From Candidatus Uhrbacteria bacterium RIFOXYB12_FULL_58_10 (lineage in GTDB: Bacteria; Patescibacteriota; Patescibacteriia; UBA9934; GWF2-40-263), in NCBI GenBank assembly GCA_001791645.1, contig MGFA01000017.1, forward strand, positions 27,937 to 66,052: a DNA stretch of 38,116 bases, read 5' to 3'. Position numbers and translations under genes: made by a program. Shown in pieces: positions 1-38,116 of this stretch. Numbering within the stretch: the first letter of the stretch is position 1; every line of letters begins with the position of its first letter. The notes beneath the pieces are model-generated. The model was not told the origin of the DNA, searched no databases, and worked only from the letters and a program-made list of their open reading frames with translations.

Positions 1-109
1 CAACCACGGAGGTGCACATGTGGTAAGCGGTGGGGGCTCTGCCGGCGACGTCTTCTCGTCGTCCGGCATCCTCTCCCCGCGGATGTCCCCGGACGTCCTC
101 AGAGAAAGC

Positions 110-139
110 AAAACAGTCCGACGTGCGTCGGACTGTTTT
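110..139 (-). terminator. Terminator of the PilB-like/TrmB operon
   Basis: A perfect 14-bp inverted repeat (AAAACAGTCCGACG, then a TG centre, then the complement) lies 20 bp past the stop of the TrmB-type gene. The arms end in A4/T4, so it can act in both directions. The 109 bases before it show no convincing gene. Confidence 0.88.
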
Positions 140-159
140 CGTTTGCGCCATCTCATTTG

Positions 160-903
160 TTATGCTCTCCTTGTCCTGTCCCATGCCGCGTTGAACAGCG
201 CCCGCATGGTGTCCGCGACTGACTTGCTTTCCAGTATCACGACCACCGGCCGTCCGATGAATGTCATCATCGAGACGAAGTCGCCGTAAATGGAGATGTC
301 TCCATGAAACTCGCCGAACGACTCGTCGAGCATCCCGTACTCCACGTCGTCGCGGCGGTGGCGGATTTCGCCGCGGTGGAGTAGCCGGAGAGTTTTAATG
401 TCCTTCCAGGATACGGCCTTGCGCGACGCCTGAATCGTTTCGGTCTCGAGATGCGCGTACACATCGTCGAGGTTTGAGATCTCGTACATGGCGCTCGGAT
501 TTGCCTTCGCGAGCTGGTCGAAGTACGCGGGCAGGGCCTCCTCGCCCTCGTATACCTTCACGGCCGGCTTGATTCCGCCGGACATAAGATGCAGCGTGCC
601 AATGGTTTGCTCAATGTCCTCGAGCGTTGTCGCGAATTTCTGCTGCTCGCCCTTGAGATATGACACGATGCGGTGCGGATCTTCGGCGATGTACAGGCGT
701 TTCTTTCCAGAAAGGGAAGACGACATGAGCCCGCGCTTTTGCAGGAGCTCGATCGCCTCATAGGCGGCCGTTCGGGAAATGCGAGCCTTCGCGGCGATGT
801 GCTGGACGGTTGACGGCCCAAGCTCGAGCGCGCCTAGGTACACTTTTGACTCGCTCGGCAGCAGGCCGACCTGAGAAAGCAATTGTTCGATGTTCTTTGG
901 CAT
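160..903 (-). CDS. TrmB-family transcriptional regulator
   Basis: 247 aa. Residues about 1-80 form a winged helix-turn-helix of the TrmB type: 'LLPSESKVYLGALELGPSTV' leads into 'RISRTAAYEAIELLQKRGL'. A helical linker with a ligand-domain-like part (about 80-247) follows. TrmB proteins are DNA-binding regulators that usually sense sugars or other small molecules; the ligand here is unknown. The gene starts only 5 bp after the stop of the PilB-like ATPase gene (909-2642), so the two are probably co-transcribed, and terminator 110-139 closes the operon. The pairing suggests control of surface or pilus functions, but that is inference. Such single-copy TrmB-like proteins are frequent in Patescibacteria. 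The family call is firm, the function is not. Confidence 0.85.
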   Translation of the reverse strand: MPKNIEQLLSQVGLLPSESKVYLGALELGPSTVQHIAAKARISRTAAYEAIELLQKRGLMSSSLSGKKRLYIAEDPHRIVSYLKGEQQKFATTLEDIEQTIGTLHLMSGGIKPAVKVYEGEEALPAYFDQLAKANPSAMYEISNLDDVYAHLETETIQASRKAVSWKDIKTLRLLHRGEIRHRRDDVEYGMLDESFGEFHGDISIYGDFVSMMTFIGRPVVVILESKSVADTMRALFNAAWDRTRRA

Positions 904-908
904 AGGAG

Positions 909-2642
909 TTATGTTCCTTCGCCGGCAACGCGCAACACTTCATCCACCGTCGTCAGGCCGTCGAGACATTTGAGCATCCCGTCCTGCTGCATGGTGGTCA
1001 TGCCTTGCGTTTTCGCGAGTTGGCGCACTTGATATTCGTCGATCTTTTCGGAGAGGGCAGATCTGATTTCGTCCGTCATAAGCAGAATCTCGTAGATACC
1101 GACGCGTCCCTTGTATCCAGAATGGTTGCATGCCTCGCATCCCTTGCCATTGTAGAACTTCCATTCCGTGGGAGGGGCGACCGTTTCGCCGGATGCCGGC
1201 GGGACGTCGAGAAGAATTTTTTTTACGCGTTCGGCCGTTTCCGCGTCGAGGACGATCTCTTCCCTGCAGTCCTGATGAATCTTGCGCGTGAGGCGTTGCC
1301 CGATAATGGCATTGAGCGCCGGAGCGAGCAAGAACGGCTTTACGCCCATGGAAATGAAACGGGGAAGCGCGCCGGCCGCGTCATTGGTATGCAGGGTGGA
1401 AAGCATCAGGTGGCCGGTGAGCGCGGCGTTGATGGACGTCTCGGCCGTTTCGAGGTCGCGAATTTCGCCTACCATCACGATGTCCGGATCCTGACGAAGG
1501 ACAGAGCGCAGCCCGGACGCGAAGGTATATTGCTTCGAGTGGTCGATTTGCGATTGATTGACTCCCTCAAGTTTGTATTCGATCGGATCCTCGAGCGTGA
1601 TGATCTTTACGTCCGGAGAGTTCAAGCGGCGCAGGACCGCGTACAACGTGGTCGTTTTTCCGGAACCGGTCGGACCCGTGGTAATGATCATCCCGTGCGG
1701 CTTGTCGATTTCATGGACCAGCTTTTTTTCCGCGACTGGACGCAGCCCAAGGCTCGCGAATTCCACGGCAATGGAGCCAGGCCGCAGGATGCGCATGACC
1801 ACGGATTCCCCCCAGTTCGTCGGAATCGTCGATACACGCACGTCCGTGTCGCCGTCTTTGAGAAAGATAGTGAATCGACCGTCCTGTGGGCGGTCGGTGA
1901 TGTTGATCTTCAGTCCGCTGATCAGCTTGATGCGTGAGACGATGCGCTTCCAGAAGTCATGCGGAAGTTCGGCAACGTCCTGGAGCACGCCGTCCACGCG
2001 GAAGCTGATCCCCACCCGATGTTCCTCCGCCTCGACGTGGACGTCGGAGGTGTTGAACTGGATGGCCGCGGCCATGACAATGGTCATGATGTCCGTGACG
2101 GACGCGTTGTTGAGCACGCGTTGGATGTCCGCGAAGGTCTTGAGCTCGCTCTTGAACCGGTTGAGCTCGTCGTCCGTCACTTTCACGCCCTTCACGATCA
2201 GCTTGATCTTCGGGAGCACGTCGTACATTTTGATGGCGACGCGCAGGGATTCTTCCGAAATTTTGTACACGCCGCCGTTGCCCTGAAGGCGTTCCGCGAT
2301 CTGAAAGACAAGCTCCTTGATTTTCGGGTCGTCCGGATTGACGGCGCCAAGTCGAAATTCAGACCCGCTGTAGAGAAAACAGACGGTTTTGAGTTCCTCG
2401 GCCTGTTCCTTTGGAATCTGACTGATGGCTTCCGGATTGATCGGGAACCCCTTCAGGCTCACATACTGGATTCCGGAGGCGGCGGCCTGGCGCTTCGTTT
2501 CGTCTTCGAGCTCGCGCAAGCGTACCTCCTTCATTTTTTCTTCGAATTTTTCCTGGACCGTCGCGTCCGGGCCGTTGGATGGCGTCTTTCCGGCAGAGCC
2601 GGATTGGATGAGGTCCTCGATGGATTGGGTAAGCTTTGCCAT
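909..2642 (-). CDS. pilB: PilB/GspE-type ATPase, first paralogue
   Basis: 577 aa, the usual length for type IV pilus assembly ATPases. An N-terminal region (about 50-150) resembles a degenerate MshEN/N1 domain. The core has 'NTSDVHVE' (about 197-204), Walker A GPTGSGKT (323-330), 'TLEDPIEY' (349-356), Walker B 'DPDIVMVGEIRD' (385-396) and the His box 'GHLMLSTLHTND' (410-421). The zinc module is unusual: the first CxxC is H456-x-x-C459, while the second is the normal C502-x-x-C505. It would power pilus polymerisation at the inner face of the membrane. It is not in the pilus cluster at 20069-25760, which has its own PilB, and is instead paired with a TrmB regulator. A -10 box (TATACT on the minus strand, 2652-2657) ends 9 nt before the ATG. 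Confidence 0.93.
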   Translation of the reverse strand: MAKLTQSIEDLIQSGSAGKTPSNGPDATVQEKFEEKMKEVRLRELEDETKRQAAASGIQYVSLKGFPINPEAISQIPKEQAEELKTVCFLYSGSEFRLGAVNPDDPKIKELVFQIAERLQGNGGVYKISEESLRVAIKMYDVLPKIKLIVKGVKVTDDELNRFKSELKTFADIQRVLNNASVTDIMTIVMAAAIQFNTSDVHVEAEEHRVGISFRVDGVLQDVAELPHDFWKRIVSRIKLISGLKINITDRPQDGRFTIFLKDGDTDVRVSTIPTNWGESVVMRILRPGSIAVEFASLGLRPVAEKKLVHEIDKPHGMIITTGPTGSGKTTTLYAVLRRLNSPDVKIITLEDPIEYKLEGVNQSQIDHSKQYTFASGLRSVLRQDPDIVMVGEIRDLETAETSINAALTGHLMLSTLHTNDAAGALPRFISMGVKPFLLAPALNAIIGQRLTRKIHQDCREEIVLDAETAERVKKILLDVPPASGETVAPPTEWKFYNGKGCEACNHSGYKGRVGIYEILLMTDEIRSALSEKIDEYQVRQLAKTQGMTTMQQDGMLKCLDGLTTVDEVLRVAGEGT

Positions 2643-2651
2643 AACGCTGCC

Positions 2652-2657
2652 AGTATA
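2652..2657 (-). promoter_or_regulatory. -10 box of the PilB-like/TrmB operon
   Basis: Read on the minus strand this is TATACT, 9 nt before the ATG at 2642. The -35 position holds only a weak TTCTTT at 17-bp spacing. The spacing predicts a leader of 0-3 nt. Confidence 0.6.
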
Positions 2658-2667
2658 TCATGGGTTG

Positions 2668-2724
2668 AAAATCAAAAGAACCAAGACCAACGGCTCATTT
2701 TTGGATCCTGGTTCTTTGGATTTT
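2668..2724 (-). terminator. Terminator of the ftsH operon
   Basis: A long imperfect hairpin. The arm AAAATC-A-AAAGAACCA (2668-2683) pairs with 2709-2724 with one mismatch. It separates the ftsH/membrane-protein unit from the PilB-like operon and overlaps the last bases of the membrane-protein gene. Confidence 0.75.
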
Positions 2725-3700
2725 ACTTTCCGGACCAGATCCGGCGTACTTTTGAAATGATCCGATTTTTTACCCCCGCGTGTTCGTAGAATTTGACCCA
2801 GACGGCATATTGGAATGTCGTCGTCGCGCCCGCGAAGGCGAAGACAAAGACAATAAGAATCGTGGCTCCGAGCATGTTGACGATCAGGAACAGGATTCCA
2901 TCCCCGATGAGCAGGGAGATTGACGCGACGACAATGAACGGGATGGACGCGATGGTGACGGCCGCGACGAATCCGAACGCCGCGAGAATCACGGCGCCAA
3001 ACAGCAGGACGCCCGTTTCGAACGCTGCCAGCCAATGAACTCGGAAAACATTGACTGCATGATGGACTGAATCGAACGCGTGGTCACCCGTTTTGACCGA
3101 ATGGACGGAAGCGAGGAGAAAGACGACGGAGACAACGATGGTGAGCGGAAACGCAATAGCGTAGGCGATGAGCGCAGCCAAGGTTCTACCGCCGGTCGCG
3201 TGCGCCACGAGCGCGAGCATAGGGAGCAGGGAAAGCAGGATGAGCAGGAGCTGCGCGGCCTTATGGAGAACGTTGAGCGCCAGCAAATGCCAGAATGAGG
3301 CCCGTCCCGCGACGGCCGCTTGAGTGTCCGAGATCGCTTTTCCCCCCGCTCCCTCGATGAGCGCCCCCTGACTGACGACCGACGCGATCACCGCGAGAAT
3401 GCCAAATGCGACTACCAGGCTCACGAATACGGTGAGACGCGACGGATCCCACCCAAGCATGTCCTGTACCAGGATGCCGAACGCATGCGCACCGGTAAAC
3501 GTGCCTTGTACCATCCCGACGTACACGTCGCGCGTGGCGCGGAGCCCCCGGAATCCCTTTGCCGCCATCTCACACGCGCCGCCCGTTGACAGCAATGCCG
3601 CGAACAAACCAAAAACCCACAACGCCTTGCGTTCCCAGGCGACGCGAAGGGCGTCGGAAAACAGGGAACGGTAAATCGTCGTGGGATATTTGGTTGGCAT
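2723..3700 (-). CDS. Polytopic membrane protein, uncharacterised
   Basis: 325 aa with about six or seven hydrophobic helices, for example 'ALWVFGLFAALLS' (about 27-39), 'VSLVVAFGILAVIASVV', 'LLLILLSLLPMLALVA', 'LIAYAIAFPLTIVVSVVFLLAS' and two more near 235-300. The tail is basic and ends 'RIISKVRRIWSGK'. The layout resembles the DUF7544/GlpQ-membrane-domain-like proteins common in Patescibacteria, but no catalytic motif is seen. It lies 9 bp behind ftsH and has a clear AGGAGG Shine-Dalgarno 3 nt before ATG, so it is the distal gene of the ftsH operon. It may be a membrane-quality or envelope protein by association only. I do not recognise the family with certainty. Confidence 0.8.
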   Translation of the reverse strand: MPTKYPTTIYRSLFSDALRVAWERKALWVFGLFAALLSTGGACEMAAKGFRGLRATRDVYVGMVQGTFTGAHAFGILVQDMLGWDPSRLTVFVSLVVAFGILAVIASVVSQGALIEGAGGKAISDTQAAVAGRASFWHLLALNVLHKAAQLLLILLSLLPMLALVAHATGGRTLAALIAYAIAFPLTIVVSVVFLLASVHSVKTGDHAFDSVHHAVNVFRVHWLAAFETGVLLFGAVILAAFGFVAAVTIASIPFIVVASISLLIGDGILFLIVNMLGATILIVFVFAFAGATTTFQYAVWVKFYEHAGVKNRIISKVRRIWSGK

Positions 3701-3709
3701 AATCCTCCT

Positions 3710-5515
3710 TTATGCGAACAGGGCCTCGAAGTCATCTTTTTCGATCGTTTCCTTTTCAAGCAAGGTGTTGGCGATCTTGTCGAGGTACTGTTTCTTTTCC
3801 TGAATGATACCACGCGCGGTTTCCATCGCGCCATGGACGAGCTTGGTAACCTGTTCGTCGATGTCCTGCGCGGTCTTCTCGGAGTAGTTGCGCGTCTCGT
3901 GCATTTCTTTGCCGAGGAAGATCATTTCCTCGCGTTCACCGAACGTGCGTGGGCCGAGTTCGCTCATGCCGTAGCGAACGACCAGTTCGCGCGCGAGGCG
4001 GTTGCAATGCTTCAGGTCGCTCGACGCGCCGGTCGTGAGGTCGCCGAACGTTTCTTGTTCGGCCACGTATCCCCCGAGCGACATCGCAAGGTCGGCCAGG
4101 AATTGTTTTCGGCGGTGGAGGCGCCGGTCCTCACTCGGAAGCTTCATGGTGTATCCTCCGGCATTGCCGCGGCTGATGATGGATACCTTGTGCACCGGGT
4201 CCGCGTCCGGCATCATTTTGGCGACCAGAGCGTGTCCGGCCTCGTGGTAGGCCGTTACCTTCTTTTCTTCCTCGTTCATGACGTAGCTTTTGCGTTCCGG
4301 TCCAAGCATGACCTTCTCAATGGAGGTGAGCACATCGTCGCCCGTGACTTCCTTTGCATTCGACCGTCCGGCGCGGATGGCGGCCTCGTTTAGAAGGTTC
4401 ATGAGGTCTGCGCCGGAGAACCCGACCGTGCGTTGGGCTACCCGACGAAGGTCGACATCGGGCGTGAGCGGCTTGCCCTTGGCATGTACCTTGAGAATCG
4501 CCTCGCGTTCGTTGATGTCCGGCAGGTCGAGCGTGACGCGGCGGTCAAACCGGCCTGGGCGCAGGAGCGCGGGGTCGAGCACGTCCGGACGGTTGGTGGC
4601 GGCGATCACGATGACGCCGAGGTTCGGCTCGAAACCGTCCATTTCTGTCAGAATCTGGTTGAGCGTCTGCTCGCGTTCATCGTGCGAACCGCCGAGGCCG
4701 GAGCCGCGCTGGCGTCCGACCGCATCGATTTCATCGATGAAGATGATGCACGGCGCAGACTTCTTCGCCTTGGCGAACAGGTCGCGCACGCGGCTGGCAC
4801 CGACACCCACGAACATCTCTACGAATTCGGAACCGGAGATGTAGTAAAAAGGAACCTCTGCCTCGCCGGCCACGGCACGAGTCAGGAGTGTCTTGCCCGT
4901 TCCTGGCGGGCCCATGAGTAGCACACCCTTCGGGATTTTTGCACCGAGGTCCGAGAATTTCTTTGGGTTTTTGAGGAACTCGACGATCTCGGAAAGTTCC
5001 TCCTTCGCTTCAAGCGCGCCCGCGACGTCCGCGAACTTCACCTGCTGCTTCTTTTCCGAAAATTCGCGCGCGCCGCTTTGCCCGAACGACATTGCCTTGT
5101 TGTTGGCGCCTTGCATCTGTTTGAGCATGAAGAAGAACAGCACCATGAGGAGCACAATGGGAAGCAGCGAGGGAAGGATGTACCCAATGATGTATCCGCC
5201 GAGCGTGTTGGTTTTCACGGTGATGCCCGCAGACTTGAGTTCATCGGCCGTCACGCCGTAGCTCACGAGCAACTCTTCGACCGTGCCGCTTCCTTGCGTT
5301 GCGGTTTTCATCTTGTTTCCGTCCGTAAGTTCCGCGGTGAGCGTGTCACCCTCAACGTCAATGGCAACGACGTCGCCCGCTTGGACGCGGCCGGCCAATT
5401 CGCCGACGGAGACCTCGGTTGGTTTGGTGCCATTTACTGAGTAGGCGGAGAAAACGACCCCGAGCACGATGACGGCAAGGAGGGCGATAATGACGTTTTT
5501 GGAAAGTGGTTTCAT
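3710..5515 (-). CDS. ftsH: ATP-dependent zinc metalloprotease FtsH
   Basis: 601 aa, near the family norm. Two transmembrane helices (about 7-25 and 108-131) flank a short extracytoplasmic domain. The AAA+ module has Walker A GPPGTGKT (202-209), Walker B 'IIFIDEID' (257-264) and the second region of homology '[20 protein letters not shown]' (306-325). The protease part has the zinc motif HEAGH (424-428), and the Asp of 'GASSDLKH' is the third ligand. FtsH is a hexameric membrane protease that extracts and degrades misassembled membrane proteins and short-lived regulators. It heads the operon with the 325-aa membrane protein. The promoter TTGACG-17-TAGAAT ends 9 nt before the ATG, so the mRNA is probably leaderless. 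Confidence 0.99.
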
Positions 5516-5524
5516 AACGGGGTT

Positions 5525-5553
5525 ATTCTAGACAAATCGAGCCGTCACGTCAA
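5525..5553 (-). promoter_or_regulatory. ftsH promoter
   Basis: On the minus strand: -35 TTGACG (5548-5553), 17-bp spacer, -10 TAGAAT (5525-5530), then 9 nt to the ATG. This is a good sigma-70-type promoter that predicts a leader of 0-3 nt. Confidence 0.82.
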
Positions 5554-5601
5554 TCGTTGCACGTCAATATTGTTGGCGCGCATGTAACATGTTGTGAATT
5601 G

Positions 5602-5610
5602 TGATATGAT
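5602..5610 (+). promoter_or_regulatory. Extended -10 promoter of the DUF3494/sortase genes
   Basis: TG-A-TATGAT is an extended -10 element with no good -35. Transcription from about 5617 would give a leader of roughly 167 nt before the ATG at 5784. That leader holds a small hairpin (GTCGG 5647-5651 with CCGAC 5661-5665) and no ORF I would support. Confidence 0.5.
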
Positions 5611-5783
5611 ATTTTTAATTCTTTGCGTCCTCAGTGCATATTTGGGGTCGGGTGTACGAGCCGACACAATGTCAGTTTTTCAAAGCATCCAGCTGATTTG
5701 TTCGAAGAGTTGTGGTTATTTCCCAGAATAACTAACAAAATCGCGTGGGCTTAACACGTAATTTGTCCTCTCTAACAAATCAT

Positions 5784-7625
5784 ATGAGACATACGAGTTG
5801 GTCTTTAGCAAGGGGAGTCTCTTTCATATTTGTCTTTAGTTTCGTCGGGATACTTGGGACGCTGGCGCCAACCGCACGGGCGGCCACGTTTCCGCCTCTC
5901 GGTGCCGCTGCAAGTTTCTCCGTACTTGCGAACACGGCAATCACGAGTGTTCCAACCTCTGTGATTTCCGGAGACGTAGGACTGAATGCCGCTGGGACGA
6001 ATTACGCGGGGCTTACCTCCGCCGAAGTTGCCGGAACGATTTATGACACGGCCGGGACCGGGCCGGATGGCGCCGCCGCGATTATTTCACCAAACGTACA
6101 GGCGAACGTTCTGACGGCGCATGGAAATATCATGGGACAGAGTTCGGACGGGAGCATCGGCCCCGCCCTTGACGGACTGGTTGTCACCCCGGGTGTGTAT
6201 GACATTGGGGCCGGGAGGCTTACTGGCGGTATTCTCACCCTGGACGGGGATGGTGTTTATATCTTTCGGGCATCAAGTGATTTCGTGACTTCCGGTTCGC
6301 TTAACTTAATCAATGGCGCGACCGCATGTAACGTTTTTTGGGACGTTGATACGCTCGCAACGATCAATGGCAGCTCGTTTGTCGGGACGATCATTGCCGG
6401 AACAGGCATTCATTTCGGTTCTGACGTGTCCTTGGACGGCCGTGCGCTCGCTCGCGGCGGCGATGTGACAATGATCAGTGACACGATCAGCGGTCCGTCC
6501 TGCGCGGCCCCTGTTTCTTCGGGCGGCAACACGAATTATTACTCAGGAACGATTACCGTCGTAAAAACGATCGTGAATGACAATGGCGGTAATAAGGATA
6601 TTGAGGATTTTTCGCTTTTTATCAATGGAATTTCAGTTGTTTCTGGAATACCAAACGCGTATGTCTTCTATAACAATGCTATTCCATATACGGTGAGCGA
6701 GACCGCAGATCCGGCATACGCGGCAACCTTTTCCGGAGACTGTGATTCGAGCGGACGTCTGTATCTGAGTCCGGCCCAAAACGCTTTCTGTTTCATTACA
6801 AACGACGACATCGGGACTCCCGTAGTCGTCCCTCCTGTTCCTCCGCTCATCGATGTCGTGAAGGTGCCGAGTCCTCTGGCGTTACCGGACGGGCCAGGGT
6901 CGGTAAAATACACATATACGCTCCGAAACGTTGGGGTGGTTTCGGTGGCCGACATCACGATGGTTGGAGATTCCTGCGAGCCTATCCAATTCGATTCTGG
7001 TGATACGAATGGGGATAACATGCTTCAAACAAGCGAAACCTGGGTGTACGATTGCACGACTACGCTCTCGGAAACGCATACAAATACCGTTGTAGCGACT
7101 GGATGGGCGAATGGATTGAGTGCCGTTGACGTGGCTAGCGCCACGGTCGTGGTAGGTATTCCCGACGTCGTTCCTCCGTTGATCCATGTGACAAAAACCC
7201 CCTCTTCGCTGACGCTGCCGGCCGGAGGCGGCTCTGTGACTTATACGGAAACCGTGACCAATCCCGGGATCGTCCCATTGCGCAGTATCGTTCTTTCTGA
7301 TGATAAGTGCGGGCCGATGCAGTTCGAATTTGGCGATGCAAACAGCAACTCTCTGCTTGAACCGGAGGAGAGTTGGGTCTATTCGTGCGACGTGGGCTTA
7401 TTGAAGACAACGACCAACGTCGCAAGCGTGAGCGGCGAGGCAAACGGCTATACGGTGCGTGACTTTGCAATGGCGACCGTCGTTGTAGCATCGGCCGTCC
7501 CCGCGTTGCCGAACACAGGCGTCATTCCGATGGAAAATGCACTCGTCGCATTTCTCGGCGCGGCTGCCGGTGCATTCGTGGCAACGCTTCTCATTCGCCT
7601 TGCGGGCAAGAGACGCAACCGGTAA
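5784..7625 (+). CDS. LPNTG-anchored DUF3494 (ice-binding-like) surface protein
   Basis: 613 aa from the ATG at 5784, which gives a clean signal peptide (1-33, ending 'TARA'). An in-frame GTG at 5745 would add 13 residues, and neither start has a Shine-Dalgarno. Residues about 36-243 are a DUF3494 domain: 'LGAAASFSVLANTAITSV', 'VISGDVG', 'GDGVYIFRASSDFVTSGS', 'ACNVFWDVD', 'GTIIAGTGI' and 'GRALARGGDVTM'. In characterised members this beta-solenoid binds ice. A beta-sandwich follows (about 255-350), then two DUF11-like repeats (about 355-565), each with a Ca-loop-like 'GDxNxDxxL'-type segment. The C-terminus is a textbook sortase signal: LPNTG (575-579), a hydrophobic helix and KRRNR. The sortase gene follows 11 bp later. 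Ice binding is inferred from the family; adhesion is an alternative role. Confidence 0.92.
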   Translation: MRHTSWSLARGVSFIFVFSFVGILGTLAPTARAATFPPLGAAASFSVLANTAITSVPTSVISGDVGLNAAGTNYAGLTSAEVAGTIYDTAGTGPDGAAAIISPNVQANVLTAHGNIMGQSSDGSIGPALDGLVVTPGVYDIGAGRLTGGILTLDGDGVYIFRASSDFVTSGSLNLINGATACNVFWDVDTLATINGSSFVGTIIAGTGIHFGSDVSLDGRALARGGDVTMISDTISGPSCAAPVSSGGNTNYYSGTITVVKTIVNDNGGNKDIEDFSLFINGISVVSGIPNAYVFYNNAIPYTVSETADPAYAATFSGDCDSSGRLYLSPAQNAFCFITNDDIGTPVVVPPVPPLIDVVKVPSPLALPDGPGSVKYTYTLRNVGVVSVADITMVGDSCEPIQFDSGDTNGDNMLQTSETWVYDCTTTLSETHTNTVVATGWANGLSAVDVASATVVVGIPDVVPPLIHVTKTPSSLTLPAGGGSVTYTETVTNPGIVPLRSIVLSDDKCGPMQFEFGDANSNSLLEPEESWVYSCDVGLLKTTTNVASVSGEANGYTVRDFAMATVVVASAVPALPNTGVIPMENALVAFLGAAAGAFVATLLIRLAGKRRNR

Positions 7626-7636
7626 TTAGCGAATCT

Positions 7637-8329
7637 GTGTTTAGGGCTCATAACCTGATATTCGCGATGGCGGTAATCGTGCTGGGAATCGCCGTCGCGT
7701 ATGTGTCTTTCCTCATTCGATTTGAATCGAACACGTCGCCCGAAATCGCCCGAGTGACCGCGGATGCGGATGCGTGGAGGATCGTTCTGGCATCTTCGTC
7801 CGCGGCCGGCCCCGCGGATTCCCCAGGTATCGGATCGTCTGAAGTTCGAGGATCATCTTCGACCAATGAGGTATTGCCAGACGGAACACCCGTGCGGATA
7901 AAAATTTTAGCCATCCACGTAAACGCGGCCGTGCAACGGGTTGCCTTGGCGGAGGATGGCTCCATGGGAGTCCCGGCACTCCCAACCGATGTCGCGTGGT
8001 ACTCCCTCGGCCCCAAGCCGGGTCAGATCGGAAGCGCGGTGCTCGCCGGACACGTTGACTGGTATGGCGGAGTGACCGGGGTATTCGCAGATCTGGACAC
8101 CCTGGCACCAGGTGACACGGTCGTGATTCTGGACGACTACGGATCCGAGATCTCGTTCGTCGTCCGCGAGGTCCGCGCGTATGGATCTGGTGACGATGCC
8201 ACGGACGTCTTTGTGTCCACAGACGGCGTGGCTCATCTTAACTTGGTGACGTGCACGGGGATATGGGACCGGGATGCCGGGCAATATACGAAACGTTTGG
8301 TCGTGTTTTCCGATAGGGTTACCGAGTAA
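7637..8329 (+). CDS. Sortase (class E/F-like)
   Basis: 230 aa from a GTG start; an ATG at 7667 is possible but would shorten the membrane anchor. An N-terminal helix (about 8-28) anchors the enzyme outside the membrane, and a Ser/Ala-rich linker leads to the sortase domain (about 80-230). The catalytic triad is visible: His139 in 'LAGHVDW', Cys206 in 'LNLVTCTG' and Arg220 in 'YTKRLVVFSD'. Sortases cleave LPxTG-type signals and join the Thr to a cell-surface nucleophile. The gene lies 11 bp behind the LPNTG protein and nothing else follows before the terminator at 8357, so it is a dedicated enzyme-substrate pair. The class (E or F rather than A) is judged from the short core and motif context and is less sure. 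Confidence 0.93.
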   Translation: MFRAHNLIFAMAVIVLGIAVAYVSFLIRFESNTSPEIARVTADADAWRIVLASSSAAGPADSPGIGSSEVRGSSSTNEVLPDGTPVRIKILAIHVNAAVQRVALAEDGSMGVPALPTDVAWYSLGPKPGQIGSAVLAGHVDWYGGVTGVFADLDTLAPGDTVVILDDYGSEISFVVREVRAYGSGDDATDVFVSTDGVAHLNLVTCTGIWDRDAGQYTKRLVVFSDRVTE

Positions 8330-8356
8330 GAACGCGCTTATCAATTTTCTCGTATC

Positions 8357-8390
8357 AAAAAACCGCTTCGCATGATGGAAGCGGATTTTT
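8357..8390. terminator. Bidirectional terminator between sortase and rpsA
   Basis: CCGCTTC (8363-8369) pairs with GAAGCGG (8378-8384), with an A-run on the left and a T-run on the right. It therefore serves both convergent genes. Confidence 0.88.
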
Positions 8391-8405
8391 GATAGGCACC
8401 TCAGC

Positions 8406-9545
8406 CTATTTCTCTTCGGCAATTTTTTCTTCTTGTTTTACTTCTTCCTTGTCGCCGGCCGCCTTGAGCGATAGACCGAGGCGGTGTTCCGTCGGCTCGA
8501 TGGAGATGATCTTGAAGTTCAGTTTGTCTCCCGACTTGGCGAGCGTGTTCACGTCGATCCCGGGGATGTCGGAAAGTTCCGAGACGTGAGCGAGGCCGTG
8601 GATTTCCGGGTCGAGCTCCACGAAGAAGCCGAACGGGTTTACCTTAAGCACCGTGCCTTCCACGACGTCGCCGACCTTATAGCGCTTCTGGATGTCGGAC
8701 CACGGGTCCTTGATGAGCTTCTTCATGGAGAGGAAGATTTTGCTTCCCTCGATGCCGATAATCTCAGCCTCGACCTTTTGTCCGATCTTCAGGATGTCGC
8801 GCGGGTGGTCGATGCGCTGCCAGGCAATTTCCGAGATGTGCACGAGTCCCTCGAGCGAGCCGAAGCGCACGAACGCGCCAAAGTCCGCGAGCGCGGTTAC
8901 CTCTCCCTCGATGGTGGTGCCCACGCGGTACTGCGCGATGACGCTCTTCTGGCGTTCTTCCCACACCGACTTCTCGGAGACGATAAGCTTTTCTTCCTGC
9001 TCGTTCGCGTCGATTACCTTCACGGGGAAGGTGGCCCCGACGTACGACTTCAGCTTTTCGAAGATTTTATTTTTGTCGCCGCCCGTGACGCGCGGATAAT
9101 GGTCCGGTGAAAGCTGGGACACCGGAAGGAAACCGGTGACGTGGTTGACGCGCACGATGAGGCCGCCCTTGTTCGCCTCGGTTATCTTCACGTCGAGGAT
9201 GGTACCGGCCGTGAACATTTCGCGCAGTTCTTCCCAGGCGCGCTTTTGACCCGCGAAGCGGAACGAGAGTTCCATTTCGCCATTTTCGTTTTCGAGGTCG
9301 ATGACCGTAGCTTCCACCTCGTCGCCGACATTGAGGTCGTCGTACTGCGCGGATTCCGAGAAGATCTCGCGGCCGCGGATCACGCCGGTCGTCAGCCCGT
9401 CGATGTCAACGCGCACCTCGCGGCGATCCGCGGAAATAATCTTTCCCTTTACCGCGTCGCCAAGGCCCGGGACGTTCAGGTATTGTCCCTCCTCCATTAA
9501 TTTCTGAAACTCCGTCAAAGCGACTGTTTGGTCCTGGTCGGACAT
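8406..9545 (-). CDS. rpsA: 30S ribosomal protein S1
   Basis: 379 aa with four S1 (OB-fold) repeats at about 28-98, 110-192, 207-277 and 292-362. The third is the most typical ('GEVTALADFGAFVRF..LEGLVHISEI'). Four repeats is the short form known from Gram-positive and other phyla; E. coli S1 has six. The tail is charged (KEEVKQEEKIAEEK). S1 binds mRNA at the small ribosomal subunit and helps initiation on structured leaders. It is monocistronic between a strong promoter (9617-9645) and a terminator. The 65-nt leader contains a perfect hairpin that may serve autoregulation. There is no Shine-Dalgarno, which is usual for rpsA. Confidence 0.97.
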   Translation of the reverse strand: MSDQDQTVALTEFQKLMEEGQYLNVPGLGDAVKGKIISADRREVRVDIDGLTTGVIRGREIFSESAQYDDLNVGDEVEATVIDLENENGEMELSFRFAGQKRAWEELREMFTAGTILDVKITEANKGGLIVRVNHVTGFLPVSQLSPDHYPRVTGGDKNKIFEKLKSYVGATFPVKVIDANEQEEKLIVSEKSVWEERQKSVIAQYRVGTTIEGEVTALADFGAFVRFGSLEGLVHISEIAWQRIDHPRDILKIGQKVEAEIIGIEGSKIFLSMKKLIKDPWSDIQKRYKVGDVVEGTVLKVNPFGFFVELDPEIHGLAHVSELSDIPGIDVNTLAKSGDKLNFKIISIEPTEHRLGLSLKAAGDKEEVKQEEKIAEEK

Positions 9546-9564
9546 AAGGATATTCCGGTAGGCG

Positions 9565-9590
9565 GTCCGATGGACATCGGACGGCCCGTC
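9565..9590 (-). promoter_or_regulatory. Possible rpsA leader hairpins
   Basis: GTCCGAT (9565-9571) and ATCGGAC (9576-9582) form a perfect 7-bp stem with a 4-nt loop in the rpsA leader. It overlaps a second dyad, GACGG-C-CCGTC (9580-9590), so the two folds compete. The structure is visible; an autoregulatory role is inference. Confidence 0.5.
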
Positions 9591-9616
9591 GGGGCTAAGA
9601 ATAGATAAGTGCGGAG

Positions 9617-9645
9617 ATTATAAAGGAAAGAGGCTCAATTGACAA
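9617..9645 (-). promoter_or_regulatory. rpsA promoter
   Basis: On the minus strand: TTGTCA (9640-9645), 17-bp spacer, perfect TATAAT (9617-9622). This is the strongest promoter by eye in the window, as expected for a ribosomal protein gene. Its -35 overlaps the -35 of the divergent promoter. Confidence 0.9.
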
Positions 9646-9667
9646 GGGAGGGGGATTTCCGTATGGT
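9639..9667 (+). promoter_or_regulatory. Promoter of the HAD-like gene
   Basis: TTGACA (9639-9644), 17-bp spacer, TATGGT (9662-9667). The -35 shares five bases (9640-9644) with the rpsA -35 on the other strand, so polymerase probably cannot hold both at once. Confidence 0.8.
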
Positions 9668-9689
9668 TTTGGCGCTCAGGAGGGACACA

Positions 9690-10547
9690 ATGAGCTGCCC
9701 GTTTCAGTGGCTAGGCGTCGGTTCCACGGAGGAGCTTATCGGGCTTCTTCCGCGCGCGTTGACGGACGGTCGCGACACCATGCTGTACAACGCTGCGAAG
9801 TGGCAGGATGGCGGTCAGCTTGCCCGGGCGATCAGGGATACGCGCGCGATCGTGGCGGACAACGACGGGTCCGTGATCGCGGGGAGCCAGTGGGATGACT
9901 TGCGGCTGCGCATGTCGGATACCCATCGGCAAGCGGACGCAGAAGAAGCGGCCGCATATTTCCGCGGCGAACGCACGGATGACGGCGACGTCGAATTCCT
10001 GCTGCGGGGCGTCGGTCGTCTGGTTGATTCTGGTCTCCGCCTCAGCCAGGTACGCGAGGACGCGGCCCGGCAGACGCCACGGTCCGGGACGCGCGAGCTG
10101 CTCGCGTCGTATCACGGACGTTCCGCGGTCGTCACCTATGGGGTCGACGCGTACGCAGAAGAGTGGGCCGTCTTTCACAGGCTGTGGTTGACGGAGGTCT
10201 TCGCCGCCAACTTGCGATGGGACCGGACGTCTGATGACCCTGTCCTCGTCGGCTGCGATCGCGCGACGGTAATCACGGAGGCGAACAAGGGGCTCGCGCG
10301 AGAGGACTTCTCGCGCCGCCACGGGCTCGTCGCCCGGAAGGTCCTCGTGCTCGAGGATACGCCGCGCACGCTGGCGCGCATGAAGCATCCGGACAACGTC
10401 GGCGTCCTCGTGGCACCGCGTCACGACCCGCAGCCGAACCGACCAGAGGGGCGCATGCGCCAGCTCGCGGACCCTTCGTTTTTCTCCTCGATCGACGTCG
10501 TGATCGCATCCGACTCGCTCGAATCCCTCGCTTTCCTTCGGAAGTAG
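9690..10547 (+). CDS. Uncharacterised protein, possible HAD-like fold
   Basis: 285 aa. The ATG at 9690 is chosen because AGGAGG (9678-9683) lies 6 nt before it and promoter 9639-9667 precedes that; upstream in-frame codons fall inside the promoter. The protein is rich in Arg and Asp. A C-terminal segment, 'GLVARKVLVLEDTPRTLARMKHPDNVGVLVAPRHDPQPNR' in pieces, has the look of a HAD motif IV (ED) after a conserved 'TEANKGLA' Lys region, and 'VVTYGVDAYA' could be a preceding strand. No clear motif I DxD is seen, so hydrolase activity is unproven. The strong Shine-Dalgarno sets it apart from the core genes nearby. The gene is convincing, the function is not. Confidence 0.75.
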   Translation: MSCPFQWLGVGSTEELIGLLPRALTDGRDTMLYNAAKWQDGGQLARAIRDTRAIVADNDGSVIAGSQWDDLRLRMSDTHRQADAEEAAAYFRGERTDDGDVEFLLRGVGRLVDSGLRLSQVREDAARQTPRSGTRELLASYHGRSAVVTYGVDAYAEEWAVFHRLWLTEVFAANLRWDRTSDDPVLVGCDRATVITEANKGLAREDFSRRHGLVARKVLVLEDTPRTLARMKHPDNVGVLVAPRHDPQPNRPEGRMRQLADPSFFSSIDVVIASDSLESLAFLRK

Positions 10548-10655
10548 AATCCCACATGCATCTGGCGGGTGTGGGTCCATCGACGCCATGCTCATGGTCG
10601 AATCCGTTCCCGACGCTTCTTGCTGCGCTCGACGAGTTCGAATGTATTGTCGCAT

Positions 10656-10678
10656 AAGCCCATTCTCGGGCTTTTTTT
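10656..10678 (+). terminator. Terminator after the HAD-like gene
   Basis: AAGCCC - ATTCTC - GGGCTT followed by a T-run. It stands about 110 bp past the stop. The 108 bases between contain a weaker CCCACA/TGTGGG dyad and no gene I can support. Confidence 0.85.
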
Positions 10679-10723
10679 ATGATCTCAGTTGTAATTCCAA
10701 TGCGAAGCGCGCTCGCACGTATG

Positions 10724-10747
10724 AAAAAAGACGGTTTTTCAACCGTC
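10724..10747 (-). terminator. Terminator of the 93-aa gene
   Basis: GACGGTT (10730-10736), TTTC loop, AACCGTC (10741-10747). On the minus strand it is followed by a run of T, so it serves the gene ending at 10782. Confidence 0.85.
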
Positions 10748-10781
10748 AGGGGCGTGGGTTCGGGCGTGGCTAGCCCGCAGC

Positions 10782-11063
10782 CTAGTTGGTAATCCGTTCG
10801 ACGATTCCATCGCGGTTCACGCGGAACACGTGATGGGCACGGACGTCGCGCCGGCGGCGGGCGAGAAGGGCGTCGAGACGTTCGCGGATCACAGAGCGAA
10901 GACGCGGGTCCTTCATTCCGTGGTGGCGGTCGATCATCGTTCGTACCTGGCTCCAGGGCTTTCCGCAGTTGCGGGAGAGAACCTGGAACAGGTTGATAAC
11001 GGAGTTGGGCCTCCTGCGCTGTCGCGTGGTACGGCGGATCGGCTCTGCGTTCATTCTGGGCAC
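10782..11063 (-). CDS. Small basic protein, uncharacterised
   Basis: 93 aa from a GTG start (11061-11063), chosen because AGGAG lies 5 nt upstream (CTCCT on the plus strand at 11069-11073). The protein is strongly basic, with many Arg (RRTTRQRRR near the N-terminus, RRRRD near 74), and has a central 'CGKPWSQVRTMID' segment. That segment resembles small proteins of unknown function with a GxPWxKV motif that occur in several phyla. Nucleic-acid binding would fit the charge but is not shown. Its own terminator (10724-10747) and a start-proximal Shine-Dalgarno support a real gene. An 18-bp palindrome lies 20 bp upstream. Confidence 0.68.
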   Translation of the reverse strand: MPRMNAEPIRRTTRQRRRPNSVINLFQVLSRNCGKPWSQVRTMIDRHHGMKDPRLRSVIRERLDALLARRRRDVRAHHVFRVNRDGIVERITN

Positions 11064-11083
11064 ATGAGCTCCTGCTTGGAGGT

Positions 11084-11101
11084 ACGTTCGACGTCGAACG
11101 T
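11084..11101. promoter_or_regulatory. 18-bp perfect palindrome between divergent genes
   Basis: ACGTTCGACGTCGAACGT is its own reverse complement. It sits between the divergent starts at 11063 (minus) and 11160 (plus), a typical place for an operator bound by a dimeric repressor. Function is inferred. Confidence 0.5.
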
Positions 11102-11122
11102 GAGGCGGAGGATACCAGTTGG

Positions 11123-11151
11123 TTGTGCGAGCGTCAATAGTTCGTTATCCT
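11123..11151 (+). promoter_or_regulatory. Promoter of the 225-aa gene
   Basis: TTGTGC (11123-11128), 17-bp spacer, TATCCT (11146-11151), then 8 nt to the ATG at 11160. A near-leaderless arrangement. Confidence 0.6.
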
Positions 11152-11159
11152 ATTGGCAT

Positions 11160-11837
11160 ATGACCCACCCGCACGAAATGTTCCTCAAGGAATATCAAAT
11201 TGCCATTGATAACCTCGTTCCGACGGTTCCGCCCGAAGTGAAGATCACGGCACAGAAGTCGCATGACGAGCTGCTGGCCAACTCGAAAGCGACCGAAAAT
11301 GAAATTCGTGGCGCGCTGTTTCAGACCGGCATTGCCGAATATCCCCACCGCCATGCGTTCAAGGATTTGACCGCGGGAGGAATCGAAGCCCGGCGCGTGG
11401 AAATCGTTTTGGAGCACGTCGAGCCGGAGGTGGCCGAAAAAGTGAAGAAACTGACGGATTCCGGCGTGTCGATGACCGAGATCACGAACAGCCAGTTGTT
11501 TGAATCGGCATTCACGCCGGAGGAGCGCCATCAGGTGGAAGACGCCCTGCTCGACGCGGATATCCATATTAAGGAAGAATTTGGGAAGGAGGCGGCGTCG
11601 GACGAAAGGCAATACGCGGCATTGGTGAAGAAATGGACGGAACATCGGGACGCGATTCTCAAACACATCGACGAGCTGGAAGCGTTAAAGGACAAGGACG
11701 CAAAGTGGCACGACGAGATCGTCGAGAAGGTGAAGCGCTTCCGCGAGGGGTTCTCGGTCACGGAAACCGACGTGGATCTCGACGAAGTCGAAAAGGAAAT
11801 CGAATACTGGAACGGGACGATGGGGGAGGAGGTTTAA
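11160..11837 (+). CDS. Helical protein of unknown function
   Basis: 225 aa, starting MTHPHEMFLKEYQ at an ATG preceded by 'cat'. I do not recognise the family. The sequence is soluble, charged and mostly helical, with Glu/Lys-rich stretches at about 145-225 ('KKWTEHRDAILKHIDELEALKDKD', 'DEVEKEIEYW') that suggest coiled coil. There is no signal peptide or membrane segment and no catalytic motif. A frame open further upstream (to 10830) is rejected as start because it runs through the promoter and over the divergent gene. It is probably the first gene before the MBL-fold, membrane protein and gyrA run, although the next gene has its own possible promoter. Confidence 0.8.
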   Translation: MTHPHEMFLKEYQIAIDNLVPTVPPEVKITAQKSHDELLANSKATENEIRGALFQTGIAEYPHRHAFKDLTAGGIEARRVEIVLEHVEPEVAEKVKKLTDSGVSMTEITNSQLFESAFTPEERHQVEDALLDADIHIKEEFGKEAASDERQYAALVKKWTEHRDAILKHIDELEALKDKDAKWHDEIVEKVKRFREGFSVTETDVDLDEVEKEIEYWNGTMGEEV

Positions 11838-11839
11838 GC

Positions 11840-11868
11840 TTGTTTTTCCTTTGTTGGCATGGTACGAT
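11840..11868 (+). promoter_or_regulatory. Possible promoter of the MBL-fold/gyrA genes
   Basis: TTGTTT (11840-11845), 17-bp spacer, TACGAT (11863-11868), followed after 24 nt by the ATG at 11893. It begins right at the stop of the preceding gene. Confidence 0.5.
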
Positions 11869-11892
11869 CTTCGCGTCATTCATGAACTGAAT

Positions 11893-12516
11893 ATGCAGAT
11901 TTCCTGGCTTGGACTGTCTTGTTTTGAGATTACAACCTCCACGACGACCGGCGAAGTGTCCCTGGTCGTGGATCCGTACGGAAATGAAACCGGGCTGCGC
12001 TTTCCGCGCACTCTCGAAGCCGATATCGTCTGCGTTTCGCATGACGAATCGGATGCCAATAACCTTTCCGCCGTTGGCGGAGATCCGTTCGTCGTGAAAA
12101 TGCCGGGCGAATTTGAGATAAAAGATGTGTTCGTGTACGCGAACCAGTCCGAGGGAACGATTCTGTTCCGCATTGAGTCGGAGGGGATGCGCGTCGCGCA
12201 TCTTGGGGCGCTTAACCGCGTGCTCACCAACAAGGAGTTGGAGGAGCTTGGCACGGTCGACGTGCTCATGGTTCCGGTTGGCGGCGGACGCGTCCTCACG
12301 CCGAAGCTTGCCGCGGAGGTTATCTCCCAGATTGAGCCGCGCGTGGTCGTACCCATGACGCATGCGGTCCCGAACATGAAGGAAACGCTCGCGACCGCGG
12401 ATGATTTTTGCAAGGCGATCGGCGCTTGTCGTCGCGAGGCAACCAACAAGTTTAAGTTCGCGCGCAAGGATCTTCCGGAAGAGGACATGCTGATCATGGA
12501 ACTTGCCCGCACATAA
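11893..12516 (+). CDS. Metallo-beta-lactamase-fold protein with lost metal ligands
   Basis: 207 aa from the ATG at 11893 (MQISWLGLSCFEI); a TTG at 11851 would put promoter bases into the protein. The pattern follows the MBL_2/UlaG-like family: 'LVVDPYGNE' (about 29-37), 'ADIVCVSHDESDANN', 'MPGEFEIKDV', 'VAHLGALN', 'VDVLMVPVGGG' and 'IEPRVVVPMTHAVPNMKETL'. Active relatives carry SHDHxDHNN, a HLGD Asp and PMHY. Here these are HDESDANN, HLGA and PMTH, so at least three metal ligands are gone. It is therefore probably a non-catalytic member, perhaps structural or binding. It lies 4 bp before the next gene and shortly upstream of gyrA. Confidence 0.82.
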   Translation: MQISWLGLSCFEITTSTTTGEVSLVVDPYGNETGLRFPRTLEADIVCVSHDESDANNLSAVGGDPFVVKMPGEFEIKDVFVYANQSEGTILFRIESEGMRVAHLGALNRVLTNKELEELGTVDVLMVPVGGGRVLTPKLAAEVISQIEPRVVVPMTHAVPNMKETLATADDFCKAIGACRREATNKFKFARKDLPEEDMLIMELART

Positions 12517-12520
12517 GCGT

Positions 12521-12889
12521 ATGTCAATTCCGAGAACGCAACCCAGCAGACGCGACCGGATGGCGTTTATCGCGTTCACATCGCTTGCCGTCGCGATTAT
12601 CGTGGCGGTGTGGGGGTGGTCGGTTCGGATGACGGTTGAGCAGGGAGTGGCCGGAGCAAGGGAAATGGTCGCTTCCGTGGCCGACACCGCCGGCAACGTC
12701 CGTGCCGAAACCCAACCGGATCCGGAAGTGCTTTCGGCGGTAAAAGCAGGATTTCAGGAGATGATCGATCAAAAGATCGCCGAGGGAGAACAGCGTCAGG
12801 ACGCGGTTGACGCGGTTGCGGAGATCTTGGCGCAGGATTTGCAGGGGGCGGGCGCAGTTGTCGCTGATGATTCCGAAGTTAAGGAATAG
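12521..12889 (+). CDS. Small single-pass membrane protein
   Basis: 122 aa from the ATG at 12521 ([14 protein letters not shown]). A basic N-terminus precedes one transmembrane helix (about 15-36, '[21 protein letters not shown]'). The rest is an acidic, helical tail outside the membrane by the positive-inside rule, with Ala/Glu/Asp-rich '[19 protein letters not shown]'. No family is recognised. It is squeezed between the MBL-fold gene (4 bp) and gyrA (2 bp), so it is translated in the gyrA operon. Confidence 0.78.
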
Positions 12890-12891
12890 GT

Positions 12892-15375
12892 ATGGCAAAA
12901 GAACAAAAAATCGAAGAGCAGCCGGATGACCGGATGCTTGGCAAAATCGAGCCGCGCTCCATTGTCGAGGAAATGAACACGTCGTACCTCGATTACGCGA
13001 TGACCGTCATTGTCGGCCGCGCGCTTCCGGACGTACGCGACGGCCTGAAGCCGGTGCATCGGCGCATCCTGTACTCCATGTGGCAGACGGGGTTGCGTTC
13101 CACGGCCAAGTTCAAGAAATGTGCCACCGTGGTCGGTGACGTGCTCGGGAAATATCACCCGCACGGCGACAGCGCCGTGTATGATTCGCTCGTGCGCATG
13201 GCGCAGGATTTTTCGTTGCGCGACCCGCTCGTCAAAGGCCAGGGAAACTTCGGTTCGCTCGACGGCGATCGCGCGGCCGCCTACCGCTATACCGAGGCGA
13301 AACTTTCCGGTATCTCCGAGGAACTTTTGTTTGACATTGAAAAGGAGACCGTCGACTTCGTCCCGAACTTCGACGGGACGCACAAGGAGCCGAAGGTGCT
13401 TCCGGCGAAACTCCCGAACCTTCTCATCAACGGGACCGTCGGCATCGCGGTCGGCATGGCCTCAAACATCCCGCCGCACAACCTCGGCGAGGTGTGCGAC
13501 GCCGTTTTACATCTCATCGACAACCCGGAGGCATCGGTCGACGACCTGACGACATTTGTGAAGGGTCCGGATTTTCCAACCGGCGCCATCATTTACGGGG
13601 CGAATGATTTGAAACAGGCATACGCGACCGGCAAGGGCGGCATCGTGGTACGCGCGAAAACGGAAATCGTGGAGGACAAGAAGGGAAACTTCATGATCAT
13701 CGTCCATGAGATTCCTTACCTGGTGAACAAGTCCACGCTGCTCGAACGCATCGCGGACAATGTGCGCGACAAGAAAATCGAAGGCATTCGCGATTTGCGC
13801 GACGAATCCAACAAGGAAGGCGTCCGCATCGTGATCGAGCTCAAGAAGGACGCGTATCCGAAAAAGGTGCTCAACCGCCTATATCAGACCACGCAGCTGC
13901 AGGAAAGCTTCCATTTCAACATGATGGCGCTCGTGGACGTGATCCAGCCGCGCATTTTGAACCTCAAGATGATGCTTGAGGAATACGTGAGGCATCGCCG
14001 CGAGGTCGTACGGCGCCGCACGCAGTTCGATCTCACCCGCGCGCAGGACCGCGCGCACATTCTCGAGGGTCTCCGCATCGCGCTCGAATCCATTGACAAG
14101 ATCATCGCCACCATCAAGAAGTCGAAGGACAAGGACGAGGCGCGGGTCAATCTTATCAAGCAGTTCCGCCTATCCGAGCTCCAGGCCGTGGCCATTCTCG
14201 AGATGCGCCTGCAACAGCTCGCGAACCTCGAGCGATTGAAGATCGAGCAGGAGTACGACGAGAAGATGAAGATCATCAAGGAACTTGAATCCATCCTGAA
14301 GTCCGAAAAGAAAATGCTCGCCGTGATCGCGACGGAAGTGAAGGATTTGCGGGAGAAGTTCGCGACGCCGCGTCGGACGCAGATCATCGCGAGCGGGGTC
14401 AGGGAGTTTTCCATGGAAGACGTCATTCCGGACGTGCCGACCGTCATCATGATTACCCGCGACGGGTACATCAAGCGCATTCCGCCCGAGACGTTCAAGA
14501 CGCAGCATCGTGGCGGCAAGGGCGTGGCCGGCATTACCACCAAGGAAGAGGACGTCATTGACCAGGTGTTTACCACGTCGACGCACAAGGACCTGTTGTT
14601 CTTTACGAGCCGCGGCCGCGTGTTCAAGATGAAGGCGTACGACGTGCCGGAATCGAGCCGCACGGCCAAGGGCCAGGCACTCGTCAATTTCTTGTCGCTT
14701 TCCCCTGGCGAAAACGTCACGGCGACCCTGTCGATGGAGGACATGGAGTCGTACAAGCACCTCATCATGGTGACCACCAAGGGCACCATCAAGAAGACGG
14801 AGTTGTCCGAGTTCGACCATGTGCGCTCCAACGGACTTATCTCCATCAAACTCAAGGACAATGACAACCTGCTCTGGGTGCGTCCAACCACGGGCAAGGA
14901 TGAGATCGTGCTCGTTTCCGAGGCCGGGCAGGCAATTCGGTTCAGCGAGAAAAACGTCCGTCCAATGGGACGCACGGCTTCCGGCGTGCGCGGGATGAAA
15001 CTGAAGGGATCCGACCAGATCGTTGGCATGGACGTCATTGAGGAAGGGTCCGCCAAGAAGGCCAACATGATCCACCTGCTCATCGTGATGCGCAACGGCT
15101 ATGGGAAACGCTCGGATCTCATGGAATACAAGGTGCAGGGTCGCGGAGGATCCGGCATCAAGACCGCGAACATCACGAAAAAAACAGGCCAGATCGTGGC
15201 CGCGTTCATCGTGAATGCCAAGGACGACCGTGACCTCCTGGTCGTGTCCGAGGCGGGACAGGTGATTCGTTCCACGATCGGTTCGATCTCCGTGCTTGGT
15301 CGCGCCACGCAGGGTGTGCGCATCATGCGGTTCAAGAAGGAGAACGACACGGTTGCCACGTCGACCATCGTATGA
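12892..15375 (+). CDS. gyrA: DNA gyrase subunit A
   Basis: 827 aa, normal for GyrA. The breakage-reunion domain (about 20-500) carries the catalytic Tyr133 in 'AAYRYTE', and the quinolone region '[10 protein letters not shown]' has Ser94 and Asp98, equivalent to E. coli Ser83 and Asp87, so it is of the sensitive type. The C-terminal beta-pinwheel starts near 510 and has the GyrA-box 'QHRGGKG' at about 538-544, which distinguishes GyrA from ParC. GyrA with GyrB (not in this window) introduces negative supercoils. A weak AAGGA lies before the ATG, and a strong terminator follows directly. The gene is the last of the run from 11893. Confidence 0.99.
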
Positions 15376-15376
15376 T

Positions 15377-15408
15377 AAAAACGCCGCAGCGAACGCTGCG
15401 GCGTTTTT
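15377..15408 (+). terminator. Terminator after gyrA
   Basis: A perfect 14-bp stem (AAAAACGCCGCAGC at 15377-15390, complement at 15395-15408) with a 4-nt GAAC loop, ending in T5. It ends only 6 nt before the ATG of the next gene, so it may also limit that gene's expression. Confidence 0.93.
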
Positions 15409-15414
15409 GAACCT

Positions 15415-16437
15415 ATGACGATCGATCATCCGCTTCGCCCACATGTGGACCAGGCCAAACTTGCCGACCGGGTGCGTGTTTTTTTTGACTTGGGCGAGGT
15501 ACAGGACCTGTCTTTCATCTATGGCGGCTACATGTGCCACAACTACCGGATGACGACGGATCAGGGCATATACTTTTTGAAGCAGTATCGCAATAAGATC
15601 AGCACGATCGTCCATGAGATAAAGTATGCGGAGGAGTTTTTTTCATCGCAGGGATTTCCTGTCATCATGCCCATTGAGGATCGTTCGGGTCGGCGCGCAT
15701 TTTGGGTAGACGATCATTGGCTAAGTATCTTTCCGTTTGTCGACGGATATGTTCCAGCGCTTCGAGAGATTGACATGACGTTAGTGGAGCACGTGGGGGA
15801 TATGCTGGCGCATTTTCATAAGGCTGGATTAAAGTTTCCTGATCGACATTTTCAGCCACTTCGATTATGGAGTCGGCGAAAGTTTTTTATGGAATATGCC
15901 GAGCTCGAATATGAGCTTGCGCGCATTGCATCCCCGTCTGAACTTGACCGGCAGATCGCGGTCTCACTTCAAAAAAAGGCAGAACTCGTTCGTCATAATT
16001 CGGTCGACCTGCAGGACATCCAGCTTCCGTATGATTGTTTGTTGCACGGAGATTTCATCTACCCAAATATGTTCGTGACTCCATCGCATGAGATCACGCA
16101 TGTCTACGACTTTGAGAAGGCCGTTATTGGGCCGCGCGCGTATGAGCTTGCGCGCAGCCTCATTATCAATTGCTTTGACGACGGCGACACGGAACAGAAT
16201 TACGAATTGGGACGAGCATTCCTCCGTGCCTATCGGGCACGCTTGCCTATTTCCTTCGATGAGTTCGACAAAGGGGTCCATCTGTTCATGATTAACCTTC
16301 GGCATTCAAACTGGATCGAGTCACGGTATTTGATTTATGGGATTGACACGCAGCTTGATTTATATGAACGGCATACGAACCGGCTTGAATGGACGGTACG
16401 CAGTGGGGAAGGATTTAGTCGTCGTGTTTTCGAATAA
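15415..16437 (+). CDS. Phosphotransferase of the APH/HSK2/CotS kinase-like family
   Basis: 340 aa. The protein-kinase-like core shows the N-lobe 'DQGIYFLKQYR' with the ATP-binding Lys and the catalytic loop 'LLHGDFIYPNMF' (His211, Gly212, Asp213 and Asn218). The metal-binding Asp232 follows in 'VYDFEKA', then 'PRAYELARSL'. This is the Brenner motif of aminoglycoside phosphotransferases, homoserine kinase II and the CotS/thiamine-kinase group. The substrate is a hydroxyl-bearing small molecule that cannot be told from sequence. Close CPR relatives are usually unannotated. It has no obvious promoter of its own and starts just past the gyrA terminator, so read-through may express it. Confidence 0.86.
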   Translation: MTIDHPLRPHVDQAKLADRVRVFFDLGEVQDLSFIYGGYMCHNYRMTTDQGIYFLKQYRNKISTIVHEIKYAEEFFSSQGFPVIMPIEDRSGRRAFWVDDHWLSIFPFVDGYVPALREIDMTLVEHVGDMLAHFHKAGLKFPDRHFQPLRLWSRRKFFMEYAELEYELARIASPSELDRQIAVSLQKKAELVRHNSVDLQDIQLPYDCLLHGDFIYPNMFVTPSHEITHVYDFEKAVIGPRAYELARSLIINCFDDGDTEQNYELGRAFLRAYRARLPISFDEFDKGVHLFMINLRHSNWIESRYLIYGIDTQLDLYERHTNRLEWTVRSGEGFSRRVFE

Positions 16438-16465
16438 AAAAAGACCGGAGGACTGGGTTCCGGTC
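16435..16465 (-). terminator. Terminator of the 266-aa gene
   Basis: GACCGGA (16443-16449) pairs with TCCGGTC (16459-16465). On the minus strand the stem is followed by a T-run (A-run at 16435-16442). It overlaps the stop codon of the minus-strand gene and abuts the stop of the kinase gene. Confidence 0.82.
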
Positions 16466-17264
16466 AGTAAACGCTGACGTGATGGTGGAGAAGAGCGACG
16501 CCAACGGGAATGTACCATGCCAGATTCGTAGTCGTATGGTTCACGATGAGGTACGCCTGATCCTTGGCGTGTCGGCCAAGGCAGGTGTATTCCGCCGCGG
16601 TTTTTGTCGTTCGCGCACGTTTTTCCTCATACGTTTCTGCGCCGCAGAACAGTTGATAGAAGTGCTCGCGAGCGAGCGTATCCGCGTCTATGTGTCGTGC
16701 GAGTGATTGGTCGTTTCCGATCCATCTTATGGTCGCGGCGCGGCAAGCGAGAAACGACGGAAAGAAGTCCGTGATCGCCTCGACGTTCCATCCGTATTCC
16801 GCGACGCGTTTTCGGGTCGCGTGGATGGTACCGCGGATACGGTGTTCGAATTCCTTTCGCGACAGGCTCGTTGCCCGACGCAAGGCCGGATCATTTGCCT
16901 CGTGGCTTGCGACGAGAATGGTTACGCTCGCTTCTGGAATCAGTTCGGTGACGCGGAGTAGGAACGGGATGTGCCTGATGGTTACGAGCGACACGCCGGA
17001 TTTCAGCGTAGTCACTGGGAGGAACTTTCCGCGTCGATTTGGGTATGCCGGGCACGTTGGGACGATGATCCGTGGGGTTTCGTCCAACAGCCGAGATCCG
17101 ATCCGGATCGCCATTCGGCGCGAGTGCGAGTAGTCCCCGCACGAGTGAATGAGTTCAGGCAGAATGTCTTGTACGCGGCTGAGACGTTCAGTCGGCAAGC
17201 CGCGTTGCCTAGCTTCACGGAAGAGAGCCGCATGGACCCTCTTCCAGTCGAGGGGTTGGTGCAT
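16464..17264 (-). CDS. Uncharacterised protein with a conserved-looking C-terminal motif
   Basis: 266 aa, starting MHQPLDWKRVH. An AGGAG Shine-Dalgarno lies 7 nt before the ATG. The fold is soluble and mixed, with no signal peptide. Segments that look conserved are 'IIVPTCPAYPN' (about 66-76), 'LKSGVSLVTIRHIPFLLRV', 'VTILVASHEANDPALRRAT', 'VAEYGWNVEAITDFFP' and the C-terminal 'AYLIVNHTTTNLAWYIPVG' followed by 'VSVY'. The last block, His-Thr-Thr-Thr-Asn, could be an active-site loop. I do not recognise a named family. Separate terminator and strong Shine-Dalgarno show a single-gene unit. Confidence 0.8.
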   Translation of the reverse strand: MHQPLDWKRVHAALFREARQRGLPTERLSRVQDILPELIHSCGDYSHSRRMAIRIGSRLLDETPRIIVPTCPAYPNRRGKFLPVTTLKSGVSLVTIRHIPFLLRVTELIPEASVTILVASHEANDPALRRATSLSRKEFEHRIRGTIHATRKRVAEYGWNVEAITDFFPSFLACRAATIRWIGNDQSLARHIDADTLAREHFYQLFCGAETYEEKRARTTKTAAEYTCLGRHAKDQAYLIVNHTTTNLAWYIPVGVALLHHHVSVY

Positions 17265-17433
17265 GAGAGCTCTCCTGACCGTGTTGCATGTGTCATATCC
17301 GCGTTATGGGAAGGAACGTCAGTCGTTGGAAACGACCGAGCGGGGTACTGCCAGTCAATCATGGTCAGTTCATGACGTCAATGATAGCTCACCTTGTCCC
17401 TCTCTTGACCCACGCCGGTCTTTTTCCCCGATC

Positions 17434-17462
17434 TTGACCGTTTTTTATCCGTTTGGTATAGT
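17434..17462 (+). promoter_or_regulatory. rpmF promoter
   Basis: TTGACC (17434-17439), 17-bp spacer, TATAGT (17457-17462); about 24 nt of leader to the ATG at 17493. The stretch 17265-17433 before it holds a GTCGTT/AACGAC mini-hairpin and a TGACGTCA octamer, but no gene. Confidence 0.85.
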
Positions 17463-17492
17463 CCTGCCGTACTAATTTCGATCCCCACCGAT

Positions 17493-17765
17493 ATGGGTCT
17501 TCCTGGACATCGCCGTACATCTTCCCACAAGCGCCGTCGTGCCTCGCATTTTGCGCTCGCCAAGACGTCGGCGACTGAGTGTCAGAAGTGCAAGGCCCCG
17601 GTGCTCCCGCATCGCGCCTGCAAGATCTGCGGATTTTATCGCGGTCGCACGGTGGTTGACACTGCTCGCGCCGCCGCCCGCCTGGTCAAGCGTCTTACGG
17701 CCAAAAAGCCGCCTGTTCCGCCCCAGGAGCACGATCACGAGCACAAGAACGAGAAAAAGGCGTAG
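17493..17765 (+). CDS. rpmF: 50S ribosomal protein L32 with C-terminal extension
   Basis: 90 aa. The N-terminus is typical L32 ('HRRTSSHKRRRASHFAL'), followed by a zinc ribbon with Cys30, Cys33, Cys43 and Cys46 ('CQKCKAPVLPHRACKICGFYRGR'). L32 is usually 55-60 aa. Here about 30 extra residues follow, ending in an acidic/His-rich tail, 'PQEHDHEHKNEKKA'. L32 is a small large-subunit protein, often linked with zinc supply. It has its own strong promoter and is followed by nusB, rnc and pilT on the same strand with short gaps. Confidence 0.94.
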   Translation: MGLPGHRRTSSHKRRRASHFALAKTSATECQKCKAPVLPHRACKICGFYRGRTVVDTARAAARLVKRLTAKKPPVPPQEHDHEHKNEKKA

Positions 17766-17778
17766 CGAAAGCTGCGCC
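17759..17778 (+). terminator. Weak hairpin at the end of rpmF
   Basis: GGCGTAGC, GAAA tetraloop, GCTGCGCC (one T-G pair) spans the rpmF stop codon. The U-rich tail is poor, so it may attenuate rather than end transcription into nusB, or stabilise the rpmF mRNA 3' end. Confidence 0.5.
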
Positions 17779-17826
17779 TTCGTGTTACCATGATGGCATT
17801 CGCCCCCTTAGCCACACTCGCCCTTT

Positions 17827-18324
17827 ATGAGCAACCGTCATCTCGCCCGCACCATTGCCATGCAGTCTTTGTACCAATGGGACTTTTTAGGACAGGAGAA
17901 CGTCGATCTTCCAAGAATTATCGCATTCAATCGTGACGAGTTCGCCCCGGATTTCGAAGACGGCGGCTTTGTGCAGGATCTCGTGGACGGCACGCTTCGG
18001 CACCACAAGGAGATCGATGAGATCATTACCCATTTCGCGCCGGATTGGCCGCTTGAAACCATTACCATCATTGACCGAAACATCCTTCGTCTTGGCTGTT
18101 TCGAGTTGAAGTTCTCGGAGTCCGTCCCGAGCAAGGTTGCCATCAACGAGGCGATCGAGCTCGCCAAGTCTTTCGGGGGCGAGGCATCCGGGAGATTCGT
18201 AAATGGCGTGCTTGGGGCCGTGTACAAAGATATGCTCGCGAAAGGGGAAGCAAAGGAGATCGACAAGAATCCCCCAAAGAAAAGGGAATCAGAGCCAGAA
18301 TCATTACCAACACCTAACGCTTAA
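17827..18324 (+). CDS. nusB: Transcription antitermination protein NusB
   Basis: 165 aa. The all-helical NusB domain spans about 1-145: 'NRHLARTIAMQSLYQWDF' at the N-terminus, 'IDRNILRLGCFELKF' and 'VAINEAIELAKSFGGEASGRFVNGVLG' near the C-terminus, the most recognisable NusB block. NusB with NusE (S10) binds boxA RNA in the antitermination complex on rRNA operons. The tail (KNPPKKRESEPESLPTPNA) is disordered. The gene is 8 bp before rnc, a classic pairing of RNA-processing genes. Confidence 0.96.
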   Translation: MSNRHLARTIAMQSLYQWDFLGQENVDLPRIIAFNRDEFAPDFEDGGFVQDLVDGTLRHHKEIDEIITHFAPDWPLETITIIDRNILRLGCFELKFSESVPSKVAINEAIELAKSFGGEASGRFVNGVLGAVYKDMLAKGEAKEIDKNPPKKRESEPESLPTPNA

Positions 18325-18331
18325 CGACCAT

Positions 18332-19021
18332 ATGCCTGAACTTGAAACGCTCGAACAGGCCCTCGGCGTGACGTTTCTCAACAAAGACACGCTACGCCAA
18401 GCGCTTGTTCATCGCTCATATTTGAACGAGCATCCGGATTTTTCACTCGGCCACAACGAACGGCTCGAATTTCTCGGCGATGCCGTGGTCGAGCTCGTCG
18501 TAACCGAGCACCTCTACCACAACTATGAAAATCCGGAGGGCGATCTTACCAACTGGCGCGCGGCGCTCGTGAACGCGGACATGATGGCGGGCGTTTGCGA
18601 ATCGCTCGGGGTGGACGATTACCTGTATCTTTCGCGCGGCGAATCAAAGGATAACAAGTCGAAGGCACGCCGGTATATCCTGGCGAACGCATTTGAGGCG
18701 ATGATCGGCGCGATCTATCTTGACCTCGGATGGGAGGAGTCCAAGCAGTTCGTTCTGCGTACCATCGTTTCCAAGCTTCCGGAAATTCTCGAGGAGCGGC
18801 TGTACGTTGATCCGAAGAGCCAGTTCCAGGAGGCCTCACAGGAAAAATTGGGGATTACGCCGAGCTATCGCGTGCTTTCCGAGGAGGGTCCTGACCACGC
18901 GAAAGTGTTTCAGGTTGGAATCTATCTTGAGAAAGAACAGGTCGCGGTCGGAACCGGAACCAGCAAACAGGAGGCGCAGGTCGCGGCCGCAGCCGCCGGA
19001 TTGAAGGTGAAGGGCTGGTAA
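18332..19021 (+). CDS. rnc: Ribonuclease III
   Basis: 229 aa from the ATG at 18332 in a 'cat ATG' context; upstream in-frame codons overlap nusB. The RNase III domain (about 5-150) contains the signature 'HNERLEFLGDAVVELVVTEHLY' with the catalytic Glu and Asp, and the second metal-binding segment 'LANAFEAMIGAIYLD'. The dsRNA-binding domain (about 155-229) shows 'DPKSQFQEASQEKLG' and the C-terminal 'GTGTSKQEAQVAAAAAGL'. It cuts double-stranded RNA, including rRNA precursors. There is no visible Shine-Dalgarno. Its neighbours nusB and rpmF tie it to ribosome synthesis. Confidence 0.97.
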   Translation: MPELETLEQALGVTFLNKDTLRQALVHRSYLNEHPDFSLGHNERLEFLGDAVVELVVTEHLYHNYENPEGDLTNWRAALVNADMMAGVCESLGVDDYLYLSRGESKDNKSKARRYILANAFEAMIGAIYLDLGWEESKQFVLRTIVSKLPEILEERLYVDPKSQFQEASQEKLGITPSYRVLSEEGPDHAKVFQVGIYLEKEQVAVGTGTSKQEAQVAAAAAGLKVKGW

Positions 19022-19040
19022 CCATATTTTCGAAACGCGT

Positions 19041-20072
19041 ATGTCCATGTCCTCGCTGTTAAGGGCCGCCGTCGCGGAAGGCGCTTCCGATCTTCATCTG
19101 GCCGACGGGCATCCACCCACGCATCGCATTGACGGCGCGCTGCGGTCCACGGACGCCCGTGCGCTGACCGGATCCGCAATTGAGACCCTGGTGCGCGAGA
19201 TCGTCTCTGACCGACAGTGGAAGATATTTCAGGAAAAGCTCGAATTGGATTTCGGATACGAAGAGGGGGGATATCGTTTTCGGTTCAACGTTCATGTCGA
19301 GCGCGGGAATGTCGCGGTCGCGGCCCGACTGATTCCGCTTGCGATCCCTTCGTTCAAGGACATTGGTTTGCCGGAAAGCGTCGTGGACCTCGCTCGTTCG
19401 CCCCACGGGCTGGTGCTCGTGACCGGTCCGTCCGGCGCGGGAAAATCAACCACGCTTGCCTCGTTGCTCGCCGACATCAACGCGCACGACGCCGTCCATA
19501 TTCTGACGCTCGAGGATCCGATCGAATTCGTCTTTCCGAACGCCAAGGGGCTCGTGAAGCAGCGCGAGGTCGGGTCGGACACGCTGTCGTTCGCGGAGGG
19601 GTTGCGTCACGCGTTGTGCCAGGATCCGGACGTGATTATGGTTGGTGAAATGCGAGACCCGGAAACGATCGCCGCGGCGCTGACCCTCGCGGAGACGGGG
19701 CATCTCGTTTTTTCGACGCTGCACACGAATTCGGCCGCCCAGGCGGTACATCGCATTGTTGATTCGTTCGCGGAACACCGGCAGGACCAGGTACGCGCCC
19801 AGCTTGCGTTGACGCTGCGCGGCGTGGTGGCACAGGTGTTACTGCCGCGCGTAAAGGGAAGCCGTGTTGCCGCGCGTGAGATTCTGATGAATACGCCGGC
19901 GTGCGCGAACCTGATCCGAGAAAACAAGGTCGAACAAATACCGACCGTCATTCAAACGGGACGGTCGGAGGGAATGGTTTCGCTTGAGTCGGCGATTACG
20001 GAACTCGTGAAAGCAAAACAGGTGAGAGAGGAGGATGCCGTGGCATATCTGCCGACGCGCCGCCGGCGCTAG
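19041..20072 (+). CDS. pilT: Type IV pilus retraction ATPase PilT
   Basis: 343 aa, the usual PilT length. Features: 'GASDLHLADGHPP' near the N-terminus, Walker A GPSGAGKST (about 132-140), the Asp box 'LTLEDPIEFVF', Walker B 'QDPDVIMVGEMRDPETI' and the His box 'TGHLVFSTLHTNSA'. It lacks the CxxC zinc module of PilB, as expected for PilT. It depolymerises pili, which powers twitching and uptake. It lies 19 bp after rnc on the plus strand and runs tail to tail into the pilus cluster. The two stop codons overlap in the palindrome CTAG (20069-20072), leaving no room for a terminator. Confidence 0.96.
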   Translation: MSMSSLLRAAVAEGASDLHLADGHPPTHRIDGALRSTDARALTGSAIETLVREIVSDRQWKIFQEKLELDFGYEEGGYRFRFNVHVERGNVAVAARLIPLAIPSFKDIGLPESVVDLARSPHGLVLVTGPSGAGKSTTLASLLADINAHDAVHILTLEDPIEFVFPNAKGLVKQREVGSDTLSFAEGLRHALCQDPDVIMVGEMRDPETIAAALTLAETGHLVFSTLHTNSAAQAVHRIVDSFAEHRQDQVRAQLALTLRGVVAQVLLPRVKGSRVAAREILMNTPACANLIRENKVEQIPTVIQTGRSEGMVSLESAITELVKAKQVREEDAVAYLPTRRRR

Positions 20073-20461
20073 AAGTCGACCACGTGCGACCACGACGTCA
20101 CGTGAACGGTTTCCAGGTCGTCCAGTTCAATTTTGATCCGATAGGGGTGACCGTCAACGGTCGCCTCTGTTTGTATCGTGGTGACGGCCCCGGACAGCAC
20201 CGGACGGACAGCGCACGTTTCCGTCCCGATCGCGATTGATTCATTTCCAGCGTACGCGGGATCCTCACGAAGGCTCTGGAGCGCCGTTTCCGCGCATCCT
20301 TCCGCGAGTCGTTGCGCGTCTTCCCGTTGCCGCGCCTCGGTTCCCTGGCCCAATTGGTTTGCGAGCCGGAGTGACGTCGCGGCCGCGGTGAGAATAATGA
20401 CAACGCAAAATACGAGTACCGTGCCAACGATGGCGAATCCGCGCGGGGGAATCTTATTCAT
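20069..20461 (-). CDS. Minor prepilin-like protein (PilX/GspK-like)
   Basis: 130 aa from the ATG at 20461 (MNKIPPRGFAIVG); a longer frame to 20491 is open, but this start puts the prepilin motif in place. Processing would occur between Gly8 and Phe9. The hydrophobic helix ('FAIVGTVLVFCVVIILTAAATS') lacks Glu at mature position 5, a feature of GspK/PilX-type tip pilins. Two cysteines (in 'AEGCAET' and 'ETCAVRP') may form a disulfide. It is the last gene of the pilus cluster and overlaps the preceding gene by 8 bp and pilT by 4 bp. A role at the pilus tip is inferred from family and position. Confidence 0.82.
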   Translation of the reverse strand: MNKIPPRGFAIVGTVLVFCVVIILTAAATSLRLANQLGQGTEARQREDAQRLAEGCAETALQSLREDPAYAGNESIAIGTETCAVRPVLSGAVTTIQTEATVDGHPYRIKIELDDLETVHVTSWSHVVDF

Positions 20462-20936
20462 ATCTGAGGGCAACGAATAATGTGAGGACATCGGAAATAG
20501 TTCTGGTTCCCGCGTTCACGGAAAGCGTTATAGACAGGTCGAGGCCCGGAGGAGAACCGGCCGTACGAGTGACCGTAAACTCATCGACCGAGACGCCCGG
20601 AGGGGTCAGGGGAGCGGGGGCTTGCGATATTGTGTCGAGATACAGAACGCCGTCGGTCACGAAAACGCTTACCGGTCCATCCGTTATCCCGTTGCCGTCG
20701 ATTTCCAACGTGGTCGCGGAACCAGAAGCCGGAGACGTGATTTGTCCGGCCGACTCAACGAGTTCCCGCAATTGCGACGTGACCATGTATCTCGTCTCGT
20801 TCAGATCTTGTTCGCGTCGTGCCAGCCGGTCCGTCGCAAGATTGTTCGCGTAGATGGAGGCAAGCGTTCCCATGGTGATCGCGAAAAGCGTCACGTACAG
20901 GAGGACTTCGACGAGTGTGAATCCGCTGCGCTTCAT
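20454..20936 (-). CDS. Minor prepilin (PilW/PulJ-like)
   Basis: 160 aa from the ATG at 20936; in-frame codons further upstream lie inside the preceding gene. The prepilin signal MKRSG-FTLVE is exact: cleavage after Gly5, Phe6 as the new N-terminus and Glu10 at mature position 5. The helix 'FTLVEVLLYVTLFAITMGTLASIYA' follows. The body is beta-rich and includes 'ATTLEIDGNGITDGPVSVFV', as in PilW/PulJ minor pilins. The gene begins 1 bp after the beta-propeller prepilin gene. These minor pilins prime assembly and stay near the tip. Confidence 0.9.
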   Translation of the reverse strand: MKRSGFTLVEVLLYVTLFAITMGTLASIYANNLATDRLARREQDLNETRYMVTSQLRELVESAGQITSPASGSATTLEIDGNGITDGPVSVFVTDGVLYLDTISQAPAPLTPPGVSVDEFTVTRTAGSPPGLDLSITLSVNAGTRTISDVLTLFVALRYE

Positions 20937-20937
20937 A

Positions 20938-22356
20938 TTATGGGGAAGAGGTAATAATGCGCAGCGCGTCATTGCTGCGAACCGCGGCAAACACCATGTT
21001 GGCCGCAAAATCAATTCCCGAAACGACCTGCGGGAAGTTCAAGGAGGAATATTCCGAAAGCGCATTTAAATCTGAAATGTCGAGCGCGATAAATTCTTTC
21101 GTGCTGCTGTCCGTCCCGGTAAACAGGAGATTGTTGCTCGTGCAAACCATGTCCTTGATTTCCGTCCCGGTCGCGACGGCGGCCGTGACGATTGGCGCCG
21201 TCGGATCCGCGACGTCAACCGTGACAAGCGCGTCTTCCTGACCAACGAAGAGCGTTCCCGGCTCGTTATAGGCGATACTCTTATTTTCCTCGCCGATGTC
21301 CGTTGCGCTCACCTGGATTGGAACGAGCGGATTTGTCACGTCGAAAATCGTGAGTCCTTCGGCGCTCGAATCCCCCGCCGCAAAGACATGCGTGGCGTTC
21401 GTGGCGAAGTCGTTGATGCTATCGTCCGTCTCAAACGTGGCCAGAAGGGAGGGGACAGTCGGATCCGTCACGTCGTAAAAGTAGATTTCGCTGTTCGTGG
21501 ACGACGATCGGCCGAGTACGGCTAAGGAACCTTTTACGATGACAGTCAGCCCGTCCGCGCTTCCCGTCGGATTCGTGTGGGCGACAAGGCTTGGACTGCG
21601 TGGATCGCTTACGTCGAATACCAGAAATTCCTGGTCGTCATTTGGAGATGCGGCGTACAGATAGTCGCCGGAAATAGATAACGTGTTCATGCCGCCCGCA
21701 CCGACGTCAACGGAGCTGACAAGCATGGGCGCGGTCGGGACGCTTACGTCGAATACGAACAGGTCGGGCTTTCCGGAGGAAGCGGCGACGCCACTGACAT
21801 ACGCGTACGGCAGGTTCACGACCACGTCCGTTCCCTGGTTTCCCGCGCCGATGTCCGCATTGCCGATGACGATCGGGTTCATCCAGTCGCCCGTGACCGT
21901 GTATCCGTAACAGTTGCTTGCGGCCGGGATCATTGGGGTGCGCCAGTTCGTGAGGCGAGTCGTCACCGCGCGTTCTTCCGTTCGACCGAGCCGGTTGGTC
22001 CACGTCACGGCGACCGTGACCTCGCGCGTCGCGTCGTCAATGGTCGTGATGTCCACGGATCTGTGGAACGCGTTGGTCACATCTTCGGAACCAGAAAATG
22101 TCCAGATACCGTCCGTTTCGGAGAGCCCGTGCGTTCCCGCGTCGAGATTGTCAAAAGACGTGTCGCGAATTTGGCGAACCGCTTCGAATCCGTTTGTCAG
22201 CAGATCTTCCGCCCGAGTGCGCTCGCTGGCCACAAGACCTTCCACGAACGTGGAGCTTAGCAGCACGAACGCGGCCGTGCTCATGGAGGCCAGGATGAAG
22301 ATGGCGATCAGGACCTCAATGACCGATTGTCCGCTCCGCGACGGTGAGAACGCCAT
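20938..22356 (-). CDS. Minor prepilin fused to an LVIVD-type beta-propeller
   Basis: 472 aa. A type IV prepilin N-terminus is present: MAFSPSRSG-QSVIEVLIAIFI, cleavage after Gly9 and Glu14 at mature position 5, as in PilV-type minor pilins. A pilin-like beta part (to about 145) follows, with 'EVTVAVTWTNRLGRTEERAVTTRLTNW' in pieces. Residues about 165-470 form six or seven repeats of the LVIVD kind, each with a strand ending in FDVSDPxxP-like sequence (for example 'LFVFDVSVPTAP', 'FLVFDVSDPRSP', 'IYFYDVTDPTVP', 'LTIFDVTNPLVP', 'LVTVDVADPTAP'). They should close into a beta-propeller. A large exposed propeller on a minor pilin suggests a tip adhesin or an analogue of PilY1. The start overlaps the previous gene by 41 bp. 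Confidence 0.92.
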   Translation of the reverse strand: MAFSPSRSGQSVIEVLIAIFILASMSTAAFVLLSSTFVEGLVASERTRAEDLLTNGFEAVRQIRDTSFDNLDAGTHGLSETDGIWTFSGSEDVTNAFHRSVDITTIDDATREVTVAVTWTNRLGRTEERAVTTRLTNWRTPMIPAASNCYGYTVTGDWMNPIVIGNADIGAGNQGTDVVVNLPYAYVSGVAASSGKPDLFVFDVSVPTAPMLVSSVDVGAGGMNTLSISGDYLYAASPNDDQEFLVFDVSDPRSPSLVAHTNPTGSADGLTVIVKGSLAVLGRSSSTNSEIYFYDVTDPTVPSLLATFETDDSINDFATNATHVFAAGDSSAEGLTIFDVTNPLVPIQVSATDIGEENKSIAYNEPGTLFVGQEDALVTVDVADPTAPIVTAAVATGTEIKDMVCTSNNLLFTGTDSSTKEFIALDISDLNALSEYSSLNFPQVVSGIDFAANMVFAAVRSNDALRIITSSP

Positions 22357-22771
22357 AGGGGGTCAGGGTGATATCAATGGCTAGCGAGTCGTTGTCAATG
22401 GAAAGCATGGTTTCTACGGACGGTCCCGTCGCTCCTTTTGGAATGGCAATCTCGCTCGTTTCCGGGACGGATATTTCCGAGGAAAGGTTCGTCGTTTTAT
22501 CGAGGGCTGGCGTACGACTGGCATAGGTGTCGCCGGAATAGCGCACAACCGAATCGGTGAGGACCTTGATCCCGTGCGCGGAATCGTCGGCTTGCGACCA
22601 GGCATCGATTTGCGCGCGTCGCAGCTCCGCGATGACGGTTTCACCGGCAGTTCGCAGGTATTGGTCGCGAAGGAAGGATCCCGAAAGGGTGGTGCCGAGC
22701 ATGACGAGAATGCCAAACAGTCCCAGCACGATGGTGACCTCTGCCAAGGTGAATCCGTTCCGTGAACGCAT
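22316..22771 (-). CDS. Minor prepilin (GspH/FimT-like)
   Basis: 151 aa from the ATG at 22771 (MRSRNGFTLAEVTIVLG); upstream in-frame codons overlap pilC. The prepilin signal is clear: cleavage after Gly6, Phe7 new N-terminus, Glu11 at mature position 5. The globular part is beta-rich with 'ETVIAELRRAQIDAWSQADDS', typical of GspH/FimT pseudopilins. It begins 1 bp after pilC and overlaps the propeller gene by 41 bp, so translation of the two may be coupled. It probably belongs to the initiating tip complex of the pilus. Confidence 0.88.
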   Translation of the reverse strand: MRSRNGFTLAEVTIVLGLFGILVMLGTTLSGSFLRDQYLRTAGETVIAELRRAQIDAWSQADDSAHGIKVLTDSVVRYSGDTYASRTPALDKTTNLSSEISVPETSEIAIPKGATGPSVETMLSIDNDSLAIDITLTPYGVLTVAERTIGH

Positions 22772-22772
22772 A

Positions 22773-23876
22773 CTATGTGTGGATTCCGGTGGTGAGCGAG
22801 TAAATCGGGGTAATGATGGCAATGGCGATGAACCCGACGAATCCCCCGACGACGAGTAGCAACAGCGGCTCAAGCACCGTGGTAAGCGTTTTTGTCGCGT
22901 CGTCGATTTCCGTTTGCGCGAAATCGGAGATGAACAGGAACGAGTCGTCGAGCTTGCCCGTCTCCTCGCCGATGGCAATCATCTGCGTCACGAAGCCGGG
23001 GAACAGACCGCGGTGCTTCGCGAGATAATGGGAAATGTCCTCGCCTTCCTGAATGGAGTCCGCGACCGCGAAGTACCAGTGACGGTAGACGGCGTTGCCC
23101 GCGCTTGCGGCTGCAATTTTTAACGCGTCAATGATGGTGACGCCGGCCTTGAGCAGCGTGCCAGCGACGCTCGACATCTGGGCGATTTCGATTTTTTTAA
23201 TTAACGGGCCCAAAACCGGGATGCGCAAGGCAACCCAGTCTATGGCGTAGCGAGTAGGCTGGATGTGCCGCAAGGTGATCCACGCGCCGATGAGGGCGAC
23301 GATTCCCGCAATGACCCACGGCCATTCGTTCGTGAGGAATACGGATCCGTTCAGCACCACGCGCGTCGTCCAGGGGAGATCGATATTGAGAGAAATGAAT
23401 AGAGGGGCGAGTTGCGGGAGCAATACCAGCACCAGATAGGCCGCGGTCGCGAGCGTGCCGGAAACGACGATCAGCGGATACAAGGTCGCCCCGCGAATTT
23501 TTGCCTGAAGCTCGCGCGTCTTCCCAATGTGGTCGGCAAGACGGAACATGGATTCCGCGAGCGTGCCGGATTCCTCGCCCACGGTTACCATGTTGATGAA
23601 CAGATTGTCGAACAGTCTCGGAAATTTTTTGAGAGAGGAAGAAAGAAACTCACCCGAAGCCACATCGGTCAGCACGATGTGCAGCACCGCATGCAGGGAA
23701 GACGAACGGGATTGGTTGTGGATGGCCACGAGGCTCCGATCAAGCGGGATCCCGGCCTGCAGCATGACGCCAAGGTACTTCGCGAAGAACATTTTTTCCT
23801 TGCTCGAAAGGAGCAGGAATCGGCTGGCCTTCGCCTTCGTCCAGGCGGACGCGTCGTCTTTTTTCTTTTGGAACAT
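22773..23876 (-). CDS. pilC: Type IV pilus platform protein PilC
   Basis: 367 aa. The two homologous T2SSF halves are visible: 'FFAKYLGVMLQAGIPLDRSLVAI' (about 30-52) with 'FLSSSLKKFPRLFDNLFINMVTVGEESGTL', and 'QMSSVAGTLLKAGVTIIDALKIAAASAGN' with 'FPGFVTQMIAIGEETGKLDDSF'. There are three or four transmembrane helices, including a C-terminal 'PLLLLVVGGFVGFIAIAIITPIYSL'. PilC is the inner-membrane platform that couples the PilB motor to the growing pilus. It follows pilB by 2 bp and precedes the minor prepilin genes by 1 bp. Confidence 0.97.
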   Translation of the reverse strand: MFQKKKDDASAWTKAKASRFLLLSSKEKMFFAKYLGVMLQAGIPLDRSLVAIHNQSRSSSLHAVLHIVLTDVASGEFLSSSLKKFPRLFDNLFINMVTVGEESGTLAESMFRLADHIGKTRELQAKIRGATLYPLIVVSGTLATAAYLVLVLLPQLAPLFISLNIDLPWTTRVVLNGSVFLTNEWPWVIAGIVALIGAWITLRHIQPTRYAIDWVALRIPVLGPLIKKIEIAQMSSVAGTLLKAGVTIIDALKIAAASAGNAVYRHWYFAVADSIQEGEDISHYLAKHRGLFPGFVTQMIAIGEETGKLDDSFLFISDFAQTEIDDATKTLTTVLEPLLLLVVGGFVGFIAIAIITPIYSLTTGIHT

Positions 23877-23878
23877 AC

Positions 23879-25177
23879 TTAGCTGTGGATCACCCGAAGC
23901 ACCTCGGCAACGGACGTGATGCCCGCCGAGGCCTTTCGAAGCCCGTCCATGAGCATCGTGGTCATTCCTTCCTCGATCGCGGCCTTTCGGATTTCGTCCG
24001 CAGTTTCGCGCTTCATGATCATATGACGAATCCGCTCGGTCATTTCGAGCACCTCATAAACGCCGATGCGTCCCTGATATCCTGCCTCATTGCACGCGTC
24101 ACATCCCTTTGGTTCCGCGAAGTCCTTGAATTGGCGGATAAAGCCCTGCGGCAACAGGTGTTGGAGGCTTTCCTGCTCGACGTCCGAGAGCTTTCTCGTG
24201 GTTACGCATTTTTGGCAGAGTTTTCGGACCAGTCGCTGACCGATCGCAACGTTGACCGTGGAAGCGATCAAAAACGGCTCAATGCCCATGTCCAGGAGAC
24301 GCGGAAGCGTGACGGCCGCGTCATTCGTGTGAAGCGTGGAAAGCAGGAGGTGTCCGGTCATGGCGGCGTTGACCGCGATGCCAGCGGTTTCCTCGTCGCG
24401 GATCTCGCCGACCATGATCACGTTCGGGTCCTGGCGCACGATGGAACGAAGCCCCTGGGCGAACGTAAGGTTTGTTTGCGGGTTTACCTGGATCTGCGTC
24501 ATTCCGGCGATGGTGTATTCGATTGGATCCTCGATGGTGATGATGGAAATGTCCCGCTTGTTGAGCTGTTGGAGCGCCGAGTAGAGCGTGGTCGTTTTTC
24601 CGGAGCCGGTCGGGCCCGTCGCAAGGAGCATGCCGTACGATTTGACCAGGTTGCGTTGGACGCGTTCCAGGTCGACCTGTTCCATGCCGAGTTCTTCCAT
24701 TTCAATGGCGCGTGCCTGTCCAACGAGCAGACGCATGACCACGTTTTCGCCGTGATACGTCGGAACAATTGAAACGCGCACGTCGACTGGCAGTCCGTCG
24801 AACATTAGTCGAAACCGTCCGTCCTGGGCAGCCATATGCTCGTCCGTCCTCATTTCCGAGAGAACCTTGATACGAGTCAAGGTCGTGATGAGCATCTTTT
24901 TCGGGAGGACGAGCACGTCGTACAGGATCCCGTCGATTCGGTAGCGTACGGTCATCACGCTTTCGCCCGGGTCAATATGGACGTCGGACGTACGGGAGAG
25001 ATACGCGAATTTGATGATACCGTCGACGAGATCTCGAACGGACGCGGTTTCGAGCTTCTTGATTTCTCGAAGGGAAGGGATCTTTTGCGACTCGCGGGTT
25101 CCCTTGACGAGCATATCCTCAAACTTTTCCATCCCTTTTTTATTTTTTTCTGGCGGCAGTTTTATTTTGGATGGCAT
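23879..25177 (-). CDS. pilB: Type IV pilus assembly ATPase PilB, N-terminally short
   Basis: 432 aa, about 130 shorter than usual PilB because the N1/MshEN domain is missing. The core is complete: 'TSDVHIDPGESVMTVRYRIDG', Walker A GPTGSGKT (about 182-189), 'TIEDPIEYTI', Walker B 'QDPNVIMVGEIRDEETA', His box 'TGHLLLSTLHTNDAA', and both zinc CxxC pairs ('KLCQKC' and 'CDACNEAGY'). This contrasts with the HxxC variant in the other paralogue at 909-2642. It drives polymerisation of pili. As first gene of the minus-strand pilus operon it has a TATACT -10 box (25199-25204, minus strand) in the region shared with the divergent prepilin gene. Confidence 0.96.
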   Translation of the reverse strand: MPSKIKLPPEKNKKGMEKFEDMLVKGTRESQKIPSLREIKKLETASVRDLVDGIIKFAYLSRTSDVHIDPGESVMTVRYRIDGILYDVLVLPKKMLITTLTRIKVLSEMRTDEHMAAQDGRFRLMFDGLPVDVRVSIVPTYHGENVVMRLLVGQARAIEMEELGMEQVDLERVQRNLVKSYGMLLATGPTGSGKTTTLYSALQQLNKRDISIITIEDPIEYTIAGMTQIQVNPQTNLTFAQGLRSIVRQDPNVIMVGEIRDEETAGIAVNAAMTGHLLLSTLHTNDAAVTLPRLLDMGIEPFLIASTVNVAIGQRLVRKLCQKCVTTRKLSDVEQESLQHLLPQGFIRQFKDFAEPKGCDACNEAGYQGRIGVYEVLEMTERIRHMIMKRETADEIRKAAIEEGMTTMLMDGLRKASAGITSVAEVLRVIHS

Positions 25178-25210
25178 AGGACGGGATCGTTTGAGAAGAG
25201 TATACCATCT

Positions 25211-25240
25211 TTGGATGTAATTCGCAGGATTTGCTATACT
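25211..25240 (+). promoter_or_regulatory. Promoter of the prepilin gene
   Basis: TTGGAT (25211-25216), 18-bp spacer, TATACT (25235-25240). The leader is about 43 nt, in contrast to the leaderless genes elsewhere in the window. A TATACT for pilB on the other strand lies at 25199-25204. Confidence 0.68.
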
Positions 25241-25289
25241 GTAAACAAGTTGTCCACACGTTAATTTTATTCGTTATCTCACAACGCAT

Positions 25290-25760
25290 ATGTTCGTGAA
25301 GAACGTTAAGGGGTTTACACTCCTTGAAATGCTCATCGTGATGGCCCTCATTGCCATCTTGGTCGGCATCGTCGTCGCCGTATTGAATCCGGCGCGCCAA
25401 TTCGCGCTCGCCCGTAACTCAACGCGTTATTCGCACCTGAATACCGTCATGAACGGGATTAGTGCCAACATGGCCGAGAACAGCGGTGTGTTTACCTGCG
25501 CGACCGGCGCGCTGCCGGCCGTGGCAACCAGCATGGCACCGGATGACGGCGACGCGGGTACCAGCGAATACGATATTGCCCCGTGCCTTGTTACGGAGTA
25601 TCTCTCCTCGCTTCCGTATGACCCTTCGGCCACGGGCGCCGGCTGGACCTCCGAGGCCGTCTATCTCACCGGTTATACGATTTCGCAGGACGCTGACGGC
25701 CGCATTACGGTCGCAGCCCCGTCCGCGGAACTTTCCGAAACCATCGCGCTGACACGATAA
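25290..25760 (+). CDS. Type IV prepilin, probable major pilin
   Basis: 156 aa. The prepilin signal is MFVKNVKG-FTLLEMLIVMALIAIL: cleavage after Gly8, Glu13 at mature position 5. The long hydrophobic helix continues to about 34 and is followed by 'LNPARQFALARNSTRYSHLNTVMNGI', an alpha-1C segment typical of major pilins and pseudopilins. Two cysteines ('FTCATG' and 'APCLVTEYL') could bridge the D-region-like loop. A 43-nt leader and single-gene unit with its own promoter and terminator fit high expression of a major subunit. It sits divergent from pilB, and no other major-type pilin gene is in the window. Major versus minor status is inferred. Confidence 0.9.
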   Translation: MFVKNVKGFTLLEMLIVMALIAILVGIVVAVLNPARQFALARNSTRYSHLNTVMNGISANMAENSGVFTCATGALPAVATSMAPDDGDAGTSEYDIAPCLVTEYLSSLPYDPSATGAGWTSEAVYLTGYTISQDADGRITVAAPSAELSETIALTR

Positions 25761-25780
25761 GCAAGGGTGCGCGGACAAAC

Positions 25781-25815
25781 AAAAACCGGTCCGACTTGCG
25801 TTGGACCGGTTTTTG
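25781..25815. terminator. Bidirectional terminator between prepilin and tRNA-Lys
   Basis: AAAAACCGGTCC (25781-25792) pairs with GGACCGGTTTTT (25803-25814). It ends the prepilin transcript, and on the minus strand it starts right at the encoded CCA end of tRNA-Lys. Confidence 0.93.
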
Positions 25816-25888
25816 GTGCGCGCGGAGGGATTTGAACCCCCGACCAAGTGGTTAAGAGCCACCTGCTCTACCCCTGAGCTACGCGCGC
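25814..25888 (-). tRNA. tRNA-Lys (anticodon CTT)
   Basis: A full cloverleaf on the minus strand. The acceptor stem GCGCGCG/CGCGCGC, D-arm 'GCTCAGGGGTAGAGC', a GGTGG/CCACT anticodon stem with loop CTCTTAA (anticodon CTT, reads AAG), and T-arm 'GGGGGTTCAAATCCCTC' are all present. The discriminator A is followed by an encoded CCA, which the terminator overlaps by one base. Confidence 0.94.
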
Positions 25889-26026
25889 CCGGGATTCGTG
25901 CCGAGATTATGCCAAGCGCATTGACCGATGTCAAGATTTACGTTAAGATTATGCCGTTCGAGAGCCATTTTGGTCTCGATGACGGGGCCGAGGGAAATCG
26001 TAATTCGATGGTGTCATAACGCACAT

Positions 26027-26103
26027 GCGGACGTAGCTCAGCTGGATAGAGCACCTGGCTTCGAACCAGGGGGTCGGGGGTTCGAGTCCCTCCGTCCGCA
26101 CCA
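26027..26103 (+). tRNA. tRNA-Arg (anticodon TCG)
   Basis: A full cloverleaf: acceptor GCGGACG/CGTCCGC, D-arm 'GCTCAGCTGGATAGAGC', anticodon stem CCTGG/CCAGG with loop CTTCGAA (anticodon TCG, reads CGA), T-arm 'CGGGGGTTCGAGTCCCTC', then A and an encoded CCA. A terminator follows within 2 nt. A -10 box is not obvious. Confidence 0.95.
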
Positions 26104-26104
26104 C

Positions 26105-26142
26105 AAGACGACCCAGTTTGAAATGGGTCGTCTTGCGTTTTT
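26105..26142 (+). terminator. Terminator after tRNA-Arg
   Basis: AAGACGACCCA (26105-26115) pairs with TGGGTCGTCTT (26124-26134), followed by a T-run. Confidence 0.92.
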
Positions 26143-26160
26143 GGCGCGGCGTCCCCGAAG

Positions 26161-26189
26161 TTGGCAAGAACCCGTTGGTTTGTTAGGAT
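26161..26189 (+). promoter_or_regulatory. proS promoter
   Basis: TTGGCA (26161-26166), 17-bp spacer, TAGGAT (26184-26189), then 9 nt to the ATG at 26199. Predicts a leaderless or near-leaderless mRNA. Confidence 0.75.
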
Positions 26190-26198
26190 CTATCCACT

Positions 26199-27467
26199 AT
26201 GCGATATTCTTCTCTATTTGCGAAGACCAATAAGGCGGCACCGGCCGACGCAGATTCCACGAATGCCAGGTTACTGATCCAGGGCGGGTTTGTGGACCAG
26301 CTTTCCGCGGGAATTTACACCTTTCTTCCGCTTGGGCTTCGGGTGCTTAACAAGATCAAGACGATCGTGCGCGAGGAAATGGACGCGGTCGGCGGGCAAG
26401 AGGTGCTGATGCCGGCCCTCATCCCGAAGGGGCCCTGGGAAACGACGAAGCGTTGGGATTCCATCGACGTGCTGTTTAAGCTTGTTGGCGCCGGAGAAAA
26501 GGAGTTTGCGCTCGGACCGACTCATGAGGAGGTGGTCACGCCGCTCGTGCAGGCATTCGTGAAATCGTATAAGGATTTACCGGTATCCGCCTATCAGATT
26601 CAGGACAAGTTTCGCAATGAGGCCCGCGCGAAATCCGGATTGCTTCGTGGCCGTGAGTTTTCCATGAAGGACATGTATAGCTTTCATGTCTCTTTGGAAG
26701 ATCTTGATGCGTATTATGACACGGTTGGAGAACGTTACGCCAAGCTGTTCCAGCGAATGGGCCTCGACGCGATTAAGACGGAGGCATCGGGTGGAGTTTT
26801 CTCAAAGTACAGCCATGAGTATCAGGTCGCGACGCCGTACGGGGAAGATCTTATCTATGTTTGTGACAAATGTCGTTGGTCCGTGAATCGTGAAATTGCG
26901 GAAGTGAAGGATGGCGACGCTTGTGCAAAGTGCGGTGGAAAAATTCATGAGACGAAATCGATTGAGGTTGGCAATATCTTCAAGCTCTCCACGCGCTTCG
27001 CCGATGACTTTGGCTTTACCGTTGCGCTTGAGGATGGCACGCAAGGGAAGGTATGGATGGGTTGTTATGGCATCGGAATGTCACGCCTTATGGGATCCAT
27101 CGTGGAAGTTTGGCATGACGACCGTGGAATCATCTGGCCGAAGTCGGTCGCGCCGTTTGCGGTTTGTCTCGTTTCGCTCGGCTCGAAGGACGCTGACGTT
27201 GCTGGACGTGTTTCACAGTCGGCATCTGACTTGCATGACGAGCTGGCCAAGGCGGGCGTAGAGGTTCTTTGGGACGACCGCGTTGGCGTGTCTGCCGGGG
27301 AAAAGTTCGCGGACGCGGACCTTCTCGGCATGCCACTCCGACTGGTCGTTTCGGAGAAGACCCTGGCACAGGAATCCGTGGAGTGGAAGGAGCGTTCCTG
27401 TCCGGACAGCCGGCTGATATCGCAGGCTGACATCCTTGAATCCATTCAATCTTTCCTTGCTTTATGA
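26199..27467 (+). CDS. proS: Prolyl-tRNA synthetase, short form
   Basis: 422 aa, against about 570 for E. coli ProRS. Class II motifs are in place: 'GPTHEEVVTP' (about 106-115), motif 2 'FRNEARAKSGLLRGREFSMKDMYSF' in pieces (138-162), and motif 3 'GCYGIGMSRLMG' (about 288-299). The HGTP anticodon-binding domain covers about 318-422. Between motifs 2 and 3, where bacterial ProRS has the roughly 180-residue INS editing domain, only a short segment is found, with Cys222/Cys225 and Cys242/Cys245, a probable zinc knuckle. Loss of INS means mischarged Ala-tRNA-Pro cannot be edited in cis. Mini ProRS of this length are known in alphaproteobacteria. The stop overlaps the start of the next gene (ATGA). 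Confidence 0.96.
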   Translation: MRYSSLFAKTNKAAPADADSTNARLLIQGGFVDQLSAGIYTFLPLGLRVLNKIKTIVREEMDAVGGQEVLMPALIPKGPWETTKRWDSIDVLFKLVGAGEKEFALGPTHEEVVTPLVQAFVKSYKDLPVSAYQIQDKFRNEARAKSGLLRGREFSMKDMYSFHVSLEDLDAYYDTVGERYAKLFQRMGLDAIKTEASGGVFSKYSHEYQVATPYGEDLIYVCDKCRWSVNREIAEVKDGDACAKCGGKIHETKSIEVGNIFKLSTRFADDFGFTVALEDGTQGKVWMGCYGIGMSRLMGSIVEVWHDDRGIIWPKSVAPFAVCLVSLGSKDADVAGRVSQSASDLHDELAKAGVEVLWDDRVGVSAGEKFADADLLGMPLRLVVSEKTLAQESVEWKERSCPDSRLISQADILESIQSFLAL

Positions 27468-27991
27468 AACGATTATTCGCCGCGTTAGCGATCGTTGCCG
27501 TTGCGGGATTCGGGTGCGCGAAAACGCAGGAAAGGCCCGTTTTGGACCCGAACATGACTGCGTACGAGAATGCGGATTACGGGTTCACGTTCGCGTATCC
27601 TTCGAATATGGAGGTTCGCCAGCGCGAGGGGGAGAACCGCGCGTCCCAGTACCTCGGATTCGACGTGGATTTTTTCATCTCGTTGCGCGATACCGTGCGG
27701 GAAAAGGACGCAACGAACATCGCCTGGTTTTACGCGGCGCCTGGCCTGAGCGCGGACGCGTTCACTGCGGCGCTCGTTGCCTCGAATCCGGATGGCGTCG
27801 TCGAGGTAAAGTCCGTCGAGGACGTGGTCATGAACGGGCTTCAACTCAAGAAGGTGACGAGCACGACGGAAATGGGGACGGACAAGGCTCATTACTTGTT
27901 CGACAGGAACGGGACTCTTATCATCGTCTCGGTGTTTCTCGGGGAAGAGACCGCCTGGAATGACGTATTTCAAACCCTGTACACGCCGTAG
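27464..27991 (+). CDS. Exported protein, possible lipoprotein
   Basis: 175 aa. The signal peptide 'MKRLFAALAIVAVAGFGC' has a Cys at 18 after AGFG, a poor lipobox (Phe and Gly instead of the usual Leu-x-x), so lipidation is uncertain. The mature part resembles the PsbP-like/DUF type often seen in CPR exported proteins: 'YENADYGFTFAYPSNMEVRQREG' in pieces, then 'GLQLKKVTSTTEMGTDKAHYLFDRNGTLIIVSVF'. No catalytic motif. It is translated by stop-start overlap (ATGA) with proS, so it shares the proS transcript. Function is unknown. Confidence 0.82.
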   Translation: MKRLFAALAIVAVAGFGCAKTQERPVLDPNMTAYENADYGFTFAYPSNMEVRQREGENRASQYLGFDVDFFISLRDTVREKDATNIAWFYAAPGLSADAFTAALVASNPDGVVEVKSVEDVVMNGLQLKKVTSTTEMGTDKAHYLFDRNGTLIIVSVFLGEETAWNDVFQTLYTP

Positions 27992-27992
27992 G

Positions 27993-28027
27993 AAAAAAAA
28001 GGCCGGACGAGCAATCGTCCGGTTTTG
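27993..28027. terminator. Bidirectional terminator after the proS operon
   Basis: CCGGACGA, GCAA loop, TCGTCCGG (28003-28022), with A8 on the left and T4 on the right, so it also serves the minus-strand gene ending at 28040. Confidence 0.92.
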
Positions 28028-28039
28028 CGTTACCCATGG

Positions 28040-28402
28040 TTACAGCCATCCCACCCACCAGAGCGCCGTGCGCACCATGAGGTGACAGAGCTGGTCGAGC
28101 CAGATGGCCTTGATGACGCCGCGGCACTTGAGGGCATCGACCAGGTAGTGCATGACCCCGTCGATGATCACGCCCTGGGGCGCGGGGGAGTATCCGGCGA
28201 GCCGCATGAAGACGTACATCGTCGCCACGTATGTGGCGACGTGGTAGAACATTACCTCGTACCACCTGGCTACGCAGATCTCGACGCCCGTCGCCGAATC
28301 CACGAACGAGAAGTTTCTCCCCTTGTGCTTCACCATCCATTCGCTCTGGAAGGGGAAATCACCGAGGAAGTGCGTTCCGATGAGCAAGAACAGACGTTCC
28401 AC
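28040..28402 (-). CDS. DUF3307-like membrane protein
   Basis: 120 aa from a GTG at 28400-28402, chosen because GGAGG lies 6 nt upstream. An ATG ten codons earlier has no Shine-Dalgarno. The N-terminus 'VERLFLLIGTHFLGDFPFQSEWMVKHKG' matches the DUF3307 opening (His, Gly-Asp-Phe, Gln at fixed places). There are about three hydrophobic helices. Family members are small integral membrane proteins of unknown function, some found in phages and plasmids. Promoter TTGGCA-16-TATGAT precedes it (28435-28462), and the region is divergent to the gene at 28597. The family is likely, the role unknown. Confidence 0.78.
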   Translation of the reverse strand: MERLFLLIGTHFLGDFPFQSEWMVKHKGRNFSFVDSATGVEICVARWYEVMFYHVATYVATMYVFMRLAGYSPAPQGVIIDGVMHYLVDALKCRGVIKAIWLDQLCHLMVRTALWWVGWL

Positions 28403-28434
28403 GATCCACCTCCATTGTGAAGGATCCGCCACAA

Positions 28435-28462
28435 ATCATATCGCGTCCGAAAATTTTGCCAA
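28435..28462 (-). promoter_or_regulatory. Promoter of the DUF3307-like gene
   Basis: On the minus strand: TTGGCA (28457-28462), 16-bp spacer, TATGAT (28435-28440). A CGTCCGA/TCGGACG dyad overlaps it and may be an operator. Confidence 0.7.
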
Positions 28463-28574
28463 GAACGCTTGTCGGACGTTTTGGCGACACCCAGATTTTC
28501 CGTCTGCCAGGGAAGGAATACTGCCTGATGACCAGTGCGGTCGGGTTGCGAGAATACGTCCAGGAAGCGTATTT

Positions 28575-28592
28575 GGTCAGTATTTTCTGACC
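28575..28592. repeat. Palindrome beside the 28597 start
   Basis: GGTCAG - TATTTT - CTGACC, followed 12 bp later by another copy of GGTCAGTAT (28605-28613). The ATG at 28597 lies between. This could be an operator or an mRNA hairpin near the ribosome site. Confidence 0.45.
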
Positions 28593-28596
28593 GAAC

Positions 28597-28944
28597 ATGC
28601 GGCGGGTCAGTATCGGGCGCGTGCCGGCCCGATGGTCTTTGATCCGCGTTACCGACGACGAATCATTGGAAGACGCGTTTCGACGCATCATCCGTGCCGG
28701 CGTAGAAATTCCGTCCGCGCGACGTGGCACAACGAGGTTCGTCGGTCCGCATGAGGCCGAGCGGAACCATGGCGTGGTTACCCGGTACGTTCCCATGACG
28801 GTTACCTGCGACCTGTTTCGGGGACGGGAAGGGAACGTGGTTAGTCGCTTCGAGTGCCGACTGCGGCCGTTCGTCGCCGAGGAACACCTCGTTGAAAGTG
28901 GCCCCACGAAGCACGCCGGCCTTTCAGTCCGCAACTCCTCATGA
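28597..28944 (+). CDS. Small uncharacterised protein
   Basis: 115 aa. Its stop (28942-28944) overlaps the arm of a strong plus-strand terminator, which is the main support for a plus-strand gene here. The sequence is soluble and mixed in charge ('DDESLEDAFRRIIRAGVEIPSARRGTTRFVG', 'VVTRYVPMTVTCDLFRG'), and third codon positions are G/C-rich like the neighbours. The start at 28597 is the first available after an in-frame stop; no Shine-Dalgarno is visible and a later start cannot be excluded. A minus-strand frame (28359-28934) competes but looks like a shadow. No family recognised. Confidence 0.55.
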   Translation: MRRVSIGRVPARWSLIRVTDDESLEDAFRRIIRAGVEIPSARRGTTRFVGPHEAERNHGVVTRYVPMTVTCDLFRGREGNVVSRFECRLRPFVAEEHLVESGPTKHAGLSVRNSS

Positions 28945-28964
28945 TCCCACCCGGGATCTTTTTT
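28943..28964 (+). terminator. Terminator after the 115-aa gene
   Basis: GATCCC - ACCC - GGGATC followed by T6. Confidence 0.88.
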
Positions 28965-28992
28965 ATTTCAGGTCGAATTGGGCTTGATACGG

Positions 28993-28998
28993 TATACT
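28993..28998 (+). promoter_or_regulatory. -10 box of the 645-aa membrane protein gene
   Basis: TATACT ends 9 nt before the ATG at 29008. The -35 region is poor. Predicts a leader of 0-3 nt. Confidence 0.55.
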
Positions 28999-29007
28999 GT
29001 CGTTCAT

Positions 29008-30945
29008 ATGGAATTGGAAAAAGACTGGCTGCCACGCCTCGCATTTCGTCTGATCATCGTCGCGTCTGTCGCAGCTATCCTCCTTGTTGTCTCTTACGTG
29101 TTTTTTCCACTGACACAGGTATTGTCGTGGTCGGTCGCCCTTGGCTCTACTATTTTCCTTATCACACTTTCGCGACGAGAAAGTCTGGTCATCCCAAAAA
29201 TCCATCGCGTTCATATGGACGCGGGGCTTCTTTTTTTGGGGCTGTCCTGCGCGGCGGATATCATCCTATTCGTTTTATTCGTCATGGCGAGAACGGACGA
29301 GGCCATCATCAGTCCCTGGAACACGTTTAGTTGGCAACCGTTCGTCCTCTTCGGCCTCTCCACGCTTTTATTATTTTTCGGGTCACGGATGAGGGGTGAT
29401 CGTATTAGTTTGCTATTTGCGGTTTGGCACACGTTTGTTGCCGTGAGCATTTCCGCCGTTGTTTACGGGGTTGGGTTCGGTTTCGATCCATTTTTGCATC
29501 GGGCCGCCGAGGAAGAACTCGTAAGAAATGGATTTATCGAGCCGAGACAAATCTTGTACGTCGGGCAATATCTTTCCGTGGCGGCGGTCCATTTCGTTTC
29601 GGGAATTTCCATTCGTACCATTGACATATGGGCGCTTCCTCTTTTTTCATCCGTGGTCATTCCTGTCGGGGCGTATCTTGGATTGCGATACGGATGGAAT
29701 TTGAGCGATCGTGACGCGCGTTCATGGTGGATAGTCGCCCTTGTCCAACCTTTCATGCTCGCCACGTTTACCGTTCCGTTTACGTGGACATATGTGTGGT
29801 ATCTTGTCCTGCTTTTTTTGATTCCAGTCGTTGGCTCGTCGCGTCTTGCATTCGTATCATTGTCTCTTGGAACCATATCAATGATCCTATTTCATCCGCT
29901 TCTTGCGGTCCCTTCGTTCGTTTTCGTCATTGGGTTTGGCATATGGTTTCGTGTGCGCACTCGTGTCTTCCTCGGTCCCGCGATGCTTGCGCTTCTTACG
30001 GCCGCAGTCGCATGTTCCGTGCCGGCATTGTTTGTCGTGTACCAGTGGAAACAGGGGATTGGAATCGATTTCTTGTCTCTTTGGCGGGAGGGAGACCGTT
30101 TTTTGACGTTGTTCCATTCGCCTTTTTCTAATCCATACCCGCAGATTCCCTGGTTTCTCCAAGCAATATATGGCTTTCGATACTGGTTTCCGATGGTTTG
30201 CATCGGTGTCGGAACGACTCTGTTCCTTTGGTTCGCGCGACGCATGGACGCGGCGCTACCATACCTTGCCTTTACGGCAGGATTGCTTGGTGCCATTCTT
30301 GGCGTCAGCACGTTGTTTTCTTTTCGAGGGATTATTTCGCATGAACAGTCGGAATTCGCGCTTCGGTTATTGACGGCCTGGTACCTGGTCCCCCTGCCGC
30401 TGATTGCCGTCGCATTCGCGCGAATTGGAAATCGCTGGCGCGCGTCCGGTACGGTTCTTGGAACGTGCCTCTGTTTGATTGTCGTTCACGCTTGGTTCTT
30501 CAGCTACCCGCAGTTCAATTTGAAGTATCCCTATTTTTCTCCGAGCGTAAGCGCGGCGGACGTTGAGGCCGTCCATGTGATTGAGGACAACGCAGACGAT
30601 CAATCATATGTTGTCTTGTCGAATCAAATGACAAGCGCCGCTGCCATCCAGGAATTTCATTTTGCCTCATATGTCTTTGTGGATGGAGAGCAATCTCTCT
30701 GGTATGCGATTCCAACTGGCGGCCCACTTTATGCATATTATTCTCGGGCCATTTTTGAAGGTCCGACCCGTGGCGTGTTCGATGATTTGCATGATCATTC
30801 CTCGGTTGATACAATTTATTTCGTAATTCACGATTATTGGCCATGGTATCCAGGATTCGTTGAAGAACTTTTTCGAGGAGCTGACGAGGTTCTCACCGTC
30901 CATGAGGAAACGATCCGGATATTCGTCTATCGATATGGATACTGA
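29008..30945 (+). CDS. Large polytopic membrane protein, GT-C-like
   Basis: 645 aa from the ATG at 29008 (MELEKDWLPRLA), 'cat ATG' context. Twelve or so hydrophobic helices fill about 10-500, followed by a soluble C-terminal domain (about 520-645) with 'VHVIEDNADDQSYVVLSNQMTSAAAIQEF' in pieces. The loop 'GFGFDPFLHRAAEEELVRNGFIEPRQILYVGQ' near 160 holds acidic and His residues and sits where GT-C glycosyltransferases have their catalytic loop. This layout fits a lipid-linked-sugar glycosyltransferase or similar enzyme, but no diagnostic motif settles it. It overlaps the next gene by 11 bp, so the two are probably translated together. Confidence 0.85.
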   Translation: MELEKDWLPRLAFRLIIVASVAAILLVVSYVFFPLTQVLSWSVALGSTIFLITLSRRESLVIPKIHRVHMDAGLLFLGLSCAADIILFVLFVMARTDEAIISPWNTFSWQPFVLFGLSTLLLFFGSRMRGDRISLLFAVWHTFVAVSISAVVYGVGFGFDPFLHRAAEEELVRNGFIEPRQILYVGQYLSVAAVHFVSGISIRTIDIWALPLFSSVVIPVGAYLGLRYGWNLSDRDARSWWIVALVQPFMLATFTVPFTWTYVWYLVLLFLIPVVGSSRLAFVSLSLGTISMILFHPLLAVPSFVFVIGFGIWFRVRTRVFLGPAMLALLTAAVACSVPALFVVYQWKQGIGIDFLSLWREGDRFLTLFHSPFSNPYPQIPWFLQAIYGFRYWFPMVCIGVGTTLFLWFARRMDAALPYLAFTAGLLGAILGVSTLFSFRGIISHEQSEFALRLLTAWYLVPLPLIAVAFARIGNRWRASGTVLGTCLCLIVVHAWFFSYPQFNLKYPYFSPSVSAADVEAVHVIEDNADDQSYVVLSNQMTSAAAIQEFHFASYVFVDGEQSLWYAIPTGGPLYAYYSRAIFEGPTRGVFDDLHDHSSVDTIYFVIHDYWPWYPGFVEELFRGADEVLTVHEETIRIFVYRYGY

Positions 30946-31255
30946 AGATTCGCCCTCTCTCGCGCCTGAGGTTCAGGTACGCACTAAGATGATCACGCAT
31001 ACGGTGGTAGCCGTATCTATTTTCGTCGCGGCATTGATGGTGACAGCGGCAGCTGCGGGCTATATGGCTCTGAAAACTCAACATCGGGCTATTCCGGGTA
31101 TTCTCCCATATCAGGCTCAAACGAGCGGCTATGTTCCTGGGTACGGATACACGCCGGGTTACGGATACACGCCGGGTTACGGATACACGCCGGGTTACGG
31201 ATACACGCCGGGTTACGGAACTCCCGGATACGTGATGCCAGGATACGTTAAATGA
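30935..31255 (+). CDS. Small membrane protein with Gly-Tyr-rich repeat tail
   Basis: 106 aa from the ATG at 30935 (MDTEDSPSLAPEVQ); longer in-frame starts lie inside the preceding gene. One transmembrane helix spans about 22-45. The rest (46-106) faces the other side of the membrane and is a low-complexity tail of GYGYTP units: four perfect 18-bp copies at 31142-31213, then degenerate copies ending GTPGYVMPGYVK. Gly-Tyr-Pro tails are seen in adhesive and phase-separating proteins and some envelope proteins; no catalytic part exists. The 11-bp overlap with the 645-aa gene suggests a partner protein. Function is unknown. Confidence 0.8.
   Translation: MDTEDSPSLAPEVQVRTKMITHTVVAVSIFVAALMVTAAAAGYMALKTQHRAIPGILPYQAQTSGYVPGYGYTPGYGYTPGYGYTPGYGYTPGYGTPGYVMPGYVK
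31142..31213 (+). repeat. Four tandem 18-bp repeats
   Basis: Four identical copies of TACGGATACACGCCGGGT encode YGYTPG units, and a partial fifth follows. Perfect identity at DNA level suggests recent slippage or expansion. Confidence 0.95.
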
Positions 31256-31305
31256 GAACATAAAACCGGGGCCGCATATACGGCCCCGGTTTTATGTTCT
31301 CATTT
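31250..31305. terminator. 25-bp perfect inverted repeat shared by two genes
   Basis: Arms 31250-31274 and 31281-31305 are perfect complements (25 bp) around a 6-nt loop (CATATA). The stem contains the stop codon of the repeat protein (TGA, 31253-31255), and the stop of HU (31304-31306) overlaps its right end. It acts as a terminator in both directions. Confidence 0.93.
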
Positions 31306-31588
31306 ATGTTTTACCTTTGAGCGCGTCTTTCAATGCCTTCCCAGCCTTGAACTTTGGAACTGTAACCGAGGGAATTTGGATTTTTTCCGTTGGTTTTTGC
31401 GGATTCACTCCCATGCGGCCCTGACGCACCCGCGCCGAGAACGTGCCGAAACCGGCAATCGTTACCTCTCCACCAGCCACGAGCTGCGCCGTGACGAGAT
31501 CCTCGAACGCGGCAATGATGTCCTCGCCGACCTTCTTGGACAATCCGAGCCGTTCTGCGATTCTTGCCGCAAGTTCTGCCTTGTTCAT
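31304..31588 (-). CDS. hup: DNA-binding protein HU
   Basis: 94 aa, standard length. MNKAELAARIAERLGLSKK at the N-terminus, 'GGEVTIAGFGTFSARVRQGRMGVNPQKP' in pieces covering the beta-arm with the intercalating Pro, and 'VPKFKAGKALKDAL' at the C-terminus. HU bends and compacts DNA as a dimer. The plain hup symbol is used because only one copy is seen and homodimer or subtype cannot be told. A promoter (TTGCTT-17-TATGCT, minus strand, 31625-31653) lies within the end of the upstream Clp-like gene, so HU has its own transcript. Confidence 0.97.
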   Translation of the reverse strand: MNKAELAARIAERLGLSKKVGEDIIAAFEDLVTAQLVAGGEVTIAGFGTFSARVRQGRMGVNPQKPTEKIQIPSVTVPKFKAGKALKDALKGKT

Positions 31589-31624
31589 ATGCTTTATGCG
31601 GATTCACCGTTAGTATTTACACCA

Positions 31625-31653
31625 AGCATAGCCAAAAACTACTTGGAAAGCAA
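31625..31653 (-). promoter_or_regulatory. hup promoter
   Basis: On the minus strand: TTGCTT (31648-31653), 17-bp spacer, TATGCT (31625-31630). It overlaps the 3' end of the preceding gene. Confidence 0.65.
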
Positions 31654-32619
31654 GGGAGACCGCGGATGTGTCGCCCATTGATCGACAACATCTTCAATGT
31701 CGCGCACCTTCACAACGTCCTCGGCGTGCTTGGCAGCCTCATGTACCACGCCCATGCTGGTTGCGTGATGTGAGCGCGAGCAGTCGATGGCGACCTTTGC
31801 GGACGCTTCATCGATAAGGTCGATGGCCTTGTCTGGAAGAAAACGCCCTTGGATTTTTTTGTCCGAAAGTCGTACTGCCGCCTCGATGGAATCATCCGGG
31901 ATTCTGACTCGATGGAATGCCTCATACGCTGGACGAAGTGCCTTTAGCATGCGGATTGCCAATTCGGGGGTGGGCTCATCCACGAGTACGGGCTGTAGAC
32001 GGCGGTCAAGCGCGGCGTTCGGACGAATGTGTTTCTCGTATTCGTCCCAGGTGGTAGCACCGATGATCTGGAGGTCGCCGCGCGAAAGTGACGGCTTGAA
32101 AACCTCGGCCACGTTCACCGCGCCTTCGGCGGAGCCGACTTGCGCGAGCATATGGAACTCGTCGATGAACAGGATGGTGCGCTTTTCCGACGTGATCCCG
32201 GCGAGGAACGCCTGTAGCCGCTTTTCGAGCTCGCCGCGGTACTTGGTCTCGGCCATAATCGCATTCAGGTCCATAGATACGATACGTGATCCCTTGAGCG
32301 CCTCTGGCACATTGCCCGCAAGGATCTGCTGCGCGAGCCCGTCGACGATGGCGGTCTTTCCCACGCCCGGCGCGCCGATGAGCAGGGGATTGTTTTTTGT
32401 GCGGCGCATGAGGATGTGCAGCGTACGCTCTATTTCCTTTTCGCGTCCCTCGATTTTGTCGAGCCCGCCGCGGGCTGCGCGCTCCGTAAGGTCGGTCGCG
32501 AACGCGTTTGCCGCAGCCGTGCCGCGCTTGGCGGATTTTTCCTGCCGCCCCTTCGCGAGAACGAACAGCCCAGCGAGCCCGAGGATGATCGCGATGCTCC
32601 ACCATGTTTTTTCTATCAT
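31639..32619 (-). CDS. Membrane-anchored single-domain Clp-type AAA+ ATPase
   Basis: 326 aa. A transmembrane helix (about 7-22) replaces the usual Clp N-domain. A single AAA+ module like the first nucleotide-binding domain of ClpA/ClpB follows: Walker A GAPGVGKT (82-89), pore loop 'KYRGELEKR' (126-134), Walker B ILFIDE (149-154), sensor 1 in 'IIGATTWDEY' and the arginine finger region 'LDRRLQPV' (205-212). The small C-terminal subdomain continues to 'GRFLPDKAIDLIDEASA'. The second AAA+ domain and middle domain of ClpB are missing, and no protease-binding IGF loop is visible. It may unfold or disassemble membrane-linked substrates. A near-leaderless promoter precedes it. Confidence 0.9.
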   Translation of the reverse strand: MIEKTWWSIAIILGLAGLFVLAKGRQEKSAKRGTAAANAFATDLTERAARGGLDKIEGREKEIERTLHILMRRTKNNPLLIGAPGVGKTAIVDGLAQQILAGNVPEALKGSRIVSMDLNAIMAETKYRGELEKRLQAFLAGITSEKRTILFIDEFHMLAQVGSAEGAVNVAEVFKPSLSRGDLQIIGATTWDEYEKHIRPNAALDRRLQPVLVDEPTPELAIRMLKALRPAYEAFHRVRIPDDSIEAAVRLSDKKIQGRFLPDKAIDLIDEASAKVAIDCSRSHHATSMGVVHEAAKHAEDVVKVRDIEDVVDQWATHPRSPLLSK

Positions 32620-32628
32620 ACGCGCTTA

Positions 32629-32657
32629 AGGATACCGCATGCGCGGGCGGCAAACAA
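32629..32657 (-). promoter_or_regulatory. Promoter of the Clp-like gene
   Basis: On the minus strand: TTGTTT (32652-32657), 17-bp spacer, TATCCT (32629-32634), then 9 nt to the ATG. Its -35 is the T-rich tail of the upstream terminator. Confidence 0.65.
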
Positions 32658-32691
32658 ACGTCCCGGCCGGGCGCATGCCCGGCCGGGACGT
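32652..32691 (-). terminator. Terminator of the 568-aa exported-protein gene
   Basis: A perfect 15-bp GC-rich stem (32658-32672 with 32677-32691, GCAT loop), followed on the minus strand by TTTGTTTG. Confidence 0.9.
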
Positions 32692-32698
32692 CGGATGA

Positions 32699-34405
32699 CT
32701 AGTAGGAGATGGTCGGTCCCATGAGCGGGAGTACCCGGAGAAGATGGGCGTTGATGTTGGACGCGCCCGCGTCGGTATCGTCCCAGAGGATCGCCTGGTG
32801 ACGGACGGCGCGCGCTTCTGCGTCGCTTAGCAGGTCGAACCGGACCGAGTCATCGTCCGCCGCGCTCGCCCCCGTTGTGTCGACGTGCAGGCTGAGGGTG
32901 GACGTGACCCCCGCCGGAACGTCGGTCGGTCCTGTGGTGGCATCGGCTCCGAGGTTCAGTACCGCGTAGGCCACTGGCTCGGCGGCCTGCCCGCAGGCAC
33001 TGCCGTCGGCCTTCAGGAGCGACCAGTCGCCCTTGTCGCTGATCGGCGCGGAGAGATCGTCCATGTCGTACAGGTTCCACAGGTCATTGGCGCCGAACCG
33101 CTTAGTGGACGCGCCGTCGCCACAGTCGTTCCATCCGGTTCCAGCGTTGTCCGTGGTCGTGACTCTGAACATGAGCTGGTTGACGGTGACGTCGCCGAAC
33201 GAGGACGACGCGACGTTGAAGCGCAGCGCCTCGGCCCGTCCTGGGACGCCCGTCCCGGAAGGTGATGCGGACGACAGGGAGAAGCTCGGCTCGCTTAGGC
33301 GAATGATCATCAGGCGTCCAGAGACACTGGCCGCGACGTCGGTTTCGTCGACGCTGTTGCCCGAGGTCACGCCGATCGCGGAGAAGGAACCGGAGTCCAG
33401 GGCGTTCAAGGTGAAGCGGAGGGTGTCGCCCGAGGCAGCGCCGTACGAGCCGACGGCGACGATGTCCACGGTGAGCGTCACCGCGGTGACGTCGCCCGCG
33501 CGGGCGTAGCACTCGGCGCCTTCGAACGAGACGTGTCCGGCGATGACGGACGCCGTATCCGTATAGCCGGATCCGCCCTCGTCGGTACAAAGAATGGACG
33601 CGGCGCCGGCGCCGGTCGCCGATCCGAGATCGTCGAACGAGAGGGTCTCGACGAGGAAGTCCTCGCCACGCGCGTCGAATTCCCAGCGCCCAACCTCGTT
33701 GCCGGTCGTGGAGCCCAGAAGAATGTCGCTCGCCGTCATGTCCGGGGCCGGGCGAAGGACGAGACGTCCGTTCTCCTGCACCCTGGTGGAGATGGTGCCC
33801 GTATCGTTCAGCGTATCAGCTCGGCCGATTTGGAGCGTGGCTCCGGACAGCGTCGTGCCGCCGATGGTCGCGGTTACGGATGACTCGCCCGCGAGCGCGG
33901 CGGCGAACCGGTCCGGATCGTCGGACAGCGTGCCGTCGTTGCTCAAATCGCACCGGATGACATACGTCGTCGCGGTCGCGGCCGCGACCGTGAACGAGTC
34001 GGAGAAGGTGAGGGTCTCGGCGGACACGGGCTCCGGCCCGGCGATCACCGTGCCGGCCGCGTCTTCGAGCCGGCATTCCATGAAGCGGTCCTCGGCGTTC
34101 GCATCGCGGTCGATCGTCGCGAAGTCCGCATCGTCGTCCCCGAACACGGAAAAGCTCATCTCGTCGATCGTCGCGTCGCCGCCGCGCGGCTGGAGGTCGA
34201 ATGAGAGCAGCGCGGCGTCCTCGCTGCCGGCCACCGTCTCGACGTTGAGCGGCTGGTGCGGGGTGAGGCGCACGAGCAGCGCGGGGGAGCGCATGGACAT
34301 CATCGCGAGTCCGGCCGCGGCCGCGAGCCCGGCGCCCGCGAGCAGCGCGACGCCAACGACGGTCGTCGTGCTCGTCCGCATTTTTGTCTGAATCTTTTTT
34401 GCCAT
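32699..34405 (-). CDS. Large exported surface protein, uncharacterised
   Basis: 568 aa. A signal or anchor helix ('TTTVVGVALLAGAGLAAAAGLAMM', about 13-36, quoted in part) follows a short basic start. The rest is acidic, Ser/Thr/Asp/Ala-rich and beta-strand-rich, with repeated stretches of 'ATIDEMSFSVFGDDDADF', 'TYVIRCDLSNDG' and 'VTLTVDIVAVG' that suggest several immunoglobulin-like domains. Cysteines are few and paired (for example 'MECRL' with 'IRCDL'). Such proteins are common surface or S-layer-like proteins in CPR. No sortase signal ends it, so anchoring would be through the N-terminal helix. -10 TATACT lies about 23 nt upstream of the ATG. Confidence 0.83.
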   Translation of the reverse strand: MAKKIQTKMRTSTTTVVGVALLAGAGLAAAAGLAMMSMRSPALLVRLTPHQPLNVETVAGSEDAALLSFDLQPRGGDATIDEMSFSVFGDDDADFATIDRDANAEDRFMECRLEDAAGTVIAGPEPVSAETLTFSDSFTVAAATATTYVIRCDLSNDGTLSDDPDRFAAALAGESSVTATIGGTTLSGATLQIGRADTLNDTGTISTRVQENGRLVLRPAPDMTASDILLGSTTGNEVGRWEFDARGEDFLVETLSFDDLGSATGAGAASILCTDEGGSGYTDTASVIAGHVSFEGAECYARAGDVTAVTLTVDIVAVGSYGAASGDTLRFTLNALDSGSFSAIGVTSGNSVDETDVAASVSGRLMIIRLSEPSFSLSSASPSGTGVPGRAEALRFNVASSSFGDVTVNQLMFRVTTTDNAGTGWNDCGDGASTKRFGANDLWNLYDMDDLSAPISDKGDWSLLKADGSACGQAAEPVAYAVLNLGADATTGPTDVPAGVTSTLSLHVDTTGASAADDDSVRFDLLSDAEARAVRHQAILWDDTDAGASNINAHLLRVLPLMGPTISY

Positions 34406-34445
34406 AAGAGTTGGTTATGATTGGTCCTAGTATATCACGAATCGC

Positions 34446-34476
34446 AAAAACGCCCCGCATGCGCGAGGCGTTTTTT
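34446..34476 (-). terminator. Hairpin between RNase Y and the exported protein gene
   Basis: AAAAACGCC pairs with GGCGTTTTT around a CGCATGCG core. It lies 3-33 bp past the RNase Y stop and can act on the minus strand. Confidence 0.8.
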
Positions 34477-34478
34477 TG

Positions 34479-36035
34479 CTAGCGCGCGTATTCGACGACG
34501 CGCGTTTGGCGAATGATGGTGACTTTGACCTCGCCCGGATAATTGAGCTCGGCCTCGATTTTGTTGGCAATATCGCGCGCAAGCTTGTACGCGGTCAGAT
34601 CGTCGATCTTTTCCGGAGTGACGAACACTCGTACCTCGCGACCGGCCTGGATGGCATAGACCTTTTCCACCCCGTCGAACGACGCGGCCGTCCGTTCAAG
34701 CTCCTCCATGCGCTGGATGAATTGCTCGAGGCTGGCCTTGCGCGCGCCCGGTCGCGATCCGGAAATGGCATCCGCCGCCTTCACGAGCGCACCCTCAATG
34801 GTGCGCGGCTTGTCTTCGTGGTGGGCGATTGACTGATAGCTGATCTCTTCTGGGAATCCGAATTTTTTCATGATGTTGTAGCCGATCTCCGGGTGCGCCC
34901 CGGCCATGTCGTGGTCCACGGCTTTGCCAATGTCATGGAACAACCCACCTTTCTTGCACACGAACACGTCCGCGCCGATTTCCTCGGCTATCATGGAACT
35001 GAGCTGCGCGACTTCGATGGAGTGCTGGAGCACATTTTGGCCGTAGGACGTGCGGAACTTGAGACGGCCGAGGATTGACACGAGTTTCGGATCGATGGAA
35101 CCGACCGGAATTCCGAGCGCGTGCAAGGCTTCCTCGCCCGCTTTGCGGATTTCTGTGGCCAGTTCCTTTTTGGCATCGCCCACCGCTTCCTCAATGCGCG
35201 CCGGATGAATGCGCCCGTCCTTGATGAGGGCCTCGAGCGCGCGTTTGGCGACCTGGCGTCGGATCGGGGAGAAGCCGCTAATCGTGATGGCACCCGGGGT
35301 GTCGTCCACGATGATTTCCGTCCCGGTTTCCATCTCAATGGCTTTGATGTTGCGTCCTTCCTTGCCGATGATGCGCCCCTTCATTTCATCCGAAGGGAGA
35401 TCGACCGATGATGTCGTCGTCTCAACGCATTGCGAAGAAGCGAACCGCGTGACCGCGAGCGAAAGGAGCTTGCGACTCTGCTTCTCGATTTCTTCTTCCT
35501 CCGTTTGCTCAAGCTTGTGAAGGCGGGACATCAGCGCTTCCTGAGATGTTTTCTCGATTTCTTCCATGAGTCGTACCAGGGCCTGCTCGCGAGTCAGCGT
35601 GGCGATTTCCTGGAGCTTCGCGACCTGCTCTTCCTTGATTTGAGAAATTTGAATTTTTGCGTCTTCCACCTGCTTCGTGCGTTCCTCAAGCTTGTTCTTC
35701 TTGTCCTCGACCTCGATGAGCTTGTTATCGAACATGCTTTCTCGTTTTTCCAAGCGACGTTGCATTTCGGTAAGCTCCTGACGTCGGGACTGTTCTTCGT
35801 GCTTTGCCTCCTCGATGATTTTGAGCGACCGGTCTTTTGCCTCGAGCAGGAGTTCCTGCTGCTTGTTCTTCGTTTCGTTGATCGTTTCCTGCGACTTTTC
35901 CTTGGCCTCCGAAAGAATTTTTTCCGCCCGTCCTTCTGCGTCCGTCATGGTACGCGCCGCGATTTCTTTGCGGGCGACGTACCCGGCGGCCACACCAAGG
36001 ACCAGGGCGACGACGCCATAGATTATTGGGGACAT
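34479..36035 (-). CDS. rny: Ribonuclease Y
   Basis: 518 aa, the standard length. An N-terminal membrane helix (about 3-20) is followed by a long coiled coil (about 25-190, 'EAKEKSQETINETKNKQQELLLEA' and so on), then the KH domain ('MKGRIIGKEGRNIKAIEMETGTEIIVDDTPGAITISGF' in pieces, about 217-255) and the HD domain with 'GLFHDIGKAVDHD' (about 371-383). RNase Y is the membrane-bound endonuclease that starts mRNA decay in many Gram-positive-type bacteria. The upstream region (36036-36222) has a possible TTAGAC-16-TACGAT promoter and no gene. Confidence 0.98.
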   Translation of the reverse strand: MSPIIYGVVALVLGVAAGYVARKEIAARTMTDAEGRAEKILSEAKEKSQETINETKNKQQELLLEAKDRSLKIIEEAKHEEQSRRQELTEMQRRLEKRESMFDNKLIEVEDKKNKLEERTKQVEDAKIQISQIKEEQVAKLQEIATLTREQALVRLMEEIEKTSQEALMSRLHKLEQTEEEEIEKQSRKLLSLAVTRFASSQCVETTTSSVDLPSDEMKGRIIGKEGRNIKAIEMETGTEIIVDDTPGAITISGFSPIRRQVAKRALEALIKDGRIHPARIEEAVGDAKKELATEIRKAGEEALHALGIPVGSIDPKLVSILGRLKFRTSYGQNVLQHSIEVAQLSSMIAEEIGADVFVCKKGGLFHDIGKAVDHDMAGAHPEIGYNIMKKFGFPEEISYQSIAHHEDKPRTIEGALVKAADAISGSRPGARKASLEQFIQRMEELERTAASFDGVEKVYAIQAGREVRVFVTPEKIDDLTAYKLARDIANKIEAELNYPGEVKVTIIRQTRVVEYAR

Positions 36036-36222
36036 AAAACTTCTCGAGAGAGGGCTCTCAGAGAATCGTACGGCCGCCCGCCTGCCGTCTAACAGGCATT
36101 TTTCGGATGCGTTAAATCAGCTGTCCCAAATGGGAAAGCGACAGAACGCGGAAAAAAGGCGAATTCAAGCGAAAATTCATAGGGACCGCCTGCAACCGTA
36201 CCATCTCTGAAGGACCCGTGAC

Positions 36223-36969
36223 TTACTGGATTACTGTAGCAGACGGGGTCAGGCGTGACAAGACGGCTTCTTCCGTCTGTAGCGCGTCCAATATGTTTTC
36301 CGAGTTGAGCGCGTTGAGCGGGACAGCCTCGTCGATACGGAAAGGACCGACGGAGGTCCGGCGCAGTTCCTCGACATAGCCGCCCATGCCGATGGCGCCT
36401 CCGAGGTCGCGGGCGAGAGAACGGACATATGTGCCCGAACCGCACCGGATACGGACGGTGATTCGTTGGCCATTGGCTGTTGGCTTCGGTGCGCCGAGAA
36501 GATTAAAGGCATGAACGGTCACGGCGCGCGCCTTGGCCTCGATAGGTGTTCCTTCGCGGGCCGCCTCGTACATTTTTTTCCCTTTGATCTTGATCGCAGA
36601 ATAGGCCGGAGGAATCTGCTCGATTGCCCCAGTGAACGTCTTCATGACGTAGTCCAACGCCTGGCGTTCGAGAATCTTATTGGATTCGGCGCCTAGCGTT
36701 GGGCTGATGGTGCCTGTCCGGTCGTCCGTGTCGCTTGTCGCGCCGAACATGAATATGGCCTCATATTCTTTGTCGAGCCCGACTAATTTTGGGAATTCTC
36801 GCGTTGCCATCCGTCCAACGCCGACGATAAGCAATCCCGTTGCGAACGGGTCAAGCGTCCCCGCGTGCCCGACTCGTCGCTCACCCGTGAAACGTCGCAC
36901 GCGGTTTATGACGTCGTGCGAGGTCATTCCGTCAGGTTTGTCGACAAGAAGAAATCCGTGCATATCCAT
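36223..36969 (-). CDS. truB: tRNA pseudouridine(55) synthase TruB
   Basis: 248 aa. 'GFLLVDKPDGMTSHDVI' at the N-terminus and the catalytic Asp40 in 'GHAGTLDPFATGLL' are diagnostic; 'AYSAIKIKGKKMYEAAREG' and 'GTYVRSLARDLG' follow. The C-terminal PUA domain of longer TruBs appears absent or reduced, so this is the short form. It makes Psi55 in the T-loop of tRNA. It is divergent from the CheY-like gene, and a TATGAT 12 nt before the ATG is a possible -10. It lies near infB, a frequent neighbour in bacteria, though on the opposite strand here. Confidence 0.96.
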   Translation of the reverse strand: MDMHGFLLVDKPDGMTSHDVINRVRRFTGERRVGHAGTLDPFATGLLIVGVGRMATREFPKLVGLDKEYEAIFMFGATSDTDDRTGTISPTLGAESNKILERQALDYVMKTFTGAIEQIPPAYSAIKIKGKKMYEAAREGTPIEAKARAVTVHAFNLLGAPKPTANGQRITVRIRCGSGTYVRSLARDLGGAIGMGGYVEELRRTSVGPFRIDEAVPLNALNSENILDALQTEEAVLSRLTPSATVIQ

Positions 36970-37006
36970 TTTGAAGATGTTATCATAGATTTAACAATGC
37001 AATCAT

Positions 37007-37408
37007 ATGGCAGGAAAGAAAACATCGCAGAAGCCGAAGGTCCTTCTCGTTGAGGACGACCCGTTTCTTTATAAGGTGCTTGAGCAGCGTCTGAAGGAAG
37101 AGGGCTTGGACATTATCGTCGCGACCGACGGCGAGGAAGCGATCCTTCGGGCGATGAAGACCAAGCCGATGTTGATGTTGCTCGACCTGATCCTCCCAAA
37201 AAAGAGCGGATTCGAAGTTCTTTCGGAGCTGAGGCGGATGAAAGCGTTCGAAAAGCTTCCCGTGGTCGTCCTTTCGAACCTTGGACAGCAGGAGGATGTT
37301 CATCAAATGAATAAGCTGAAGATACGAGAATACCTGGTAAAGGCGGATTATTCCTTGTCGGAAATAGTCGAGAAGGTGAAATGGCATATCAGCAAACTCT
37401 CGGATTAG
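37007..37408 (+). CDS. Single-domain response regulator (CheY-like)
   Basis: 133 aa, one receiver domain and no output domain. Asp17 and Asp18 form the acidic pocket, Asp60 in 'LLLDLILP' is the phosphoacceptor, Ser90 in 'VVVLSNLG' and Lys112 in 'YLVKAD' complete the switch set. No histidine kinase is in the window, so the partner is unknown. Stand-alone receivers act through protein contacts, for example on motility or pili; a link to the pilus genes is speculation. Start at ATG in 'cat ATG' context. A terminator follows. Confidence 0.94.
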   Translation: MAGKKTSQKPKVLLVEDDPFLYKVLEQRLKEEGLDIIVATDGEEAILRAMKTKPMLMLLDLILPKKSGFEVLSELRRMKAFEKLPVVVLSNLGQQEDVHQMNKLKIREYLVKADYSLSEIVEKVKWHISKLSD

Positions 37409-37423
37409 GAAAGAATGGATTCG

Positions 37424-37447
37424 AACCGGCCCGTTCTGGCCGGTTTT
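37424..37447 (+). terminator. Terminator of the response-regulator gene
   Basis: AACCGGCC - CGTTCT - GGCCGGTT then TT. It ends 4 bp before the infB -35 box. Confidence 0.85.
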
Positions 37448-37450
37448 GCA

Positions 37451-37479
37451 TTGACGGATCAAGGACAACCCGTTATAGT
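37451..37479 (+). promoter_or_regulatory. infB promoter
   Basis: TTGACG (37451-37456), 17-bp spacer, TATAGT (37474-37479), then 7 nt to the ATG at 37487. Transcription should start at or next to the A of the ATG. Confidence 0.85.
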
Positions 37480-37486
37480 TTCGGGC

Positions 37487-38116
37487 ATGAATATCACAGA
37501 GATTGCACGTCGTCTGAAGATTCCAACCAGCGAGTTGAGGGAGAAGCTTCCCCAGCTGGGTTTGGGTTATGGTCGCAATACCGTTAAGGTCAATGACCGA
37601 GAAGCCCAACGGATCGTTCAGGCATGGACGGAAATGAAGCGTCGCGAGCGCCTTGGCGAAAAACGTGACGAGCAATTGGTTCGCGGCGCGGCGCAGCGCG
37701 CGGGCGATAAGCCTGTCGCCGAGCGCACGATGATGCTTCCGTCGGTGATGACCGTACGCGATTTTGCCGCGCTCATCGACGTTCCGATCGCGAAGGTGAT
37801 GCGCGAGCTCATGAAGAATGGCATTCTCGCCTCGCTCAACGAACGCATCGACTTTGAGACCGCGTCGATTGTCGCGTCCGATCTTGGCGTGATCGCGCAA
37901 CAGCAGATCGACAATGGCACCAAGCCCGAGGAAGACGCTTCCACCGCTCGTTTGACGGAAGTTCTTTCCGGCGAGCAGAAAGAAAATCGCGTGTCGCGTC
38001 CGCCGATCATTGTCGTCATGGGACACGTGGACCACGGGAAGACAAAAATTCTCGACGCGATTCGTTCTACGCACGTGATGGAATCCGAGGCGGGCGGCAT
38101 CACGCAGCACATCGGC
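37487..38116 (+). CDS. infB: Translation initiation factor IF-2, 5' part
   Basis: 210 codons are present and the frame runs open off the window end. The N-terminus '[21 protein letters not shown]' and the later '[25 protein letters not shown]' (IF-2 N domain) identify it. The GTPase domain starts with '[15 protein letters not shown]' and the G1 loop at 179-186, then 'GGITQHIG', the switch 1 block of IF-2. Only about 175 residues precede the G domain, compared with about 390 in E. coli, a shortened form usual in small genomes. IF-2 brings fMet-tRNA to the 30S subunit. The promoter 7 nt before the ATG makes a leaderless message very likely. Confidence 0.97.

Follow-up and report, generated by a model that had tools for sequence, protein, structure and literature searches.

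A minor pilin carrying an LVIVD beta-propeller in a conserved operon slot of Patescibacteria, a candidate pilus-tip binding module

Adhesive modular pilins have been described in Streptococcus sanguinis, whose PilB and PilC are modelled at the pilus tip (PMC8179133, PMC9934059). A 2021 InterPro survey recorded a Falkowbacteria pilin of 860 residues in which IPR013211, there a motif of unknown function (PMC8179133), occurs 12 times; this entry corresponds to LVIVD (PMC10210494). TM7x cells bind their host less well when the propeller pilin PilX2 is deleted (PMC12206443). Monoderms are stated to lack PilY1 (PMC9934059), and pilY1-annotated transcripts have been reported in ultra-small groundwater organisms (PMC9938205), an annotation that the PF05567 domain search performed here did not reproduce. 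We analyzed a 38,116-nucleotide stretch (the window) of the ultrasmall Patescibacterium Candidatus Uhrbacteria bacterium RIFOXYB12_FULL_58_10, whose genome (1.12 Mb, 28 contigs, estimated to be 100% complete) belongs to an Uhrbacteria family. In the reading that we favor as reasonably probable, a gene in this window encodes a modular minor pilin of the GspI/PilV type whose propeller is exposed at the pilus tip and attaches to the surface of a partner.

The gene lies at positions 20938-22356 on the minus strand, starts with ATG and encodes 472 amino acids, the stop codon being included in the coordinates. Its N-terminus, MAFSPSRSG/QSVIE, contains a cleavage site after Gly9 and Glu14 at position +5, in agreement with the standard prepilin N-terminus of the original prediction and with the class III signal peptide that characterizes modular type IV pilins. 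The PF07963 N_methyl score is near the cut-off of 21.2 bits, reaching 16.9 bits by hmmscan and 21.1-21.7 bits for the pilin with its neighbors in the genome search. On the same strand, the leader peptide (residues 1-9; 22330-22356) is followed by the N-terminal pilin helix (residues 10-66; 22159-22329), a GspI-like beta-sheet head (residues 67-140; 21937-22158), a linker (residues 141-161, with low confidence at 138-146; 21874-21936) and the seven-bladed LVIVD propeller (residues 162-472 plus stop; 20938-21873; PDB WD40 matches at Z of about 34). The LVIVD search proposed earlier placed the protein in PF08309 with 42.5 bits (E 3.9e-11; cut-off 20.2), and this is the single LVIVD match in the genome. 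The propeller represents an extra C-terminal domain that is not pilus-specific, as in other modular pilins. It contains five D-V-[STA]-x-P motifs and a degenerate sixth (DISDLNAL), spaced by about 45 residues, and a conserved GDW..P motif lies just ahead of it in the linker. The six or seven repeats anticipated at the outset thus correspond to six repeats in sequence and seven blades in the model.

The propeller is highly acidic, with a net charge of -31 (9 Lys and Arg, 40 Asp and Glu) and a pI of 4.1, and its net charge is negative in all 24 proteins examined. This composition makes DNA binding by the propeller unlikely. It stands against a role of the propeller in transformation as a receptor that captures DNA for uptake, the function put forward for ComZ, a modular pilin of Thermus. 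Pili and competence are often paired and the genome encodes ComEC (PF03772, E 6.8e-46), but we regard this role as quite improbable.

In the AlphaFold2 model of the whole protein (pLDDT 84), built from only 12 sequences, a helix spans residues 12-66, the pilin sheet covers residues 74-136, and a weak linker leads to the propeller; the arrangement of head and propeller is of low certainty (pTM 0.68). The 28 strands of the propeller, grouped by hand, make up seven four-stranded blades, the seventh of which is closed by strand 162-167. VIA-align superimposes the propeller on WD40 propellers with a Z of 34.8 and an rmsd of 2.1 over 292 residues, and WD40 scaffolds constitute the bulk of its structural matches. 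This score, together with full-length orthologues at 43-52% identity in three family genomes, indicates that the resemblance is not due to chance, and the predicted fold is the beta-propeller that had been expected from the repeats. Sequence homology of the propeller to a solved propeller was considered and rejected, the hits having E-values of 0.004 and weaker. Modelled alone, the head reached a pLDDT of 86. Its four best solved matches by VIA-align are chain F of the XcpV-XcpW complex (91 residues, taken as XcpV from its size), EpsI, GspI and EpsI, with modest Z of 8.5-7.9 and rmsd of 2.2-2.7 over 70-79 residues against the GspI-type chains. These matches support a GspI-like head, short of proof; the likeness comes from VIA-align re-ranking, Foldseek with the head alone giving no match at E ≤ 0.001.

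The gene order is pilB-pilC-fimT-[modular pilin]-pilJ-pilX, in which the modular pilin is the second of four minor pilins, and the predicted link to other minor pilins is evident. The minus-strand operon comprises the assembly ATPase gene pilB (23879-25177; PF00437), the platform protein gene pilC (22773-23876; PF00482; the only PilC match in the genome), a FimT/GspH-like minor pilin gene (22316-22771) that overlaps the modular pilin gene by 41 nt, a third minor pilin gene at the PilJ/PilW/GspJ position (20454-20936), and a fourth at the PilX/GspK position (20069-20491), whose product contains GFAIVG and lacks Glu at +5. The same 41-nt overlap is found in two other genomes of the family (G023 and G016). 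A divergent plus-strand pilin gene (25290-25760; PF07963, 33.6 bits) is the probable major pilin gene pilA, and a convergent pilT-like ATPase gene (19041-20072, plus strand; PF00437) abuts the end of pilX. A prepilin peptidase was found in the genome.

Position and fold together suggest the identity of the carrier. Gene order here and in relatives places it second in an H-I-J-K series, in which the H and K assignments rest on weak model scores (the GspH model matches FimT below its cut-off, and the GspK model gives 16.7 bits on the fourth minor pilin, also below cut-off). The modular pilin shares this operon position and its closest solved folds with GspI/PilV minor (pseudo)pilins, but GspI has no large C-terminal domain, and the curated models gspI (TIGR01707) and PilV (TIGR02523) were not reached at E ≤ 0.1; the gspJ model scored 14.5 bits, far below its cut-off. 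The carrier looks GspI-like by position and fold, and is no filed member of that family. Because the head is GspI-like and the genes follow the H-I-J-K order, the pilus-tip position proposed for this protein is plausible, by analogy with the HIJK complex, which is located at the tip (PMC9934059).

GspH/I/J/K-like pilins would also suit a type II-like secretion system whose pseudopilus bears an enzymatic propeller, and the best Foldseek match of the propeller is a propeller phosphotriesterase. Given that a PilT-like ATPase adjoins the operon, that the propeller contains only two His residues and hence no obvious metal site, and that WD40 scaffolds prevail among the matches, such a pseudopilus is very improbable.

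Other genes of the window encode a second PilB-like ATPase (909-2642, minus strand; 577 aa; PF00437), located well away from the one pilC detected in the genome, and an exported-looking protein of 568 aa with no Pfam match (32699-34405, minus strand). The region at 5745-8329 (plus strand) encodes an Ice-binding-like domain (PF11999, 107 bits) together with DUF7507 and an LPXTG-type anchor that scores near the threshold, with a sortase gene at 7637-8329 following the Ice-binding-like domain protein. This protein near the pilus locus is possibly a second, sortase-anchored surface protein.

The original prediction regarded the fusion as a possible one-polypeptide counterpart of PilY1, to be checked for replacement of pilY1 in related genomes. 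PF05567 had no match in the cluster or elsewhere in the source genome, and none in the 287 sampled Patescibacteria; among the positive controls, an Aeromonas record was matched at E 1.2e-10, while a Burkholderia record and the built-in controls were silent. Since the pilT-like gene ends against pilX, the operon leaves no room for pilY1, and no further gene lies between them. PDB sequence matches of the modular pilin at E ≤ 1 included no PilY1 entries. The counterpart idea therefore holds in that a propeller is borne by a pilin in a genome where PilY1 was not found. Its evolutionary part, replacement of pilY1 by the modular pilin, found no support, as no lineage in this sample was seen to have lost pilY1.

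Full-length orthologues occur in three other genomes of the family, with identities of 52% (G023), 48% (G005) and 43% (G016). More distant orthologues at 28-41% were found by an alignment-based search in Harrisonbacteria, Brennerbacteria, Colwellbacteria and further genomes of Parcubacteria-like type. An alignment of 12 members was compared with PF08309, and every one of them matches the family. The order pilB-pilC-fimT-[slot]-pilJ-pilX is conserved in relatives and across the phylum, and the slot holds LVIVD propellers in distant Patescibacteria families. LVIVD is present in 60 of the 287 sampled genomes. Among 20 LVIVD ORFs of 427-660 aa from across Patescibacteria, 19 are housed in the pil minor-pilin operon, and the exception (L080) is a fusion to a PilX_N pilin. 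A class III-like N-terminus was seen in 18 of the 20, in one case with Asp at +5; another ORF of this set (L088) is cut by a contig end. The association with the pilin operon is strong for this smaller class, which was selected by length. A pilin N-terminus was seen in only one (L140) of 20 LVIVD ORFs over 900 aa, several of which are cut by contig ends, and the notion that every LVIVD protein is a pilin was rejected on this count.

Within the family and order, the slot contains either one LVIVD propeller or an LVIVD protein of about 945 aa, probably with two propellers. In two genomes of the same genus as the window (G001 and G002), it holds a 581-aa protein. Pfam gave no assignment for the passenger of this protein (L048) or for the extra domain of an approximately 290-aa slot protein (L052), the latter sitting in an apparent second operon type. 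One slot pilin of 1547 aa (L051:2790-7433, minus strand; G043) contains YCF48/BNR-type repeats in place of LVIVD. In G047, the slot gene is split into overlapping frames, pilin head then propeller (L046:6730-8116, plus strand), which may reflect a frameshift, a sequencing error or a real split. In G340, a PilX_N pilin (PF14341) that is not encoded in the pilB-pilC operon bears an LVIVD propeller (L080:3631-5187, plus strand), and the same genome also has a slot-type LVIVD pilin (L079). Tentatively, the I subunit of the patescibacterial pilus-tip complex may be a general socket, in which the machinery is inherited and the recognition modules on this subunit are swapped. If so, the slot gene would encode partner recognition, and genome-by-genome reading of the slot could predict attachment specificity.

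Identities to the three family orthologues (G023, G005 and G016) are 53%, 50% and 43% for the propeller, 38%, 34% and 37% for FimT, and 35%, 34% and 29% for PilJ. Against Harrisonbacteria (L063), the values are 42% for the propeller, 33% for the head, 21% for FimT and 25% for PilJ. The propeller is better conserved than the neighboring minor pilins, which disfavors the diversifying selection suggested for it earlier, as judged from identity profiles of orthologues that are only 43-52% identical. The same-genus genome G004 differs: compared with the window, PilB is 68%, PilC 53% and the head 44% identical, whereas its propeller is shorter and only 24% identical. The PilB tree groups the window with G004 (support 95/90), while the propeller tree places G004 outside. 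Constraining G004 to group with the propellers of the family carries a cost of 16.6 log units (AU p 0.03), in a test where G004 forms a long branch and the tested group was picked after the identities had been seen. The G004 propeller has been either replaced or strongly diverged.

Conservation within the propeller is concentrated on one face. The conserved top-face elements include the loop and strand start DIGAGNQGT (residues 168-176; 21829-21855) and the loops NFPQV (residues 440-444; 21025-21039) and RSNDA (residues 460-464; 20965-20979), all on the minus strand. Across the top-face loops (D-A and B-C), conservation peaks at blade 7 and declines smoothly to blades 4-5. The first-harmonic amplitude of this face, 0.40, was reached by none of 5000 shuffles, whereas that of the bottom face was reached by 1449 of 5000; the strands vary little. 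Loop faces were assigned by the WD40 convention and not from coordinates, and by this convention the linker enters the other face, from which we infer that the conserved patch would point away from the pilin. A blade-closure constraint was rejected as the cause of the patch, since the strand gradient is much weaker and strand 162-167 is not conserved. The patch could also be an interface with PilJ and PilX instead of a ligand site.

A strongly conserved face is also compatible with a priming and capping module, in which the propeller would do the assembly job of PilY1 by stabilizing the minor-pilin priming complex, with ligand binding secondary or absent. In Myxococcus, assembly is primed by PilY1 together with minor pilins, according to work cited in PMC12206443, and the lack of a PilY1 match here fits. 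However, slot passengers are very different from one another (LVIVD of one or two lengths, YCF48/BNR and domains without assignment), and a shared assembly role would not easily tolerate the divergence of the G004 propeller relative to its PilB and head. We consider this explanation unlikely.

High conservation of the propeller is unlike that expected for an arms race with variable hosts, and in this respect argues against binding of a partner cell. It fits better with a conserved self or polymer ligand, as when the propeller makes cells of the Patescibacterium aggregate or attach to abiotic surfaces, roles that the same architecture and location would serve. Since the Patescibacteria in culture live as episymbionts and use their pili for contact with the host (PMC12206443), we view self-recognition or surface attachment as rather improbable.

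In the favored reading, partner binding at the tip, the prepilin peptidase would cut the modular pilin after Gly9, and the GspI-like head would join the neighboring H, J and K-like pilins to form the priming and capping complex of the type IV pilus. The short linker would display the propeller at the tip, where the one-sided top-face patch (loops 168-176, 192-198, 440-444 and 460-464) may bind a ligand, most likely on the surface of a partner cell, and PilT-driven retraction would then pull the bound cell in. Here tip location, ligand and retraction are as we infer them, and adhesion is suggested by analogy with S. sanguinis PilB/PilC and TM7x PilX2 (PMC8179133, PMC9934059, PMC12206443). The conserved slot would provide a specific, cloneable candidate binding module for uncultivated Patescibacteria, together with a conserved face to mutate.

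Modular pilins, one of them with 12 LVIVD copies, and a propeller pilin aiding host binding in TM7x were already known. New elements, as far as we could search, are the GspI-like identity of the carrier, its constant slot throughout the phylum, the conservation of one propeller face and the discordance seen in G004; we found no paper combining "LVIVD" and "pilin". LVIVD-like repeats on surface proteins with differing anchors are also typical of the Choice-of-anchor B family (TIGR04312), but the modular pilin scores 27.6 bits against a cut-off of 100 and falls outside it. PilC/PilY1 (PF05567) is likewise a pilus-tip adhesin with a propeller and a role in priming, but it does not belong to the pilins and enters the minor-pilin complex as a protein of its own, whereas the protein described here is itself a prepilin and has no PF05567 match. 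PilX2 of Nanosynbacter lyticus TM7x is also a minor pilin of a Patescibacterium and has a seven-bladed propeller at its C-terminus; that propeller is of the RCC1 type, no PilD signal peptide is predicted, and the pilin cluster lies away from pilB2/pilC2 (PMC12206443), in contrast to the LVIVD propeller, canonical signal and location inside the pilB-pilC operon observed here. Like PilB and PilC, modular type IV pilins of S. sanguinis, the protein combines an N-terminal pilin module with a C-terminal functional module, the passenger being a vWA or lectin domain there and a seven-bladed LVIVD propeller here. The I-like subunit of S. sanguinis, PilA, has no such module, which is borne by its partner PilC, while in the present locus the I-like subunit itself looks like the carrier. 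This comparison extends the modular-pilin idea: the effector domain can sit on the I subunit itself where PilY1 is lacking.
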